From Acidimicrobiaceae bacterium (lineage in GTDB: Bacteria > Actinomycetota > Acidimicrobiia > Acidimicrobiales > RAAP-2), in the NCBI GenBank assembly GCA_027355725.1, contig DAIEHI010000084.1, forward strand, positions 1-64,000: DNA of 64,000 bases, read 5' to 3'. The position numbers and the translations under genes were made by a program. This document shows positions 1-64,000 of this stretch, one piece after another; the first letter of the stretch is position 1; every line of letters starts with the position of its first letter. The notes beneath the pieces were generated by a model. It was given only the letters and a program-made list of their open reading frames with translations. It was not told where the DNA came from and did no database searches.

Positions 1-1379
1 TCCTCGACCAACGGATGGCGCTTCAGCGCTTCTTCGACCTCCTCGGCGAACACCTTCTCGCCACCAGTGTTGATACTCATTGAACCGCGACCCAGCAGTG
101 TGACGCTGCCGTCCTCCTCGACCGTCGCCCAGTCCCCCGTGAGGACGTAGCCCTGATCATCGATGCGCAAGAACGTGGCCGCAGTCTTTTCAGGGTCTTT
201 GTAGTACGCGTAGGCCGCAGTGCGACTGGCGAGCATCCCCTGCTCGCCCGTGCCGCGCGAGACCTCGCGACCCTCGGAGGTAACCACCTTGGTGGTGGGG
301 GCGAGTGCGAAATGAGCGGTCGGTGCGCCGACGTCGTGGGTGGCGCCACTCGCCCCGAAGCCGAGTCCCTCGGTGGATCCAAGAGAATCGACGAGAGTGG
401 CGTTCATGCGAGCCCGCAGACCGTCCTTGATCTCAGCGCTCCAAATGGCTCCCGACGACATAACGTGTCGCACGCTCGAAGTGTTGACGGGTCGACCTTC
501 GGCTTCGCGCGATTCCAGGGCACGCAGCATCGGGCGAGCGAACGCATCACCGACGATGACGATACGCGTGGCGCCCAAGTCTTCGCTGAGTCGCCACACC
601 TCGTCGGGATCGAACGACCGTGACTCGAGGAGCACGACCGTTCCACCGACCATTAACGCCGGCATCGCACCGATCCACATCCCGGTTCCGTGCATCAACG
701 GACAACACGGAATCGAGACCTCTGGACTCGACGTGCGCATCGTTTCGAGGAGAGCGCGCACGTCCTCTCGCGTCGTGGGTGCCGCGTCGAGCAGCCCGAG
801 CGAGACAGCTGAAATGAGCAGGCGGTCAATGAACTCGCCTTGAGGGAACATGACCCCCTTGGGAAGACCCGTCGTGCCGCCGGTGTAGAGCATGTAGAGG
901 TCCTGCGATGACCGCTCCTGACGGACCTGGGGATCGTGTGCGTCGAGCAGGTCATCCATGGTCGAGGCACCTTCAAGGTGCGTTCCCCCGTCGTCGACCT
1001 CGACGAAGAGTTTCACGCCGGTGAGCCGATCACGCACGCGACCCACGCACGCCGACAACGAACTGTGAAAGATCAGCGCCTCAGAGTCGGAGTTCTCGAC
1101 GAGATAAACGAGCTCGTCGTCGAGGTAACGGTAGTTGACGTTCACCGGCACCGCTCGATGCTTGAAGGCTCCGTACTGAGCAATCAGATACTCCGGACAG
1201 TTGTAGAGGTAGAGCGCCACCTTTGCGCCTCGAGCGACCCCAGCCGCATCGAGCGCCGTGGCCAAGCGCGCGGCCCTGTCATCGAACTCGGCGTAGTTGA
1301 GTCGTCGCGACCCCTGAATGATCGCGTCACGGTCGGCCATGACGTCGACCACGTCTTCCCACAACGTTGCGAAGTCCAT
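1..1379 (-). CDS. Acyl-CoA synthetase (AMP-dependent ligase family), C-terminus cut by window edge
   Basis: An ANL-superfamily ligase that would activate a carboxylic acid with ATP and load it onto CoA. About 459 residues are visible from the ATG at 1379. The P-loop reads YTGGTTGLPKGVM near residue 170, and the hinge/adenylate region reads GDWATVEEDG near residue 420, followed by LLGRGSMSINTGGEKVFAEEVE. The sequence runs off the left edge before the C-terminal domain is complete, so the catalytic Lys cannot be checked. The overall style (short N-terminus, MHGTGMW and SSGAIWS segments) resembles actinobacterial long-chain or steroid-type acyl-CoA ligases; the substrate is not predictable. It is divergent from the aminotransferase gene across a structured spacer. 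Confidence 0.9.
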   Translation of the reverse strand, partial: MDFATLWEDVVDVMADRDAIIQGSRRLNYAEFDDRAARLATALDAAGVARGAKVALYLYNCPEYLIAQYGAFKHRAVPVNVNYRYLDDELVYLVENSDSEALIFHSSLSACVGRVRDRLTGVKLFVEVDDGGTHLEGASTMDDLLDAHDPQVRQERSSQDLYMLYTGGTTGLPKGVMFPQGEFIDRLLISAVSLGLLDAAPTTREDVRALLETMRTSSPEVSIPCCPLMHGTGMWIGAMPALMVGGTVVLLESRSFDPDEVWRLSEDLGATRIVIVGDAFARPMLRALESREAEGRPVNTSSVRHVMSSGAIWSAEIKDGLRARMNATLVDSLGSTEGLGFGASGATHDVGAPTAHFALAPTTKVVTSEGREVSRGTGEQGMLASRTAAYAYYKDPEKTAATFLRIDDQGYVLTGDWATVEEDGSVTLLGRGSMSINTGGEKVFAEEVEEALKRHPLVE

Positions 1380-1730
1380 CAACCAGCCCCCGTCCCCGCA
1401 CTCTCGCCTCGCCGTTTCGGCGAGGCATTCGCATCACGATAAGCGATTCTCGACGCGCGCGTGTCGCTACTCGAGACACGCGTTCATCTTCCAGGAGACT
1501 CCTATGTTGCACGAGCCAGGGCATTCCTCGCTGCGGGGTAGCACTTTTGTGGGTGGGCGATCTGATTCGAGACGATGCGACGCCCGTGTGCCCCGTGACG
1601 AGCGAGACGGACCGGTACGACAGTGCCTTCGCGGGGTTACTGAGGCCCATTTCACGGCTCGACGCGTCGCGATTTTTGGCATCGACGCCAATGCGTTACG
1701 GTCTTTAGTAGTTATCTAAAGGACGTGAAT
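1380..1730. other. Divergent intergenic spacer with two hairpins and a weak small reading frame
   Basis: This gene-free spacer separates the acyl-CoA ligase and aminotransferase starts. It holds a perfect 9-bp stem with a TTT loop (1406-1426) and an 8-bp inverted repeat CGCGTGTC/GACACGCG (1458-1482), both in the presumed leader of the ligase. On the plus strand an AGGAG is followed 6 nt later by ATG at 1504, opening a 71-codon Arg-rich frame that stops at 1719; its composition does not convince me. TTTAG/CTAAA arms (1704-1708, 1716-1720) overlap the Shine-Dalgarno of the aminotransferase. Confidence 0.5.
1406..1482. promoter_or_regulatory. Two adjacent hairpins or operators upstream of the acyl-CoA ligase
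   Basis: The first is GCCTCGCCG-TTT-CGGCGAGGC (1406-1426). The second has arms CGCGTGTC (1458-1465) and GACACGCG (1475-1482). They lie 27-103 nt upstream of the ligase start codon and could be leader structures or a TetR/GntR-type operator. No regulator gene is adjacent to favour one reading. Confidence 0.35.
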
Positions 1731-3077
1731 ATGGCACAGGACCGCTCTTCGTTGACAAGCCTCGAGCGCGAAAAAGCTTCGGTTTTCCACTCATGGTCGG
1801 CGCAGTCAAAGATCAATCCACTCATGGTCAAAGACGCCCAGGGCGTCTACGTCACCGACGAGAGTGGCAAGGTCTACATGGACTTCTCATCACAACTGGT
1901 CAACACCAACATTGGTCACCAACACCCTTCGGTGGTGAAGGCAATCCAGGATCAGGCGGGCCTGCTGTGCACGATCGCCCCCCAACACGGCAATGAAGCG
2001 CGCTACCGCGCAGCAGAGTTGATCCTCGACCACTCATTCGACGGCGCCGCCAAAGTGTTCTTCACCAACGGTGGCACCGAGTCTGTTGAACACGCCGTTC
2101 GAATGGCCCGCTTGCACACGGGCCGCCACAAGATCATGTCGGCCTATCGCAGTTACCACGGCGGTACCTCGACCTCGATCAACCTCACCGGCGACCCCCG
2201 TCGTTGGCCGAGTGACAATGGAACAGCGGGTGTCGTCCACTTCTTCGGCCCGTTCTTGTATCGATCCGTCTTTCACGCCACGAACGAGGACGAGGAGCGT
2301 GAGCGCGCTCTTGAGAACCTGGAGAACACCATCCTCTTCGAGGGCCCTTCGAGTATCGCCGCGATAATCCTCGAGACGGTCCCTGGCACCGCGGGCATCA
2401 TGATCCCGCCAAAGGGATTCCTCCAAGGTGTGCGAGCGATTTGCGACCGATACGGCATTGTCTTCATCGCCGACGAGGTGATGGCGGGCTTCGGGCGCAC
2501 CGGTTCATGGTTTGCCTACCAGCAGCACGACGTGACCCCCGACCTCGTGACGTTCGCCAAGGGCGTGAACTCGGGCTACGTGCCCCTCGGCGGTGTGGTG
2601 GTGAACGAGGCAATCAGCGCGACCTTCGCGGACCGCGTCTACCCGGGTGGCCTCACCTACTCCGGGCACCCGCTCGCCTGCGCGGCGGCGGTCGCTTCGA
2701 TTGAAGCAATGGAGAACGAGCACATCATCGAAAACGCGCAGCGCATCGGTGATGAGGTCCTTCGACCCGGTCTGATCGAGCTCGCCGAACGCCATCGCAT
2801 CATCGGCGACGTGCGGGGACTGGGTGTCTTCTTCGCTCTCGAGCTCGTCAGTGATCGAGTGACCAAAGAACCTCTCGCGCCCTACGGCGGAACGTCTGAC
2901 GCGATGAACGAGATCGTGTCAGCCTGTCGAAGCGAAGGACTGCTCATCTTCTCGAACTACCACCGTTTGCACGTGGTGCCACCGTGCACGATCACCGAAG
3001 AAGAGGCGCGAGAAGGACTGGCGCGTCTCGACCGGGCTCTCAACGTCGCCGACAAGTACTACGTCGGGGGCAAGTGA
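1731..3077 (+). CDS. Class III (omega) aminotransferase, PLP-dependent
   Basis: A fold-type I aminotransferase that would move an amino group between an amine or omega-amino acid and a keto acid. About 448 residues is the normal family size. The PLP-phosphate and cofactor segment FIADEVMAGFGRTGSWF and the Schiff-base segment TFAKGVNSGYVPLGG (Lys in FAKG) are both intact. The ATG at 1731 is preferred over the GTG at 1725 because AAAGG at 1718-1722 is 8 nt from the ATG but only 2 nt from the GTG. It overlaps the following thioesterase start by 4 nt, so the two are translationally coupled. Taurine-, putrescine- or beta-alanine-type activity is possible; the substrate is unknown. Confidence 0.92.
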   Translation: MAQDRSSLTSLEREKASVFHSWSAQSKINPLMVKDAQGVYVTDESGKVYMDFSSQLVNTNIGHQHPSVVKAIQDQAGLLCTIAPQHGNEARYRAAELILDHSFDGAAKVFFTNGGTESVEHAVRMARLHTGRHKIMSAYRSYHGGTSTSINLTGDPRRWPSDNGTAGVVHFFGPFLYRSVFHATNEDEERERALENLENTILFEGPSSIAAIILETVPGTAGIMIPPKGFLQGVRAICDRYGIVFIADEVMAGFGRTGSWFAYQQHDVTPDLVTFAKGVNSGYVPLGGVVVNEAISATFADRVYPGGLTYSGHPLACAAAVASIEAMENEHIIENAQRIGDEVLRPGLIELAERHRIIGDVRGLGVFFALELVSDRVTKEPLAPYGGTSDAMNEIVSACRSEGLLIFSNYHRLHVVPPCTITEEEAREGLARLDRALNVADKYYVGGK

Positions 3078-3718
3078 TCAACGAGGATCGTCGGGTACGA
3101 GCGGCGACGCAACTTCGAGAACTCGGGCACGAGTTCGTTTCTCGCGAACTGAGCGATGAGCAGCTCGAGGTGATCGAAGGACACATCACCCAACTGCTCG
3201 AGCTCGTGAGCGCGGGAAGACCACGCGAGCGCGTCCTGGCGAAAGGCTCACTGGCGCAGTTCAAGATGGCCATCCCCGAAGAGGGCCGCCACGAGCGGCA
3301 CCAGCTCTTTAGTGACTCCATTGTCTCGGGAGGCGCCAATCCCATGGGCCTCGGTGGCTACCTGTGGCGTGAGAAAGACGTCGCGGTCATGGAAGTGACA
3401 CTGGGCAAAGCTTTCGAGGGTGCGCCCGGACGGGCGCACGGTGGCATCGTCGCTGCCCTCATCGATGAGACGATGGGTCTCGTGCTCGCGATCAACGACG
3501 AGCTTGCCTTCACGGTGCAACTCGACATCACGTACATCGCACCCACGCCCATCAATGAACCCATCACCGCGCGGGCGTGGCTCGAGAAGCGAGATGGCAG
3601 AAAGTTGTCGATCGCCACGAAAGTCGAAGCGCATTCAGTGCTCATCGCCGAAGCCAAGGCCCTGTTCATCTCCGTCGACCCTGAGAAGTTCTTGGATCAA
3701 CTCTCCGTCGCGCCGTGA
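3074..3718 (+). CDS. PaaI-type hotdog thioesterase
   Basis: A 214-residue protein whose C-terminal half is a 4HBT hotdog fold with the signature HGGIVAALIDETMG, typical of acyl-CoA thioesterases of the PaaI/THEM4 kind. The N-terminal ~85 residues are helical and charged and not recognised. The GTG start at 3074 overlaps the TGA of the aminotransferase (GTGA), so it is read as the second gene of that operon; the frame is open further upstream, but only inside the aminotransferase. Likely role: hydrolysis of an acyl-CoA formed in the same pathway, possibly by the divergent ligase (inference). Confidence 0.85.
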   Translation: MINEDRRVRAATQLRELGHEFVSRELSDEQLEVIEGHITQLLELVSAGRPRERVLAKGSLAQFKMAIPEEGRHERHQLFSDSIVSGGANPMGLGGYLWREKDVAVMEVTLGKAFEGAPGRAHGGIVAALIDETMGLVLAINDELAFTVQLDITYIAPTPINEPITARAWLEKRDGRKLSIATKVEAHSVLIAEAKALFISVDPEKFLDQLSVAP

Positions 3719-3947
3719 GAGACGCCGTCGCTCACAGTTGTCTCTTCGCCGAGTTCGCGTCAGCGACACGCCGAGACGACGGCTGCTTCTGATGTTCGAG
3801 GCTCCTCACGAGCGCGATGGGCGAGTCCACGTCGGACTCCTCACAGACCGATGCTCACCGGCGCTCCTCCAACTCATTGTGATCAGCGTTCTTCTTGCTG
3901 CACGACGCGTCGCGTCAGATGTACACCTTCGTCGTTAGGCTGTGATC

Positions 3948-4904
3948 ATGCCCGCCGTCACTGTTGATAATCCACTCGAACTGCCCCGGATCGTCCCCGC
4001 CAAGCCCGAGGACCGCGCGCGTCGCGTCAAATCCATCACCACCGCGCCGCGCGGACTTGAGGGCGAGGGCTTCCCCGTTCGTCGTGCGTTCGCCGGGATC
4101 GACCTTGCCGACCTCGACCCCTTCATCCACATGGACCAGATGGGTGAGATCGACTACGGTCCGGGCGAACCCAAGGGCACGCCTTGGCACCCCCACCGCG
4201 GGTTCGAGACGGTCACCTACATGATCGAAGGCACGTTCTTGCACCAGGACTCCATTGGTGGAGGCGGCATGATCCAAAACGGCGCCACCCAGTGGATGAC
4301 CGCGGGTGCGGGTATCTTGCACATCGAGCGACCACCAGATGCGCTCATCGACTCGGGCGGACTCTTTCACGGCATCCAGCTCTGGGTCAATCTCCCCTCC
4401 AAGTTGAAGATGACTTCGCCGCGCTACCAGGACATTGGATCGAACGCGGTGACGTTGTTGACCAACGAGAACGGCGATGCCATCATCCGGGTCATTGCCG
4501 GGAGCCTGGGTGACATCGAGGGCCCGGGTTCGACGCACACGCCCATCACCTTGGTGCACGCGACGTTGCTGCCCGGGGGCCAATTGGTGCTGCCCTGGAA
4601 CCCTGAGTACAACGCGCTCACCTACGTCCTCGCCGGTCGCGGCAGCGCCGGTCTGCAACGAGATGCCCTCGACGAAGGACAGATGGCCGTGCACGTCGAT
4701 GGTGACGTGGTCATCCTTTCAGCCAACGAATCCCAGGATTCTCGCACCGACGCCTTCGAGGTGCTGATTCTCGGTGGCGAACCCATCCGCGAGCCCGTGG
4801 CCGCCTACGGACCTTTCGTGATGAACACGCGCGCCGAACTACAACAGGCGTTCGAGGACTACCAGGCCGGGCGACTCGGTCAGATCCCCGCCGATCACAT
4901 CTGA
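3948..4904 (+). CDS. Pirin family protein
   Basis: A bicupin of about 318 residues. The N-terminal cupin carries the pirin metal site: HPHRGFETVTYMIEG followed by the QWMTAGAGILHIE segment. Pirins bind Fe or Zn; some have quercetinase activity and others act as redox-linked modulators. The ATG at 3948 is preceded by an AGG at 8 nt, which is better placed than for the GTG at 3942. Its last 10 bp overlap the end of the convergent hotdog gene. Function in this organism cannot be narrowed further. Confidence 0.9.
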   Translation: MPAVTVDNPLELPRIVPAKPEDRARRVKSITTAPRGLEGEGFPVRRAFAGIDLADLDPFIHMDQMGEIDYGPGEPKGTPWHPHRGFETVTYMIEGTFLHQDSIGGGGMIQNGATQWMTAGAGILHIERPPDALIDSGGLFHGIQLWVNLPSKLKMTSPRYQDIGSNAVTLLTNENGDAIIRVIAGSLGDIEGPGSTHTPITLVHATLLPGGQLVLPWNPEYNALTYVLAGRGSAGLQRDALDEGQMAVHVDGDVVILSANESQDSRTDAFEVLILGGEPIREPVAAYGPFVMNTRAELQQAFEDYQAGRLGQIPADHI

Positions 4905-5341
4905 TCAGTCCCGCCGCGGTGCACTAAGAACGTGCCCGTGGCGCGGCTGATCAACTTGCCTTCGTCGCTCGTGATGCTCGCCTCGGCGTAGGCGATTTGT
5001 CGAGTGAGCCGGACCACCTCACCGCGCAAGAGATAGCGCTTCGCGAGTAGGGCCGGTCGCAATAATTCGGTGGTCATCTCAATTGTTGCTTCGCTGCGGT
5101 CGCGACCCACCAAGGCACTGTTGATCGCGAAATTCATCGCCGCGTCGAGAAGGAGCGAATGGACCCCCGCCTGTACCGAACCGTGAGGGTTGCAGGCGAG
5201 TTCGAGGGGGGTGAAACTGCCGTTCGCCCAGCCCAAATCCTCGCCGTCGACGCCGTATTCCTCAAAGGATCCACCGACGGCGGCGATGATCGCCATGCCC
5301 CCGTCGCCGAGCCACCGGTCCATGTCTTTGGCTGCACCCAC
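4895..5341 (-). CDS. PaaI-like hotdog thioesterase
   Basis: A small hotdog-fold protein (148 aa, typical for PaaI/YigI). It shows the HGSVQAGVHSLLLDAAMNFAI helix with the usual acidic residue, then the EMTTELLRPAL strand. Such proteins hydrolyse acyl- or aromatic-CoA thioesters in the cytoplasm. It is divergent from the thiolase start (5418) and its 3' end overlaps the pirin gene. A second in-frame ATG six codons downstream (5323) is a possible start. It is a distant paralogue of the hotdog gene at 3.1-3.7 kb, not a copy. Confidence 0.82.
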   Translation of the reverse strand: MGAAKDMDRWLGDGGMAIIAAVGGSFEEYGVDGEDLGWANGSFTPLELACNPHGSVQAGVHSLLLDAAMNFAINSALVGRDRSEATIEMTTELLRPALLAKRYLLRGEVVRLTRQIAYAEASITSDEGKLISRATGTFLVHRGGTDQM

Positions 5342-5417
5342 GCATGCGACGCTAGTCCCAACCCAGGTCTAGGCTTCGCGCGGTGGGGATTTCCCGCGAT
5401 CGTAGAAAGGTAGTTCC

Positions 5418-6596
5418 ATGCACACAGCGGTCATTGTCGATGCAGTTCGCACCCCGGGAGGAAAGCGGAACGGGAAACTCAAGAACTGGCACCCCGTTGA
5501 TCTGGCTTCAGAGGCGCTGCGTGCGCTCGCCAGTCGAAACAACCTCGACCCCGCACTCATTGACGACGTGATCATGGGCTGCGTCTCGCAGGTCGGCGAG
5601 CAGGCATTCAATGTCGGGCGCAACGCCGTCCTCGCAGCCGGGTGGCCCGAGTCGGTACCCGCCACCACCATCGACCGCCAGTGTGGCTCTTCCCAACAGG
5701 CGCTGCACTTCGCTGCCCAGGGTGTCATGTCGGGCGCCTACGACATCGTGGTCGCCGCGGGTGTCGAGGTGATGAGTCGTGTCGCCATGGGCTCCTCGAT
5801 TGGAAAGGACGCCGGTTTTCCCTTCGGACCCCGCGTCCACGAGCGCTACGAGCCGGTCGGTGGACTGAAGAACCAAGGAATCGGCGCGGAGATGATCGCG
5901 GACCAGTGGGGCATCTCGAGAGAGGACCTCGACGCATTCTCCGCCGAAAGCCACCGCCGTGCCGCACGCGCGACCGCCGAGGGGCGTTTCGAACGAGAGA
6001 TCATCCCGGTCTACGTGCGAGACGAGAACGGCGAACTCACGGACGAACTCATGAGCACCGACGAGGGCATCCGACCCGATTCGAGCGTGGAGACGCTCGC
6101 CAACCTGAAGCCGGCCTTCCAAGAGGGTGGCAAGGTCACCGCCGGCAACTCCTCTCAGATCACCGACGGCGCGTCGGCGGTACTCATCATGAGTGAAGAG
6201 AAGGCGCGCGAACTCGGCTACACACCGCGCGCGCGCTTCCACGCGTTCGCCCTCGCCGGCGTCGACCCGGTGACGATGCTGACCGGCCCCATTCCCGCGA
6301 CCGCCAAGATCCTCGAGCGCACCGGTCTCAGCATGGACGACATCGATCTGGTCGAGATCAACGAGGCGTTCGCGTCGGTCGTACTCGCGTGGCAAAAAGA
6401 GCACAAGGTCGATCTCGACAAGGTCAACGTCAATGGTGGCGCCATCGCCCTAGGCCACCCCCTTGGGGCGTCGGGTGCGAAGTTGTGCGCGACCTTGCTC
6501 AATGAACTCGAGCGCACGCAGGGTCGCTACGGTCTTATCACCATGTGCGAAGGCGGCGGACTCGCCAACGCGACGATCATCGAGCGATTGGCGTAA
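5418..6596 (+). CDS. Acetyl-CoA acetyltransferase (thiolase)
   Basis: A 392-residue type II thiolase. The nucleophilic Cys is in DRQCGSSQQAL (Cys89), the His in GHPLGASGAKL, and the second Cys in CEGGGLANA near the C-terminus; all are intact. It either cleaves 3-ketoacyl-CoA or condenses two acetyl-CoA. An AAAGG lies 7 nt before the ATG (GAAAGGTAGTTCC). The neighbouring thioesterases and ligase suggest a fatty-acyl role. FadA versus AtoB type cannot be separated from sequence alone. Confidence 0.95.
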   Translation: MHTAVIVDAVRTPGGKRNGKLKNWHPVDLASEALRALASRNNLDPALIDDVIMGCVSQVGEQAFNVGRNAVLAAGWPESVPATTIDRQCGSSQQALHFAAQGVMSGAYDIVVAAGVEVMSRVAMGSSIGKDAGFPFGPRVHERYEPVGGLKNQGIGAEMIADQWGISREDLDAFSAESHRRAARATAEGRFEREIIPVYVRDENGELTDELMSTDEGIRPDSSVETLANLKPAFQEGGKVTAGNSSQITDGASAVLIMSEEKARELGYTPRARFHAFALAGVDPVTMLTGPIPATAKILERTGLSMDDIDLVEINEAFASVVLAWQKEHKVDLDKVNVNGGAIALGHPLGASGAKLCATLLNELERTQGRYGLITMCEGGGLANATIIERLA

Positions 6597-6603
6597 CGCT
6601 GGT

Positions 6604-6879
6604 TCAGCGATATTGGGTCGCGAGATAGAACGCGCTGAACATCGACACCAACCCGAGCACCAGGTACCACGACGACGTCGATCCCGGTAGCACCTGGAGG
6701 TAGTTGAGCGTGATCACGAGCAGTCCGAACACCATCAGGTCAACGAGTAGCCAGCCGTACCAGTGCGGACTGTGGTCGGCACCGGGTGGCCGCTTGGCGG
6801 TCACCCGCCCCCGCTTCTCAGCCGTGACGTAACGCCCGACAGTCTTAGCCTTACTCTGCTTGGACTGAGACTTTGCCAT
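6604..6879 (-). CDS. crgA: Cell division protein CrgA
   Basis: A 91-residue protein: a basic N-terminus rich in Lys/Ser, then two membrane spans (DLMVFGLLVITLNYL and YLVLGLVSMFSAFYLA) joined by a short PGSTSSW loop. This is the CrgA/DUF881-neighbour architecture of actinobacteria, where CrgA binds FtsZ, FtsI and PBPs at the septum. The ATG at 6879 (MAKSQSK) is chosen because longer starts would overlap the end of pknB. It sits immediately downstream of pknB in the same orientation, a conserved actinobacterial neighbourhood. Confidence 0.88.
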   Translation of the reverse strand: MAKSQSKQSKAKTVGRYVTAEKRGRVTAKRPPGADHSPHWYGWLLVDLMVFGLLVITLNYLQVLPGSTSSWYLVLGLVSMFSAFYLATQYR

Positions 6880-6908
6880 AGTGACCGATGTTATCGAAAC
6901 TCGGACAC

Positions 6909-8825
6909 TCAACCACTGCCCGGCTGAGTGCTCGTATCGCACACCGACAGGTCAACGGTCGAGTTGTACAGCACCGACGCGCCGCCCGAGGGGTTCTGTG
7001 AGAGCACGGTGCCGATCTGACTCGGCGAGCAGAGTGTGGGGTCGGCCGAGGACACCGAGGTCTGGAGACCTTGGGACTGCATCGTTGACTGGGCCGCGGA
7101 CTGAGTAGAGCCAATCACGTCTGGGACGTAGACGTTGCAGACCCCTGATGAAGTGATCAATGTAATCGATGTACCGGCTTTCACCTGGGTTCCCTCAACG
7201 GGATTCGTACCAATCACCAGTCCCGACGTCACGGTATTCGAACACTTGGTGCTCGAGGTCGAACTCACACTCAGACCCTGTTGGACAAGGGTCTGAGTGG
7301 CCGCGACCTGGGTCTGGCCAGCGACCAAGGGCACCGGGTAGGTCGTGGTCGGCGCAAGGATGGTGAGCACGACCGTGTCTCCCGTCCTCGCACTCGCACC
7401 GGCTATGGGTGACTGGGAAAGCACCGTGTTGGGTGTTGCCCCACTGGTGGGCGACGTCGAGACCTGATTCAACTTGAACGCGAGGTTCTTCTGCTGCAGG
7501 AGTGTCTCAGCGGCGCTGAGCGACATGTTGGTCACGTTTGGAACCGTGACAGGCTTCGTAGATGTGCCAAGACTCACTTTGAGCGACACCGTCTCGCCGT
7601 TGGAAACCTTCTTGCCGGCGGCAGGCGTGGTTGACACGACTGTGCCCTTGGACTGACTGGACTGGATCAACTTGACCTCACCAACCTGAAGCCCGGCGGA
7701 GCGGAGCAAGGAGGTTGCTGAGGAGATCGACTGACCAACGACGTTGGGCATGGAGGTCGTGGTGGCCGTCTTGTTCGTCAACAGGTAGTAGCTGAGTCCC
7801 GCGATCGCGATCAGCAAGATGACGACTACGGAGGTGATCCCCGACCGATTCCCGCGACGGCGACGGACATCGGTGCGAGGTCCACTCATCACGGGCACGG
7901 ACTGGGTTCGTTCGCTCGCCGAGACCGCCGAGACCGCGCGCGTGGCGTCGGCGCCGAAAAAGGCACCCTCATACCCGGCGGCTCGAACGGGTTGGCCCTC
8001 GGAGAAGCGAAGCAGGTCGGCGCGCAATTCGTCAGCGGACTGGTATCGCTGGCTGGGTGATTTGGCCAATGCGTACATGACAATGGCTTCGAGGTCTCGA
8101 GGTACCGCATCATTGAACTCTGATGGGTGTGGCACTGTTCCGTGCACGTGCTGACTGGAGACAGCCACAGGTGAATCACCAATGAACGGTGGCCGCCCGA
8201 CCAGCATCTCGAACAGGACAACGCCGAGCGAATAGACATCGCTTCGCCCGTCGACCGCCACGCCTTCTGCCTGTTCGGGTGAGAAGTACGTCGCGGTGCC
8301 CATGACTGAGCCCTCTTCGGCGAGGTGATCCTCACTCGCCACCGCCTGGGCGATACCAAAGTCGGTCACCTTCACCTGACCATCCGCGGTGATCAAGATG
8401 TTGCCGGGCTTGACGTCGCGGTGCACGACACCGTTTCGGTGCGCGTATCCGAGCGCGGCCGCGACTTGGGCAACGATCTGCGTCGATCGCGATGGAGTGA
8501 GGGTCTTGGAGCCGCGCAACACGTCCGCGAGCGACGTGCCTTCAATGAGTTCCATCACAATGAAATAGGTCCCGCGGTCCTCGCCCCAGTCAAAGACTGG
8601 AACGATATTGGGATGCGAGAGATTCGCCGCCGCTTGGGCCTCGCGGCGGAATCGTTCAACGAAGAGAGGGTCGGCGCTCAGCTCTGGATACAGGATCTTG
8701 AGTGCGACGGGACGATTGAGGAGCAAGTCCTGGGCTCGATAGACCAATGCCATGCCACCTCGAGCAATGAGGTGCGTGACCTGATAACGGTCGGAGTAAA
8801 TCCTGGGGTCGCTAACGGGCTCCAT
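6909..8825 (-). CDS. pknB: PASTA-domain Ser/Thr protein kinase PknB
   Basis: A membrane receptor kinase of 638 aa. Residues 13-275 are a Hanks kinase: Gly-loop IARGGMALVYR, Lys43, catalytic loop HRDVKPGN (135-142), DFG at 155, and activation segment ending in GTATYFSPE. A cytoplasmic linker follows, then one transmembrane helix (330-350) and four extracellular PASTA repeats (about 357-420, 424-491, 495-561, 564-629) that bind muropeptides or lipid II in known homologues. GGAG lies 7 nt upstream of the ATG. It regulates peptidoglycan synthesis and division. The usual rodA-pbpA-pknA genes are absent beside it. Confidence 0.96.
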   Translation of the reverse strand: MEPVSDPRIYSDRYQVTHLIARGGMALVYRAQDLLLNRPVALKILYPELSADPLFVERFRREAQAAANLSHPNIVPVFDWGEDRGTYFIVMELIEGTSLADVLRGSKTLTPSRSTQIVAQVAAALGYAHRNGVVHRDVKPGNILITADGQVKVTDFGIAQAVASEDHLAEEGSVMGTATYFSPEQAEGVAVDGRSDVYSLGVVLFEMLVGRPPFIGDSPVAVSSQHVHGTVPHPSEFNDAVPRDLEAIVMYALAKSPSQRYQSADELRADLLRFSEGQPVRAAGYEGAFFGADATRAVSAVSASERTQSVPVMSGPRTDVRRRRGNRSGITSVVVILLIAIAGLSYYLLTNKTATTTSMPNVVGQSISSATSLLRSAGLQVGEVKLIQSSQSKGTVVSTTPAAGKKVSNGETVSLKVSLGTSTKPVTVPNVTNMSLSAAETLLQQKNLAFKLNQVSTSPTSGATPNTVLSQSPIAGASARTGDTVVLTILAPTTTYPVPLVAGQTQVAATQTLVQQGLSVSSTSSTKCSNTVTSGLVIGTNPVEGTQVKAGTSITLITSSGVCNVYVPDVIGSTQSAAQSTMQSQGLQTSVSSADPTLCSPSQIGTVLSQNPSGGASVLYNSTVDLSVCDTSTQPGSG

Positions 8826-9003
8826 ATTCGCTCCAGCCTAGGCCCTCACTCTTCCGACCATCATTCGCAGGGCGCGATGAAGGTAACGATTCTGTTACGA
8901 CGGTCCAAACGTCGTAGTGCGCCCCTCCAACGATGCCAGAACTATCGTGGGCCAGTTTGCGGGGCCTACTATGACGCGCGGGCTCTCGAGGCACTCTCAC
9001 GAC

Positions 9004-10200
9004 TCAGCCGGCCTTGGTTGTGGTCGTGGTGGCGCGCACCGTCGTGGTGGTCGAGGTCGTCGTGGTCGTGCTCTGGCCGAGCTGCCAGGCATCATGCAAT
9101 GATCCCGCGTAATTTATCGCCGCCTCAAGCGAGGGCTCGCTGATCGTCGCCCCGAGAGCGATCTGATCGGTGGTACGCAGCTGGGTGGACAGGTAAGGAG
9201 TATCAAGTATTTTCACGGGCTTGTACCAGAGGACGCCGTTGGGTTGACCCTGAAATACCGCGATCTTGCCGTTGTCGTTGGCCAAGTAATAAGTCGAATA
9301 CGCGTACCAGTGCACCACCGCGAAGAATCCGGCGATGATGGCGAGAAAGAAGGCCACCCCGAGCCATACCCGCCACGTGAAGCGTCGACGATGCGGACGC
9401 ATTGTGTGCGATCTCGTGCTCTGCGCGACCGGGGGTGCCGCAGCGACGAGTGTCTTCTTGATGGGCGTGGTGGCGAGTTCGACCTCATCGAACTCCAAGA
9501 GAACAACCGATATGTTGTCCCGACCCCCAGCGTGTCTGGCGGCCGCGATTAGATTGGTGGCCGCTTCATCAAGCGGGGCCGAACTCGCCAAGCGTACGAG
9601 CTCTTCGTTGGAGAGCTCATTCGACAAGCCGTCACTGCAGAGCAGCACGCGGTCGCCTGGCATGGCGCTCACACTCATGACGTCGATATCGATGCTGTCC
9701 TCCACACCCACACCGCGCGTGAGCTGATGACGACGAGGGTGCGTCGCGGCCTCTTCTGGCGTGAGCCGACCCATCCGAACCCACTCTTCAGCGACGCTGT
9801 GGTCCTCGCTCAATTGTCGAAGGGCTCCATCACGCAACTGATACGCGCGAGAATCGCCAACGTGAAAGAGCGTGGGCGAGACTACGCCACCCTCATCGTG
9901 GGTCAATCCAAGAACGATCACCGTGGTGCCCATGCCGAAGTGGTCCGGGTTCTCGCGAGCTTCGTGCAACACCGCCCTATTCGCCTCTTCAATGGCGATG
10001 TGCAGACCCTCAACGGTGGGATTGCTCAGATAACCGTCATAGATCACGTCCACTGTCAGCGCCGATGCGACCTCTCCGGCGGCGTGACCACCCATGCCAT
10101 CAGCCACTATGGCGAGTGAATCGTCGACGAAGATCGCGTCCTGGTTACTCTCTCGAACCAGGCCGGTGTCAGTTGCGGCGGCGTAACGCCAACGCGTCAA
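9004..10200 (-). CDS. pstP: PP2C-type Ser/Thr phosphatase PstP, membrane anchored
   Basis: A 398-residue metal-dependent phosphatase opposing PknB. The PP2C domain (1-240) has ESNQD (Asp21), VADGMGGHAAGE (Asp34), HVGDSRAYQL, LLCSDGLSNEL and GGRDNISVVLLEF. A basic segment precedes a transmembrane helix (WLGVAFFLAIIAGFFAVVHW), then an outside domain of about 85 residues. The extreme C-terminus is a Thr-rich tail of the TTTTTSTTTTV type, unusual for PstP and suggestive of a glycosylated surface tail (inference). The start overlaps the stop of fhaB, so translation is coupled. Confidence 0.94.
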   Translation of the reverse strand: MTRWRYAAATDTGLVRESNQDAIFVDDSLAIVADGMGGHAAGEVASALTVDVIYDGYLSNPTVEGLHIAIEEANRAVLHEARENPDHFGMGTTVIVLGLTHDEGGVVSPTLFHVGDSRAYQLRDGALRQLSEDHSVAEEWVRMGRLTPEEAATHPRRHQLTRGVGVEDSIDIDVMSVSAMPGDRVLLCSDGLSNELSNEELVRLASSAPLDEAATNLIAAARHAGGRDNISVVLLEFDEVELATTPIKKTLVAAAPPVAQSTRSHTMRPHRRRFTWRVWLGVAFFLAIIAGFFAVVHWYAYSTYYLANDNGKIAVFQGQPNGVLWYKPVKILDTPYLSTQLRTTDQIALGATISEPSLEAAINYAGSLHDAWQLGQSTTTTTSTTTTVRATTTTTKAG

Positions 10201-10649
10201 CGAACCACCTCGAACAAGACACCACCCACCTGGACGATGTCGCCACGCTCAAGGTGCACTCGACCCTTCACCAGCTCTTGGTTGACGTAGGTGCCATTGG
10301 TGGATCCCAGGTCCTCGATGGAGAGATCACCACTGTCGTTGGCCACTCGAGCGTGGCGCGAGGACAGGAAGTTGTCGTCGAGTCGAATATCGCACTCGGG
10401 GCTCCTGCCGATGACGATCGCAGTCTCGATGTCGAGCCGCTCGTTCTCGCGCTCGAATGGCTCGATGAATTCAAGGGCCAGGTTCGTTGACTTACGACGA
10501 CGTCCGGTGCCGGCTTCGTCGACTGGTCGCGACTCGACGGACGCAACGCGCAGTACTCGAGCGAAGAAGAGTACCGCGATCGCCATCACCAGAACTTGCA
10601 GTGGACGGACCACCGCTGCGTAATTCGTCGTCGCGACGAAAACACTCAA
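10197..10649 (-). CDS. fhaB: FHA-domain protein FhaB (FipA-like)
   Basis: A 150-residue protein: an N-terminal membrane helix (VVRPLQVLVMAIAVLFFARVL), a short Arg-rich linker, and a C-terminal FHA domain with GRSPECDIRLDD, SSRHARV and DLGSTNGTYVN. FHA domains bind phosphothreonine. The mycobacterial homologue FipA links PknA-type signalling to FtsZ/FtsQ. It overlaps fhaA and pstP by 4 nt on each side, showing a tight operon fhaA-fhaB-pstP. Confidence 0.92.
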   Translation of the reverse strand: MSVFVATTNYAAVVRPLQVLVMAIAVLFFARVLRVASVESRPVDEAGTGRRRKSTNLALEFIEPFERENERLDIETAIVIGRSPECDIRLDDNFLSSRHARVANDSGDLSIEDLGSTNGTYVNQELVKGRVHLERGDIVQVGGVLFEVVR

Positions 10650-11293
10650 GCGAGCTCGATTCGAAAGTGCAATGTTCCCACCGTCACATCATCGCGTGGA
10701 GAGAGTGACACTGCAGTAATCCGGTGTCCATTGACAAAGGTTCCATTCGTGGATTGCAGGTCCCGTATGGCAACACCGTCTTCGGTGCGCCACACCTCGG
10801 CGTGATGACGTGACACATTGGTGTCATTGATGACAATGGCCGCGTCCGGGCTTCGACCGATTATCAATGGGTGTTCTCCCACCGGGAACTTGCGACCGTC
10901 GCTGCTAATGAGTCGGGGCTGACTGTCTCCTCCAACGAAATCGGTCTTGACGGCCACGTCGCCAATCTTGATGTCGTCATCAATGAAGATCTCGACGACC
11001 ACCGGACCAACGAAACTGAAACCTTCGCTCACGGCGTGCTGGCGGACCGTCTCTTCTAACTCACTCACCAGGGCCTTTTGAAAGCCCTCGAATCGGTGGG
11101 CATCTTCAGGTCCCATCCACACTTGAATCTGATTTGGTGAAATAGGGCCCTGGCTCGATAGACGGCGAGTGAGGTCCACCTCGCGCACGATGCGCGATCC
11201 GATCTCCACCGGCTGCAGCGCGTTCTTGAAAGGACGCGACAGCGTCCTTTCAAAGATTCGTTCCAAGCTATTTTCGACTTTTCTCAAAACCAT
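10646..11293 (-). CDS. fhaA: FhaA-like protein (DUF3662 plus FHA domain)
   Basis: First gene of the minus-strand signalling operon (215 aa). The N-terminal 115 residues are the DUF3662 domain (ENSLERIFERTLSRPFKN, LQPVEIGSRIVREVD). The C-terminal FHA domain shows IIGRSPDAAIVI, VSRHHAEV and DLQSTNGTFVNGHR. It is shorter than mycobacterial FhaA because the long disordered linker between the domains is missing. In mycobacteria FhaA binds phosphorylated MurJ partners and PknB; murJ lies elsewhere in this window. Confidence 0.93.
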   Translation of the reverse strand: MVLRKVENSLERIFERTLSRPFKNALQPVEIGSRIVREVDLTRRLSSQGPISPNQIQVWMGPEDAHRFEGFQKALVSELEETVRQHAVSEGFSFVGPVVVEIFIDDDIKIGDVAVKTDFVGGDSQPRLISSDGRKFPVGEHPLIIGRSPDAAIVINDTNVSRHHAEVWRTEDGVAIRDLQSTNGTFVNGHRITAVSLSPRDDVTVGTLHFRIELA

Positions 11294-11380
11294 GACATCT
11301 GTAACTGTACCGGCAGGCTCGAAACTCCATGAGGCGCAGAAACGCAGCCGCGAGAGTTGGAGTATTGTTGCAGGTTCCCA

Positions 11381-11467
11381 GGGCGAGTGGCGAAATTGGC
11401 AGACGCGCAGGCTTCAGGTGCCTGTATTCGAAAGGATGTGGGGGTTCAAGTCCCCCCTCGCCCACCA
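11381..11467 (+). tRNA. tRNA-Leu (anticodon CAG)
   Basis: The acceptor stem GGGCGAG/CTCGCCC closes the structure, followed by discriminator A and an encoded CCA (11465-11467). The anticodon stem CAGGC/GCCTG holds the loop TTCAGGT, with anticodon CAG at 11415-11417, reading CUG. A long variable arm (TATTCGAAAGGATGT) marks a class II tRNA and fits Leu. The T arm is GGGGGTTCAAGTCCCCC. It lies on the opposite strand to the FHA operon. No attachment-site duplication or integrase was seen next to it. Confidence 0.97.
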
Positions 11468-11503
11468 CAGTCTCAATATGACGAAAGATGCCCGCACCCA
11501 CTT

Positions 11504-11523
11504 TGTCAGGGTGCACCCTGACA
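11504..11523. promoter_or_regulatory. 20-bp perfect palindrome downstream of tRNA-Leu
   Basis: TGTCAGGGTG followed directly by its reverse complement CACCCTGACA. It lies 37 bp after the tRNA and 39 bp beyond the stop of the minus-strand DUF1801 gene. As RNA it would form an 8-bp stem with a TGCA loop but has no T-tract, so it may be a tRNA terminator or a dimeric-regulator operator. Confidence 0.4.
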
Positions 11524-11562
11524 CTCTGTGGTCAAATCACTCGCCTCGACGCGAAACGTCGC

Positions 11563-11961
11563 TCATTTCTTCTTGACGTTCGAAGAATTGAATGAGGCTC
11601 CTGCACGAATGAGCGCCGTGAGGGCAGTCTTGTTGATCTCCTCGCCCTCGTGAATATCAATCGCGCGCCTGACATTGCCCTCGAGACTGGAATTGAACAA
11701 TCCTGAGGGATCCGCAAGCGAGGCACCCTTGGCGAAGGTCAGCTTCACCACCTTCTTGTACGTTTCGCCTGTGCAGATGATCCCGTCGTGAGACCACACC
11801 GGGATACCCCATTTCCACTCCTCGACTACCGCCGGGTCGGCCCGTTTGATCAGGGCGCGGATCCGAGCCAACATCTCTCCTCGCCAGTCATCCAATTCTG
11901 CGATTCTCGCGTCAATCATCTGCGAGGGCGACTCGCCGTTCAGCGGTTGGGTTTTGTTCAC
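11563..11961 (-). CDS. DUF1801 (YdhG-like) domain protein
   Basis: A 132-residue protein matching the DUF1801 pattern: EWKWGIPVWSHDGIICTGETYKKVVKLTF and GLFNSSLEGNVRRAIDIHEGEEIN. The fold is iron-chaperone/frataxin-like by structure, but the biological role is undefined. The frame starts at a GTG preceded by AAAGGG; an ATG at codon 15 is an alternative. It is a single gene with no clear operon partner. Confidence 0.82.
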   Translation of the reverse strand: MNKTQPLNGESPSQMIDARIAELDDWRGEMLARIRALIKRADPAVVEEWKWGIPVWSHDGIICTGETYKKVVKLTFAKGASLADPSGLFNSSLEGNVRRAIDIHEGEEINKTALTALIRAGASFNSSNVKKK

Positions 11962-12021
11962 ACCCTTTGGTTAGCACACCACGTGCCCAGTGTCTACAAC
12001 GTCACCACGCCCCGAATCGAT

Positions 12022-12750
12022 TCAGGGACCCGTTCCCTCCGCCACGACCTTCCAACCCGACGCCAACTTCGCCACTGTCACGAAGTGGGTCGGAGAACCA
12101 ACGACCGGGTAGGGCTTGTGAGACGCCTCGACCATCACAACTGCACTGGCGTTCGCCGGGACCGAGCCCACGTACCCACTCTTGGATCCGTCGGGATTCT
12201 TGCAGTAGTGAACGCCCTTCAATTGTTGAGACACGTCGAGCACCCACTGTTGGTTCTTATAGAACGTGACCGGCTCGAGATGCTTTTCAACGTAGTACTG
12301 GGTGACCACTGCGCGCACCGCCGGTGCCAAAGCGACGACCGGGGAAGTATCGAGTGACCAACACGACAGGAGGGCAGCCTCGGGGGTCACCGCATTCGAG
12401 GGCACGGAGGCTGGACTGCTCCCAGCGGAATTCTTCGCAACGACACTGAACGTGTACGAAGTCCCGTTCTTCAAGCCCTTGACAGTGCATGAGGTTGCTG
12501 TTGTGGTGCACGACTTCGAACCCGGTTGCGATGTCGCGGTATAGCCGTCGATCTTTGCCCCCCCATTGGACTGGGGAATCGACCAGTGCACGATTGCCGA
12601 CGCATCACCCGCGACCGCGTGCACCACTTGGGGGGCGGTCGGCGCCGATGTTGTCGTACGCAGCGTGTAGAACAACACGCCACCGATGAGTGCCAGAACG
12701 ACGAGCACACTAACGATGATGCTTGGACGTTGCCACGACGACTTACTCAT
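12022..12750 (-). CDS. Membrane-anchored fibronectin type III protein
   Basis: A 242-residue protein with an N-terminal signal anchor (SIIVSVLVVLALIGGVLFYTL) and a Thr/Ser linker. An FN3 domain follows at about 37-125, with APQVVHAVAGDASAIVHW, IDGYTAT, GLKNGTSYTFSVVAKNSAG. The C-terminal ~115 residues (QYYVEKHLEPVTFYKNQQWVLDVSQQL) are not recognised; the spacing suggests a small alpha+beta domain. CAGGAG lies 5 nt before the ATG. It is predicted to be outside the cell, probably a surface or wall-binding protein. Confidence 0.75.
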   Translation of the reverse strand: MSKSSWQRPSIIVSVLVVLALIGGVLFYTLRTTTSAPTAPQVVHAVAGDASAIVHWSIPQSNGGAKIDGYTATSQPGSKSCTTTATSCTVKGLKNGTSYTFSVVAKNSAGSSPASVPSNAVTPEAALLSCWSLDTSPVVALAPAVRAVVTQYYVEKHLEPVTFYKNQQWVLDVSQQLKGVHYCKNPDGSKSGYVGSVPANASAVVMVEASHKPYPVVGSPTHFVTVAKLASGWKVVAEGTGP

Positions 12751-12912
12751 GAGAACTCCTGTACGAAGAATCTTTCAATTCCGTCATAACACTGCTCCGG
12801 ACAGGTCAAAAGTCCTCTTCTGACTGGTATCTCCCAGCTCGAAATTCAAAGCGCGACTGCTCCCAAAAGCCACTCGTCAGACGAGCGGCGTGGATGAGTT
12901 TCTGAGCGATAG

Positions 12913-13869
12913 CTACTTCGCGCGACGAAAGCTGACTGCTACTCTTGACGCTCCGAGCAGGGCGCAAACGGTGGCCACAAGCATGATGCCCGAGGTGATG
13001 AGCATCGGAGTCGACGGGGTGACGAGCAGTGAACTCGACCAGGGTGTAACTGACACGCCCACGACGGTGCCCTGAAGGAACCACGGGGCCTGATGAGCCA
13101 TCTGCACCCACCAGAGGACGGTGCTCGCGACCATGGCGAGAGTCATGGAGCCCACACCGAGAGCCAAGTAGCCCTCCGTTCGCAACACCTTCGTACTGAG
13201 GTCGAGATTCGTTGCGACGACGACCGCCACTCTCGTTGCTGCGGCGACGCTCAGAACCACTACGAGTGCGTAGATCAAAAAGGCAACCACATACAAGAGG
13301 TTCCCGCCGTTTCGCTGCGTTGATGTCAGGTGGTGCGCCCACGCGCTGAGACCAAAAGTCGAAAGAGCGAGCAGCACAACCATGAGTGCGAGGTCGAAGA
13401 ACACCCTACGAACCTGTGTCCAACCACCCGTGCGAAGAAGGCGAACGAACGCTGGCACCGCGACGCCAGCGCCGACGACGACGAGCGCTGAGCCGACGAG
13501 CGCACTGACTACCACGAGGTCGTACGCCGATTGCGCTGGGCTACGAGAAACCGAGGGCAGCGCATTGGAGAAGTGTTCGGCACTCTTGGCGAGACTCGCG
13601 CCACCAATGACCATCATCGCCCACGCGACCAGCACGATGAGTGAACCCGTCCGTCGCTGGGTCTCGAGCGTGCTTCGACTCCCAATCAATCCCGATACGT
13701 AGCAGCGTTCGCGTAGACCCGCCAGGACAATGGAGCGTTGAAGGGAGCGGGCGATCGGCTCTTCGCCACTGCAGTCCTCGACGAACGCCACAAACTCGTC
13801 GCCGTATCGCTCTCGCCACGTCCTTGGATACCAGCGAAGCAACGTGCGAGCTTCACGCTTACGGGTCAT
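12913..13869 (-). CDS. Six-span membrane protein partnered with a PadR regulator
   Basis: A 318-residue protein. The cytoplasmic N-terminus carries LLRWYPRTWRERYGDEF, a motif I associate with small signalling-linked membrane proteins encoded after PadR genes. About six hydrophobic spans follow (for example LIVLVAWAMMVIGGASLA, DLALMVVLLALSTFGLSA, LITSGIMLVATVCALLGA). Function is unknown. Its ATG overlaps the PadR stop (ATGA), so regulator and membrane protein are co-translated and presumably act in one circuit. Confidence 0.78.
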   Translation of the reverse strand: MTRKREARTLLRWYPRTWRERYGDEFVAFVEDCSGEEPIARSLQRSIVLAGLRERCYVSGLIGSRSTLETQRRTGSLIVLVAWAMMVIGGASLAKSAEHFSNALPSVSRSPAQSAYDLVVVSALVGSALVVVGAGVAVPAFVRLLRTGGWTQVRRVFFDLALMVVLLALSTFGLSAWAHHLTSTQRNGGNLLYVVAFLIYALVVVLSVAAATRVAVVVATNLDLSTKVLRTEGYLALGVGSMTLAMVASTVLWWVQMAHQAPWFLQGTVVGVSVTPWSSSLLVTPSTPMLITSGIMLVATVCALLGASRVAVSFRRAK

Positions 13870-14198
13870 GCGAACTCCCCCGAAAGTCGCAGCCGCGTGG
13901 CGCTGATCTTCGCGAGTCGACCCATCTCACGTGTCACCTCTCGAAGCGCCGTAAGACCTGACGTCGTTATCCGATAGGGCCTGCGGCGCTCCACACTCTC
14001 CAAAGGTTCGATGAGTCCGAGTTCTTCAAGACGGGTGATCGCGCCATAGAGCGTTCCGGGGCTAAGGGTGACACCAGCGAATTCCTCCACGTCCTTTAAC
14101 AGGGCGTACCCGTGTTTGGGGCCCGACGCCAGGCTCGTCAAAAGCAGCATCGCTGGATCGTTGGGGCGGTGCAGTGATTGCTGTGGACGCTTCGCCAT
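13866..14198 (-). CDS. PadR family transcriptional regulator
   Basis: A 110-residue PadR (subfamily s1, short form without a long C-terminal dimer domain). The winged helix shows LTSLASGPKHGYALLKDVEEF, LSPGTLYGAITRLEELGLIEP and the wing ERRRPYRITTSGLTALREVTREM. It probably represses its own two-gene operon through the palindrome 11 bp upstream of its ATG. No Shine-Dalgarno is obvious before the ATG. The effector is unknown. Confidence 0.9.
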   Translation of the reverse strand: MAKRPQQSLHRPNDPAMLLLTSLASGPKHGYALLKDVEEFAGVTLSPGTLYGAITRLEELGLIEPLESVERRRPYRITTSGLTALREVTREMGRLAKISATRLRLSGEFA

Positions 14199-14208
14199 GA
14201 GACATGTC

Positions 14209-14227
14209 TACTACGTCTGACGTAGTA
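14209..14227. promoter_or_regulatory. Predicted PadR operator (19-bp perfect inverted repeat)
   Basis: TACTACGTC-T-GACGTAGTA: 9-bp arms around one central base, ending 11 bp before the padR ATG. Its symmetry and position fit an autoregulatory PadR site. Confidence 0.6.
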
Positions 14228-14306
14228 ATGCAAGCTCGAAGAGCGGTGGTCCGCTTCGACACCAGACCATCGCGATGATTGAAGTCGGCACCACCGGCGC
14301 AATCAG

Positions 14307-15053
14307 CTATTCAAGCGCCGAATGCGCCAACCAGAATTCGATCAGCGCCCGCTCGCCTGAGATCGTGACACTCGTATCGTCAACGTTTCGCCTTCGATAA
14401 AGCACGAGCAGGAGATCGATCGCGCGTCCGCAGAGTTCCGCGTCGACGGGATTGTCGTCACTGCTTACGCGAAACCCGTCTTCGCTCAATTCCACGACCC
14501 AGGACATCTCGGAGTCACTGGTGCGAATCCCAAGTCGCTCGCCGCGACCTCGGATCTCACGAACGCCCGGTGAGAATCGTGCCGCGTCAGAGAGGTTCAC
14601 CAAGAACTCGTCGATCGCGTCTCCCGCAATCAATATCTCGGTGCCTGGCGCGGCGCCTAGAGCCAACTCCAGGTCCATTCGGTGCACCAAGGTCTCGTGC
14701 AATTGGCGCCGCGACCAAAATCTCACGTGCTGGTCCGGCCCCCATGCCCACATCGACTCATCGGGATCCGCATTGCGCAATGTTGCAAGGAGTCTTTCGC
14801 CACCTCGACGAAGCCATGTAGCGTCAACCGGCCCGCGATCAAGTTCCATATTCGCCGGTGAGATCCTTTGGCTCGCTCGTGCGTGAACAAGGCTCTGTGT
14901 CCACTGGTGCACAGTTCCCAGATGCTCGGCCAAGGTAAGTGTTGTCCACCCAGGGCACGACGGGACCCGCGTCAGAGTTGGGGCGTGCTCCAAGATGGTC
15001 GCGAACCGCTCGATTTCAATGGCCAATGCATCACAATGCTCAGGGTGCTCCAT
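14307..15053 (-). CDS. Maleylpyruvate isomerase / mycothiol-dependent DinB-like family protein
   Basis: A 248-residue protein of the actinobacterial maleylpyruvate isomerase-like family (TIGR03083 type). The N-terminal DinB-like four-helix bundle has SCPGWTTLTLAEHLGTVHQW and a later HETLVHRMDLELALGA; the three His residues are the expected metal ligands. The C-terminal ~90 residues form the family's second alpha/beta domain. Known members use mycothiol, which fits the actinobacterial setting and Ino1 elsewhere in the window. The substrate is unknown. Confidence 0.85.
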   Translation of the reverse strand: MEHPEHCDALAIEIERFATILEHAPTLTRVPSCPGWTTLTLAEHLGTVHQWTQSLVHARASQRISPANMELDRGPVDATWLRRGGERLLATLRNADPDESMWAWGPDQHVRFWSRRQLHETLVHRMDLELALGAAPGTEILIAGDAIDEFLVNLSDAARFSPGVREIRGRGERLGIRTSDSEMSWVVELSEDGFRVSSDDNPVDAELCGRAIDLLLVLYRRRNVDDTSVTISGERALIEFWLAHSALE

Positions 15054-15075
15054 TCGCCAATGCTATTGGGCGGTG

Positions 15076-16401
15076 CTAATGATTCATTGATTCGCTGCCA
15101 CCGCGCTCACCTGGCTCCGGCGCTTCAGAACCCATCGGGACCACGAGACGAAATGTGCTGCCGCGACCAATCGCACTGTCGAGTTCTATATGGCCGCCCA
15201 GACTGAACGCGGCACTGCGCGCAATGGTGAGTCCAAGACCTGTCCCACCACTGATGCGGTCGCGCGCCTCCTCGGTGCGATAGAAACGATCAAAGATTCG
15301 CTGCTGATGTTCTGGCGCGATGCCGGGACCGGTATCTCGCACCGACAACACCGCATGATCATGCACCATCTCACCTCGTAAGCTGACGCTCTCGCCAGAA
15401 GGGGTGTAGCGAAAGGCGTTGGTCAAAAAATTCCTCAGCACCGTCTCGACGAGTCGTCGATCGGTACGCAGTGACATGTGCTCGCACTGATAATCGAGCA
15501 CTACACCCGCATCGTGAGCCACAGTCGAAAACTCTTGGTACAGCGTTCGACAGATCTCCTCGATATCCACGTCCTCGCGCTCGGCGTTGTAGGGCGCATC
15601 GATGTTTCTCAATTGCGTGAGTTCATCCAACAGTTCAGAAAGTCGACTGGTCTGACTCTCGATCATCGACTGAGCCACGTCCTTTGACACCGTCCCATCA
15701 AGGGCGGCTTGAGCGAAACCCGACAGTGCTTGAATCGGCGTGGCAACCTCGTGCGCTAGGTCGGCAAGGAATTCACGCTGATCTCGGTCGAACGATTCGA
15801 GTCGAGTGGCCATCGTGTCAAAAGCTCGTCCGAGCCGCGCAATGGGCTCTGGCCCACCACCGCCCACTCGCACCGAGAAGTCCCCGAGCGACACTCGCTC
15901 TGCGGCCCGCACCGCACTCTCCACACGCTCGCGTGTTTCGCGGTTCATAGTTCGATCCGCAATCGACACGCTGGCGAGAACGACGAGAAGGACCGCGAGG
16001 GCAACATAGACGAACTCGATTGGTGGATCAAGGCTTGAGTCGATTGCACTCGTCACCGTAAGTACTCCGCCCTTGATCGCCACCGTGGCGTCAGTCAGGG
16101 CCACGCCCTTTTCAATCGGCACTCCCAAGTCGAAGGTTCCAGACGCGGTGCGCACACTCACGTGCTGCTTCTCGGCGATGAGCAGTTGGTGGAAACTGTC
16201 CAAGTTCACCAGCATTGGAGGAGTACCGACGTGACTCGCCAACACCTTCGCGGTCGCCATGTCCTCAATCCGTTGATTCTTCAAATTGCTCTTGGATCCG
16301 AGTGATCCAACGATGAAGAATGCGACCATGAGCGCAACGATGGCGGTTGCGACGCCGACCGCGATGACTTTGGTGCGAAGACTCGTCGATGATGCATTCA
16401 T
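15076..16401 (-). CDS. Sensor histidine kinase (HAMP, HisKA, HATPase)
   Basis: A 441-residue membrane kinase with TM1 at 13-34, an extracytoplasmic sensor of about 95 residues, TM2 at 130-149 and HAMP at 150-205. HisKA follows with FLADLAHEVATPIQAL (phospho-His217), then an ATPase domain with N328 (NFLTNAFRYTPSGE), DTGPGIAPEHQQRIFDRFYR and GGTGLGLTIARS. The ATG at 16401 overlaps the response-regulator stop (ATGA), so regulator and kinase are coupled; a longer in-frame start would lie inside the regulator gene. The signal sensed is unknown. The periplasmic domain has no recognised fold. Confidence 0.93.
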   Translation of the reverse strand: MNASSTSLRTKVIAVGVATAIVALMVAFFIVGSLGSKSNLKNQRIEDMATAKVLASHVGTPPMLVNLDSFHQLLIAEKQHVSVRTASGTFDLGVPIEKGVALTDATVAIKGGVLTVTSAIDSSLDPPIEFVYVALAVLLVVLASVSIADRTMNRETRERVESAVRAAERVSLGDFSVRVGGGGPEPIARLGRAFDTMATRLESFDRDQREFLADLAHEVATPIQALSGFAQAALDGTVSKDVAQSMIESQTSRLSELLDELTQLRNIDAPYNAEREDVDIEEICRTLYQEFSTVAHDAGVVLDYQCEHMSLRTDRRLVETVLRNFLTNAFRYTPSGESVSLRGEMVHDHAVLSVRDTGPGIAPEHQQRIFDRFYRTEEARDRISGGTGLGLTIARSAAFSLGGHIELDSAIGRGSTFRLVVPMGSEAPEPGERGGSESMNH

Positions 16402-17072
16402 GTCGTCTCCAACCGATACCCGACGCCTCGAAGCGAAGTGACCTTGAGCGTTGGTCCGATCTTCTTGCGAAGTGCCGCCAGGTGCACGTCCACAGTCTTC
16501 TCCACGACGTACGTCGTAGGCCACGCTTCACGCAGCAGATCCGTGCGACTAATAGCGCGGTTTGGGTGTCTCGCGAGAGCGAGCAAGAGATCGAATTCTC
16601 GACGCGTCAATTCGACCGCGATGTCATCGACGCTGACCGTGCGCGATGAGGGATGTATCGCAATCGTCCCGAGTTCGATCACCGCCTCGTCACCCTCGGA
16701 GAGAACGTTCGCCCTGCGCAGTTGCGCCGACACTCTCGCGACCAGCTCAGGCACTGAGAACGGCTTGGTCACATAGTCATCAGCTCCGAGTCGCAGTCCC
16801 GCGATACGTTCTCCCTCCTCTCTTCGCGCGGTCAGGAGGATGATTGGAATCTTCGAAGTCATGCGGGCCCGCTTCACCAACTCAATGCCGTCAAAACCTG
16901 GCAGCATCACGTCCACGATCGCCAAGTCAACATCGCCGCCTTCGAGCAATGAGAGTCCCGCAGGGCCCGTAGAAGCCTCGACCACTTCGTACCCCTCCGC
17001 CTCGAGATACGGGCGCACGAGTGCGCGAAGGGGTGCCTCGTCGTCAACCAGGAGTATCCGAGGAGCGTCCAT
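16398..17072 (-). CDS. OmpR/PhoB-family response regulator
   Basis: A 224-residue regulator. The receiver has Asp10/Asp11, phosphoacceptor Asp54 (AIVDVMLPGFDGIE), Thr81 and Lys103 (VTKPF). The C-terminal winged helix has LTRREFDLLLALARHPNRAISR, YVVEKTVDVHLAALRKKI and LRGVGYRLE. It is the first gene of the two-component operon, divergent from the leader/small membrane protein at 17.2 kb, which is therefore a candidate target. Phosphorylation by the adjacent kinase is inferred. Confidence 0.95.
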   Translation of the reverse strand: MDAPRILLVDDEAPLRALVRPYLEAEGYEVVEASTGPAGLSLLEGGDVDLAIVDVMLPGFDGIELVKRARMTSKIPIILLTARREEGERIAGLRLGADDYVTKPFSVPELVARVSAQLRRANVLSEGDEAVIELGTIAIHPSSRTVSVDDIAVELTRREFDLLLALARHPNRAISRTDLLREAWPTTYVVEKTVDVHLAALRKKIGPTLKVTSLRGVGYRLETT

Positions 17073-17233
17073 GTGCGAAGCCTAACGACGGATATGCGAA
17101 GAGTCATCACTCCGCTTGACCGACGTCCTCGCTTCACGGTGGTCGAGCGAGCGATGAATTGTTCGTCATATGTTTGCGCGCTTACCGTTCGATAACCAAA
17201 CCCCGGTACAACTGAATCAAGGAGAAAGTCAGT

Positions 17234-17263
17234 GTGAGAGTCACCCTGGCGAAATCAAGATGA
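17234..17263 (+). CDS. Nine-codon leader peptide (predicted)
   Basis: A GTG at 17234 preceded by AAGGAG (17219-17224, 9-nt spacer) opens the frame MRVTLAKSR. Its TGA (17261-17263) overlaps the ATG of the next gene as ATGA. The strong ribosome-binding site belongs to this leader and not to the following gene, which has only a weak one. The likely role is translational coupling. Confidence 0.45.
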   Translation: MRVTLAKSR

Positions 17264-17436
17264 TCATTGTCCTACTCACCATCCCATTCGCAATCATCGC
17301 CATCGCGATTGCAATCGTTCCGTTGGTTGTTGGAATGAAGTACCAGCGCGAGTACGAAGTACTCGTCGCGAGTACGCCGGCCGCGACAGACGCTGAAGCG
17401 TCGGTCGAGACCCCCAAGCTCGAATTGGCGGCGTAG
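17260..17436 (+). CDS. Small single-span membrane protein
   Basis: A 58-residue protein starting MIIVLLTIPFAIIAIAIAIV, one long hydrophobic helix, then YQREYEVL and an Ala/Thr/Glu-rich tail. The start at 17260 is chosen because it overlaps the leader stop and begins right at the membrane span; an ATG at 17170 in the same frame would add 30 polar residues. It is divergent from the two-component operon with a 160-bp shared upstream region. No family is recognised. It could be a kinase accessory or stress peptide (inference). Confidence 0.55.
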   Translation: MIIVLLTIPFAIIAIAIAIVPLVVGMKYQREYEVLVASTPAATDAEASVETPKLELAA

Positions 17437-17492
17437 CCAACTCGACCAGCCCGCAGACCCGATCGTTGCCTCCCACGTAACGAACAGCGGGT

Positions 17493-17540
17493 GACTAATC
17501 GGTGGCATGGAGCGATTTTCGCCAGTGCCACCGATTAGTC
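17493..17540. repeat. Perfect 15-bp inverted repeat with 18-nt loop
   Basis: Arms GACTAATCGGTGGCA (17493-17507) and TGCCACCGATTAGTC (17526-17540). The loop has additional TGG/CCA and CGA/TCG pairing around TTT, giving a long extended hairpin. It lies between the small membrane protein and the SGNH hydrolase gene. With no T-tract it is either an intrinsic terminator of the short type, a small RNA element or a MITE-like remnant; no second copy is visible in the window. Confidence 0.6.
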
Positions 17541-17709
17541 GCGTACTGGGGTCCATGCTCAAAACCAGATGGGTCTCACGCGCACCAGCAAGTCTCGCGT
17601 TTGCGATGGGTGACGGTAGGCTTGAATGTCTATGAAGCGACGCACCTTTGTCGGCGGCGCCACCGCCTGGTCTAGACGTCGCTGTCGGCGCACGAAGTAG
17701 GAAGTGGTC

Positions 17710-19449
17710 GTGAACACCGAAGACCTCCGTTCAATGCGCGGGGCAGTTACCCCTTTATTCGGCAGTGGGTTCATCGTTCGAATTCTCGTCATCCTCATCA
17801 TGCTGCTGGGATGGGCGGTGACGTCGATCTCTCCCGCTTCGGCGACCACGAGCACCGCGCCTGCCTGGCAGACCACCTGGACTTCCCCGACCGACTTGGC
17901 CGTCGGAGTGACGACGAACTCAACGACTCGTGACATCGCCACCATTGCTGTGGGGGGTAGTTCACTCGAGTTCACCTTCTCGAACCTCTGGAGCACTACG
18001 CCAACAACGTTCAACGCCGTGACGGTTGGTGTGCAACAGTCGGGCGCTGCGGTCACTCCCGGCACTTTTATCCCCGTCACATTCAACAACAGTTCGAGTG
18101 TCACCATTCCCGCGCGTTCGCAGGTGACGAGTGACCCGGTGGCCATGACGGTGCACGCCGGTGAATCCCTCGCCATCAGCATCTCAGTGAGTGGATCGGC
18201 GACCGTGAGCGTCCACTACTGCTGCTACGGCCATATCGACTCTTTCGCGACGAGCAACGGTGCGGGAAATCTCACACAAGCTTCATCGAGCCCTGCGTTC
18301 AACCCGCAGCTGCCCAACTGGACCATGCGTTGGCTTTCGGCCATTGCGGTAGGCGGATCTCCGGCCCAGGGCACCATCGTCGCCTTCGGGGACTCGATCA
18401 CGGACGGCTACGGCTATACGAACATCGGTTTCAGTTGGGTCAACGCGCTTCAATCACGGATCAGCCAGCTCCCAGCCTCAGAGCAGATGTCAGTTGTCAA
18501 TGAAGGAATCGCGGGTAACACCTTGACGGTCTTTCCTCCGAACTCCACCTACGCGCTGACATCGGGTGGGTTACCCGGCGTTACTCGCCTGGAGAACGAC
18601 GCCCTCGCACTTCCTGGGGTGAAGGCCGTCGTGCTCCTGCTCGGCACGAATGACATCTGGTTCGGCGCCGGGGGCGTAAAAGCCCACCCAATCCCCCCCT
18701 ACGGCACTGCACCGAGCATTGAGGCGGGCATGCGCCAGGTCATCGCGGCCACCCACGCTAAGGGGGTCAAGATCTACGGCATCACACTCTTACCTCGCGC
18801 TACATCAACTGCGGCTGATCACGACCTACCTGAGAACTGGACACCCGGAGAACAAGCGATCATGAGCGCCGTCAATACGTGGATGCTCTCTCCAGGCGCA
18901 GGTTTCGACGGTGTCCTCAATCTCGGGGCGGTAATGGGCAACGTCTACAACGGGAGCTGTGATCCGGTCACACCTTTCGCCGCCTACTTCAACCCCGATC
19001 ACCTGCACCCCAACGCCGCCGGCCAAACCGTCATGGCTGATGCAATTCCCACCACGTTGTTCAACTTGCCCGAGGCTCCACAACTCCCACTCCTGGTCAA
19101 CGTGACACCAACCACCAACTGTGCTGCCGCGCAGTTGGCAGCGCAGATCTTTGCCGCCGGCAACACTCCGGGGACGACCACCACTACTTCCACGTCAACA
19201 ACGACAACGGTGCCCGCCACCACAACGACCCAGTCGCCTGGCATCTTTGGCGGTCATGCGAGAACCTACGCCGCCTACCTGCTCGTCTTTCTCATCTTGC
19301 TCACACTGCTGCTGCTCGGCGTAGCGCGCAGACGAGCCATTCGACGCAGAGCCATTCGACGCAGGTCCTCCTGGCACCCCGACTATCCGCGCACTGGTCC
19401 ACCCCAACGGCGCCCACCGCCACGCAAGGGACCGCCACCGCGACGTTGA
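17710..19449 (+). CDS. Secreted, membrane-tethered SGNH/GDSL hydrolase
   Basis: About 579 residues. A signal peptide (IVRILVILIMLLGWAVTSISPASA) is followed by a beta-rich domain of ~170 residues ending in an unusual HYCCYGH segment. The SGNH esterase domain follows: block I FGDSITDGYGY, block III GTNDIW, block V DHLHPNAAG with the catalytic Asp/His. A Thr-rich linker (TTTTSTSTTTTVPATTTT), a C-terminal membrane helix (YLLVFLILLTLLLLGVA) and a basic Arg/Pro tail end the protein. GTG 17710 is preferred because AGGAAG ends 5 nt before it; GTG 17704 and ATG 17734 are alternatives. It is probably an esterase or deacetylase on surface glycans or lipids. Confidence 0.85.
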   Translation: MNTEDLRSMRGAVTPLFGSGFIVRILVILIMLLGWAVTSISPASATTSTAPAWQTTWTSPTDLAVGVTTNSTTRDIATIAVGGSSLEFTFSNLWSTTPTTFNAVTVGVQQSGAAVTPGTFIPVTFNNSSSVTIPARSQVTSDPVAMTVHAGESLAISISVSGSATVSVHYCCYGHIDSFATSNGAGNLTQASSSPAFNPQLPNWTMRWLSAIAVGGSPAQGTIVAFGDSITDGYGYTNIGFSWVNALQSRISQLPASEQMSVVNEGIAGNTLTVFPPNSTYALTSGGLPGVTRLENDALALPGVKAVVLLLGTNDIWFGAGGVKAHPIPPYGTAPSIEAGMRQVIAATHAKGVKIYGITLLPRATSTAADHDLPENWTPGEQAIMSAVNTWMLSPGAGFDGVLNLGAVMGNVYNGSCDPVTPFAAYFNPDHLHPNAAGQTVMADAIPTTLFNLPEAPQLPLLVNVTPTTNCAAAQLAAQIFAAGNTPGTTTTTSTSTTTTVPATTTTQSPGIFGGHARTYAAYLLVFLILLTLLLLGVARRRAIRRRAIRRRSSWHPDYPRTGPPQRRPPPRKGPPPRR

Positions 19450-20097
19450 TCAAAGGGTGAGGCGGTAGCGAAGAAAGTCCTCGCCACTTCGACTCTGCAT
19501 TTCGCCACTCGCATGCCACCCCAGTCGCTCGTAGAAGTGCTGGGCGGCCATGTCGGGGGGCGTCACGAGTTGGAGTTCCTGCACCCCCGCCGCGCGAGCT
19601 TGTCGTACACATTGCTCCACGAGGGCACGTCCAACGCCACGCCCCTGAGCCGCTGGATCGACCAGAACGTGAGTGATCTCACCAACCACCGGACCCGCCG
19701 CGACCGGACTCGAGGGCGGCTTCCTTGTAAGACGCGCGATCACAAGACGCGCAAGGCCACGTGTGTAGCGCCACCCACGGGTGACAATGAGATCCTTCGC
19801 GAGGCGTGGGTGGGTGAGCGAATGACCAATCAACGCCGCACCTAGTCCAACGCCGTGTTCTCGCACCATTGCCCGCACGTGAAGCGCCGGATCACTCGCA
19901 CCGAGCAGCACACCCAGCACCGCGCCGTTCTCATCGAGCGCCGCGAGTCCAATCGAGTCGGTCGACGAGATCCACGCGCGGTAATAGGTCCGCATGAACT
20001 TGGGACCAAAACGGGAGAGGAACTCCATGTGGAGCACTTGGAGATGCAAAGAGACTGCGGCGTCGAGATCGCCGTCGACCAGTGTCCGCACGCTCAC
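19450..20097 (-). CDS. GNAT family N-acetyltransferase
   Basis: About 215 residues. The GNAT core is at the C-terminus: ITHVLVDPAAQGRGVGRALVEQC (acetyl-CoA loop Q/RGxGxA) and LVTPPDMAAQHFYERLGW. The start is uncertain: TTG 20100, GTG 20097 and GTG 20091 all precede VRTLVDGDLDAAV, the natural N-terminus. A much longer open frame continues upstream but covers the divergent hydrolase. The substrate is unknown. Confidence 0.8.
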   Translation of the reverse strand: MSVRTLVDGDLDAAVSLHLQVLHMEFLSRFGPKFMRTYYRAWISSTDSIGLAALDENGAVLGVLLGASDPALHVRAMVREHGVGLGAALIGHSLTHPRLAKDLIVTRGWRYTRGLARLVIARLTRKPPSSPVAAGPVVGEITHVLVDPAAQGRGVGRALVEQCVRQARAAGVQELQLVTPPDMAAQHFYERLGWHASGEMQSRSGEDFLRYRLTL

Positions 20098-20236
20098 CAA
20101 GGTGACGATCCCGTCCGCCGGTGTTCCACGTTTGCGATATGAAGAGGAGTGCGTGTTTCGATGGCCAATTGTACCGTTGAACTGAGGACATCGAAGAGCG
20201 GTGACCGGTGAAGAAGGTGCTGCTACGCTGTCGCCG

Positions 20237-21313
20237 ATGTCATCACCGAGGCACGGCCGCCGAGTCAATGTGCGCCGCCGACAGAGAGTGGTGGCGGTAC
20301 TCGTCGCGTTACTGGCGGTACTCACCGTCTTGGCGGTGAAGCAACGATTCTTTCCCTCCTCAACAACGACGACTTCGACCTCAGCGCCGACATCGAGTTC
20401 GAGCTCGACGTCCACCACCGTCGGCCCCCATGCGCCCTTCGCCGTTGGATCGATCACGATTGACATCAACGAACCCGCTACTTCGACGCTGGCCGCACGA
20501 TCACTGGTCACCACCGTGCGCTACCCCACAACGGGAGCACCGGGGGGTGCGAACGTCACTGGCGCGGCGCCGCTGCGCAGCGCTCAGCCGTATCCGCTCG
20601 TCGTCTTCTCGCAAGGCTTTGACATCTCACCCGAGGCGTACGCACGACTGCTCACGTCCTGGGCCGCGGCAGGTTACGTCGTCGCCGACCCCGCTTATCC
20701 CTTCACGTCACCAAACGCACCTGGGGGCGTCATCCGCACTGACATCGTCCATCACCCCGCGGATCTCAGCTACGTGATTACCTCGCTGCTCAGCGACAGT
20801 GGCCAGGCGAGCGGCACCCTGTCGGGGCTCATCAACCCCAATGAGATCGGCGTCATTGGACAGTCCGATGGCGGTGACGTGGCGCTCGCTGCAGTGGCCA
20901 ACACGTGTTGCCGCGATCCTCGGATCAAGGCCGCAATCATCCTCTCGGGCGCGAAGTTGAATTGGTTTCCGGGCACCTATTTCACAACGGCGTCAACACC
21001 GTTGCTGGTTGTCCAAGGCACCAACGACCTCACCATGAATCCGGTGACCTGCAGTGTCCAGCTCTACAACGAGGCCGCCCAACCGAAGTACTACCTGTCC
21101 ATGATCGGTCAGACACATCTGAGTGCTTACGTGCCACCTGGTCCGGCTCAGAATGTCGTCACCAGCGTGAGCATCGACTTTCTCAATGCCTATCTTCGCC
21201 ACTCGTCATCAGCACTCTCGGCCATGCGTGTTGCGGGCAGCGTCACAGGACTGGCCAGTATCACGAGCCAGGCCACGCTCGCACCGGTTGCGGGCACGTG
21301 TCCCGACGGTTGA
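20237..21313 (+). CDS. Membrane-anchored alpha/beta hydrolase
   Basis: About 358 residues. A basic N-terminus and signal anchor (VVAVLVALLAVLTVLAV) are followed by a Thr/Ser-rich linker and an alpha/beta-hydrolase domain of the dienelactone hydrolase/lipase kind. The nucleophile elbow is GQSDGG, the Asp is probably in GTNDLT and the His in GQTHLS; Cys pairs (NTCC, VTCSV, GTCPDG) suggest disulfides outside the cell. ATG 20237 is chosen for a compact anchor; GTG 20201 is also in frame. It is similar in build (anchor plus Thr/Ser linker) to the SGNH hydrolase nearby. Confidence 0.82.
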   Translation: MSSPRHGRRVNVRRRQRVVAVLVALLAVLTVLAVKQRFFPSSTTTTSTSAPTSSSSSTSTTVGPHAPFAVGSITIDINEPATSTLAARSLVTTVRYPTTGAPGGANVTGAAPLRSAQPYPLVVFSQGFDISPEAYARLLTSWAAAGYVVADPAYPFTSPNAPGGVIRTDIVHHPADLSYVITSLLSDSGQASGTLSGLINPNEIGVIGQSDGGDVALAAVANTCCRDPRIKAAIILSGAKLNWFPGTYFTTASTPLLVVQGTNDLTMNPVTCSVQLYNEAAQPKYYLSMIGQTHLSAYVPPGPAQNVVTSVSIDFLNAYLRHSSSALSAMRVAGSVTGLASITSQATLAPVAGTCPDG

Positions 21314-21320
21314 GTCGGAC

Positions 21321-22085
21321 CTAGAGCGCGGGCTTGGTGCCCTTTACAACGTTCGCCTCTGATACGACATTGACACTCTGGACGTTCTTAAAGCCCGCCG
21401 CCTCGTAAAGACGCGTCCACGCTTCGGGAGTGATTGGTCGCTCGTGAACCCTGAAGAGATAGCGTCCGGCGTTCTTCAAGATCCTCCAGTAGCCCGGGAT
21501 GCCCTTCTTCGCCATGACCTTGATCTTGCTCGCGATGACCTGTCGATCCTGAGCGGTCGCGCCACGTCCGAGCATCATGTCCGAATTCACCAGTGCGCCG
21601 CCGGGTCGGAGCCAACCGTACGCGGCATTCACCACTTTGGCCTTGTCAGTGTCGAGCAGGTGGTGAAGTGCGTAGTTACTGATCACGAGATCAACGGTTC
21701 CCGCCGGTAACGAGAGGTGCTCGATCGGCGAGACCATGCCCGTGACCGATCCGAGTCCTTCACTCTTCGCTTGGGCTTGCATGCGCTCGACCATGGCCGC
21801 GCTCACGTCGACGCCGATCACCGTGGCCCCATGACGAGCCAATTCGAGTGCGAGACGTCCGCCGCCGCAACCGAGGTCCACACAGACCATGCCAGGCTTC
21901 ACGTCGGACATCTCGATCGCCTTCGCGGCGACCTTGGACATGCCAACGTCATTGTGGCGGTCCCAGGTGTCGGCGCGATGGGTCCACTTTCGACGCTGCG
22001 TACGAATTGAGATCTTGGTGCCTTGGCGCTTTCGCCACGAAGCCGACGTACTCTCGGTGGATACGGACTGTTGGTCATCCGGCAT
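21321..22085 (-). CDS. SAM-dependent class I methyltransferase
   Basis: A 254-residue methyltransferase. The SAM-binding motif I is VCVDLGCGGGRLALELA, followed by VIGVDVSAAMVERMQ and LVISNYALHHLLD. An extra basic N-terminal stretch of ~55 residues precedes it. The C-terminal region (GIPGYWRILKNAGRYLFRVHERPITPEAWTRL) resembles ubiquinone/menaquinone-type methyltransferases, but the substrate is unassigned. ATG 22085 is preferred over an in-frame TTG two codons upstream. Confidence 0.85.
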   Translation of the reverse strand: MPDDQQSVSTESTSASWRKRQGTKISIRTQRRKWTHRADTWDRHNDVGMSKVAAKAIEMSDVKPGMVCVDLGCGGGRLALELARHGATVIGVDVSAAMVERMQAQAKSEGLGSVTGMVSPIEHLSLPAGTVDLVISNYALHHLLDTDKAKVVNAAYGWLRPGGALVNSDMMLGRGATAQDRQVIASKIKVMAKKGIPGYWRILKNAGRYLFRVHERPITPEAWTRLYEAAGFKNVQSVNVVSEANVVKGTKPAL

Positions 22086-22307
22086 GTTCAAAATAACCTC
22101 AATCTCTGTTCGATTTCTGAGCGATTACGGCGCCACGAAGGCCGTTTGTCCGGTCGTAATCCTAACAACCGTGTATGGAGTATCTCGAACCCAAACTAAA
22201 GCCTCAATAAGGATTCATCCATCCACCATCGTTTTCGTTGATCGAGTGAGGTTTTGGCCAATCTTCCAGCCGTCCCCGTCGTTGCCCACGCTCGCGAGTG
22301 GCACTTC

Positions 22308-22565
22308 TCAGCGTTCAACGCCCCCTTGCTCCTCGAGAAGCGTTTGCCAATATGGGACCTCGTAGTGCTCCACCGTGACTCGAAGGTTCAATCGCTCGGC
22401 GAATGAGAGTGCTGGGAGAAGATGGTTGAGCACTTGTTCAGCAGTCGCACGAAATTCTCGACCTCGGCTACTCACCTTCAACCAGCCGTGTTGATCTCGA
22501 AAGTACCGTTCGGTCGTGCGCTTTCCGCGTACGACCACACAGTACGTGTCGTTGCTCATCTTCAT
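22308..22565 (-). CDS. Small protein of unknown function
   Basis: An 85-residue protein starting MKMSNDTYCVVVRGKRTTER. The GGAAGG 8 nt upstream of the ATG supports the start and the gene. The composition (KVSSRGREFRATAEQVLNHLLPALSF) is that of a soluble protein with a small beta part and one helix. No family is recognised. It stands alone between the methyltransferase and the penicillin-binding protein. Confidence 0.55.
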   Translation of the reverse strand: MKMSNDTYCVVVRGKRTTERYFRDQHGWLKVSSRGREFRATAEQVLNHLLPALSFAERLNLRVTVEHYEVPYWQTLLEEQGGVER

Positions 22566-22640
22566 CGTCGCCACCTTCCTTCGTCCCCACCATTCACCTA
22601 GCTGACGCCCAAAATGCGAGCGCGTTGACCCAGCGAGTCC

Positions 22641-24140
22641 TCAGCTCGGACAGGTCGTCGAGGTCCCCGACGCGGGCTGTCCCGATTGCACGGCGAGGGC
22701 CCCCTCAACGAGACAGCGCATGATGGGTCCCGCCACCGATGCACCCGTGGCCGACGTCACCTGAAAGGGCACCACGACGGCCACGGCGATCGTGGGGTGG
22801 CTCGCTGGCGCGAAGGCGATCATCCAGTCATCGGTGTTCTGGACGCCGTTACCCACCTGTGAGGTACCGGTCTTGGCGCCAACATCATCGCCGGGGGGAA
22901 AGACTCCCGCAGCAGTACCGTACTTGGCGACGTTCACCATCAACGGAACGATCTGGGCCGCTTGGGAGGGCGTGAGGGGGGTCTTCCAGACACTCGGCAC
23001 GTAACGCTTTACGACCGAACCGTCGGGGCCGGTGATGTAGTTCATCAGGTGCGGGGTCATCATCACGCCGCCGTTCGCCACCGCCGCTGCGGTCAGTGCG
23101 TTCATCAACGCCGAAGTCTTCACGTTCTCTTGACCAATGGCCGAGTACGCCAGTTGGGGCTGGTTGTACGTGAAACTCGACGCCGGCGGGAAGTAACTTG
23201 CGGCGACGCCCGGCAGGTCGATCGGGGGTACTTCGTTGTAGCCGTAGCTGTTTGCGGCATTGGCGAGATTCGTGCCGCCAAGGTCGAGACCGAGCAGCGC
23301 GTAACCGGTGTCGCACGATGGTGGCAGCATCTGAGGGATGTCTCCGCCACACAGTTCGGAGGCGTAGTTGGAGAGCGTCTTGTTCGTGTTGGGCAGTTTG
23401 GTCACGCGCAGTTGCGGATAGACCTTGGTGAACAGTTGCGGTGCGGACACGACCACCGCTGATGTGGTCACGATCTTGAAGGTCGAGCCCGGTGGGAACG
23501 TCTGTTGGGTGGCCACAAGTCCCAGCGGCGGAAAACCGTGAGAGTTGTTCGTCGTGTCCTTCACCCACGCGGCCTTCGCCACCTGGTAGTTGAACGAGGT
23601 GAACGGGGTCGGGTTATACGTGGGGTTTGAATACATCGCGAGAACGTCACCGTTACGAGGATCGATGGCCACCGCGGCGCCGTCGAGACCAGCCATCGCC
23701 TTTTGCACTACTCGCTGCAGTGAAGGTTGGAGGGTCAAATTGACATTGTCAGCGGCGCTCGTTGGTGCGAGCACCTGAGCGAAACTCTGTGCGGGCTGGG
23801 AGTGCGATGTCAGGTACGTGTTGTATTCCGCTTCGAGGGCCCAGGTGCCGTAACTCGGTGAAGAAAAGCCGACCACGCCGGCAGTCAGCGAGCCGAGGGG
23901 ATAGATGCGTTTGTAGACGTTCTGCGAACCACCGACGGGTACCGACCTCGCGAGGATCGTGCCGTCAGCGGCCACGATCTCACCACGTGGAGCGGTAGTC
24001 GATGAGGCGAAGACCCTTGGGTTGATCGGTGACGAGTCGAGCGCTTTGGCGCGAAAGAACTGGATGTTCATTGACTGCGCCGCGACCACCACGAAGAGGA
24101 TGAGGATAAATGAGGCGAGGAGACTGAGGCGACGAGACAT
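22641..24140 (-). CDS. pbpA: Penicillin-binding protein 2 / PbpA-like transpeptidase
   Basis: A 499-residue class B PBP: an N-terminal membrane span (LLASFILILFVVVAAQ), a short non-catalytic domain (TAPRGEIVAADGTILARS) and a C-terminal transpeptidase. Catalytic motifs are SxxK in FPPGSTFKIVTTS, SxN-type region near AYSAIGQENVKTS, and KTGT in VGAKTGTSQVG. It cross-links peptidoglycan outside the membrane. In many actinobacteria pbpA sits with rodA beside pknB; here it stands alone about 14 kb away with no rodA next to it. Confidence 0.92.
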   Translation of the reverse strand: MSRRLSLLASFILILFVVVAAQSMNIQFFRAKALDSSPINPRVFASSTTAPRGEIVAADGTILARSVPVGGSQNVYKRIYPLGSLTAGVVGFSSPSYGTWALEAEYNTYLTSHSQPAQSFAQVLAPTSAADNVNLTLQPSLQRVVQKAMAGLDGAAVAIDPRNGDVLAMYSNPTYNPTPFTSFNYQVAKAAWVKDTTNNSHGFPPLGLVATQQTFPPGSTFKIVTTSAVVVSAPQLFTKVYPQLRVTKLPNTNKTLSNYASELCGGDIPQMLPPSCDTGYALLGLDLGGTNLANAANSYGYNEVPPIDLPGVAASYFPPASSFTYNQPQLAYSAIGQENVKTSALMNALTAAAVANGGVMMTPHLMNYITGPDGSVVKRYVPSVWKTPLTPSQAAQIVPLMVNVAKYGTAAGVFPPGDDVGAKTGTSQVGNGVQNTDDWMIAFAPASHPTIAVAVVVPFQVTSATGASVAGPIMRCLVEGALAVQSGQPASGTSTTCPS

Positions 24141-24448
24141 CGACTATGCCCGCTTCGTCCAAACACCACTGCGAGATTCGATCACGCTGAGTGGGGTGCC
24201 CGTATGACACGGTCGCGAAAGAATTCCCTCCGCGAAACGCTCAGGGCCGCCGTGCGCGCGTTCTAGAACCATGACCACCTGATTGTAACGGCAGGTCTGT
24301 TCGAAGCGGCCGTCGACCCTGATTAAACGCAATGTCAACTCGGTCCACTGCCCGGGTGACGCCGCAACGCGGCACGATACTTCGCGAGGTGAGCACGAGT
24401 GCGGGGTTTGATGAAGAATGCGTTCAACGCCCAAGAGGGAGTGCGGTG
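24141..24448. other. Divergent intergenic region between PBP and MFS genes
   Basis: 308 bp with no gene I can support. A minus-strand frame of 96 codons runs up to 4 bp before the PBP start but has no recognisable domain or ribosome-binding site. Presumably the region contains both divergent promoters. AGAGGGAG at 24434-24441 is the Shine-Dalgarno of the MFS gene. Confidence 0.4.
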
Positions 24449-25651
24449 ATGAAAAGACTGCCGGGTTCAGTGTGGATACTCGGCGTCATCAGTTTCTTCA
24501 ACGACGTGGCAAGCGAGATGCTTTACCCACTCCTGCCGATCTTCATCACGCGTGTTCTCGGCGCCCCAGTCGCCGTGCTCGGGTTGATCGACGGCATCGC
24601 CGAGGGAAGTTCTGCTCTCTTCAAAGTCCTCTTTGGACACTGGTCGGACCGCGTTGGCCGAAGAAAGCCCTTCGTCCTCCTCGGCTATGTGACTTCATCG
24701 CTCGCCAAGGTACTCATCGCGCTCTCAAAAACATGGGGACTCGTGTTCGTCGCTCGCGTATTCGATCGATTCGGCAAGGGTGTGCGAACGGGGGCGCGCG
24801 ACGCGTTGCTCCTCGAAGCATCGACCCCATCAAACCGAGGGCTGGTCTTCGGGTTCCAACAGTCCCTCGACAGTGCCGGTGCGGTTGTTGGTCCGCTGAT
24901 CGCCCTCGTCCTTCTCCAGGTGTTCGCCGATAGCATCCGCACGATTTTGTTCATCGCGATCGTCCCCTCGTTGATCGGCGTCGTGCTCGTGGGCTTCGTG
25001 CGCGAATCGGGCAGTCGACCCAATTATCGACCAACAGCGGGCGTTAGCAACTCAGCGGTCCCAGAGAAGCTCGACCTCCAGTCGCTCCCTCACGAACTGA
25101 AAATCTTTCTCGTTGTCAGCGCACTCTTCTCGCTGGGCAACAGTTCCGACGGCTTCCTCCTCCTGCGCGCTCGTTCAATCGGCCTCACTCTCTCACTCGT
25201 GGTGCTCGCGTACATCTGTTACAACGTCGTCTACAGCCTTACCTCGACCCCGGCGGGGATCCTGGCTGACCGCTTCGGGCCGAGGCGCATCTACGCGATC
25301 GGTGTCGCGCTCTACGTCGTTGTGTATCTCGGATTCACCTTCAACCACACACTCGCGGGCACGTGGGTGCTGTTCGGCGTCTACGGTCTCTACATTGCCT
25401 TGACCGACAGTGTGGCGCGGGCGCTGGTCGCATCCTTTGTCACCGACCAGTCCCAGGCGGCAGGAATATTCGGCCTTCTCCAGAGCGTGATGAGCGTCGG
25501 CTTGGTCGCCGCCTCCATTGTCGGAGGAATCCTCTGGTCAACAATCGGCGCTTGGGCTACTTTCGCGTTCGCAGCATTGTGCGCACTGGCGGCTCTAAGT
25601 CTCTTCGTGGTCACAGAACTACGCCAACCATTGACCAGAGAACCGAGCTAA
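24449..25651 (+). CDS. MFS transporter
   Basis: A 400-residue major facilitator with about 12 spans. The loop 2-3 signature is GHWSDRVGRRKPFVLLGY and its pseudo-repeat in the second half is GILADRFGPRRIYAIGV. A central hydrophilic loop (about residues 185-215) separates the halves. The ATG at 24449 is 7 nt after GGGAG. The family resembles drug or unknown-substrate exporters; direction and substrate are not predictable. Confidence 0.9.
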   Translation: MKRLPGSVWILGVISFFNDVASEMLYPLLPIFITRVLGAPVAVLGLIDGIAEGSSALFKVLFGHWSDRVGRRKPFVLLGYVTSSLAKVLIALSKTWGLVFVARVFDRFGKGVRTGARDALLLEASTPSNRGLVFGFQQSLDSAGAVVGPLIALVLLQVFADSIRTILFIAIVPSLIGVVLVGFVRESGSRPNYRPTAGVSNSAVPEKLDLQSLPHELKIFLVVSALFSLGNSSDGFLLLRARSIGLTLSLVVLAYICYNVVYSLTSTPAGILADRFGPRRIYAIGVALYVVVYLGFTFNHTLAGTWVLFGVYGLYIALTDSVARALVASFVTDQSQAAGIFGLLQSVMSVGLVAASIVGGILWSTIGAWATFAFAALCALAALSLFVVTELRQPLTREPS

Positions 25652-25727
25652 TCGAGGGGCATCGTTGCGAGATGTCCTCCGGGCGTTGTTGAAGCCGTTG
25701 CGCACTTAACCTGTGAAGGTGTCAGAC

Positions 25728-26330
25728 ATGAGCGAGCACTGGGACGCCATCTTCGCCCAGAAGTCCAACGACGAGCTGAGCTGGTATCAAAAGGAACCAA
25801 CGACATCACTCGAGATCTTGACTCGCTGGTGCAGACCCGATGATGCGATCATTGATATCGGCGCGGGTAGTGTCGGCCTCGCTGAGCATCTCATCGAACG
25901 CCGGTGGCGCGACGTCACCTTGCTCGATATCTCTCGTGAAGCCCTCGACATAGCCGCCAAGAGACTCGGTTCGAACGCGACCAAAGTCTCCTATGAGATC
26001 GCAGACATCCGCGAGTGGTCACCGACCCGTCGCTATAGGGTCTGGCACGACCGTGCGGTCTTCCACTTTCTGATCTCGGCTGAGGAGCAGCGCGACTACG
26101 TCCTCACCGCCGCACGCGCTCTTGATCTGGGAGCTGTGCTCATCGTCGCCACCTTCAGCCCATCGGGCCCCACCCATTGCTCGGGTCTGCCAATTGTGCA
26201 ACACGACTCAGCCAGCATCACAGCGTTGTTCAATGCTGAGTTCGACTTGATCGACTCACGCGACGAAATGCACACCACACCTTTCGAGAGCACCCAATCA
26301 TTTACGTGGAGTGTTCTTCGCCGACGTTGA
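25728..26330 (+). CDS. Class I SAM-dependent methyltransferase
   Basis: A 200-residue protein starting MSEHWDAIFAQKSNDELSWY, the typical opening of TehB/thiopurine-type small methyltransferases. Motif I is IIDIGAGSVGLAEHLIERRW, motif II TLLDISREALD, and a later VWHDRAVFHFL. GAAGG is 8 nt before the ATG, which favours it over the GTG five codons upstream. The substrate is unknown; small thiol or metalloid methylation is possible. Confidence 0.87.
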   Translation: MSEHWDAIFAQKSNDELSWYQKEPTTSLEILTRWCRPDDAIIDIGAGSVGLAEHLIERRWRDVTLLDISREALDIAAKRLGSNATKVSYEIADIREWSPTRRYRVWHDRAVFHFLISAEEQRDYVLTAARALDLGAVLIVATFSPSGPTHCSGLPIVQHDSASITALFNAEFDLIDSRDEMHTTPFESTQSFTWSVLRRR

Positions 26331-26494
26331 CGCTTCACCAACGAAGTAATCACTCAATTTCATTCGCATCATCAGCGATTTATTAGCACATCACACCTGT
26401 CGAGACGATGAAGAAACTGAGGAGTTCGTCTCATTCGATTTCTTGTAGAGTAAAAATTCTTGGGGGTCGGAGCAGTCGACAACGGGAGTTCACA

Positions 26495-28192
26495 GTGGTC
26501 ACAGATCTTCTCGACACCTCGGGGCCAATTGAACTCTCGCCGCGTGTGTGGTGGGTAGGCGCGCGCAGAGCCGACAACAAAGTCCTCTATCACTCGTACC
26601 TTCTCGAACAAGGCACTCAGTCAGTGCTCATCGACCCCGGATCGGCGCTCACCAGTGGCGACATGATCAAGAAGGTGAACGCGGTGGTCGGACTCGACAA
26701 CGTGCGTTGGTTGGTCTGCTCACACGCCGAACCAGACGTCATCGGCTCACTTCCTGCGTTGATCGAGAGTGGTCTACGTCGCGACGCCGAAGTCGTCACG
26801 CACGCACGAAACGAAGCGCTCATTGTCCATAACGGTCTACCTCTCGCGTTCTGGAGGATTGAGGATCACGACTGGCGACTCGAGCTCGAGGATTGCGCGC
26901 TGCACTTTGTCTTCACTCCCTATCTCCACTCAGCTGGCTCGTTCGTCAGCTTTGAAGAGGCCTCGGGCACACTCTTCTCCTCCGACATCCTGAGCGGCCT
27001 TGACGACGATGAGTCGCTCTTAGCCCACTCACTCGCCTACTTCGACAGTGTTCGAGCGTTTCACGAGCAGTACACGCCCAGTCGAGAGATCCTCGCGCAC
27101 GCGGTACAGAAGTTGCGGGAGTTGCCCGTACGGCGCGTAGCGCCTCGGCGTGGCCAGGTCGTTCCCGAACCGCTCGTCGCGCCGCTGTTCAGCATGCTTG
27201 AGAAGCTTGAGTGCGGCATCCACCTCCTCGCCCGTGACGATCCCGACCTGGCGTTTCTGCTCGCCGCCAATCAAACGCTGCACGACGTGGTTGACACCCT
27301 GGTCAAAGAGCAACACTTCTCTGGAATCGCGACGCACCTCGCGGGCCTGGCCAGCCACTCGTTGGGAGCTGAGTACCTCGAACTCTGGGCGGCGGCGGAC
27401 AAAGTGACACTTCGATTCGATCGCAGCGATGCATACAGCGGGCGCGCCGAGGAACCTCCACCAGATGTCGCACTGGTGCTCGCGGGCGCGGCCCCGGTCC
27501 AGGGACGCCGGCTCATTCTGCCCTTGAGTTCGCCCCACGCACGGCCGGGGAGTGTCGATTATGCCATTGTGTTGGGCTTCGACGAACCACGCGTACTCAA
27601 CGAATCAACCATGGCCGTGATTGATCAGATCATTGGCCTCGTCGAGGTTGGACTTGAACGAGAGGTCCTGTTGCGCACGGCCGATCTCGAGCGCGCGACC
27701 TGGCACACCCGAGCCATCCACGACAATTTGACGGGGCTCTACAACCGGGTATCGCTCGAGGATCTCATGCAACACCAACTGAAGCTCGACGACACGAACT
27801 CGCCTTCTGAACTTGCGGTACTCATGATCGATGTCGATCATTTCAAAGGCATCAACGACACACTCGGCCACCTTCGAGGGGACCAGGTCCTTCGAGCGGT
27901 GGCCAACTCGATCACTCAGAGTGTGCGCCCCGAGGACCTGGTCTTTCGATTCGGCGGTGAGGAGTTCCTCGTCGTGCTCGCTGGAGTGGACGTGATGGTA
28001 GCGACGCTCGCCGCCGACAGAATCCGTACCCACGTCAGCGAACTCGCCACCGCAGTACCGTCGGTCACCGTCAGTATCGGTGTTGCGCTGCGACATCCTC
28101 ACGAGGACTACGAGGCTCTGGTCGCGCGCGCCGATGACGCGCTCTATCGCGCCAAGTTGAAGGGGCGCAATCGCGTCGAGACAATGCTGTAG
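26495..28192 (+). CDS. ODP-like diiron sensor fused to a GGDEF diguanylate cyclase
   Basis: 565 residues in three parts. Residues 1-225 are a metallo-beta-lactamase-fold domain like flavodiiron/ODP proteins: LLEQGTQSVLIDPG, ligands H77-x-E79-x-D81, H145 and D164 at canonical spacing. The last usual His (PSHG motif) is Arg219 in APRRG. Residues 230-400 are an unassigned linker domain, possibly GAF-like. Residues 408-565 are GGDEF with NLTGLYNR, active site GGEEF (487-491) and an inhibitory RxxD site RPED exactly five residues before it. The GTG start has GGGAG 6 nt upstream. Predicted: makes c-di-GMP in response to oxygen, NO or iron state. No flavodoxin domain is present. Confidence 0.85.
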   Translation: MVTDLLDTSGPIELSPRVWWVGARRADNKVLYHSYLLEQGTQSVLIDPGSALTSGDMIKKVNAVVGLDNVRWLVCSHAEPDVIGSLPALIESGLRRDAEVVTHARNEALIVHNGLPLAFWRIEDHDWRLELEDCALHFVFTPYLHSAGSFVSFEEASGTLFSSDILSGLDDDESLLAHSLAYFDSVRAFHEQYTPSREILAHAVQKLRELPVRRVAPRRGQVVPEPLVAPLFSMLEKLECGIHLLARDDPDLAFLLAANQTLHDVVDTLVKEQHFSGIATHLAGLASHSLGAEYLELWAAADKVTLRFDRSDAYSGRAEEPPPDVALVLAGAAPVQGRRLILPLSSPHARPGSVDYAIVLGFDEPRVLNESTMAVIDQIIGLVEVGLEREVLLRTADLERATWHTRAIHDNLTGLYNRVSLEDLMQHQLKLDDTNSPSELAVLMIDVDHFKGINDTLGHLRGDQVLRAVANSITQSVRPEDLVFRFGGEEFLVVLAGVDVMVATLAADRIRTHVSELATAVPSVTVSIGVALRHPHEDYEALVARADDALYRAKLKGRNRVETML

Positions 28193-28214
28193 AGATCCTT
28201 CGAGATCAACAGCG

Positions 28215-29330
28215 TCACCCGAGAAGAACGAGCGCCGCGAGCGCCGCCGCCAACGACAACGGCACGGTCCACAGTCCGAGCGAACTCGCGCGAGCGATCG
28301 ACGGTTGCGCCCCCGCGACGCGGGCCGCTCGAAGCCAGAGTAACCACGCGAGCGATCCACTGACGAAGAGATTCGGACCGAGATTGAGTCCAACGAGTAG
28401 CGCGTAGGGGTGAGGCGGGGCGTGAGCAGACAGCAGCGATGCGGCAGGCAAGTTGTTGAAGACCACTGACGCGAGTGCCGCCACTGCCCCAGTTGCCCAG
28501 ACGTTCAGATGGGCCATCGCCGTCGAGGGGTACGACCAGGCGCGCCCGAGCGTGCCCAATGCGACAGCGATGCCAAAGAGGCCGATCAGTACGGGCACGC
28601 CCAGCACCTCGAACACGTGACCTATGTTGTCTCGTTTATTCACGAGTCGCGTCGCAATCGCCGCCACTCCAACACCTAGGACCTCGAGGGCCGGTGATGC
28701 CAGTGCGACCACGAACAACGCACAGGTGCCTATCGCCACGAGCCCGAGGCCCCAGGTCACAGGCGACGAGGCGGGGGCCGGGGACGAGCGCACGCGTAGT
28801 TCTCGGTGTTCGTGAATCGCGAGTACGCCCGCGGTCACGATCAACGCAACGAATCCCGGCGCCCACATGTGCGAAATGAAAGCAGCGCCGGTCAGACGTG
28901 CGTGACCGAGCACAATCAAATTGGTGAGATTCGAACCTGGCAGGAACAATGAGCCGGCATTGGAGAGCAAAAGGCATCCGTACAGAAGTGGCGCCTCTCC
29001 CCCATCTCGACTTCGAGCCGCGTAGACGAGCACCGGCGTGAGAAAAGCCACCGAGGTATCCAGGTTGAGCACCGCCGTCACGGACCCGATAAGGATCGTG
29101 GCACCAACGAAGAGAACGACACCGCTCGACGACGCTTTCGCGAGTCGCTCACCAGCGGCTTTGAAGAGTCCGTCATCATCAGCAACGAGTCCCACCAGCA
29201 AGAGACCCGTGACAAGCACGAAGGGCGACCAGTCCTGAACCGCAGCGGACCATGCGTCGTGACCATTGACGAAAAACGCCACCGCACACGCAATAACGCC
29301 GCCGATCCCGAGCGTGCTCGAGAGAGACAT
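28215..29330 (-). CDS. ArsB/SLC13-type ion transporter
   Basis: About 371 residues with 10-11 membrane spans. It shows the two-fold inverted repeat of the ion-transporter superfamily: NLDTSVAFLTPVLVYAAR and GSNLTNLIVLGHAR in the first half, FNNLPAASLLSA and NLGPNLFVSGSLAWLLWLR in the second. These resemble ArsB arsenite/antimonite permeases. No arsR, arsC or arsA is adjacent, so the arsenite assignment is only a family resemblance. GTG 29342 with GAGG at 5 nt is an alternative start. It is convergent with the ODP-GGDEF gene. Confidence 0.8.
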   Translation of the reverse strand: MSLSSTLGIGGVIACAVAFFVNGHDAWSAAVQDWSPFVLVTGLLLVGLVADDDGLFKAAGERLAKASSSGVVLFVGATILIGSVTAVLNLDTSVAFLTPVLVYAARSRDGGEAPLLYGCLLLSNAGSLFLPGSNLTNLIVLGHARLTGAAFISHMWAPGFVALIVTAGVLAIHEHRELRVRSSPAPASSPVTWGLGLVAIGTCALFVVALASPALEVLGVGVAAIATRLVNKRDNIGHVFEVLGVPVLIGLFGIAVALGTLGRAWSYPSTAMAHLNVWATGAVAALASVVFNNLPAASLLSAHAPPHPYALLVGLNLGPNLFVSGSLAWLLWLRAARVAGAQPSIARASSLGLWTVPLSLAAALAALVLLG

Positions 29331-29539
29331 TCTCTGACGCACTAGGACCTCGTCTCCATGTCGCATTCGTCCACGAACGACATCGCCCCGACATCGCTTC
29401 GCATAACTCGCGCGGGTGATTCGTGGCCGCTCAGCGTGCTGATTTTGGCGGTAACCACCGAACGTTCGTACCACACTCGACGTAGTCCTCGTCGAAGCGC
29501 TAGCGGGGCGGGGCCGATTGAGGCGATACTGGCTGGACA

Positions 29540-30601
29540 ATGAATGTTGCGAGATTACCAGCGAACGAGCCTCACGATGCGAACGTCCTTGGCGTGATGC
29601 GCTCACTCGGCTACACACCCGATGACAAGTTCGTGCTCGACGTGCACACTGATATTGGTCGCGTGAGCATCGTGCACGGAGCGCGGTGTGAGGTCATCTG
29701 GGTCAATCACAGCGGCATCGAACAGACTACCGATTGTCATGTTTCGCCCAGTGCGGCGACGCGTCCAGTGGCCGGGGACTGGGTGACACTCGAGAACGAG
29801 ACGATCGTCAGCGTCATGGCGCGACGCAGTGCACTGCGTCGTCCTGACCCCAACGGACGCGACGTCCAAGTACTCGCGGCGAACCTCGATCTCGTCCTCC
29901 TCGTCGTGCCAATCAACAAAGGACTGAACGTTCGAATGCTCGAACGCTTCGCCATCATGGCGTGGGAGAGCGGTGCACAACCGTTCGTCGTGCTCAGCAA
30001 AGCCGATAAGGCCCGTGACGTCGCCACACTGATGGAAGAGGCGAGAATGGCCGTACCGGGCGTCGAGATACTCACCACGAGTTCTGAGAGTGGTGAGGGA
30101 ATCGCGCACCTTCGAGCACTCCTGCACGATGGCGTTACGGCGGTGATGCTCGGTGCATCGGGCGCGGGCAAGACCTCGCTGCTCAACGCTCTTGAGGGCT
30201 CGGCCGAGCTCACAAAGACCGTGACACGACACGGCGAAGGTAGACACGCCACCACTACCCGCAAGCTCTATCGGCTCAAGGCAGGTGGTGTCCTGCTCGA
30301 CATTCCCGGTATCCGGCTGCTCGACCTCATGGTCGGCCAAGAGGGGCTGAGTGAGACATTCTCCGATATAACAGCGTTGGCGATCGACTGTCGATTCCGC
30401 GACTGCGCCCATCACGGTGATCCCGGGTGCGCAGTCGAAGCGGCGGTCGCCTCAGGCACCTTGCCAAGTCGGCGGCTCGACAACTGGCGCATCGTGAAAC
30501 GTGAACTCACTCACCAAGAGCACCGACGCGCCCCCGAGGAAATGACGCGCGGCCGTCGAACGAAGCCAAGACCGCGCGACGAGCGCGACCAAGACGACTG
30601 A
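29540..30601 (+). CDS. rsgA: Ribosome small subunit-dependent GTPase RsgA
   Basis: A 353-residue circularly permuted GTPase that helps mature the 30S subunit. An N-terminal OB domain (~1-100) is followed by G4 LSKADKAR, G5-type TTSSESGEGI, then G1 GASGAGKTSLLNAL, G2/G3 RHATTTRKLY and DIPGIR. The Zn finger is C-x5-C-x-H-x5-C (CRFRDCAHHGDPGC). A basic, Arg-rich C-terminal tail binds rRNA. It is divergent from the ArsB-like gene. Confidence 0.95.
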   Translation: MNVARLPANEPHDANVLGVMRSLGYTPDDKFVLDVHTDIGRVSIVHGARCEVIWVNHSGIEQTTDCHVSPSAATRPVAGDWVTLENETIVSVMARRSALRRPDPNGRDVQVLAANLDLVLLVVPINKGLNVRMLERFAIMAWESGAQPFVVLSKADKARDVATLMEEARMAVPGVEILTTSSESGEGIAHLRALLHDGVTAVMLGASGAGKTSLLNALEGSAELTKTVTRHGEGRHATTTRKLYRLKAGGVLLDIPGIRLLDLMVGQEGLSETFSDITALAIDCRFRDCAHHGDPGCAVEAAVASGTLPSRRLDNWRIVKRELTHQEHRRAPEEMTRGRRTKPRPRDERDQDD

Positions 30602-30661
30602 AGTCGACCACACGCTCGTCGACGCGATACGTTGAACCACGAGACGGTACTGTCGCAAGTG

Positions 30662-31366
30662 ATGGAGCAAGAACGAACCCTGAATCCAGTCACTGCCCTA
30701 CGTTGGTCAGCCGAACTCTTCGGCGAAGGTAACCCCGTCCAGTTCTTTCTCGCTGCAGATCGCTTCGACTCGGCTGAGCGAACGACCGACTCCCTCTCAA
30801 TCACGCTCCTCGATGATGGGGTGTTCGGACTCGGTCTCGGAGCCAATCCACCCCGACGACCCGATTGGACTCGTTGCATGATCGACGACGCACGCGCCAT
30901 CACTCACGTCAATGGACTTCACGCGCGCGATCATTGGGATTTCTATTCAATCGACGCGTCACACACTCTCACTGACGGCGACGTCATCGTGCTCGACGAT
31001 GATGACCTCATCACCGAGATCCTCCAACTCCACGCGAATGACTCCTCGGTGTGGCCAGGGCGAGACGACATCGTCTCCTGGTACGGACTGCGTGACGCCG
31101 ATGACGACCTCGTGTCGCTCGGCGCACTCGTTCGCTGGGAGTCGGGATATCACGTACTCGCTTCGGTCGTGACCGTGAGCGAACATCGAGGTCAAGGCTT
31201 CGCCCAGGAGTTGATCCAGGGCATGATTGCCCGCGCCCGCGAGCGCGACATCACGTGGTTGGGCCTCGGGGTGAGCCACACGAACGCCGCGGCCCAAAGG
31301 GTCTACACCAAAGCAGGCTTCAATCTTCGTGCGCAGTTCACGACTTACGAAGTCCCAGGGGACTGA
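30662..31366 (+). CDS. GNAT family acetyltransferase
   Basis: A 234-residue protein. The N-terminal ~140 residues are not recognised. The C-terminal GNAT core shows ASVVTVSEHRGQGFAQELI (acetyl-CoA binding) and VSHTNAAAQRVYTKAGF. ATG 30662 is the first good start; a TTG at 30632 also fits the frame. It follows rsgA by 60 bp in the same direction and may share its transcript. The substrate is unknown. Confidence 0.8.
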   Translation: MEQERTLNPVTALRWSAELFGEGNPVQFFLAADRFDSAERTTDSLSITLLDDGVFGLGLGANPPRRPDWTRCMIDDARAITHVNGLHARDHWDFYSIDASHTLTDGDVIVLDDDDLITEILQLHANDSSVWPGRDDIVSWYGLRDADDDLVSLGALVRWESGYHVLASVVTVSEHRGQGFAQELIQGMIARARERDITWLGLGVSHTNAAAQRVYTKAGFNLRAQFTTYEVPGD

Positions 31367-31402
31367 CGACGCTGGCCACTCGACGAGCGACGCAACGCAC
31401 GA

Positions 31403-33001
31403 CTAGCGGCGCTCGATGAGGTCCATGTAGTCGTCACGCCAGAGATCGAAGTACTCCTCGGGCAGCAGTACTGCGTGTGTGGGTTCGAGTGCCTCGACGA
31501 ATTCACGCTCGTGACTCACCGCGACGATGGTTCCCGTCCACTGGTGCATCATCACGCCGAGCGCTTCGACGCTCGCCGGGTCCAAGTTGTTCGTCGGCTC
31601 GTCGAGCAGAAGCAGATTGGCATCCGACGCCGCCAGGATCGCGAGGGCCAATTTCGCTCGTTCGCCACCCGAGAGTGTTCCAGGCATTTGGTGAGCCGCC
31701 GAGCCTTTCAGTCCGAAAGCGCCCAGAAGCGCGCGGCGCTGCACTTCGGTCTGAACCGTCGCATTCTCAAGATGGTCGAGCACGCTTCGAGAGAAGTCGA
31801 GTTGTTCGTGCTCCTGGGCGAAGTAACCGACTTTCACGTTGGCGCCGAATTTGACAGTCCCCTCCTGGGCACCCTGAGTGCCCGCCAGACATCGCAGCAG
31901 CGAGGACTTACCCGCCCCGTTTTTGCCCACGATGAGGATTCGATCGCCGCGACGGGTGATGAAATTCACATCCGACAAGACGTCGATGCTGCCGTAACGT
32001 ACGGCCACGTGCTCAACCGACATTGGCACATCACCGCTTCGTGGTGGTGCGGGCAATTTGAAGGTGACCTTTCGTTCCTTCTTGGTCACCTCGACGCGAT
32101 TCTCTTCGAGCTTCTCCACCTTGCGGTCGAGCACCTTGGCCAAACGGGCACGTGTTGCGGTCTGGCCGCGCATTGAGTCGGCCAGACTCTTCATCCGATC
32201 AATCTGTTCGCCTTGGTGGGCGGCCATCTTCTCTTCGCTCAAGCGGCGCGCTTCTTCTTGTTCGAGGAACTTGGTGTAGTTCCCCTTGTACTCGCGAAGT
32301 TGTCCGTCGCGCAGCGCCAGTACCCGGTCAATGGACTTGTCGAGAAGGGGCAAGTCGTGACTGATGACGAGCACGGTGCCGCGAAAGCGCTCGAGCTCGT
32401 CGAAGAGCCATCGCTTAGCCGCCTTGTCGAGGTGGTTGGTGGGTTCGTCGAGCACCATTGTCTCGGGCTGCTCATAGAGGACACGCATGAGGTCCACACG
32501 ACGCCGTTGACCTCCAGAGAGCGAATCCAGATCCTCGAGTAGCAGTTCCTCTTGGAGGCCCAGACCAGCTGCCAGGCGGGCGACTTCGGACTCTGCCTCG
32601 TAGCCCCCGCGCTCACGAAAGGCCTCTTCGAGCGCAGTGAAGCGCTCAATCGTCTCCTCGGTGGGATTGGCTGCGAGTTCGTGGCGTGCGTGCTGCATGT
32701 CGGCGTCGAGTTGGTCGAGTCCGCGCGCCGAGAGCACGTGCGAGAGTCCAATCGGCTCGACACCCATTCCCCCGGCGACCGGCTCCTGGGGCAGGTGGCT
32801 CACCTTGCCCTGGTGTTGCACGACGCCGGTGATACGCAGGTGCTCTGGCGTGTAGCCAAGCAGCACCGAGAGCAACGTTGACTTGCCGGCGCCGTTCCGG
32901 CCGACCAGACCCACCTTCTCGCCGTTACCCACTGTGAACGACACAGGCTCAAGGATGCGTCGTGCACCGATCTCTATTCCCAAATCCCGGACTATAAGCA
33001 T
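31403..33001 (-). CDS. ABC-F family ATPase (ribosome-associated)
   Basis: A 532-residue soluble protein with two ABC cassettes and no membrane domain. Walker A motifs are GLVGRNGAGKSTLLS and LIVGKNGAGKSSLLR; signatures are LSGGQRRRVDLMRVL and LSGGERAKLALAIL; Walker B ends VLDEPTNHLD and LLDEPTNNLD. The inter-domain linker (about 245-320) is charged and helical, as in translation-factor ABC-Fs that bind the ribosomal E site. Its ATG follows directly after the stop of the CoA-transferase gene, so they form an operon. Subfamily (Uup/EttA versus resistance type) not decided. Confidence 0.93.
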   Translation of the reverse strand: MLIVRDLGIEIGARRILEPVSFTVGNGEKVGLVGRNGAGKSTLLSVLLGYTPEHLRITGVVQHQGKVSHLPQEPVAGGMGVEPIGLSHVLSARGLDQLDADMQHARHELAANPTEETIERFTALEEAFRERGGYEAESEVARLAAGLGLQEELLLEDLDSLSGGQRRRVDLMRVLYEQPETMVLDEPTNHLDKAAKRWLFDELERFRGTVLVISHDLPLLDKSIDRVLALRDGQLREYKGNYTKFLEQEEARRLSEEKMAAHQGEQIDRMKSLADSMRGQTATRARLAKVLDRKVEKLEENRVEVTKKERKVTFKLPAPPRSGDVPMSVEHVAVRYGSIDVLSDVNFITRRGDRILIVGKNGAGKSSLLRCLAGTQGAQEGTVKFGANVKVGYFAQEHEQLDFSRSVLDHLENATVQTEVQRRALLGAFGLKGSAAHQMPGTLSGGERAKLALAILAASDANLLLLDEPTNNLDPASVEALGVMMHQWTGTIVAVSHEREFVEALEPTHAVLLPEEYFDLWRDDYMDLIERR

Positions 33002-34300
33002 TTAGCGCCCCAGTAACTCGGCGGCGACGGAGAGCTCGTCTCGATAATCGGGGTGAGCAACGGCGACCAGCGCCCGCGCCCGCTCTTTAACAGTGAGGCC
33101 TCGCAGGTCCGCCGAGCCGTATTCGGTCACGATGACGCCCGTCAAATGGCGTGGCGTAGTCACAACAGAGCGCGGGGTCATATCTCCAATGATACGGCTC
33201 TTTCGCTCGCCATTGACCAGCGCCGTCGACTGCAGACAGATCAGTGACGTGTGCTCGAGCGACAGACTGGTTCCCTCGACGAAATCCATATGTCCACCGA
33301 CGCCCGTGTACTGTCGCGCGCCCATGGTGTCGGCCACGATCTGACCCTGGAGATCGACCTCGAGCGCTGAGTTGATCGACACCATTCGCGGATTCTTCGC
33401 GATCACCGACGGGTCGTTGACGTACTGGACCGGAGCGAAGCCGACTGTCGGATTCTCGTGGAGGAACTCGTACATCTCCGTCGAGCCGAGTGCGAAGGTA
33501 ATCACCGACATCCCTCGATGGACTGTCTTCATCGAGTTGGTGACTTTGCCCGACGCGCACAGTGCGAAGAGCCCGTCGGTGAACATCTCAGAATGCACGC
33601 CGTAGTCCCCGCCATCACGCTGCACCAGAGCGGTGGCGACCAGGTTCGGCACCGCCCCTATCCCGGTCTGCAGGGTGGTGCCGTCGCGCACGAAACTTGC
33701 AGCGACGTCGGCGATGGCGAAGTCCTCGGGTGTTCCGACCTCACCCCCGAGTACCGTCGGGTGCTCGTCGGTGTAGACAACGACATCGATGTCGTCGAGC
33801 GAGATGTCATTGACAAAGCCGTCGAGGGCGAATGTGCGAGGAAAGTGCGGGGAGCACTCGACGATGAGCAGACGATCCGGATCACGCCCCGCCGCGAGGA
33901 ACTCATTGAAGTGCGCACCGTTGTAGAGCGAGAGGCTGACTCGACCTCGCGAGTCGGGCATGGAGCCCTGCATCATCATGATGCGCGGGTTCAGGTGCTG
34001 GATGAGTAGTCCGTAATGACGAAAGAACGAGGGGACGTACTGGATATCGGCACCCTTGGACTGGTAGTGGCGCTCGCCCCCTCCATAGAAACTCGAGCGG
34101 TAATGCACGTTGGGGTGCATGAAGACGTCAAAGACGCCCAGGATCAGCCCTCCGCTGAACGTGAGATCACGCCAATCATCACGGCGCGACAGCGCTTTTA
34201 GCAGCCCGACCGGTGTCGCCGTGACCAGGCCGAGCCCGATCGAGTCAACGGGTTCCACCAGGCTCACGGCCTCATCAACGGACAGCTCTCGAGCGGTCAT
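33002..34300 (-). CDS. Acetyl-CoA hydrolase / 4-hydroxybutyrate CoA-transferase family
   Basis: A 432-residue class I CoA-transferase. The catalytic Glu is in YGVHSEMFTDGLF, followed by GARQYTGVGGHMDFVEG and the C-terminal ITEYGSADLRGLTVKERARAL signature. It exchanges CoA between acetyl-CoA/succinyl-CoA and a short-chain acid. The ATG at 34300 (MTARELS) begins the N-terminal domain; a much longer upstream frame overlaps the divergent FrnE-like gene and is rejected. It is transcribed ahead of the ABC-F gene. Confidence 0.9.
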   Translation of the reverse strand: MTARELSVDEAVSLVEPVDSIGLGLVTATPVGLLKALSRRDDWRDLTFSGGLILGVFDVFMHPNVHYRSSFYGGGERHYQSKGADIQYVPSFFRHYGLLIQHLNPRIMMMQGSMPDSRGRVSLSLYNGAHFNEFLAAGRDPDRLLIVECSPHFPRTFALDGFVNDISLDDIDVVVYTDEHPTVLGGEVGTPEDFAIADVAASFVRDGTTLQTGIGAVPNLVATALVQRDGGDYGVHSEMFTDGLFALCASGKVTNSMKTVHRGMSVITFALGSTEMYEFLHENPTVGFAPVQYVNDPSVIAKNPRMVSINSALEVDLQGQIVADTMGARQYTGVGGHMDFVEGTSLSLEHTSLICLQSTALVNGERKSRIIGDMTPRSVVTTPRHLTGVIVTEYGSADLRGLTVKERARALVAVAHPDYRDELSVAAELLGR

Positions 34301-34344
34301 CGAGTCATTCTGCCTGAACCGGCGAGGTGTGACACGCTTATTGA

Positions 34345-34992
34345 ATGCCCGATTCCTTTTTTGTTGATATTTGGAGTGATGTGGTCTGCCCTTTTTGTTA
34401 TCTGGGCACCCGTCAACTCGAACTGGCACTCTCGAACTTCGAGCACCGCTCACAGGTCGTGACGCGCCTGCACGCGTTTGAACTCGATCCGCACGCACCA
34501 ATCCACTCTGAGCTGTCACTACCAGAACTGCTCGCCAAGAAGTACGGCATGTCGGTGGAGCGAGCTCGCGCGGCGAATGATCATCTCGAAAGCGAAGCGC
34601 GAGCGCTAGGCATGACCTGGTCGCTTGGTACCGCCACACCGACCAACACCTTTGACGCCCACCGACTCGTGGCGCTCGCCGCGACCCAAGGACTCGCGGA
34701 GTCGATGGTGCAGCGACTCTTTCTCGCCTACTTCAGTCAGAGCAGGCTATTGGGTGACCGAAGCGTGCTCGATGAGCTCGCCGACGAAGTTGGCGTCGTT
34801 GGTGTCTCGCAACTATGGAGCGGAGATGAGTTTTCACGTGAGGTTCGAGACGACGAACTGCGAGCGCAAGAACTCGGGATATCAGGAGTGCCGTCGATGC
34901 TGATCGACAACCGGTTCATGGTCGTTGGCGCACAGGGTGAACAGAAGATCCTCGAGGCCCTCGAGCGCGCGTGGGCGCGCCGCGGCGACTAG
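34345..34992 (+). CDS. DsbA family oxidoreductase, FrnE-like
   Basis: A 215-residue thioredoxin-fold protein with helical insertion. The active site is WSDVVCPFCYLG (CPFC) at the N-terminus, with the cis-Pro loop in GISGVPSMLIDNRFMVVGAQ near the end. No signal peptide, so it is cytoplasmic, as FrnE/DsbA-like isomerases are. FrnE proteins are linked to oxidative stress or polyketide modification. Its last 4 bp overlap the end of gyrA. Confidence 0.9.
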   Translation: MPDSFFVDIWSDVVCPFCYLGTRQLELALSNFEHRSQVVTRLHAFELDPHAPIHSELSLPELLAKKYGMSVERARAANDHLESEARALGMTWSLGTATPTNTFDAHRLVALAATQGLAESMVQRLFLAYFSQSRLLGDRSVLDELADEVGVVGVSQLWSGDEFSREVRDDELRAQELGISGVPSMLIDNRFMVVGAQGEQKILEALERAWARRGD

Positions 34993-37469
34993 TCCCCCTC
35001 GTCCTCGCTCGCTACAACCGCTGCGGTGGCTACAGAATGGCCCTCGTCGAGGTTCATCACTCGGACCCCAGTCGCGTCACGCCCCTGGGAGGAGACTTCG
35101 CGTACGGCAGTTCGAATGGGGACTCTCCCGCGCGACGCGAGCAGGGTCTCGTCATCGAAGTGCACCATGAACGCGGCGACCAGAAAGCCTCGAGCGGCAC
35201 TGAGTCTGATGGCGCGCACACCTTGACCACCTCGACCCTGACGATTGAAACGCTCCACTTTCACGCGCTTACCGAATCCCGTGTCGGTGACAATGAACAG
35301 GTCGGCGTCATCGCGTACGACGTCGAGCGAGATTGCTTTATCGTCGTCCTTCAACTTGATGCCGCGCACACCCATAGAGTCACGCCCGACCTCTCGAACC
35401 TCTTCTTCGTTGAAGCGGATCGACATGCCTCGAAAGGTGACCACCATCAGGTCATCGGATCCGCTCGTCGCAACAACACGCACGACCTCATCACCCTCGC
35501 GTAGGTTGATCGCAATCCAACCCTCGCGACGCGACTTGTCGTACTCGCTGAACGCCGTCTTCTTGACGGTGCCGTTGGCGGTCGCAAAGACCAGGAATTT
35601 GTCCTTGGGAAAGTCGGTGGTGGTGACGATTGCTTGAATCTTCTCATTCGGCTGAAGGTTCAACAGGTTGACAATGGCCGTTCCTTTGGCGGTGCGTTCC
35701 TTCATTGGAATCTCGTGGCCGCGTAGGCGAAACACCCGACCGCGGTTGGAGAACATCAAGACAAAGGCGTGAGTCGTCGTGTGGACGATTTGTTCAACGA
35801 AGTCTTCGTCTTTCAACTTGGCACCCTGGACACCGCGACCACCGCGACCTTGGACCCGGAACGAATCTGCCGCTACGGACTTGACGTAGCCAGCCTTGGT
35901 CATCGTTATGACGATCTCTTCGTCTTTGATGAGGTCCTCGGCGCCGAGCTCACCCGGATCGTTCACGATCTGGGTGACACGATCGTTCGCGTACTTGTCA
36001 CGGATGGCGCTCATCTCGGTGGCGATCACGCCACGGAGCTTGACGTCACTGGCGAGGATTGACTGCAGTTCGGCGATCGTCTCTCGAAGCTTGATCATCT
36101 CGTCCTCGAGTTCACTTCGTCCGAGTCGGGTGAGTCGACCCAAGGTCATGTCGAGAATATGGTTCGCCTGTTCCTCAGAGAACTCAAAGGGCGCGGCCAT
36201 CAACGCGATTCGGGCTTCGCCGCGGTCATCGGAACCACGAATTGCCGCGATCACCTGATCGAGCATGTCGATTGCCTTGAGCAGGCCTTCGACGATGTGG
36301 GCCCGGGCTTCGGCCTTTCGCAGGCGGAACTGAGTGCGTCGAGTGACGACTTCGATCTGGTGGGCAATGTAGTGCGTTAATGCTTGAGCGAGGTTGAGAG
36401 TGCGCGGAACACCATCGACGAGGGCCAGCATGTTCACCGCGAACGTGGTCTGCAGCGATGTGTTCTTGTAGAGCTTGTTCAACACGACGTTGGCGTTGGC
36501 GTCTCGCTTCAATCGAATCACGAGTCGGGCCTGTCGTCCCGCGGAGTCATTCTGCACCGCTGCGATACCGTCGAGGTCGCCGTTCTTCACCAGGTCGTAG
36601 ATCTTCTCTTCAATGGACTCAACCGACACCTCATAGGGGAATTCGGTGACCACGATCCGCACGTCACGACTGGTCTCCTCGATTTCGGCGACGGCTCGCA
36701 TCTTGATGGACCCACGTCCGGTGCGGTACGCATCGAGGATGCCTTGTCGGCCGAGGATTTGTGCTCCGGTGGGGAAATCTGGGCCCTTCACGAATGCCAT
36801 CAAGTCATCTGGCGTTGCCTCTGGCTGGGCCAAAAGGTGCAGGGTCGCGTCAATCACCTCACCGAGGTTGTGGGGTGGGATCTTGGTGGCCATGCCCACC
36901 GCGATGCCCTGTGACCCGTTGACCAGCAGGTTCGGGAACCGCGAAGGCAACACCGTGGGCTGTTGGGTCGAGTTGTCGTAGTTGGGCTCGAAATCCACCG
37001 TGTCCTCATCGATGGAATCGAGGAGTTCGAGTGCGAGCGGGGCGAGTCGACATTCGGTGTAACGCATCGCCGCCGCGCCCTCATCAGGTCCGGTGCCACC
37101 GAAATTACCGTGGCCGCTGATGAGCGGGTGACGCATCGAGAAGTCCTGGACCATGCGCACCAATGCGTCATAGATCGCACTGTCACCGTGGGGGTGGTAG
37201 GTGCCCATGACCTCACCAACAACCTTGGCGCACTTGGTGTGGGGTCGATCAGGTCGAAGGCCTTGGTCGAACATCGAATAGAGGATGCGACGGTGCACCG
37301 GCTTCAGTCCGTCACGCGCGTCAGGGAGCGCACGCGACACGATGACCGACATCGAGTACTCAAGGAAGGACCTCTCCATTTCGAGGTTGATCTCAATTGG
37401 TTCGATGTAGCCAACGACCCCGTCGTCCTGTGGTGTGTCCGAACCTGAATTTGTACCTTTTCGTGCCAT
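34989..37469 (-). CDS. gyrA: DNA gyrase subunit A
   Basis: An 826-residue subunit that cuts and rejoins DNA. The catalytic Tyr is Tyr137 in MRYTECRLAP. The quinolone-resistance region reads HPHGDSAIYDALV with Ser97 and Asp101, the susceptible-type residues. The GNFGGTGPDEG loop before the Tyr differs from the usual GNFGS-D-GD form. The C-terminal beta-pinwheel carries the GyrA-box-like QGRGGRGVQG and a second copy RQGRGGQGVR. It lies 13 bp downstream of gyrB in one operon. Confidence 0.98.
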   Translation of the reverse strand: MARKGTNSGSDTPQDDGVVGYIEPIEINLEMERSFLEYSMSVIVSRALPDARDGLKPVHRRILYSMFDQGLRPDRPHTKCAKVVGEVMGTYHPHGDSAIYDALVRMVQDFSMRHPLISGHGNFGGTGPDEGAAAMRYTECRLAPLALELLDSIDEDTVDFEPNYDNSTQQPTVLPSRFPNLLVNGSQGIAVGMATKIPPHNLGEVIDATLHLLAQPEATPDDLMAFVKGPDFPTGAQILGRQGILDAYRTGRGSIKMRAVAEIEETSRDVRIVVTEFPYEVSVESIEEKIYDLVKNGDLDGIAAVQNDSAGRQARLVIRLKRDANANVVLNKLYKNTSLQTTFAVNMLALVDGVPRTLNLAQALTHYIAHQIEVVTRRTQFRLRKAEARAHIVEGLLKAIDMLDQVIAAIRGSDDRGEARIALMAAPFEFSEEQANHILDMTLGRLTRLGRSELEDEMIKLRETIAELQSILASDVKLRGVIATEMSAIRDKYANDRVTQIVNDPGELGAEDLIKDEEIVITMTKAGYVKSVAADSFRVQGRGGRGVQGAKLKDEDFVEQIVHTTTHAFVLMFSNRGRVFRLRGHEIPMKERTAKGTAIVNLLNLQPNEKIQAIVTTTDFPKDKFLVFATANGTVKKTAFSEYDKSRREGWIAINLREGDEVVRVVATSGSDDLMVVTFRGMSIRFNEEEVREVGRDSMGVRGIKLKDDDKAISLDVVRDDADLFIVTDTGFGKRVKVERFNRQGRGGQGVRAIRLSAARGFLVAAFMVHFDDETLLASRGRVPIRTAVREVSSQGRDATGVRVMNLDEGHSVATAAVVASEDEGD

Positions 37470-37482
37470 ATTTCCTTCTTCC

Positions 37483-39477
<1,995 letters not shown>

Positions 39478-39550
39478 TCATTATCCTACCCGCTGTGGTG
39501 TCGCATCCAGACCGGGTGAGCACTCCACATCGCGATGATTTACGGTGTTT

Positions 39551-39850
39551 TTACGGGTTTGAAATCACCGTGCGCAGTGACGTTGGAGCGGCGTCACCAA
39601 GCGACGCCAACCCGCGGATTATCGTCTCGTGTTCGAGGTTCACACGCTGCGCAAATGCCCCTGATGGAACCGAGATGAGCAGTACTCGATTCTTTATGAA
39701 TTCGGGTTGACAATGCTCCGCGAGCACCGGGTCGACGATGTCGGGCCAGAGTTGACGGACTTGATCGATGACGCGCAGGTCTACCTTTCGCAGTCGTGCG
39801 GCCATCACATTCAAAATGTCGCTCAGAGCTCGAGGCGCGTCGTTGTTCAC
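39551..39850 (-). CDS. dciA: DciA/DUF721 helicase-loader family protein
   Basis: A 99-residue protein. It begins ALSDILNVMAARL and has the DUF721 core VRQLWPDIVDPVLAEHCQPEFIKNRVLLISVPSGAFAQRVNLEHETIIRGL with the conserved W and the basic beta-strand region. DciA loads DnaB in bacteria lacking DnaC/DnaI, and dnaB lies at the right end of this window. It overlaps recF by 4 nt, giving the common actinobacterial order recF-dciA-gyrB. Confidence 0.88.
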   Translation of the reverse strand: MNNDAPRALSDILNVMAARLRKVDLRVIDQVRQLWPDIVDPVLAEHCQPEFIKNRVLLISVPSGAFAQRVNLEHETIIRGLASLGDAAPTSLRTVISNP

Positions 39851-40929
39851 GTCTTCACCTTCGTCAAATCGATAATCGCCGCAGGATTCATCCCCAACGG
39901 TAGTGGTGTTGACGTCGTTACGAGGGTCTGGCCGACCGGGAGTAGGCGCAGTAATCGGTCGCTGCGCAGCGAATCGAGTTCTCCGAAGACGTCGTCGAGT
40001 AGTAACAAGGGATCGAGCCCCCGCCGTTGACGCACGAGTTCGTGACCCGCGAGTCGTAGCGCTAACGCAAGTGATCGCTGCTCTCCTTGGGATGCCTGGC
40101 GTCGTGCGTCGCGTCCCGCGAGTCGTAGCGCCACGTCGTCTCTTTGGGGCCCGATGGTTGAGTGTCCACGGTATCGGTCGTCGTTGAAACTCGCTCTAAG
40201 CGCGTTGGACAAGTCACCTTGCCAGGATCGTTCGTAGGTCACCTCGACTCGAAGTTCGTTGTCCGCGAGCGATTGGTAGAAGTGGGTCGTGAGAGGGGCG
40301 AGGTCGTTCAAGAGCGCGATGCGGGCAGCGACGAGCCTTTCACCCGTCACACAGAATTCGAGGTCCCAGGTCTCTAGCTCTTCTCTTTGAGACCGACTAG
40401 GGGCCTCCCCCGCAAATGAACGCAGAAGCGCGTTTCGTTGACTGAGTACGTGGTTGAAACGTTCTATGACGTCGCCCGTTGTCAGGTCGACATCGGTGAG
40501 GAGGTTGGTGAGAAAGGTTCTTCGATGTTCGGGGCCTTGGCGAATAATGTCGACGCCTTCGGGTGTGAAGACCGTAAGGGGTAGTGCTTCTGAAAGTACT
40601 GCTCGTGATTGGGGTCTCTGGCCGTTCACCAGCATTCGCTTGGTGGTATTTCGAACACCTCGAGAGAGGGTGAGATCGACTTGGATCCTACGCTCGTGTT
40701 GAAACACCACGCCGTGCACCTCGGCGAGCGATGAACCTGTTCGAATCATGTCGCTGGCGCTGCTCGTACGAAAGGAACTCGCTGTGGCTAGTGCGTAAAC
40801 CGCTTCGAGAACCGATGTCTTTCCTGTCCCGTTTTGAGACAACAAGACGGTGATGGCGTCATGGACCGGCTCGAAGGCGAACTCATGGAAGAGCCGAAAG
40901 TCGCGTACTCGTAGTTCGTGGAGTCCCAC
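39847..40929 (-). CDS. recF: DNA replication and repair protein RecF
   Basis: A 360-residue SMC-like ATPase that helps load RecA at gaps. Walker A is LLSQNGTGKTSVLEA. The C-terminus has the signature-like SQGEQRSLALALRLA and Walker B LLLLDDVFGELDS. RLRDFRLF-type N-terminus is seen as LRVRDFRLFHEF. It lies 15 bp downstream of dnaN in the same direction. Confidence 0.97.
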   Translation of the reverse strand: MGLHELRVRDFRLFHEFAFEPVHDAITVLLSQNGTGKTSVLEAVYALATASSFRTSSASDMIRTGSSLAEVHGVVFQHERRIQVDLTLSRGVRNTTKRMLVNGQRPQSRAVLSEALPLTVFTPEGVDIIRQGPEHRRTFLTNLLTDVDLTTGDVIERFNHVLSQRNALLRSFAGEAPSRSQREELETWDLEFCVTGERLVAARIALLNDLAPLTTHFYQSLADNELRVEVTYERSWQGDLSNALRASFNDDRYRGHSTIGPQRDDVALRLAGRDARRQASQGEQRSLALALRLAGHELVRQRRGLDPLLLLDDVFGELDSLRSDRLLRLLPVGQTLVTTSTPLPLGMNPAAIIDLTKVKT

Positions 40930-40944
40930 GATCCTCGTACCGGA

Positions 40945-42045
40945 CTACTGAACACGCACCGGCATCAAGAGATACCGGAAACGGGTGTCGTCAACGCCGT
41001 GCACCATCGCTGGTCGAACCGCGTCAGACATTTCGAGCACCACCTCATCGCCGGGCACCGCTTCAATGCCGTCGATTAAGAAGCTGGGGTTGAACGCGAT
41101 CGTCATTTCCTCGCCGTTGTAGTCAGCGTCGACGTTGTCCTCGACGTCGCCAGCGTCATGACTCTGTGTACGAATCTCAATGGTCTTGTCCTTCATTGTG
41201 AGTCGCACCGAAGAGGTTGAGTCCTTAGCTAGCAGTTTGGCGCGCTTGAGTGATGTCAGCAGAGTGTCCTTGGCGATTCGCATTTGGTTCGGATAGCTCG
41301 CGGGTATCAGTTGTAGGACCGATGGATAATTCCCGTCAATGAGTCGTGACGCGATGGTTGTTGTTCCAACGATGAAACAGATCTCGGCGTCAGTCAAGGT
41401 CACTCCGATCTCGGCGTCCGATGACAATGACGCAGCAGCCCTCTGGAGTTCTTGAAGGGCACGCGCGGGCACGAGTAGGTCATGACTGCCGCCTACACCC
41501 GAGACACCGGGTACGTCTCGAACCGCGAGTCGGTATGAGTCGGTGGCGATGAGTCGGAGTGTTCCTTCTTCTGTCGTGAACAACACACCCGTGAGCAGGG
41601 GCCGTGCGTCATCATTCGCCGCAGCGCGTACGACCTGGTTGAGACCTTGGATCAGATCTAGCGCCGCGATCGACGTGAGGGCACCGCTCACTGGGGGGAG
41701 ATTCGGGTAATCCATCACCGCAAAAGTCCGGAGAGAGAATTTGGCTCGCCCGAGGGAGACCTCAACATTCTCGTCGTGGCTGGTTACGGTTACAGCGCCG
41801 GCTTCGAGCGAGCGAACAGCATCGACGATGAGTCGTGCCGGCACCACACATGAACCGTCTTCGAGTCCGATGACGTCAACTTTTGTACGCACCGTGATAT
41901 CGAGGTCGGTTCCTGTCACGGTGAGTTGATTACCCACGAGCGAGAGAAGGACACCGGACGACGCTCCGATGAGGCGTGTAGCGACTACTCGGCTCGCGGC
42001 GCTTAACGCCTCGACGAGGATGTCGCGCTCAGACTTGAACTTCAT
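40945..42045 (-). CDS. dnaN: DNA polymerase III beta sliding clamp
   Basis: A 366-residue three-domain clamp. It starts MKFKSERDILVEALSAASRVV; the middle has LLTGVLFTTEEGTLRLIATDSYRLAV and the C-terminus PAMVHGVDDTRFRYLLMPVRVQ, all hallmarks of DnaN. It tethers polymerase III and binds RecF-operon repair partners. A 249-bp spacer separates it from dnaA. Confidence 0.98.
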   Translation of the reverse strand: MKFKSERDILVEALSAASRVVATRLIGASSGVLLSLVGNQLTVTGTDLDITVRTKVDVIGLEDGSCVVPARLIVDAVRSLEAGAVTVTSHDENVEVSLGRAKFSLRTFAVMDYPNLPPVSGALTSIAALDLIQGLNQVVRAAANDDARPLLTGVLFTTEEGTLRLIATDSYRLAVRDVPGVSGVGGSHDLLVPARALQELQRAAASLSSDAEIGVTLTDAEICFIVGTTTIASRLIDGNYPSVLQLIPASYPNQMRIAKDTLLTSLKRAKLLAKDSTSSVRLTMKDKTIEIRTQSHDAGDVEDNVDADYNGEEMTIAFNPSFLIDGIEAVPGDEVVLEMSDAVRPAMVHGVDDTRFRYLLMPVRVQ

Positions 42046-42294
42046 CAGACTGCCTTTCTTTGTTACTGAGGTTACGGTGTGTTGTTATAAAGAAGATTCG
42101 TTAGTAGTAGTAGGGCTGTGGATTTGGGGATTACTTCGTGAAACCCCTGATTAAGTTGATATTTCAAATCGCGCTTTCGTGCACACCCCTGTGTCTAACT
42201 GTCTCAACTCGATGAGTTCAACCTTCAAGTTCTGTGCAGTAACAAGCAGTTAACAACGGTTGTTCCACAACCAGAACCGGAGGTTGCGCACAAA
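42046..42294. other. dnaA-dnaN spacer, candidate part of oriC
   Basis: Gene-free and more AT-rich than its surroundings (for example the TTGTTATAAAGAAGATT stretch). DnaA-box-like sequences are degenerate: TGTGGATTT (42117-42125, 7 of 9), TGTTCCACA (42261-42269, 7 of 9), TTGCGCACA (42284-42292, 6 of 9). The position between dnaA and dnaN is that of actinobacterial oriC, but box quality is poor. Confidence 0.45.
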
Positions 42295-43662
42295 CTAATC
42301 CCTTCCATCCCCCTGAAGACGTCGTTTGAGTTGATTGATTTGAGCCAGCAGTTCGGCGTTGACAGCGAGCTGCTCACGAATCTTCTCCACACCACTGATG
42401 ACTGTTGTGTGATTACGCCCGTCGAAGATTCGAGCGATCATCGGGTAGGAATAATTGTCCAACAAGTCCCGGATCAAGTACATCGCTACATGACGAGCGT
42501 GAACAAGGGGCCGGAGGCGCTTAGAGCCACGAACATCCTCGACTGATAGGCCGTAGAACTCAGAAACCACCGACAAGATCGTCTCTGGTTTGAGGATCAT
42601 CTGTTCTTGGCCGAGATTGGTCAGGTGATTACGCGCCAATTCGAGCGTGATGGGTTCTTGACGGAGATTGGCGAATGCCCGCAACATCGTGATCGACCCC
42701 TCGAGCTCACGAATGTTGTCACGCACGCGCTGAGCAATCCACTCCGCAACATCACCGGGTAGATCAATTCCCTCGCGCTCAGCCTTAGAGCGAAGAATCG
42801 CGATTCGTGTCTCTAGGTCTGGTTGATCGATCTCAGTAACGAGGCCCTGGAGCAAACGACTTCGAAATCGCTCTTGTAGCCCAGCGAGGTCTCGCGGCGA
42901 GCGGTCAGAAGTGAGAACAATCTGCTTACCCTCACCATGCAGAGCGTTGTATGTGTGAAAGATCTCTTCGTGAAAGGTCTCACCACGGGTTTCCATGAAT
43001 TGGATGTCGTCAATCAGCAACACGTCGTTCTCTCGATAACGATCATGAAGTGCGAGTTGTGTTCGTGTTTGAATTGCCCGAATGAAGTCGTTCAAAAACG
43101 TTTCGGTCGAAACGTATAGAACCTTGCGTCCGGGATAGTTCTCCTGCACATAATTGCCAATGGCGTGCAACAAGTGGGTCTTACCCAAACCAGAGTTGCC
43201 GTAAATCATCAGTGGATTGTAGGCACGACCAGGTGTTTCAGCGACGGATTGAGCGGCGGCGAAGGCGAGTCGGTTAGACGACCCAGGTACGAACGAGTCA
43301 AACGTCATACGAGGATCCAACCGGACCGGACGATCAACACTCGGTAAGAACACAGACGCGGGCGTGTTCGTCACAACCTCTCGCGCATCGTCTTGTGTGT
43401 CAGTGGTGTTCTGTTGTTCACTCACTGTTAGCGAAACCATCACTCTTGATCCGACGAGTTGCTGTGCTTGCTCTGTGATGAATGGAAGGTAACGCTGTTG
43501 TACCCGAAGGAGTTGAATTTGGTTCGGTGCACCGATCACAAGTTGATCATCGTGGTAATCCACAAGGTGAAGTGTGTTCAGTCCAGCCGACCAAACAGCT
43601 TCAGAAGCGTTGCCGCGTAAGGAGTCTCGAAGGGCCGTCCAAATCTCCTCACCATTTTGCAC
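42295..43662 (-). CDS. dnaA: Chromosomal replication initiator DnaA
   Basis: About 455 residues. Domain III has Walker [17 protein letters not shown], Walker B LLIDDIQF and sensor regions. Domain IV ends with [38 protein letters not shown] (split by family as the box-binding helix-turn-helix). GTG 43662 is chosen because GGAGG lies 6 nt upstream. An earlier GTG at 43698 is embedded in a DnaA box and would be a poor start. It forms the head of the minus-strand replication group. Confidence 0.97.
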
Positions 43663-43690
43663 AACGTTCCTCCACAGACCCACAGCTACA

Positions 43691-43699
43691 TTATCCACA
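43691..43699 (+). promoter_or_regulatory. Perfect DnaA box upstream of dnaA
   Basis: TTATCCACA, the full 9-base consensus, 29 bp upstream of the chosen dnaA start. It is likely used for dnaA autoregulation or is part of the origin. An AT-rich stretch (ATATTGATCAAAAACAACC) follows it. Confidence 0.75.
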
Positions 43700-43870
43700 A
43701 GCGATATTGATCAAAAACAACCAACGATCACTCAGGGAGAGTCACCCTACACCTATTCATGCGTCTTTACCAAGGGGCGCCTGTGGTCGGGTAAGATTGT
43801 TCCCAGTAGCGCGCTAGCGACCTCCAGGGGGTCCCGCGAAGCGCATTTAGAGAATTTGAGAAGAGGTTTT

Positions 43871-44005
43871 GTGAAGCGTACCTATCAGCCAAATAAGCGA
43901 AAAAGGGCCAAGACCCACGGTTTTCGCGCCCGTATGCGCACCCGCGCCGGCCGAGCAATCCTAAAGGCCCGCCGTGACAAGGGCCGCCACGAGCTGACGG
44001 TCTGA
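43871..44005 (+). CDS. rpmH: Ribosomal protein bL34
   Basis: A 44-residue basic protein with the full L34 pattern: [17 protein letters not shown] and [19 protein letters not shown]. The start is GTG with GAAGAGG 5-7 nt upstream. It is the first gene of the plus-strand operon diverging from dnaA, the conserved rpmH-rnpA order. Confidence 0.96.
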
Positions 44006-44013
44006 GCGGATCG

Positions 44014-44343
44014 GTGCCTGGTCGGGTTCGAACCCGACGGCAATTCGCAGGCTTTGCCACTCCTACGGGTCACGGACAGAGTGGGCCACTAAGAATTAGT
44101 TACGTTGCCCACACCGACGGCGTTGAATCAGTAGACGTGGCGTATGCGATTAGCCGAAAAGTCGGGAATGCGGTTGTACGTAACCGAATTCGACGCCGAC
44201 TCCGGGCTCTGATGGACTGCTCGATTCCCCGCCCCAACCCAGGTTCCTACCTGATCAGGTGCGGTAACGAGACAGGAAATCTCTCCTATGACGAACTACA
44301 ACATCACCTCCAACGAGCACTCGGGAGAATTCATGGGCGCTAA
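44014..44343 (+). CDS. rnpA: Ribonuclease P protein component
   Basis: A 109-residue protein that supports the catalytic RNA of RNase P in 5'-end processing of tRNA. The RNP signature is [18 protein letters not shown]. The short N-terminus ([11 protein letters not shown]) corresponds to the usual L-R-R-R-x-F start. The GTG start lies 8 bp after rpmH and just before a perfect palindrome. Its 3' end overlaps yidD by 11 bp. Confidence 0.93.
44021..44038. repeat. 18-bp perfect palindrome at the 5' end of rnpA
   Basis: GTCGGGTTC followed by GAACCCGAC, within codons 3-9 of rnpA. As RNA it forms a 7-bp GC-rich stem with a TCGA loop, similar to a tRNA T-arm. It could affect rnpA translation or mRNA processing. 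Confidence 0.45.
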
Positions 44344-44590
44344 GCCCTCGCCCGTGGCCCGACTCCTTATGCGGATGATCACGGTGTATCAGCGCTTCAC
44401 ATCAGGTCGTCCATCACCCTGTCGTTTCTACCCCTCTTGCTCGAACTACGCACTGGAGGCGATTGAAGTGCACGGCGCGCTTAGTGGGACGGGGTTAGCA
44501 ATGCGCCGACTCAGCCGTTGTCGTCCACTTGGTCCCCACGGCGTAGATCTAGTGCCTGAAAGAAAGAAAGCTAGGAGTACGAAGTCATGA
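44333..44590 (+). CDS. yidD: YidD membrane-insertion efficiency factor
   Basis: An 85-residue protein with the YidD signature [19 protein letters not shown] and [15 protein letters not shown]. It sits at the inner membrane face and supports YidC. ATG 44333 is preferred: GGGAG lies 5-6 nt upstream. An earlier in-frame ATG (44288) would overlap rnpA further. It overlaps yidC by 4 nt. Confidence 0.93.
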
Positions 44591-45510
44591 AGTCATTCAC
44601 TCACGCAATTGGCTCGGTCTTCCAGCCAATCTTCCACCTATTTGGTGCGATCCTGGCGTTCTTCTATGGGTTGATTCCTAACTACGCGATCGCAATCACC
44701 CTGCTCACGGTAGTAATCATGGGCGCATTGACGCCATTTACGATCAAGAGCACCAAGTCAATGATGGCGATGCAGAAATTGCAGCCGGAGATCAAGAAAC
44801 TTCAACAAAAGTACAAAGGCCCAGAGAATCGGGCACTTCTGAACGAAGAAATGATGAAGTTGTATCGAGAAGAGGGCGCCAATCCGGTGGGCGGGTGCCT
44901 CCCGGTCCTCTTACAGGCACCCTTCCTTTTCATCCTCTACAGCGTCATCAAGGGCCTCGCGAATCAGGTTCTGGTGAATAAGGTTCTGGTTTCCCAACCC
45001 CGGTACATCCCTACCAGCTCAACGATGTACCACAACCTGGTTGCGTCGCACGGTCAGATCAAAGCCTTCGGTATGGACCTGAACCTGAAGCCCTTTCCCA
45101 TCAGTGCGCACGGCTCGTTTGTGGGTTCGCTGCCATTCTTCATACTGGTCGCTGCAGCAGTTGGGTTGCAGTACTTCCAGATGGCTCAGATGAACAACAG
45201 GAACAAGAAGACCGGCCAGAACGTACCAAGCCAGCAACAGGCCATCCAGAAGTTCCTTCCGATTATTTTTGCATACTTCTACTTGGTGATCCCAGCAGCT
45301 GTCGTGTTGTACATGATTATTTCGACGATTATTCGAATAATTACTCAAGACCTCATGTTCCGATCAGGGGTTTCAAACCCTGCAAAGAACGGCGTCAGGG
45401 CGATTCCATCCCCGGACGCCAAGGAAGAGAAGGTTGAGGAGAAACCTTCAACCTTCAAGCCCCAACCACAGTCTCGCTCCAAAGCGAAGCGGAAAAGAAA
45501 GGCGCGTTAA
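44587..45510 (+). CDS. yidC: Membrane protein insertase YidC
   Basis: A 307-residue Gram-positive-type YidC (no large periplasmic domain). Spans include [22 protein letters not shown], a cytoplasmic helical hairpin ([26 protein letters not shown]) and [24 protein letters not shown]. The C-terminal tail is basic ([11 protein letters not shown]) and may bind ribosomes. It is encoded between yidD and jag as usual. Confidence 0.96.
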
Positions 45511-45513
45511 CCC

Positions 45514-46383
45514 ATGGATTGGGTAGAAACAACAGGAAAATCGATCGACGAAGCAACAGAACGAGCATTGGCTCATCTGGGCGTACACCGCGATGACGCC
45601 GAAGTAGAAGTACTTGAAGAACCAAAGGCCGGATTGTTCGGTCGTATCCGCGGAGAGGCGAGGGTTCGAGCTCGCGTACGCCCGGTTGGCCCACGACCTA
45701 AGCGCTCCCGCCGATCTGGTGGCCGCGACGACCGCCCTCGCGGTGGCTCGCGCGAGGATCGTCCGCGCGGCCCCAAGGGTCCCGAAGGCGAAAACCCTCG
45801 CAAGGACAAGCGCAAGGGTGATGGCGGGGCGAAGACGGCAAAGAAGGAATCGCCAAATGGCGCAGTGAAAACCAAAAAGGTCTCAACTAAGGAGGACACT
45901 ATGGCTGAAGGAATTTCCCTGGCCGAGCAAGGTTCTATTGCGAAGGAGTTCCTCACCGGACTTCTTGCGTCAATGAACATAAAGGCTGAGGTCTCGGTCA
46001 AAGAAATCGATGAAGAGACCGTTGAGCTTTCGGTGAGCGCCAATCCTCCAACTGAACTTGGTGTACTGGTCGGACCCCGGGGTGCGACACTGCAAGCATT
46101 GCAGGAAGTGACACGGACTGTTGTTCAATCAAAGAGTCCTAGCCGTACTGACCGAATCCTCGTCGACGTTGCCCAATATCGTGAACGACGCGTTGCGGCA
46201 CTCGGACGATTCGCCGAGCAGGTAGCGACAGAGGTGATCGAGACCGGAGAAGAGCGAGCTCTCGAGCCGATGTCAGCCGCTGATCGAAAAGCCGTCCACG
46301 ACGCCCTTACTAATAACGGCGCGGTGATGACTCGATCCGAAGGTGAAGAGCCTCGCCGCTTTGTGGTGGTCGCTCCGGCATAA
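45514..46383 (+). CDS. jag: RNA-binding protein Jag/KhpB (Jag_N, KH, R3H)
   Basis: 289 residues. Jag_N (2-55) with TTGKSIDEATERALAHLGV and EEPKAGLFGRI. A long basic linker (58-125) follows, rich in Arg/Gly/Lys/Pro. KH domain (about 135-215) with GVLVGPRGATLQALQEV, then R3H with YRERRVAALGRFAEQVA and LEPMSAADRKAVHDAL. KhpB proteins regulate mRNAs for cell elongation and division. A very strong internal ribosome-binding site and ATG lies inside the linker (codon 130) and may give a shorter KH-R3H form. Confidence 0.95.
   Translation: MDWVETTGKSIDEATERALAHLGVHRDDAEVEVLEEPKAGLFGRIRGEARVRARVRPVGPRPKRSRRSGGRDDRPRGGSREDRPRGPKGPEGENPRKDKRKGDGGAKTAKKESPNGAVKTKKVSTKEDTMAEGISLAEQGSIAKEFLTGLLASMNIKAEVSVKEIDEETVELSVSANPPTELGVLVGPRGATLQALQEVTRTVVQSKSPSRTDRILVDVAQYRERRVAALGRFAEQVATEVIETGEERALEPMSAADRKAVHDALTNNGAVMTRSEGEEPRRFVVVAPA
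45889..45903 (+). promoter_or_regulatory. Internal Shine-Dalgarno and start codon within jag
   Basis: AAGGAGG (45889-45895), a perfect 7-base match to the anti-Shine-Dalgarno, with a 5-nt spacer to ATG at 45901 in the jag frame. Initiation here would make a 160-residue protein holding only KH and R3H domains. Confidence 0.6.
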
Positions 46384-46390
46384 TCTACGT

Positions 46391-47014
46391 ATGAACATTG
46401 ATTGGTTGTCTCGCGCCCTCGAAGAATCGAGGGCGCGAGGCTTTTTAGGGCCCGGTTCGATTGAACCCCATATCGCCCACGCAATGGGCTTCGCCGACTG
46501 CTGGGCTGATGTCTCATCCACTCCCCCATCGTCATTCTTGGACCTTGGCAGCGGAGGCGGTCTACCGGGACTGGTCCTACTTGATTACTGGGGATGCCGA
46601 GGGGTCTTCGTTGATTCCATGGAGAAACGGATGAACTTCTTGCGCGAGGTACTTGCCTGGCCTGGAGCGCCACAGCTCGGCGAGGTGATTACTGGTCGAG
46701 CCGAGGACATTGCTCGCGACCCCTCACTCGATGGATCATTTGACCTAGTTACGGCTAGATCCTTCGGACCACCTGCTGTTGTTGCTGAATGCGCGGTGCG
46801 GTTTTTGAAGGTTGGGGGAGTGCTCATAGTCTCGGAGCCACCCAATGATGAAGATGAATCCCGCTGGGACACGAAGGCCCTTAGACGATTGGGACTCGAG
46901 AGTCGAGGCCGTGTCCGTCACAATGCCGCGTACCAATTGCTGGTGAAGGTGGCGACGACCCCTCGTGATTTTCCTCGAGCGGTGGGAGTTCCTGGTAAGA
47001 ATCCCCTCTTCTAG
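46391..47014 (+). CDS. rsmG: 16S rRNA (guanine527-N7) methyltransferase RsmG
   Basis: A 207-residue class I methyltransferase. The SAM motif is FLDLGSGGGLPGLVL, followed by FVDSMEKRMNFLREV and DLVTARSFGPPAVVAECA with the conserved R-x-F/A region. It methylates G527 of 16S rRNA. ATG 46391 starts MNIDWLSRAL 7 bp after jag; an earlier in-frame start would overlap jag. Confidence 0.94.
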   Translation: MNIDWLSRALEESRARGFLGPGSIEPHIAHAMGFADCWADVSSTPPSSFLDLGSGGGLPGLVLLDYWGCRGVFVDSMEKRMNFLREVLAWPGAPQLGEVITGRAEDIARDPSLDGSFDLVTARSFGPPAVVAECAVRFLKVGGVLIVSEPPNDEDESRWDTKALRRLGLESRGRVRHNAAYQLLVKVATTPRDFPRAVGVPGKNPLF

Positions 47015-47015
47015 A

Positions 47016-47031
47016 TGTTTCACGTGAAACA
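47016..47031. promoter_or_regulatory. parS site 1
   Basis: TGTTTCACGTGAAACA, a perfect 16-bp palindrome that matches the universal ParB-binding parS consensus. It directly follows the rsmG stop codon and is 325 bp from the next site. Confidence 0.95.
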
Positions 47032-47340
47032 TTCAGAACGTTTCTGTAGGTTCGAACCAAGCTGAGTCTCGCGCTGGACCGCTAGTTGAGCCCAGAGATA
47101 GCCCAGGTTGTGTTTCCTTAATGGAAGTACCAGGAAGGGCCTTGAGGCAGATGACCCTGGTCGGTGAAGGAGTCTGGTCGTACCCACTACGACGCAGGGA
47201 ACCATTCGAGCAGGATCGTCTTGTTTCGCACTGTCACCTGATTACCACGTCTCGCAACCCAGGACGGTGGTTGCCTGATCACGAATTCCACTCAAGGTGA
47301 CCACCCAAGCGTTCCGGCACTTGAAAATCGAGGCGGCCGA

Positions 47341-47356
47341 TGTTTCACGTGAAACA
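47341..47356. promoter_or_regulatory. parS site 2
   Basis: TGTTTCACGTGAAACA, identical to site 1. It begins the first copy of the tandem repeat. Confidence 0.95.
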
Positions 47357-47451
47357 TCGGCAATCAGTCCCTCGGTCTCGGGATTGGTGCTGTGGTGCTA
47401 CGGATTTGCGAGTTCACCCCCGTGAGCTCGGAGGTGCCTGAGGTGTTGGAA

Positions 47452-47467
47452 TGTTTCACGTGAAACA
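47452..47467. promoter_or_regulatory. parS site 3
   Basis: TGTTTCACGTGAAACA, 111 bp after site 2. It begins the second copy of the tandem repeat. Confidence 0.95.
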
Positions 47468-47561
47468 TCGGCAATCAGTCCCTCGGTCTCGGGATTGGTG
47501 CTGTGGTACTACGGATTTGCGAGTTCATCCCGCGAGCCCGGAGGTGCCTGAGGTGTTGGAA

Positions 47562-47577
47562 TGTTTCACGTGAAACA
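47562..47577. promoter_or_regulatory. parS site 4
   Basis: TGTTTCACGTGAAACA, 110 bp after site 3, closing the tandem duplication. Confidence 0.95.
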
Positions 47578-47670
47578 TTCGGATCTTGAAACTTTGACCT
47601 CAGCGTGATTGAAATTGCCCTAGTATTTCTGGGAAATTCAAGGAACTCTCTTGAGAAGTCGAGAGTCGAA

Positions 47671-47686
47671 TGTTTCACGTGAAACA
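47671..47686. promoter_or_regulatory. parS site 5
   Basis: TGTTTCACGTGAAACA, 109 bp after site 4 although the intervening sequence is unrelated to the repeat unit. It is 88 bp upstream of parA. Confidence 0.95.
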
Positions 47687-47773
47687 TCGGTACTTGACGC
47701 ATTCTCAAATAGCGTGTTGAATGGCAGGGGTTCGACGCGGTGTCGGGAAGTTCATTAGGTCGGGAAGAGGCTC

Positions 47774-48547
47774 ATGGCGGACGCCAGCACAATGAGGGTA
47801 TTTGCGGTAGCCAATCAGAAAGGTGGGGTTGGTAAGACCACTACCACCACATCACTGGGTGCCGCCCTGGCAGAAATTGGCAAAAGAGTACTCGTTGTCG
47901 ACCTTGACCCTCAGGGCAACGCCACGACGGGACTAGGTGTCGATGGACGCCGGTTTGAGAAGTCCGTCTACGACGTTCTCTTGAACGATACGCCGATGGT
48001 GGATATCGTCGAGCCGACGGGGTTCAATAATCTCTTCGTCGCACCCGCCACATTGGATCTGGCGGGTGTTGAGCAGGAATTGACTGCCATTATCTCGCGG
48101 GAACTCCGTTTGAAGAGGGCACTCGCCTCAGTAGAGGGTGACTTCGACTACGTCTTCATTGACTGTCCGCCTTCTCTGGGTTTGATCACCATCAATGCGT
48201 TCGCAGCGGCCACCGATATCTTGGTGCCCGTTCAGACTGAGTTCTACGCGCTTGAGGGTCTGACGCAGCTTCAGAGAATTGTCGACCTGGTTCAGAAGAA
48301 CCTCAATCCAACATTACGAATTTCAAAGGTTGTGCTCACGATGTACGACTCGAGGAACACCTTGTCCGGTGACGTCGCGAGAGAGGTGAAGCGTCACTTC
48401 GAGAACGAGCTCTGCAAGACAGTCATTCCGCGCACCGTACGATTGGCTGAGGCACCCTCCTTTGGACAGCCGATTACAGTATTCGATCCGACATCAAAGG
48501 GTGCCAAGGCATACCGCGCACTAGCAGAGGAGATCAACAATGGCTAG
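47774..48547 (+). CDS. parA: Chromosome partitioning ATPase ParA (Soj)
   Basis: A 257-residue deviant-Walker ATPase: NQKGGVGKTTTTTSLGAAL, with the signature Lys, then VVDLDPQGNATTGLG and FIDCPPSLGLITINAF. It drives origin segregation with ParB bound at the upstream parS cluster. The start is ATG 47774 with GAAGAGG 3-6 nt before; a second ATG six codons in is possible. It overlaps parB by 8 bp. Confidence 0.97.
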   Translation: MADASTMRVFAVANQKGGVGKTTTTTSLGAALAEIGKRVLVVDLDPQGNATTGLGVDGRRFEKSVYDVLLNDTPMVDIVEPTGFNNLFVAPATLDLAGVEQELTAIISRELRLKRALASVEGDFDYVFIDCPPSLGLITINAFAAATDILVPVQTEFYALEGLTQLQRIVDLVQKNLNPTLRISKVVLTMYDSRNTLSGDVAREVKRHFENELCKTVIPRTVRLAEAPSFGQPITVFDPTSKGAKAYRALAEEINNG

Positions 48548-49460
48548 GAAACCAGGTTTGGGAAAAGGACTTGGCGCCCTCATTCCCGAGGGAGAGGTCG
48601 AAGTAGTGGAGACCGTCGTTGTCTCAAGTGATGGACCCCTTCGAAGAGTGTTGGTTGGTTCGATTCGACCAAATCCTTTTCAACCTCGAAAGTCCTTCAG
48701 CGATGAGAGTCTTCAGGCACTCGCGTCATCGGTGAAGGAACTCGGAGTCCTACAACCGATCATTGTTCGACCCGTTGAGGGTTCGGAGGGCGAGTTCGAG
48801 CTGATAGCTGGCGAACGTCGTTGGCGAGCGGCCGGCATTGCTGGGCTTGAAATGGTCCCGGTGTTGGTGCAAGACGACGTCAATGACCGGCTCTCGCTTG
48901 AACAAGCCGTCGTTGAGAACCTGCATCGAGTCGACCTTCATCCTTTGGAGGAGGCTGCGGCGTATCAACAACTGATTGACGAGTTCGACTTGACCCACGA
49001 GCAAGTGGCTCAGCGAGTTGGTAAGAGTAGGGCAAACATCACCAACACCCTGCGCCTGCTCCAACTCGGTGAAGCGGCCCAAACCGCACTGGCCACCTCT
49101 CAAATCACCGCCGGACACGCGAGGTCGCTTCTCGTGATTGGCGACGCCAGCGCCCAGGCGACAATGGTTGCACGGATCATCAAGAATGAATTGTCAGTAC
49201 GTGCGACCGAGGAAGCGGTCAAGGCATTTCTTGAGCCCAAGCCGATCGGCGTTCCCGAGGTTGCGGCGAAGGCATCGAGTGAAAAACCACGACTTAGACC
49301 TGTGCCTGATGCAAGTGTTGCAGAACTTGAGCAATTACTTGAAGACTACTTGAACACCAGGGTGCACGTTGATTTGAAGGGCCGTAATGGTCGAATCATC
49401 ATTGACTTTGCAGACCTAGACGACCTAGAACGGATCTACATCACCATCTCACAGGCCTGA
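48540..49460 (+). CDS. parB: Chromosome partitioning protein ParB (Spo0J)
   Basis: A 306-residue CTPase and parS-binding protein. The N-terminal region has IRPNPFQPRKSFSDESLQ and LIAGERRWRAAGIAGLE (CTP-binding box). The helix-turn-helix is LTHEQVAQRVGKSRANITNTLRLLQL, which reads parS. The C-terminal dimer domain ends VDLKGRNGRIIIDFADLDDLERIY. Its binding sites lie directly upstream of the parAB operon. Confidence 0.97.
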   Translation: MARKPGLGKGLGALIPEGEVEVVETVVVSSDGPLRRVLVGSIRPNPFQPRKSFSDESLQALASSVKELGVLQPIIVRPVEGSEGEFELIAGERRWRAAGIAGLEMVPVLVQDDVNDRLSLEQAVVENLHRVDLHPLEEAAAYQQLIDEFDLTHEQVAQRVGKSRANITNTLRLLQLGEAAQTALATSQITAGHARSLLVIGDASAQATMVARIIKNELSVRATEEAVKAFLEPKPIGVPEVAAKASSEKPRLRPVPDASVAELEQLLEDYLNTRVHVDLKGRNGRIIIDFADLDDLERIYITISQA

Positions 49461-49508
49461 TTGGGCCTAACCTTCAACCTAACCTTCATGTTGAAGTTTT
49501 CCCCAAGT

Positions 49509-49612
49509 TGTGGATGAAGTTGTGGGTTACTTGCTTTTTCGTTCAAAAAGCGGCTATTTCCCGGCGCAGTGAGGGAAATCTCCGTTCCCCTTCGGGTGCT
49601 ATCTGTGGATAA
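49509..49612 (-). promoter_or_regulatory. DnaA-box cluster downstream of parB
   Basis: Three boxes in one orientation: TGTGGATGA (49509-49517, 8 of 9), TGTGGGTTA (49521-49529, 7 of 9) and TGTGGATAA (49604-49612, perfect; this one lies in the last codons of the CwlM-like gene). Between them is an ATTTCCC/GGGAAAT inverted repeat (49556-49579) that could terminate parAB transcription. Confidence 0.5.
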
Positions 49613-50549
49613 CTTCTAGAACCACGGTCGATATCGCTTGAGCGAGGTCGTGAAGACCCTTTTCGTTGTGGGTACCGACTTCAATGTGCAATGTGGTCAT
49701 CTGTGTTTCTCGCAAGATCGGCAGCGCCATCCCCGTCAATTCGACTCGTAAGGGGTGTTCGTTCTGAGATAAGCGCGCCGCTATGGCGCTGGCGAGACGC
49801 TCACCGCGACGCGAATACGACCGATAACTCGCCCAATAGTGGAAGTGGACAGTGTCGTCACCATCGGCGCCGTCAAGTGTGGCCAGGGAGAGAACGACGA
49901 TTGCTCGATTCTCGTTGGCGATGATCGCAATCTGCTCGGTGCTCGCAGCATCGAGCGACAACGTCAAGTATTCGGTCTCGAGTGCGCGCGTCACGAGTTC
50001 ACGAAGAGGATTGGGCCCGCAGATGATGATCGGTCCATTGTGCTCGGTATCAAAGCCCGCGAGGTCACGCGCGTCAGTGACCAGATTGCGAGACGGTACT
50101 GAGGGTGACACCCGGATGAGCTCGTTCAAGGTCTCTCTGGTCAGAGTGCCATTCACACCAATGGCACAGTTGCGCTGAAACTCGATGATCGCCTCTTCGA
50201 GGATCGGACCGAAGATGCCATCAATTCGACCTGGATTGAAACCGAGTTGCGCGAGACGCACCTGCAAATCCGCCACATCATCGCCGCGCAGGCAAGGTTG
50301 AGCGAGAAAGAGCAGACGTTGACCCAGTCGCCAGCCCGCTTCCACCAGCCGTGACCAGGTAAGTTCATCCACTTCACCGGTGATGACCAGTCCGCGCGCG
50401 CGCTGAAACGCCTCCACGAGCGCAACCGTCTCATCCCCGTAGATCTCGGGGTTGGCACTCAGTGAAACGTGACCCACGTGGGTCAGTCGTTCGTGCAGGT
50501 CGCGTACAGACTCGCCGTGTGCGCCGCGTCGAAGGGTGGTGAACTTCAG
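49599..50549 (-). CDS. cwlM: CwlM-like protein (peptidoglycan-binding repeats plus degenerate amidase domain)
   Basis: About 316 residues if started at the CTG at 50549. Two peptidoglycan-binding repeats: LRRGAHGESVRDLHERLTHVG with ALVEAFQRARGL, and CLRGDDVADLQVRLAQLGF with GPILEEAIIEFQRN. An amidase_3-like domain follows, but the usual zinc GHGG motif is replaced by ICGPNPLRE, so it is probably catalytically inactive, as for mycobacterial CwlM, a PknB-controlled activator of MurA. The first GTG (50477) would cut off half of repeat 1 and no ATG/GTG/TTG exists between it and trxA. Same operon as trxB-trxA. Confidence 0.82.
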   Translation of the reverse strand: MKFTTLRRGAHGESVRDLHERLTHVGHVSLSANPEIYGDETVALVEAFQRARGLVITGEVDELTWSRLVEAGWRLGQRLLFLAQPCLRGDDVADLQVRLAQLGFNPGRIDGIFGPILEEAIIEFQRNCAIGVNGTLTRETLNELIRVSPSVPSRNLVTDARDLAGFDTEHNGPIIICGPNPLRELVTRALETEYLTLSLDAASTEQIAIIANENRAIVVLSLATLDGADGDDTVHFHYWASYRSYSRRGERLASAIAARLSQNEHPLRVELTGMALPILRETQMTTLHIEVGTHNEKGLHDLAQAISTVVLEVIHR

Positions 50550-50557
50550 GGTCTGAA

Positions 50558-50881
50558 CTAGAGGTTCGCAGTGATCTCTTGTAGCAGGGCACCCTTGGGC
50601 TTGGCGCCAACGAGTCGAGCAACGACCTCACCATCTTTAAAGAGCAGCAGCGTCGGAATACTCATGACTGAGAACTTGGTCGCCGTTGCCACGTTGACGT
50701 CTACGTCGAGTTTGCCAATCGTGAACTTGTCCTGCTCACGCGAGAACTCTTCCAATATTGGCGCGATCATCTTGCAGGGTCCGCACCATTCGGCCCAGAA
50801 GTCGACGAGAATCGGCTTCTCCGCCGCGCCGATGACTTCGTCGAAAGTGGCGTCGGTCAGGGTGGTGATCGGGCTAGTCAT
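50558..50881 (-). CDS. trxA: Thioredoxin
   Basis: A 107-residue thioredoxin with active site [15 protein letters not shown] (Cys33, Cys36) and cis-Pro loop [13 protein letters not shown]. It reduces protein disulfides in the cytoplasm. GGAGG with a 5-nt spacer precedes ATG 50881. It follows trxB by 58 bp in the same direction; TrxB would recycle it with NADPH. Confidence 0.97.
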
Positions 50882-50939
50882 AATTACCTCCAAAGCGCCA
50901 AGTTTGTGGCGTCGCACGCACCACCTTAGCGAGGAAGCG

Positions 50940-51893
50940 TCAAAAACCCCGCGCTTCGAGCCATCGCTCGGCGTCGATCGCCGCGATGCATCCCGAGCCT
51001 GCTGAAGTGATGGCTTGGCGATAGATGTGGTCTTGCACGTCACCGGCGGCGAAGAGACCGTCGATGTTCGTGTAAGAGCCCAACCCCGTTCGAACGTACC
51101 CATTCTCCTCGAGCTCGACCTGGTCTGAGACGAGTGTGGTGTTGGGAACGTGGCCAATGGCGACAAAGACGCCCGTGACGTCGAGCACCCGCTGCTCGTC
51201 GGACACCGTGTCACGCACTAAGAGTCCTGAGACACGATCCTCACCAAGGACCTCAACGACCTGGGTGTTCCACGCGAATTTGATCTTCTCGTTCGCAAAG
51301 GCTCGCTCTTGCATGATCTTGGACGCTCGGAGTGCGTCGCGACGATGCACGATGGTGACACTTGAAGCGAAACGGGTCAAGAAGGTGGCCTCTTCGACAG
51401 CGGAGTCCCCACCACCGATCACCGCGATGTCCTGGCCGCGAAAGAAGAACCCATCGCACGTGGCGCAGGTCGAGAGTCCGTGACTGAGCAGCCGCTCTTC
51501 GCCAGGGACATTCATCATGAGCGACTGCGCGCCCGTCGCGAGAATGACGGCGTCCGCAGTGATACTCGGCTCCTGGTCATCAGTGAGCCACGCTCGAAAA
51601 GGTCGTTCGCGGGTGTCGAGCTTTTGGACCTTGGTCACGCGTAGGTCGGCACCGAAACGCTCAGCCTGGGCGCGCATGTTGGCCATGAGCTCTGGGCCGG
51701 TGATGGATTCGGGGAAACCGGGGAAGTTCTCGATCTCTGTGGTGAGCATGAGTTGACCGCCAGGTTGGTCGGTTGTCGAGGAGGGCTCTCCCTCGATGAC
51801 AATTGGGTTCAACTGCGCACGAGCGCTGTAGATGGCGGCGGTGAGGCCAGCGGGGCCTGAACCAATGATGAGTACTCGGGTGTGTTCGGGCAT
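50940..51893 (-). CDS. trxB: Thioredoxin reductase
   Basis: A 317-residue flavoprotein. FAD motif [18 protein letters not shown] at the N-terminus, redox pair CATCDG (Cys143, Cys146), NADPH motif [15 protein letters not shown], and a second FAD motif [10 protein letters not shown] near the end. It passes electrons from NADPH to the thioredoxin encoded next to it. Its ATG overlaps the upstream membrane-protein stop by one base (TAATG). Confidence 0.97.
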
Positions 51894-52210
51894 TATTTCC
51901 TCAGATTAACGGGACGGCGGCGACGCCAGATCACCAGACCGGCGATCAAAGACACTGCGCCCACGATGGCGTAAGTGATCCACTCATGCCCCGCGAAGAA
52001 GTAGACGTTGCACAGTCGCACGATGCCAATCAGTAGTGCGCTGACCACGATGATCGACATCACGAAGATGATGAATCCAAAAGCGATTGCCCGACCAGCC
52101 AGCAGGAGCGGACGAAGAACGCGATCATGCACGAGGTCAAGGACGTGATCAAAGGAACCCAATGCTTTGTCGACGAAGTCGGGCCCTCGGTCGTTCGAGT
52201 TCTCGTTCAC
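51893..52210 (-). CDS. Small two-span membrane protein
   Basis: A 105-residue protein: soluble acidic N-terminus (~35 residues), then membrane spans [24 protein letters not shown] and [19 protein letters not shown], and a basic C-terminus. No family is recognised. It is transcribed directly ahead of trxB with a one-base overlap. In mycobacteria this slot (between murJ and trxB) holds sigM and its anti-sigma; this protein is not obviously an anti-sigma factor. Confidence 0.8.
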
Positions 52211-52236
52211 GCTTAGAACTTAGCGTCGAGTGGGAC

Positions 52237-53076
52237 CTAGGCCTCAATCCAACACAGGGCCACGATTCCTGGTCCGCCGTGGGTGCCTACGACCGGTCCC
52301 ATGTCCGTGACGACCAACTCGAACTCGCTGGGAATCTGGGCGACCAGATCCTGGGCGGTCTTGATGTCACTGGCGTCGCCGTGCACCAAGGCAAGACGGC
52401 GAAGCGGAGCGTGGGATTTGGCCACGTCGACGATCGCCTGCAGTGCTTTAGCGCGCGTGCGTTGTCGTCCGGCCTCGGCGACCACGCCATCTTTCAGCAC
52501 CAACAAGGGCTTGATGGCGAGTACTTGTCCGAGTAGGGCACGGGCCCCGCCAATTCGGCCACCTTTCACGAGGTGCTCCAGGGTGTCGAGCATGCCAACG
52601 ACACCGACCTTGTCCCTCAGGGTCTCGGCACGCGTTACGAGCTCGTCGAGTGATGCGCCAGTGCGGGCGAGTTCACCAATCTCCATGACGAGCAGACCCT
52701 GGGCCATCGAGACTGCTTTGGTGTCGACGATTCTCACGGGAATCGTGTCGGCCACGTTGCTCGCCGCGAGTTGCGCCGACTGGTTGGTCGCCGAGAGGGC
52801 CGCTGAGATCGTGAGCACGATGACCCCGTCGTATCCTTCGGACTTCGCGAGCTCGTAGGCGTGCTGGAACGCGCCGGGTGAAGGTGCGGCGGTCTCTGGC
52901 AAGGTCTTTGACTTCTTGCACTTGGCCCAGAACTGGGCGGGCGTCAAGTCGATGCGATCCACGAACTCCTCGTCGCCGAATCGAATCGTGAGTGACACGA
53001 TGTCGATATCGAGTTCTCGGGCGATCTCGTTTGGTAGGTCACACGCGCTGTCGGTGAGTACGCGAATACGTGCCAT
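52237..53076 (-). CDS. DegV family fatty-acid-binding protein
   Basis: A 279-residue DegV/FakB-type protein. It starts VLTDSACDLPNEIARELDIDIV and has SSG-type fatty-acid-site strands TIRFGDEEF, ETAAPSPGAFQHAYE and GGRIGGARALLGQ. DegV proteins hold a fatty acid for phosphorylation by FakA. No fakA is adjacent. AAGGAG is 4 nt before ATG 53076; upstream in-frame sequence overlaps murJ and is rejected. Confidence 0.92.
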   Translation of the reverse strand: MARIRVLTDSACDLPNEIARELDIDIVSLTIRFGDEEFVDRIDLTPAQFWAKCKKSKTLPETAAPSPGAFQHAYELAKSEGYDGVIVLTISAALSATNQSAQLAASNVADTIPVRIVDTKAVSMAQGLLVMEIGELARTGASLDELVTRAETLRDKVGVVGMLDTLEHLVKGGRIGGARALLGQVLAIKPLLVLKDGVVAEAGRQRTRAKALQAIVDVAKSHAPLRRLALVHGDASDIKTAQDLVAQIPSEFELVVTDMGPVVGTHGGPGIVALCWIEA

Positions 53077-53090
53077 GGTTCTCCTTAGAA

Positions 53091-54689
53091 CTAGCCCAGC
53101 CTTGCATTTCTTGCGGCTCGTCGAGTGATGGCCTGTTGTGAAACGACTACAAAGCCTACGTAAGTGATCGCCCCAAGCGCCATGGCGAGAGAAAAGCGAA
53201 TAATGAGACCCAGGCCCTGATTCCATGCGGGGGCGGCGTAAGCAAGAGCCATGACCAAGGTGGCGGCCAAGGAGGCTCGAAGACTGCGGCGAACGTGCAG
53301 TGACCAGAGGCCCGAGATGATGTTGACGTGGTAGCGCGCCAATGTGAGCACGGACAGGATCGCAGCCGCGGAGTAGGCAATCGAGACACTGGCGCTCAGC
53401 CCCGCGAGTGATGTGCGTCCGAGCAGGATGCACAGACCGATCGTCAGACCGTTCTCAAAGACGTACAGGAAGAAGATCTCGCGGGCTCGCTGGAGTGCTT
53501 GGAGTCCGCGAACACTGAGCTGGAAGACCGTGAAGCCAGGAAGGCCAGCGGCGAGCACCGCGATGACGGTGCCGGCGGAGTGGTGGTGCACGACACTGAC
53601 GTGCTTGAGGAATATCCCCGCAATCGGCTGGGCGAGTATCACCATGACCAAGGTGCAGGGGATGATGACGACGAGCGACTGTCGAAGACCGAAGCGGAGT
53701 CTTTCAGCGAGGCCCGCGAAGTCCTCATTGGTCGCGAAGCCGGCGAGTTGGGGTGTGATCGCCCCCAGTACCGACACCACGATCACCGCATAGGGCATCT
53801 GCATGAATGACCAACCGTAGGTGTAGGCACTCACCGGTCCGTTGCCACCAATGCCAAAGGCGTAGGCGAGTACGACGTAGAGCGAGATCTGGTTGGTCAA
53901 CACCACGAGCAGAATCCAGGTGCTGAGTCGTCCTACCGCGCGCACCGCGGGGTCTCGCAGATCGAGACGAAACGAGATTCGCCAGAGGTCGCTTCGAGCG
54001 AGTGAGGGCAAGAGACACACGAACTGCACTGCGACACCGAGGGTGGTGCCCGCGCCGAGCCAGAGCAGGTCTCGCGAGCCCTGCAGTGTGGCGAGGGTCG
54101 GACTTGGATCAACGAGGTGAAACCAGACCAGCACGCCAATGCAGACGAAGTTGTTCACGACCGGCACCCATGCGGGCGCACCGAAACGGTTTCGGATGTT
54201 CAAAAGGGCAGTGGCGATGGCGATGACGCCGTAGAAGAAGATCTGGGGTACGAACCAGCGCAGCAACGTCGTTGCCACCGCGCGCTGATGGGCGAGGAGG
54301 GTGGCGGACTGGGTGGTGACGCCGTGGTGCATCAAGGTGAAGCCTTCGACGATCCACGGCGCGGTCCACCACACGATGACCGATGCGACGACCAAGGTGA
54401 GGAGTGCTCCAGTGATCACGCTCGAGATGGACTTCCACGCGCGTCGCTCGCCGTCGAGCGTGAGGCGTTCGACGAACACCGGGATGAATGTGGCGCCGGC
54501 GATACCGCCCAGTACCAAGTCGAACAACATGTTGGGCATCGTGTTCGCGAGGTTGTAAGCGTCAGCGATGGGGGAGAGTCCAAGCACCCACGCGAGGACC
54601 ATGATGCGAAGCAGTCCCGTAAGACGTGAGACGAGGGTCCCCGCGGCCATCGAGGTGACGCGTGTGCCGTGGGTGCTTTCAATGCTCAT
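53091..54689 (-). CDS. murJ: Lipid II flippase MurJ (MviN)
   Basis: A 532-residue MOP-superfamily flippase with about 14 spans. It shows the opening TLVSRLTGLLRIMVLAWVLG, then ANTMPNMLFDLVLGGIAGATFIPVFVERL, typical of MviN. It moves lipid II across the membrane for peptidoglycan synthesis. The ATG at 54689 overlaps the DUF6049 stop (ATGA). The actinobacterial C-terminal pseudokinase extension seen in mycobacteria is absent here. Confidence 0.95.
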   Translation of the reverse strand: MSIESTHGTRVTSMAAGTLVSRLTGLLRIMVLAWVLGLSPIADAYNLANTMPNMLFDLVLGGIAGATFIPVFVERLTLDGERRAWKSISSVITGALLTLVVASVIVWWTAPWIVEGFTLMHHGVTTQSATLLAHQRAVATTLLRWFVPQIFFYGVIAIATALLNIRNRFGAPAWVPVVNNFVCIGVLVWFHLVDPSPTLATLQGSRDLLWLGAGTTLGVAVQFVCLLPSLARSDLWRISFRLDLRDPAVRAVGRLSTWILLVVLTNQISLYVVLAYAFGIGGNGPVSAYTYGWSFMQMPYAVIVVSVLGAITPQLAGFATNEDFAGLAERLRFGLRQSLVVIIPCTLVMVILAQPIAGIFLKHVSVVHHHSAGTVIAVLAAGLPGFTVFQLSVRGLQALQRAREIFFLYVFENGLTIGLCILLGRTSLAGLSASVSIAYSAAAILSVLTLARYHVNIISGLWSLHVRRSLRASLAATLVMALAYAAPAWNQGLGLIIRFSLAMALGAITYVGFVVVSQQAITRRAARNARLG

Positions 54690-56644
54690 CTGGCGTGACG
54701 CCCTTTGGTCTTTCGTCGGTAAGTGCGAATCCACCAGTAGGCGAGCACGAGGAGTGAGGCAAGGGTGAGTAGGTATCCAACAAGGGAATTCCCGGCGATG
54801 CGCACCTGGATCGCGCTTCGAGCGAGGACTAATTGTCCATTGGGCGAGGTGACCTCCACCTGAAGCGTGAGATCACTGCCTAGATGGTTCGATGTGGGGA
54901 CGCGAATCGAGGTGGTGGCCGAGTCAAGGGTCACGGTGACGCTGGAGCCCTTGGGAAAGCTCAGACGGTCGGTGATCAGATGCACGACTGCGGTCACGGG
55001 GTAACTCGCGTGACTCAGGACCGTTACGGGCAGCGCCGTTCCGGGGCCGGTCAAGGTAATGGGGCTCTCGTCGATCGAGAAGTTCTTGAGCTGCTGGGAG
55101 AGTGCGTCGCTCGCGATGTTGAGGAGACTCTGTCGCTGAGCGACGTTGCCGTTGATCTGGGCGCTGGCGATGTCGACATCGAGGCTGTCGATCACCGGGG
55201 CGGTCTTGGCGGCGCCCCTAAAGGAATTGACCTGGTTGATCAGGGTCGTCAGGGTGTTGACGTTTCGCTGCGACCAGTTCCAGACCGCCGTGGCTGCGAG
55301 CGCCCTCGTAGCGGGAGCGCCGTTGGTGGCGATGAGAGACGAGTCGAAGGAAGGCGAGAGGTTCGAAGCCGCGACGAACGGGTCGTGTGAGAGTCCACCA
55401 GCGAGCGCGTTCAGGTACGCAACCGAAGTCTTGGCTACGGGCACCTGCATCACGACCGTGCGGGTCGCGGCTGCGTTGGGTGCTTCGAAGTGCAAGAACG
55501 CCAACGTCCCGAGGGTCAACACCGCCCGTCGACCGGGTCCGATTGAGGTGTTGGTCGCGAGTTGTTCGAGGGGCGAATCAGTCGCGAGTGCAGTGATGCT
55601 CGGTGTGCCGGGGATCTTGAAGGGTGCCCCCCAGGTGAGCGTGGAGGTGGGTGAGGGGTTGAGTGCTGTGTCGGGCAGGACGATCTCACTCACGTGCGCA
55701 GTGGTGAGAGCTTGGATGCCGCGCAGCGTGGGGCTGCCCGAAAGCACGACCGCTCCATCGGCGTAGTGCCCAGTCACCTTCTGGAGCAGTTGGGTGCTGA
55801 GCGAGATTTGCTGGCTGACCTGGGACGGGAAGCCGTGACGTATCAGGCCCGCGAAATCGATGTTCGAAGGCGGCGCAGCCGCCGCACGGTGCAAGGGGCT
55901 CGTGAGTGCCTTGTCGAGTGCGCCACGCCACGCCACGCCCGAGGGTGTCGTCAATTGCTCGGCGGCGGCCAAGGTGCGGTAGTCCGCCGTCAGGGTCAGT
56001 GGAAATGAGGTGAGGTGGGCAATCGCATCAAGGACGTGCAGCGACGTCTGGTTCGATCCGAGCGACGATGGATCGAGCGCTTCGATGAGGTCGAAGCGAA
56101 GTGGATTGACAGGAGTGGACGCTTCAATCGCGAGCAGCGACCATTCCGTGGTCGTGATACCAGACTTGGTAACCGAGTAGCTCAGTGGATAGACGCCGTC
56201 ACATTGACCAGTCGCACAGAGAAGATGCAAGCGAGCGGGTTGGCTGAGACATGGTGAACTCTCGTTTCGTACTGAAGTTGTGTACACGGTGATCGTGAAC
56301 TGCGATGTGCCATGGCTCACGCACTTCAATGTGAAGTTGCCCGTTGTAGCGAGACTGGCCCCCGTCACACCAGCACCGTCGTAGATGGCGGTGAGCTCGG
56401 AGCGCTCGATGATGCGCGGATAGAGCGAGACCTGCGCCACCGCCGTGCCGGGTTGCTTGCCCACGTCAAGGGTGACGCCAAAGCGGGCGGAACCTTTGCT
56501 CGAGAGTTGCGCGACGTTGCTTTGATGGACCAATTTGAATGAGACCGTCGTTCCAGCGTGCGCGGCCGAAGGCCACGTCACCGTTGCGAGGCTGAGGAGT
56601 ACGACGCTGAGCGCCCGCCACCAGGTCGTAAATCGGTGGAACAT
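54686..56644 (-). CDS. DUF6049 family secreted/membrane protein
   Basis: A 652-residue protein: signal peptide (ALSVVLLSLATVTWPSAAHA), a long extracellular region and a single C-terminal membrane helix (LVGYLLTLASLLVLAYWWI) with a basic tail. Family members sit directly upstream of murJ in actinobacteria (Rv3909-like). Function is unknown; a link to lipid II export or wall assembly is inferred from conserved synteny. It contains no catalytic motif I recognise. ATG 56644 is the start that leaves a normal signal peptide. Confidence 0.87.
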   Translation of the reverse strand: MFHRFTTWWRALSVVLLSLATVTWPSAAHAGTTVSFKLVHQSNVAQLSSKGSARFGVTLDVGKQPGTAVAQVSLYPRIIERSELTAIYDGAGVTGASLATTGNFTLKCVSHGTSQFTITVYTTSVRNESSPCLSQPARLHLLCATGQCDGVYPLSYSVTKSGITTTEWSLLAIEASTPVNPLRFDLIEALDPSSLGSNQTSLHVLDAIAHLTSFPLTLTADYRTLAAAEQLTTPSGVAWRGALDKALTSPLHRAAAAPPSNIDFAGLIRHGFPSQVSQQISLSTQLLQKVTGHYADGAVVLSGSPTLRGIQALTTAHVSEIVLPDTALNPSPTSTLTWGAPFKIPGTPSITALATDSPLEQLATNTSIGPGRRAVLTLGTLAFLHFEAPNAAATRTVVMQVPVAKTSVAYLNALAGGLSHDPFVAASNLSPSFDSSLIATNGAPATRALAATAVWNWSQRNVNTLTTLINQVNSFRGAAKTAPVIDSLDVDIASAQINGNVAQRQSLLNIASDALSQQLKNFSIDESPITLTGPGTALPVTVLSHASYPVTAVVHLITDRLSFPKGSSVTVTLDSATTSIRVPTSNHLGSDLTLQVEVTSPNGQLVLARSAIQVRIAGNSLVGYLLTLASLLVLAYWWIRTYRRKTKGRHAR

Positions 56645-56703
56645 GCTGTTACAGGCTACCTTCGGTTTCGTCATTGGCTCGGCGCCCACTACCCTCGTTC
56701 GCA

Positions 56704-58128
56704 ATGACTTCATTTGAACAGGTCCACGAACGACTCGATGACATTGCTCGTCTGGCGAGCCCCCTCGCCCACGCATTCGCCGCTCAAGGGTTCTCTCTTT
56801 ACGCCGTCGGAGGTTCTGTGCGAGACGCCGTACTGGGTCAAGAGCGTGGCGATGACTACGAAATCGACTTCACGACCAATGCCCGTCCGGATGACATCGC
56901 TCGCCTGATGAGCCCGCTGTGCCTCTCGCTGTGGGAACAGGGTCGCGCCTTTGGCACGATCGGGGGGATATTACGTGAGAATGGCGTCAAAGTTGAGATC
57001 ACGACATTTCGATCAGAGGCCTACGTCGACCATTCACGTAAGCCCGCCGTGCAATGGGGTGATTCCCTCGAGGCCGACCTGAGCCGACGAGACTTCACGA
57101 TTAACGCCCTCGCCCTTGACGTCGTGGCGCTCAATGAACACACCCCCGATGTGCAAACCCTTTTTGACTTCCACAATGGCTTTCGCGATCTCGATGAGGG
57201 TGTCCTTCGCACGCCGATCGATCCCGAGGTGCTGTTCAGTGACGATCCACTGCGGATGTTGCGAGCCGCGCGATTCGCTGCACGATTCCACCTGAGGATC
57301 GACCCCGCAATCGAATCGGCGACCAAGAAGGTTGCGGGCGCGCTGGTCAAGGTCTCCGCCGAGCGAATACGCGGTGAGCTGGATCTGTTGATGATGACCT
57401 CGCAGCCGTCGATCGGGCTCGACTTCATCGTTCGAACCGGGCTGGCCGATCACTTCTTTCCAGAGCTGCCCAAACTCCAACTCGAGCAGGACCCGATCCA
57501 TCATCACAAGGACGTCCTCAAGCACACCTGGGCGGTGGTGGACAAGACATCTTCGAACCTGGTGTTGCGACTGGCCGCATTGTTTCACGACATTGGTAAG
57601 CCCCAGACCCGCGCAATCAGCGACGAAGGTGTGACGTTTCGATTCCACGAGATCGTGGGCGCCAAGTTGACGAGAAAGCGCATGACTGCTCTCAAGTACT
57701 CCCAAGACATGATCGACCAGGTGTCAACCCTGGTGGAGCTGCACTTGCGTTTTCACACCTACAAGATGGGATGGAGTGACAAGGCGGTGCGCCGCTACGT
57801 TCGTGACGCGGGTCCGCTGCTCGAAGAGTTGAACGAACTCACGCGCTGCGACGCCACCACGCGCAACGTGCGAAAGGCCGCCGTGCTCGCCCAACGCATG
57901 GACGAACTCGAAGTGCGCATCGACGAACTGCGTGAACAGGAGGATCTCAGTCGACTGCGACCCGCACTCGATGGCGTGGCGGTGATGGAGATTCTCGGTA
58001 TCGGTCCCAGTCGGGCGATTGGACAGGCACTCGACTTCTTAATGGAGATTCGACTCGACGAGGGTGAGATCACGCCTACCGAGGCGGCGGTTCGCCTTCG
58101 AGAGTGGTGGCAAGAGCGAGAACAATAG
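56704..58128 (+). CDS. pcnA: CCA tRNA nucleotidyltransferase (PcnA/Cca type)
   Basis: A 474-residue class II nucleotidyltransferase. The head domain has YAVGGSVRDAVLG and the metal Asp pair in YEIDFTTNARPDD. RRDFTINALALD and DPLRMLRAARFAARF follow. An HD phosphohydrolase-like domain (LRLAALFHDIGKPQTR) is present in the C-terminal half. It adds or repairs the tRNA 3' CCA. ATG 56704 is chosen; the DUF6049 gene diverges 59 bp upstream. Confidence 0.94.
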   Translation: MTSFEQVHERLDDIARLASPLAHAFAAQGFSLYAVGGSVRDAVLGQERGDDYEIDFTTNARPDDIARLMSPLCLSLWEQGRAFGTIGGILRENGVKVEITTFRSEAYVDHSRKPAVQWGDSLEADLSRRDFTINALALDVVALNEHTPDVQTLFDFHNGFRDLDEGVLRTPIDPEVLFSDDPLRMLRAARFAARFHLRIDPAIESATKKVAGALVKVSAERIRGELDLLMMTSQPSIGLDFIVRTGLADHFFPELPKLQLEQDPIHHHKDVLKHTWAVVDKTSSNLVLRLAALFHDIGKPQTRAISDEGVTFRFHEIVGAKLTRKRMTALKYSQDMIDQVSTLVELHLRFHTYKMGWSDKAVRRYVRDAGPLLEELNELTRCDATTRNVRKAAVLAQRMDELEVRIDELREQEDLSRLRPALDGVAVMEILGIGPSRAIGQALDFLMEIRLDEGEITPTEAAVRLREWWQEREQ

Positions 58129-58129
58129 A

Positions 58130-58157
58130 AAAACCCCCGCCCGTAGGCGGGGGTTTT
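58130..58157. terminator. Strong bidirectional intrinsic terminator
   Basis: Arms AAAACCCCCGCC (58130-58141) and GGCGGGGGTTTT (58146-58157) form a perfect 12-bp stem with a CGTA loop. The A-run and T-run give poly-U on both strands. It lies exactly between the convergent pcnA and ino1 genes. Confidence 0.95.
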
Positions 58158-58172
58158 CTCTTGAAGTACCGA

Positions 58173-59267
58173 TTAAGGCCAGACGAGGTTCTCTGCGCCC
58201 TGGTTGGCGAATTCCTCGACCATGTTGTGCGCGATGTCGTCATGGAACTGAACCGGGGGAGACTTCATGAAGTAGGCCGAAGGGCCAATGATCGGTCCAC
58301 CGATGCCCCGGTCGAGCGCGACTTTGGCGCAACGTACCGCATCGATGATGACGCCGGCTGAGTTTGGCGAGTCCCACACTTCGAGCTTGAGCTCGACGTT
58401 GAGCGGAACGTCTCCGAAGTTGCGACCCTCCATGCGGATGTAGGCCCACTTGCGGTCGTGCAGCCACGGCACGTGGTCGCTTGGTCCGATGTGTACATCG
58501 TCGGCCCCGATGTTGCTGATCTCCAACTGCGAGGTCACCGCCTGGGTCTTTGAGATCTTCTTTGACTCAAGACGCTCTCGATCGAGCATGTTCTTGAAGT
58601 CCATGTTGCCACCAACATTGAGTTGGTAGGTGTGGTCAAGGGTGAGACCGCGGTCTTCGAACAAACGAGCCAGTACGCGGTGCACGATGGTCGCGCCGAC
58701 TTGACTCTTGATGTCGTCGCCAATGATCGGGACCTTCGCGTCGCTGAACTTGCGTGCCCATTCGGGGTCAGACGCGATGAAGACTGGGATCGCGTTCACG
58801 AACGCGACGCCCGCGTCAATGGCCGCTTGAGCGTAGAAGCGCTGAGCTTGCTCTGAACCGACGGGTAAGTAGGACACGAGCACCTCGGCTCGTGAGTCAC
58901 GAAGCGCCTGGACGACATCGACGGGTTCCGCCGGTGATTCTTCAATCGAGGCGCGGTAGTACTTGTTCAATCCGTCCATGGTTGGACCACGAAGCACGGT
59001 GACTCCGAGCGAGGGGACGTCGGCGAACTTGATCGTATTGTTCTGGCCGCCGTCGATGGCCTTACCCAGGTCGTTGCCGACTTTGGAGGCGTCGACATCA
59101 AAGGCGGCGACGAACTCGAGATCGCTTACGTGAAACCCCCCGAGTACGACATGCATGAGACCGGGGACGTCGTCGCCCGCCTTCGCGTCGCGATAATACG
59201 TGACGCCTTGAATGAGTGAGCTGGCGCAGTTTCCGACGCCGGCGATGGCCACACGAATCTTCTCCAT
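58173..59267 (-). CDS. ino1: Inositol-1-phosphate synthase (myo-inositol-3-phosphate synthase)
   Basis: A 364-residue actinobacterial/archaeal-type Ino1. It starts [18 protein letters not shown] (NAD-binding), then [40 protein letters not shown] and [12 protein letters not shown] with catalytic Lys/Asp region. It turns glucose-6-phosphate into inositol phosphate, needed for mycothiol and phosphatidylinositol. The ATG has AGGAG 4-6 nt upstream. It lies 12 bp downstream of padR in one operon. Confidence 0.95.
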
Positions 59268-59279
59268 GGCTCTCCTTTC

Positions 59280-59903
59280 TTACTTCGCTTCTCGTGCGAA
59301 GGATTGCTGATTACTACGTTCGGTGGTCAACAAACTGTCAATCCACGCGAGGTCCAACTCGACACCTTTGGCGGCGTGATCCATCACGCTGCGTGCGTAG
59401 GGGTCGAGTTGTTCGTTATCGGCACCCGCACGTACTTCGGCGAGTCGCCCAACGAGGTCGGTCCTGCGTCGCTCGAGTAGACCGACGCGAAGACTGGGCG
59501 TGAGGTACTTGGCGAGCGCCATGCGCAGGGAGAAGTTCTTGCTGTCATCAAGAGTGGCGGGGTCCGCGAGCAAGCGCACGAATTCGAGTCGGCCGCGTTC
59601 GGTGATTCGATAGACCTTTCGTCCTCGGCGACCAATACCGGGGGTTGCTCGAAGTGAGCGAAGCGACGCCCGTTCGCCCGAGAGAGAACCAGTCGAGAGC
59701 GAACTGGTGCGCGGTTCACTGGTGGTGACCGCTTCAACGAAGCCGAAACGCTCTAGGCGCGCGAGGGCGGGGTAGATGGAACCGAACGAGACATTGGCCC
59801 ACACGCCCAAACGGTCGCGCAATTGCGAACGGACCTCGTAGCCGTGGTGATCACGGTCCATCAAGAGGCCAAGGATGGCGATATCCAACACGCGAACCAT
59901 CAT
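59280..59903 (-). CDS. PadR family regulator upstream of ino1
   Basis: A 207-residue PadR (long form). The N-terminal winged helix is VRVLDIAILGLLMDRDHHGYEVRSQL, SFGSIYPALARLERFGFVEA and VYRITERGRLEFVRLL; a C-terminal dimer helix region follows. An unusual Ser/Thr/Arg-rich insert (about 58-90) sits in the wing between them. The same regulator-ino1 pair exists in mycobacteria. A palindrome 6 bp upstream of the start is the likely operator. ATG 59903 and ATG 59900 are adjacent options. Confidence 0.9.
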   Translation of the reverse strand: MMVRVLDIAILGLLMDRDHHGYEVRSQLRDRLGVWANVSFGSIYPALARLERFGFVEAVTTSEPRTSSLSTGSLSGERASLRSLRATPGIGRRGRKVYRITERGRLEFVRLLADPATLDDSKNFSLRMALAKYLTPSLRVGLLERRRTDLVGRLAEVRAGADNEQLDPYARSVMDHAAKGVELDLAWIDSLLTTERSNQQSFAREAK

Positions 59904-59908
59904 ATCAC

Positions 59909-59922
59909 TTCGATATATCGAA
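59909..59922. promoter_or_regulatory. Predicted PadR operator upstream of padR-ino1
   Basis: TTCGATATATCGAA, a 14-bp perfect palindrome just upstream of padR and 56 bp from the divergent DUF5318 start. It could control both padR-ino1 and DUF5318-panB. Confidence 0.55.
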
Positions 59923-59977
59923 CTTGACGTTGTGACGGTCTGCGCGTATTTGGAGGCGGGCGGTAGTCTCACCCCTA

Positions 59978-60406
59978 ATGGATAAGACGTTTCGCACCAG
60001 CACCGCCGACGGAGCCGTTGTCGAATTTGGCCTGGTTCGCCACGCGTTGTTGGCAAAGTTGGCGGCGGGAACCCTACGACACTCAGACATCTGTGATGCG
60101 CATCCCGAGCTCATGCGCGCGGCGAAGAACATTGGTCGCTCGACCGGCGAGACCTGTCCGGTCTGTGGCGACGCGGAACTCGTTGAGGTGACGTATGTCT
60201 TTGGCGCACGTCTGCCGGCTGGTGGGACGTGTCCGACCTCTCGCCAAGAACTTTCGAAGCTCGAGCGCCGAGAAGAGCCGGTGCAGTGCTACGCGGTAGA
60301 GGTGTGTGTGGCGTGTGCCTTTCATCACCTGGTGCGCAAGTGGTCAGCCGGTGGCCGCCAGGCCCGACGTACCCCCGTTCGCCAACAGCGAAAGGTTGGC
60401 GAATGA
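59978..60406 (+). CDS. DUF5318 family zinc-ribbon protein
   Basis: A 142-residue protein with two Cys pairs, CPVCGDAELVEV and CYAVEVCVACAFHH, that look like a zinc ribbon, and a basic C-terminal tail. Family members are found in actinobacteria near ino1/padR and ponA. Role unknown. It overlaps panB by 4 nt (ATGA), so the two are co-translated. Confidence 0.85.
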   Translation: MDKTFRTSTADGAVVEFGLVRHALLAKLAAGTLRHSDICDAHPELMRAAKNIGRSTGETCPVCGDAELVEVTYVFGARLPAGGTCPTSRQELSKLERREEPVQCYAVEVCVACAFHHLVRKWSAGGRQARRTPVRQQRKVGE

Positions 60407-61224
60407 CCCTGAGCGCCCCCCAGATCCGGGGTCGTAAGCGACGAAATGGCGCGGATGCACTCGTCATGGTCACGGCATACGACGAGCCCGGTGCGCGCTA
60501 CGCCGATGCGGCAGGGGTTGACATCTTGCTGGTTGGTGACTCAATGGCGAACGTCGTGATGGGCCAACCCGACACGCTGCACCTGAGCGTCGAGGAAATG
60601 TGTCATCACGTTCGCGCGGTCGCCGCCGCGACTCCACGGGCACACATCGTTGCCGATATGCCGTGGTTGAGTTATCACGTTGATGTCGCAGACAGTGTGC
60701 GAAACGCCGCATCGCTCGTACGAGCGGGCGCGCGCAGCGTGAAACTCGAGGGCGGACGCGTGCGTCGAGAAGTGGTGCGAGCGATTCTGGACGCGGAGAT
60801 CCCCGTCATGGGACATCTCGGACTGACTCCTCAGAGCGTGCTGAGTTTTGGTGGTTTCAAAGTCCAGGCGAAGACGCGCGCCGCCGCGGAGTGGTTGGTG
60901 AAGGACGCCACGGTCCTCCAAGATGAAGGTGTCTACGCAATCGTGATCGAAGGAGTCCCCAGTGTTGTCGGGACAAAAGTTACCGAGGCGCTGGAGATTC
61001 CCACCATCGGCATCGGTGCTGGCCCCGACACTGACGGCCAAGTGCTCGTCTTTCACGATTTGCTCGGGATGACGAAACGAAATCCAGCGAAGTTCGTTCG
61101 CCAATACGCAGACTTAGGTTCCCTGATCACGAACGCTATTGGTGAGTACGCCCGCGACGTGCGCGACGGGTCGTTCCCTGGCCCCGACGAGGCGTACGAC
61201 AACCCAGAAGGTCTCTTCGACTAG
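60403..61224 (+). CDS. panB: 3-methyl-2-oxobutanoate hydroxymethyltransferase
   Basis: A 273-residue TIM-barrel enzyme, first step of pantothenate synthesis, transferring a one-carbon unit to ketoisovalerate. Signatures are MVTAYDEPGARYADAAGVD, LVGDSMANVVMG, VKLEGGRV, MGHLGLTPQSV and IGIGAGPDTDGQVLVFHDLLG. The ATG at 60403 overlaps the DUF5318 stop. panC and panD are not in this window. Confidence 0.96.
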   Translation: MTLSAPQIRGRKRRNGADALVMVTAYDEPGARYADAAGVDILLVGDSMANVVMGQPDTLHLSVEEMCHHVRAVAAATPRAHIVADMPWLSYHVDVADSVRNAASLVRAGARSVKLEGGRVRREVVRAILDAEIPVMGHLGLTPQSVLSFGGFKVQAKTRAAAEWLVKDATVLQDEGVYAIVIEGVPSVVGTKVTEALEIPTIGIGAGPDTDGQVLVFHDLLGMTKRNPAKFVRQYADLGSLITNAIGEYARDVRDGSFPGPDEAYDNPEGLFD

Positions 61225-61257
61225 CCGAAATTGGCGCTGTGCACTAGAGTTGTCTTT

Positions 61258-61321
61258 CCCACAAGCGTGGGAAGCAGCAAATGAACCCTGCTCTGTTTTC
61301 CGCAGAGCCCGGCCTAGCCGG
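61258..61321 (+). promoter_or_regulatory. Structured leader of the rpsF operon (candidate S6:S18 site)
   Basis: Three consecutive hairpins: CCCAC/GTGGG (61258-61271), GCTCTG/CAGAGC around a TTTTCCG loop (61290-61308) and CCGGC-CTA-GCCGG (61309-61321). Autoregulatory S6:S18 leaders carry a conserved CCG in a bulge or loop; a CCG is present in the second hairpin. It is 23 nt upstream of the rpsF start. Confidence 0.4.
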
Positions 61322-61343
61322 ACCAGAGGGAAAGGAAACGGCC

Positions 61344-61664
61344 ATGAGGCCCTATGAAACCATGATTGTGTTCGACACCGCTGTCGACGCACAGGCCATC
61401 CAAATCGCTCTCGACCGAGCATTGGAGACCATTAGAACAAATGAAGGAAACCCTGGTGCTATCGACCGTTGGGGGAAGCGTCCCTTGGCGTACGAGATCA
61501 ACAAGCGCAAAGAGGGTTACTACGTTCTGGTGGAGTTCAGTGGCGAATCGACGACGGTTGTTGAACTCGATCGAATTCTGACTCTCTCTGACGAAGTCCT
61601 TCGCTTCAAGATTCTTCGACGCAACGAACGAGCGAACGCCAGCCGTGTTACGGCTCAGGCGTAA
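61344..61664 (+). CDS. rpsF: Ribosomal protein bS6
   Basis: A 106-residue protein: RPYETMIVFDTAVDAQAI at the start, then GKRPLAYEINKRKEGYYVLVEF and LSDEVLRFKILRRNER, the full S6 pattern. The longer frame start (61281) lacks S6 similarity and lies in the leader. First gene of rpsF-ssb-rpsR-rplI. Confidence 0.96.
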   Translation: MRPYETMIVFDTAVDAQAIQIALDRALETIRTNEGNPGAIDRWGKRPLAYEINKRKEGYYVLVEFSGESTTVVELDRILTLSDEVLRFKILRRNERANASRVTAQA

Positions 61665-61696
61665 GTTCGGGCGCTTAGCGAATCTAAGGAGAAGAA

Positions 61697-62152
61697 ATGG
61701 CAGATAACACCATTACCGTTGTCGGGAACGTCACCCGTGACCCCGAGCTCAAGTTCTTGAACAGCGGACAAGCGGCGCTGCGACTCTCAGTTGCGGTGAA
61801 CCGTCGCTGGCAGAATCGCCAGACCCAGGAATGGGAAGAGCGCGTCTCATACTTCGAGGTCGTTGGCTACGGTGCAATGGCTGAGAACGTCGCCAACTCC
61901 GTCCAAAAGGGCGCGCGCGTCATCGTGAGCGGGCGCCTGGAGCAGCGAAGCTGGGAGACCGAGAACGGTGACAAGCGTTCAATCGTTGAGATCAACGCCG
62001 ATGAGATCGCCCCTTCGCTTCGCTACGCCACCGCCGTTGTCACCAAGACGCCTCGCGCTGAAGGTGGCAATTTTCAATCCAATGACCGACCAGCCGCTGC
62101 ACCGCGCTCGAACGAGCCGAGCAGCTACGCCTTTGATGAGGAGCCTTTCTAA
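61697..62152 (+). CDS. ssb: Single-stranded DNA-binding protein
   Basis: A 151-residue SSB with OB fold: [56 protein letters not shown]. The flexible tail is short and ends in the acidic tip YAFDEEPF, which binds partner proteins. AAGGAG (61687-61692) precedes ATG with 4 nt. It overlaps rpsR by one base (TAATG). Confidence 0.97.
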
Positions 62153-62592
62153 TGCCACGTATTAATAACCCCAAGCCACCAAAGCGCGCGCCGAAGATTG
62201 ACACCCGCCGCGGCGCGAAGAAGAAGCCCTGTTCGTTCTGTCAGCACGGTGTTGGCACCGTTGACTATAAGGACCTCGCGCAGCTTCGCAAGTACATCTC
62301 GGACCGCGGCAAGATTCGCGGACGCAAAGTGTCTGGCAACTGCCAGCAACACCAGCGCGACGTCACCGACGCAATCAAGACCGCACGTGAACTGGCGCTA
62401 CTGCCTTACACGCAGCGCACCGTGACCGAGCGTCGCGGTGGACGCGGGAACCGTGATGACCGCGGCCCGCGCGGCCCGCGACCCGAGCGTGAGAACGCCG
62501 AGGCCGACGTCGAGACCAACGTGTTGCTCGAAGACGCCGGTGAGGCGGCAGAAGTGTTTGAGACCGAGCTTGCCGAGGAGGTCAGCGAATGA
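62152..62592 (+). CDS. rpsR: Ribosomal protein bS18 with long C-terminal extension
   Basis: 146 residues, against about 80-90 for typical S18. The core (1-95) has Zn ligands CSFC (27-30) and CQQH (64-67), a C+ type S18, with [17 protein letters not shown] and LALLPYT. Beyond residue 95 there is an Arg/Gly-rich stretch ([17 protein letters not shown]) and then a strongly acidic tail to the end. The last 4 bp overlap rplI. The extension is not repeated elsewhere in the window. Confidence 0.93.
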
Positions 62593-63035
62593 AAGTCCTG
62601 CTACGTAGCGACGTCGTTGGTGTAGGTCGCCGCGGCGACATCGTCGATGTGAAGTCGGGGTACGCCCGAAACTTCCTGTTACCGACCGGCGCAGCCCTGA
62701 AGGCCAACGAGACCATGGAGATCCAAGCGGCCTCTATGCGCAAGGCCCGTGACATCCGCGACGCTCAGAGTCGAGGCGCCGCCGAGACCCAGCGTTCGAT
62801 CATCGAGCAGGCGAGCATCACGGTGGCGGCTCGCGCAAGCGCCAATGGACGATTGTTCGGATCGGTCACAGAAGCCGACATCGTCAACGCGATTCGCACC
62901 GCGACCAATATCTCGCTGGACCGTCACATGATTCAGATGGCTGAGCACTTGAAGGAAGTCGGTGCAGCCACGGTCAATGTGGTGCTCTTCGACGGTGTTG
63001 TTGCCACTGTCAACGTGGACTTCGTAGCCAAGTAA
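62589..63035 (+). CDS. rplI: Ribosomal protein bL9
   Basis: A 148-residue L9: N-terminal domain [36 protein letters not shown] (Gly-rich signature), a long connecting helix, and a C-terminal domain ending [19 protein letters not shown]. Last gene of the rpsF operon, translationally coupled to rpsR by a 4-nt overlap. Confidence 0.96.
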
Positions 63036-63059
63036 CAACAACCTAACGCTGTGTTGTAG

Positions 63060-63084
63060 CTGCCGGGGCCTCGCGCCCCGGCAG
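63060..63084 (+). terminator. Intrinsic terminator after rplI
   Basis: CTGCCGGGGC-CTCGC-GCCCCGGCAG, a perfect 10-bp GC-rich stem with 5-nt loop, followed by TTCTCAT (weak T-tract). It ends the rpsF-rplI operon and separates it from dnaB. Confidence 0.8.
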
Positions 63085-63134
63085 TTCTCATGTCACAGCC
63101 CCGTGCAAGATTCGTAGCGAAGTTAGGCACAGGA

Positions 63135-63179
63135 TTATCCCCATGTTGTTGTTCTTGCGACACACAGCAGTTATCGACA
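63135..63179 (+). promoter_or_regulatory. Two near-consensus DnaA boxes upstream of dnaB
   Basis: TTATCCCCA (63135-63143) and TTATCGACA (63171-63179), each 8 of 9 to TTATCCACA, same orientation, 36 bp apart, in the 110-bp dnaB upstream region. They may mark DnaA control of helicase expression. Confidence 0.45.
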
Positions 63180-63194
63180 ACCGTTGAGGTTCTT

Positions 63195-64000
63195 ATGACG
63201 CAGATTGAGACCGAGCGCAGTCGACCATCCTCGGGTGGTGGACGAATACCCCCCAGTGCCATTGAGGTGGAGGAATCGCTCATTGGAGCGATGCTGCTCT
63301 CCCAAGAGGCGGTGAGTGTTGCCTACGAGACAGTCCAGGCCGAGGACTTCTATCGACCACTGCATGGACAGATATTCAGCGCCATCGTCGCGCTCGCGAA
63401 CGCGGGCGAGCCCGTTGACTATGTGACGGTGCAGGCCAAGCTGCAAGAACGCGGTGCCGTCGCGGTCGAACTCGGGGTGCTGTCATCGCTGCAGATGAAC
63501 ACACCCTCGGCCTCAAGCGCGCAGCACTACGCAGAGATCGTGCGCGAGAAGGCCCAACAGCGGCGACTCATTTCGGTCGCGGGTGAGATTGTTGACGACG
63601 CCTACGTGGCGACTGAGGACGTGGTCGGGCTCATTGACGAGGCGGAGCGCAAGATCAACGAGATCGGTGACAATCGCAGGATCGATTCGGTCTCACCGCT
63701 CCAGCGACTGCTGTTGAACGAGGCGGATATCCTCGAACAGCGAGGTGAGACCAGGGGGCAGTTCAATGGTCTAGAAACGGGTTACAAGTCCCTTGACCTG
63801 GTCCTGCAGGGACTGCAGCCCAACAGCCTCACCATCGTTGGCGCGCGACCCGCCATGGGTAAGACGGCCTTCGCGCTCGGCATCTTGGTGCACGTCGGTG
63901 CGGTGGTCCAGCGCCCGGCGCTCTTCTTCTCTCTCGAGATGAGTCGTCAGGAACTCGCTGAGCGAATCCTCGCGTCGACAGCGCGCATCGACTCCTCACG
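63195..64000 (+). CDS. dnaB: Replicative DNA helicase DnaB, 3' end cut by window
   Basis: The first 268 residues are visible. The N-terminal domain has PPSAIEVEESLIGAMLLSQEAV and FYRPLHGQIFSAIVAL; the linker follows, then the start of the RecA-like domain with GLETGYKSLDLVLQGLQ and Walker A GARPAMGKTAFALGI, and SLEMSRQELAERIL. It is loaded by DciA, encoded at 39.6 kb. No intein insertion is seen in the visible part, although actinobacterial dnaB inteins often insert after the Walker A region. Confidence 0.96.
   Translation, partial: MTQIETERSRPSSGGGRIPPSAIEVEESLIGAMLLSQEAVSVAYETVQAEDFYRPLHGQIFSAIVALANAGEPVDYVTVQAKLQERGAVAVELGVLSSLQMNTPSASSAQHYAEIVREKAQQRRLISVAGEIVDDAYVATEDVVGLIDEAERKINEIGDNRRIDSVSPLQRLLLNEADILEQRGETRGQFNGLETGYKSLDLVLQGLQPNSLTIVGARPAMGKTAFALGILVHVGAVVQRPALFFSLEMSRQELAERILASTARIDSS

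Follow-up and report, generated by a model that had tools for sequence, protein, structure and literature searches.

The window, a 64,000-nt stretch of DNA from an Acidimicrobiaceae bacterium, carries on its forward strand an ODP-GAF-GGDEF diguanylate cyclase gene (26495..28192), defined by translation and Pfam, which starts with GTG and encodes 565 residues. The start at GTG 26495 is supported by a ribosome-binding site six bases upstream (GGGAG, 26484-26488, forward strand) and by nucleotide conservation, in two sister species, of the 58-nt leader that precedes the gene (26437..26494, forward strand). This leader is 95% identical in one sister (G035) and 89% in the other (G020), in spite of nearly saturated synonymous sites in the gene; TTCTTG occurs in it twice, at a distance of ~20 bases. 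Among the 99 genomes of the window's genus, the leader sequence occurs solely in front of the ODP-GGDEF gene, and Rfam gave no match within or near the gene, leader included. An alternative start, ATG 26408, was dropped: nucleotide conservation of the upstream stretch extends to synonymous positions, and G020 is without a start codon at that place.

Genes for an MFS transporter, a methyltransferase, ODP-GGDEF, a permease, and RsgA follow one another in this order in three species, the window's own included, and the orthologues share 83-85% identity with the window protein. The predicted permease ORF (28215-29618, reverse strand) extends over the beginning of the rsgA-like GTPase gene, which runs in the opposite direction (29540-30601, forward strand). 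The window's own genome has this as its one ODP gene, along with about 15 GGDEF matches, and is assigned to Actinomycetota by its three WhiB genes. A search of five genomes of the genus (G000, G035, G020, G374, and G379), the window's own among them, gave no PilZ domain (PF07238).

Domain architecture of the window protein

The N-terminal ODP domain, which has the MBL fold (residues 11-241; 26525..27217, forward strand), matches PF19583 with an E-value of 6.2e-43 and a score of 147.4 bits against a curated cut-off of 27.2, covering model positions 4-194 of 194; the Pfam ODP/Lactamase_B matches fall at residues 33-220. The GGDEF domain (residues 407-560; 27713..28174, forward strand) matches PF00990 with an E-value of 2.3e-44 and contains a further, sub-threshold palm-domain match. 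A chance origin of the ODP and GGDEF matches (E about 1e-43 and 1e-44) is far out of reach. As the earlier, sequence-only reading had noted, no flavodoxin domain follows the MBL domain: Pfam finds none in the protein, and a GGDEF domain comes after the ODP domain instead, so that the arrangement is not that of a flavodiiron protein. The GGEEF motif (residues 487-491; 27953..27967, forward strand) is intact in the sequence and in the homologue alignment, and an RxxD inhibitory-site motif (RPED, R478-D481; 27926..27937, forward strand) precedes it at the five-residue spacing originally described, while the metal- and guanine-site residues D446, N454, and D463 are conserved. Judged by these motifs, the window protein is a predicted diguanylate cyclase with a putative product-inhibition site, and the proposal that an ODP-family input domain and an intact cyclase are joined in one protein is borne out by PF19583, PF00990, and the fold matches.

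The full-length model was built from 40 homologues and has a mean pLDDT of 88, with a pTM of 0.54 that makes the placement of the domains uncertain. Comparison with ODP and FDP structures, a check that the sequence-only reading had put forward, showed that the model follows solved diiron ODPs and flavodiiron proteins in fold along the entire domain; as far as fold goes, the first refuting outcome named in that reading, ligands that fail to converge on one site, did not arise. Specifically, the ODP part of the model superposed on 6qwo with Z 29.6 (241 residues, 2.5 Å) and on the peroxo-diiron ODP 6r9n with Z 28.5, with Z 26-30 overall for solved oxygen-binding diiron proteins, and the C-terminus matched c-di-GMP-bound GGDEF domains with Z 25-26. 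The nearest solved proteins by sequence are likewise oxygen-binding diiron proteins (6qnm/6r9n and 6qrq/6qwo), followed by flavodiiron proteins; identity to the closest solved sensors is only about 22%.

The middle ~170 residues had been described as being without an assigned fold. Modelled separately, this region (residues about 242-400; 27218..27694, forward strand) reached a pLDDT of 82.7 and matched GAF domains with Z-scores from 12.6 (best, 3cit) to 10, and nearly all of its best 50 fold matches were GAF or GAF-like. Even at E-values up to 1, Pfam finds no GAF domain in the window protein, and the only homologue with one is L214, whose middle part differs. On the evidence of the model, the middle region is a divergent GAF domain that lies here below Pfam detection; it ends in a long helix (370-408) running into GGDEF.

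Metal-ligand positions and their loss in the family

The residues singled out in the sequence-only reading (H77, E79, D81, H145, D164, and R219) stand in the translated ORF exactly where it placed them. The H77-x-E79-x-D81 motif (HAEPD; 26723..26737, forward strand) aligns with HxExD/HxDxD of solved FDPs and ODPs; H145 (YLHS from residue 143; 26927..26929, forward strand) occupies the proximal-iron ligand position of His147 in the E. coli FDP, and D164 (SSDILS from residue 162; 26984..26986, forward strand) that of the bridging Asp166 (PMC13133992). In the homologue alignment, R219 (APRRG from residue 216; 27149..27151, forward strand) replaces the distal-iron His. Whereas solved ODPs read HQDPD, MHSPG/LHSTG, SGDIG, and APQHG, the window protein reads HAEPD, LHSAG, SSDIL, and APRRG, and its ligand set, H-E-D-H-D-R, is incomplete with respect to the six residues of the diiron sensor. 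All 55 complete-site homologues have His at position 219, where each of the three members of the window's group has Arg. Only this group has APRRG; the family motif, in the great majority of complete-site proteins, is APQHG rather than the PSHG-type motif first suggested. Because APRRG also occurs in the syntenic orthologues of G035 and G020, R219 is not a sequencing error, and the reported loss of the last usual His extends to the nearest relatives.

The E. coli FDP holds its proximal iron with His79, Glu81, His147, and Asp166 and its distal iron with Asp83, His84, Asp166, and His227 (PMC13133992). The corresponding proximal set H77/E79/H145/D164 is complete in the window protein, with the FDP-type Glu, and the distal site consists of D81, the bridging D164, V82 at the position of His84, and R219 at that of His227. 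Solved ODPs also have Val at the His84 position; with V82 and R219 at both distal His positions, the distal site of the window protein is without any His.

ODP-GAF-GGDEF is an existing, unnamed architecture, present in Magnetococcia, two Alphaproteobacteria, and the window's actinobacterial order. A literature search found no paper on an ODP-GGDEF protein, nor metal, ligand or activity data for one, and plasmid records gave no match to the protein. The 99 genomes of the window's genus hold 35 copies in 26 genomes, and other families of the order a further three; in the phylum outside this order the architecture is rare, as judged with a strict threshold and few candidates scored per genome. 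Outside the phylum it is present in Magnetococcales and Roseospira marina, in 31 of 48 Magnetococcia genomes (a few matches carry another output domain) and in one further genome of 289 in the class of Roseospira. The copies from Magnetococcia, R. marina, and other actinobacteria of the order match the window protein from end to end in their three domains and in how these are arranged, and homologues are 36-59% identical to the window protein. Other fusions of the ODP unit occur in Magnetococcia, with a class III nucleotide cyclase (L211:1143-3494), with hybrid histidine kinases (L210:881-4429 and L213:344-3910), and with a PAS histidine kinase (L214:492-2978), with a complete ligand set in every one; fusion of ODP-GAF to kinases and class III cyclases is as expected of a sensory input module. 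A family search for the architecture, as had been proposed, found it elsewhere, with the APRRG motif limited to the three-species group of the window.

Outside the window's genus, each of the 40 distinct copies carries H-D-D-H-D-H, as opposed to H-E-D-H-D-R in the window protein, which marks the sensor site as ancestral. Of the 35 copies within the genus, 15 are complete and 20 lack at least one of the six ligands (Fisher p 4e-9 for complete versus altered, outside versus inside the genus, a statistic that ignores relatedness), so that conservation of H77, E79, D81, H145, and D164 does not hold as a family rule, an outcome that the sequence-only reading had itself listed as refuting and that here speaks against a conserved diiron sensor. 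The altered sets comprise HEDHDR in the window's three species, where it is syntenic, QDDRDH in six species, and QDDPNL, QDDPKI, NDDVNH, NDDPSH, TEDPSR, QHDHAH, QDDHDH, HDDHVH, DDDRDH, DDDHDS, and NDDHDH, giving at least a dozen combinations of lost ligands. D81 is invariant (75/75). Relatives of the QDDPNL or TEDPSR type have very probably given up metal binding. Every genus copy with a complete GGDEF domain keeps RxxD, GG[DE]E[FY], D446, N454, and D463; two are cut short, G363b near a contig end and G379b by an insertion. The latter (L174:1331-3969) has a complete diiron site and a GGDEF domain split by ~1.15 kb (matches at 1331-2611 and 3760-3969). Copies of the NDDVNH/NDDPSH type (L029 in G030 and L030 in G021) have other GGDEF genes within a few kb, unlike the window's copy.

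When the ligand columns were left out of the tree, the groups of the window and of QDDRDH, among others, each received full support, with an unresolved backbone. All altered copies could still descend from a single early loss, which simple parsimony with regain allowed renders as three changes; however, the lost residues differ between groups, so that without regain at least three to four losses per ligand are required (four each for H219 and D164, three each for H77 and H145). A hetero-dimer, in which an altered copy leans on an intact paralogue, was considered and is not favoured, as both kinds occur in only 4 of the 26 gene-carrying genomes; 14 have altered copies only, with the reservation that all of these genomes are incomplete.

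Within the window's group of three species, dN/dS is 0.075-0.135 for the ODP domain, about 0.05 for the GAF domain, and 0.045-0.076 for the GGDEF domain, values that are rough owing to near-saturation of synonymous sites. The ODP domain in this group is under purifying selection. Complete-site proteins share 101 positions conserved at ≥90% (68 in ODP, 33 in GAF/GGDEF), eleven of which have changed and become fixed in the window's group (28, 30, 31, 32, 79, 146, 149, 165, 166, 218, and 219). All eleven lie in the ODP domain (11/68 versus 0/33; Fisher p 0.015), and seven are ≤5 residues from a ligand (p 0.043). Changes that are confined to the ODP domain, clustered near ligands, and then fixed point to a pocket that was remodelled and afterwards conserved, rather than to general decay.

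Readings of the altered sensor site

The best reading of these sequence comparisons is a c-di-GMP cyclase whose diiron sensor may have become a one-metal or metal-free pocket. The protein would be a soluble, one-component diguanylate cyclase, in which a signal from the ODP sensor would pass through the GAF domain and the long helix to a GGDEF dimer subject to product inhibition through its RxxD site. The ancestral module would have carried a diiron site that sensed Fe(II) and O2, by homology with the ODPs of Treponema and Thermotoga (for what these sense, see PMC7666581). The ODPs of Treponema denticola and Thermotoga maritima (6qnm, 6r9n, 6qrq, 6qwo) resemble the window protein in their PF19583 family and fold, in the order of the ligand positions, and in having an MBL domain without flavodoxin; they are, however, stand-alone, chemoreceptor-coupled proteins with a complete six-ligand site, whereas the window protein is a GAF-GGDEF fusion in which the distal His is Arg. 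Since these full-ligand ODPs are already sensors, H219R alters a sensor, and the earlier idea that the change turned an enzyme site into a pure sensor is set aside.

In the window's lineage, the only His of the distal iron (H219) would have been exchanged for Arg with the proximal set left complete, and one metal, probably iron, may be held at the proximal site as in the mono-iron MBL-fold enzyme ETHE1, the positive charge of Arg219 being placed beside D81 and D164. We assign a rough probability of 0.45 to the reading that the domain holds a single metal, probably iron, and remains responsive to iron, O2, NO or redox state, with its chemistry changed. Flavodiiron proteins (E. coli flavorubredoxin, D. 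gigas ROO) share the MBL-fold diiron core and the proximal H/E/H/D with the window protein, which differs in lacking flavodoxin, FMN, and the distal His residues, and in having a signalling output rather than NO/O2 reductase function. ETHE1, a persulfide dioxygenase, also has the MBL fold and binds one iron through the equivalent proximal His, His, and Asp (PMC4383860), residues that are present in the window protein; yet it is an enzyme of the glyoxalase-II branch that keeps its distal-site residues and has no signalling domain, while the window sequence belongs to the ODP family. Relatives short of more ligands keep working-looking cyclases, which counts against the one-metal reading and implies that the metal may be dispensable in the window protein too; it could also be that no metal binds at all in the presence of Arg219. 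The metal count, the ligand sensed, and the direction of the effect on cyclase activity are all points that we infer.

It is possible, although less probable, that the ODP domain is metal-free and owes its retention to a regulatory, dimerising or partner-binding role as a folded unit, or to the sensing of a small molecule in the emptied pocket. Whole ligand sets have gone in the same genus (QDDPNL, QDDPKI, NDDPSH, TEDPSR) with cyclase motifs intact, more than half of the gene-carrying genomes have altered copies only, and even the invariant D81 can be structural in the MBL fold. However, no altered group other than the window's has all four proximal ligands, including the FDP Glu at position 79, and random loss should not have left these four in place. 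An unlikely alternative is that the domain is still a canonical diiron O2/Fe(II) sensor in which D81, D164, and water hold the distal iron: D81 and the bridging D164 do remain, the PDB contains T. maritima FDP variants that have lost the other distal His (H90) by replacement (4dik, 4dil, 5v8s), and ODPs in general are without that other His, but this leaves ODPs with one distal His only, which is here a cationic Arg in a motif limited to the window's group.

An enzyme of the ETHE1-like dioxygenase or hydrolase kind, in which turnover rather than binding would set cyclase activity, appears very unlikely. The mono-iron precedent with the same three ligands exists in ETHE1 (PMC4383860), but in sequence and fold the window protein comes closest to ODPs and flavodiiron proteins rather than to ETHE1 or glyoxalase II. 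Least credible is a decaying, functionless gene, for which the broken genus homologue G379b could be cited; the window's copy has an open frame, dN/dS is well below 1 in all three domains, and leader and synteny are kept in three species.

For the genus as a whole, we tentatively suggest, at somewhat less than even odds, that a diiron O2/Fe sensor has been re-tuned or disarmed many times, through loss of the distal site, of the proximal site (Arg/Gln for His in QDDRDH) or of the whole site, with the resulting pockets under selection, which would form a natural series from diiron through mono-iron to metal-free. The non-haem diiron inputs to c-di-GMP signalling covered by a review are hemerythrin domains (PMC8846402), as in Bhr-DGC of Vibrio cholerae, where a hemerythrin-GGDEF protein couples a non-haem diiron O2/redox sensor to a GGDEF cyclase (PMC8846402); that sensor is a helical bundle, unrelated in fold to the ODP domain of the window protein. 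ODP-GAF-GGDEF would therefore be a second, unrelated kind of non-haem diiron c-di-GMP input, in two phyla. The window's genus, in turn, holds close natural variants without distal, proximal or all iron ligands and with the cyclase untouched, so that the contribution of the metal to signalling is testable on a handful of proteins.
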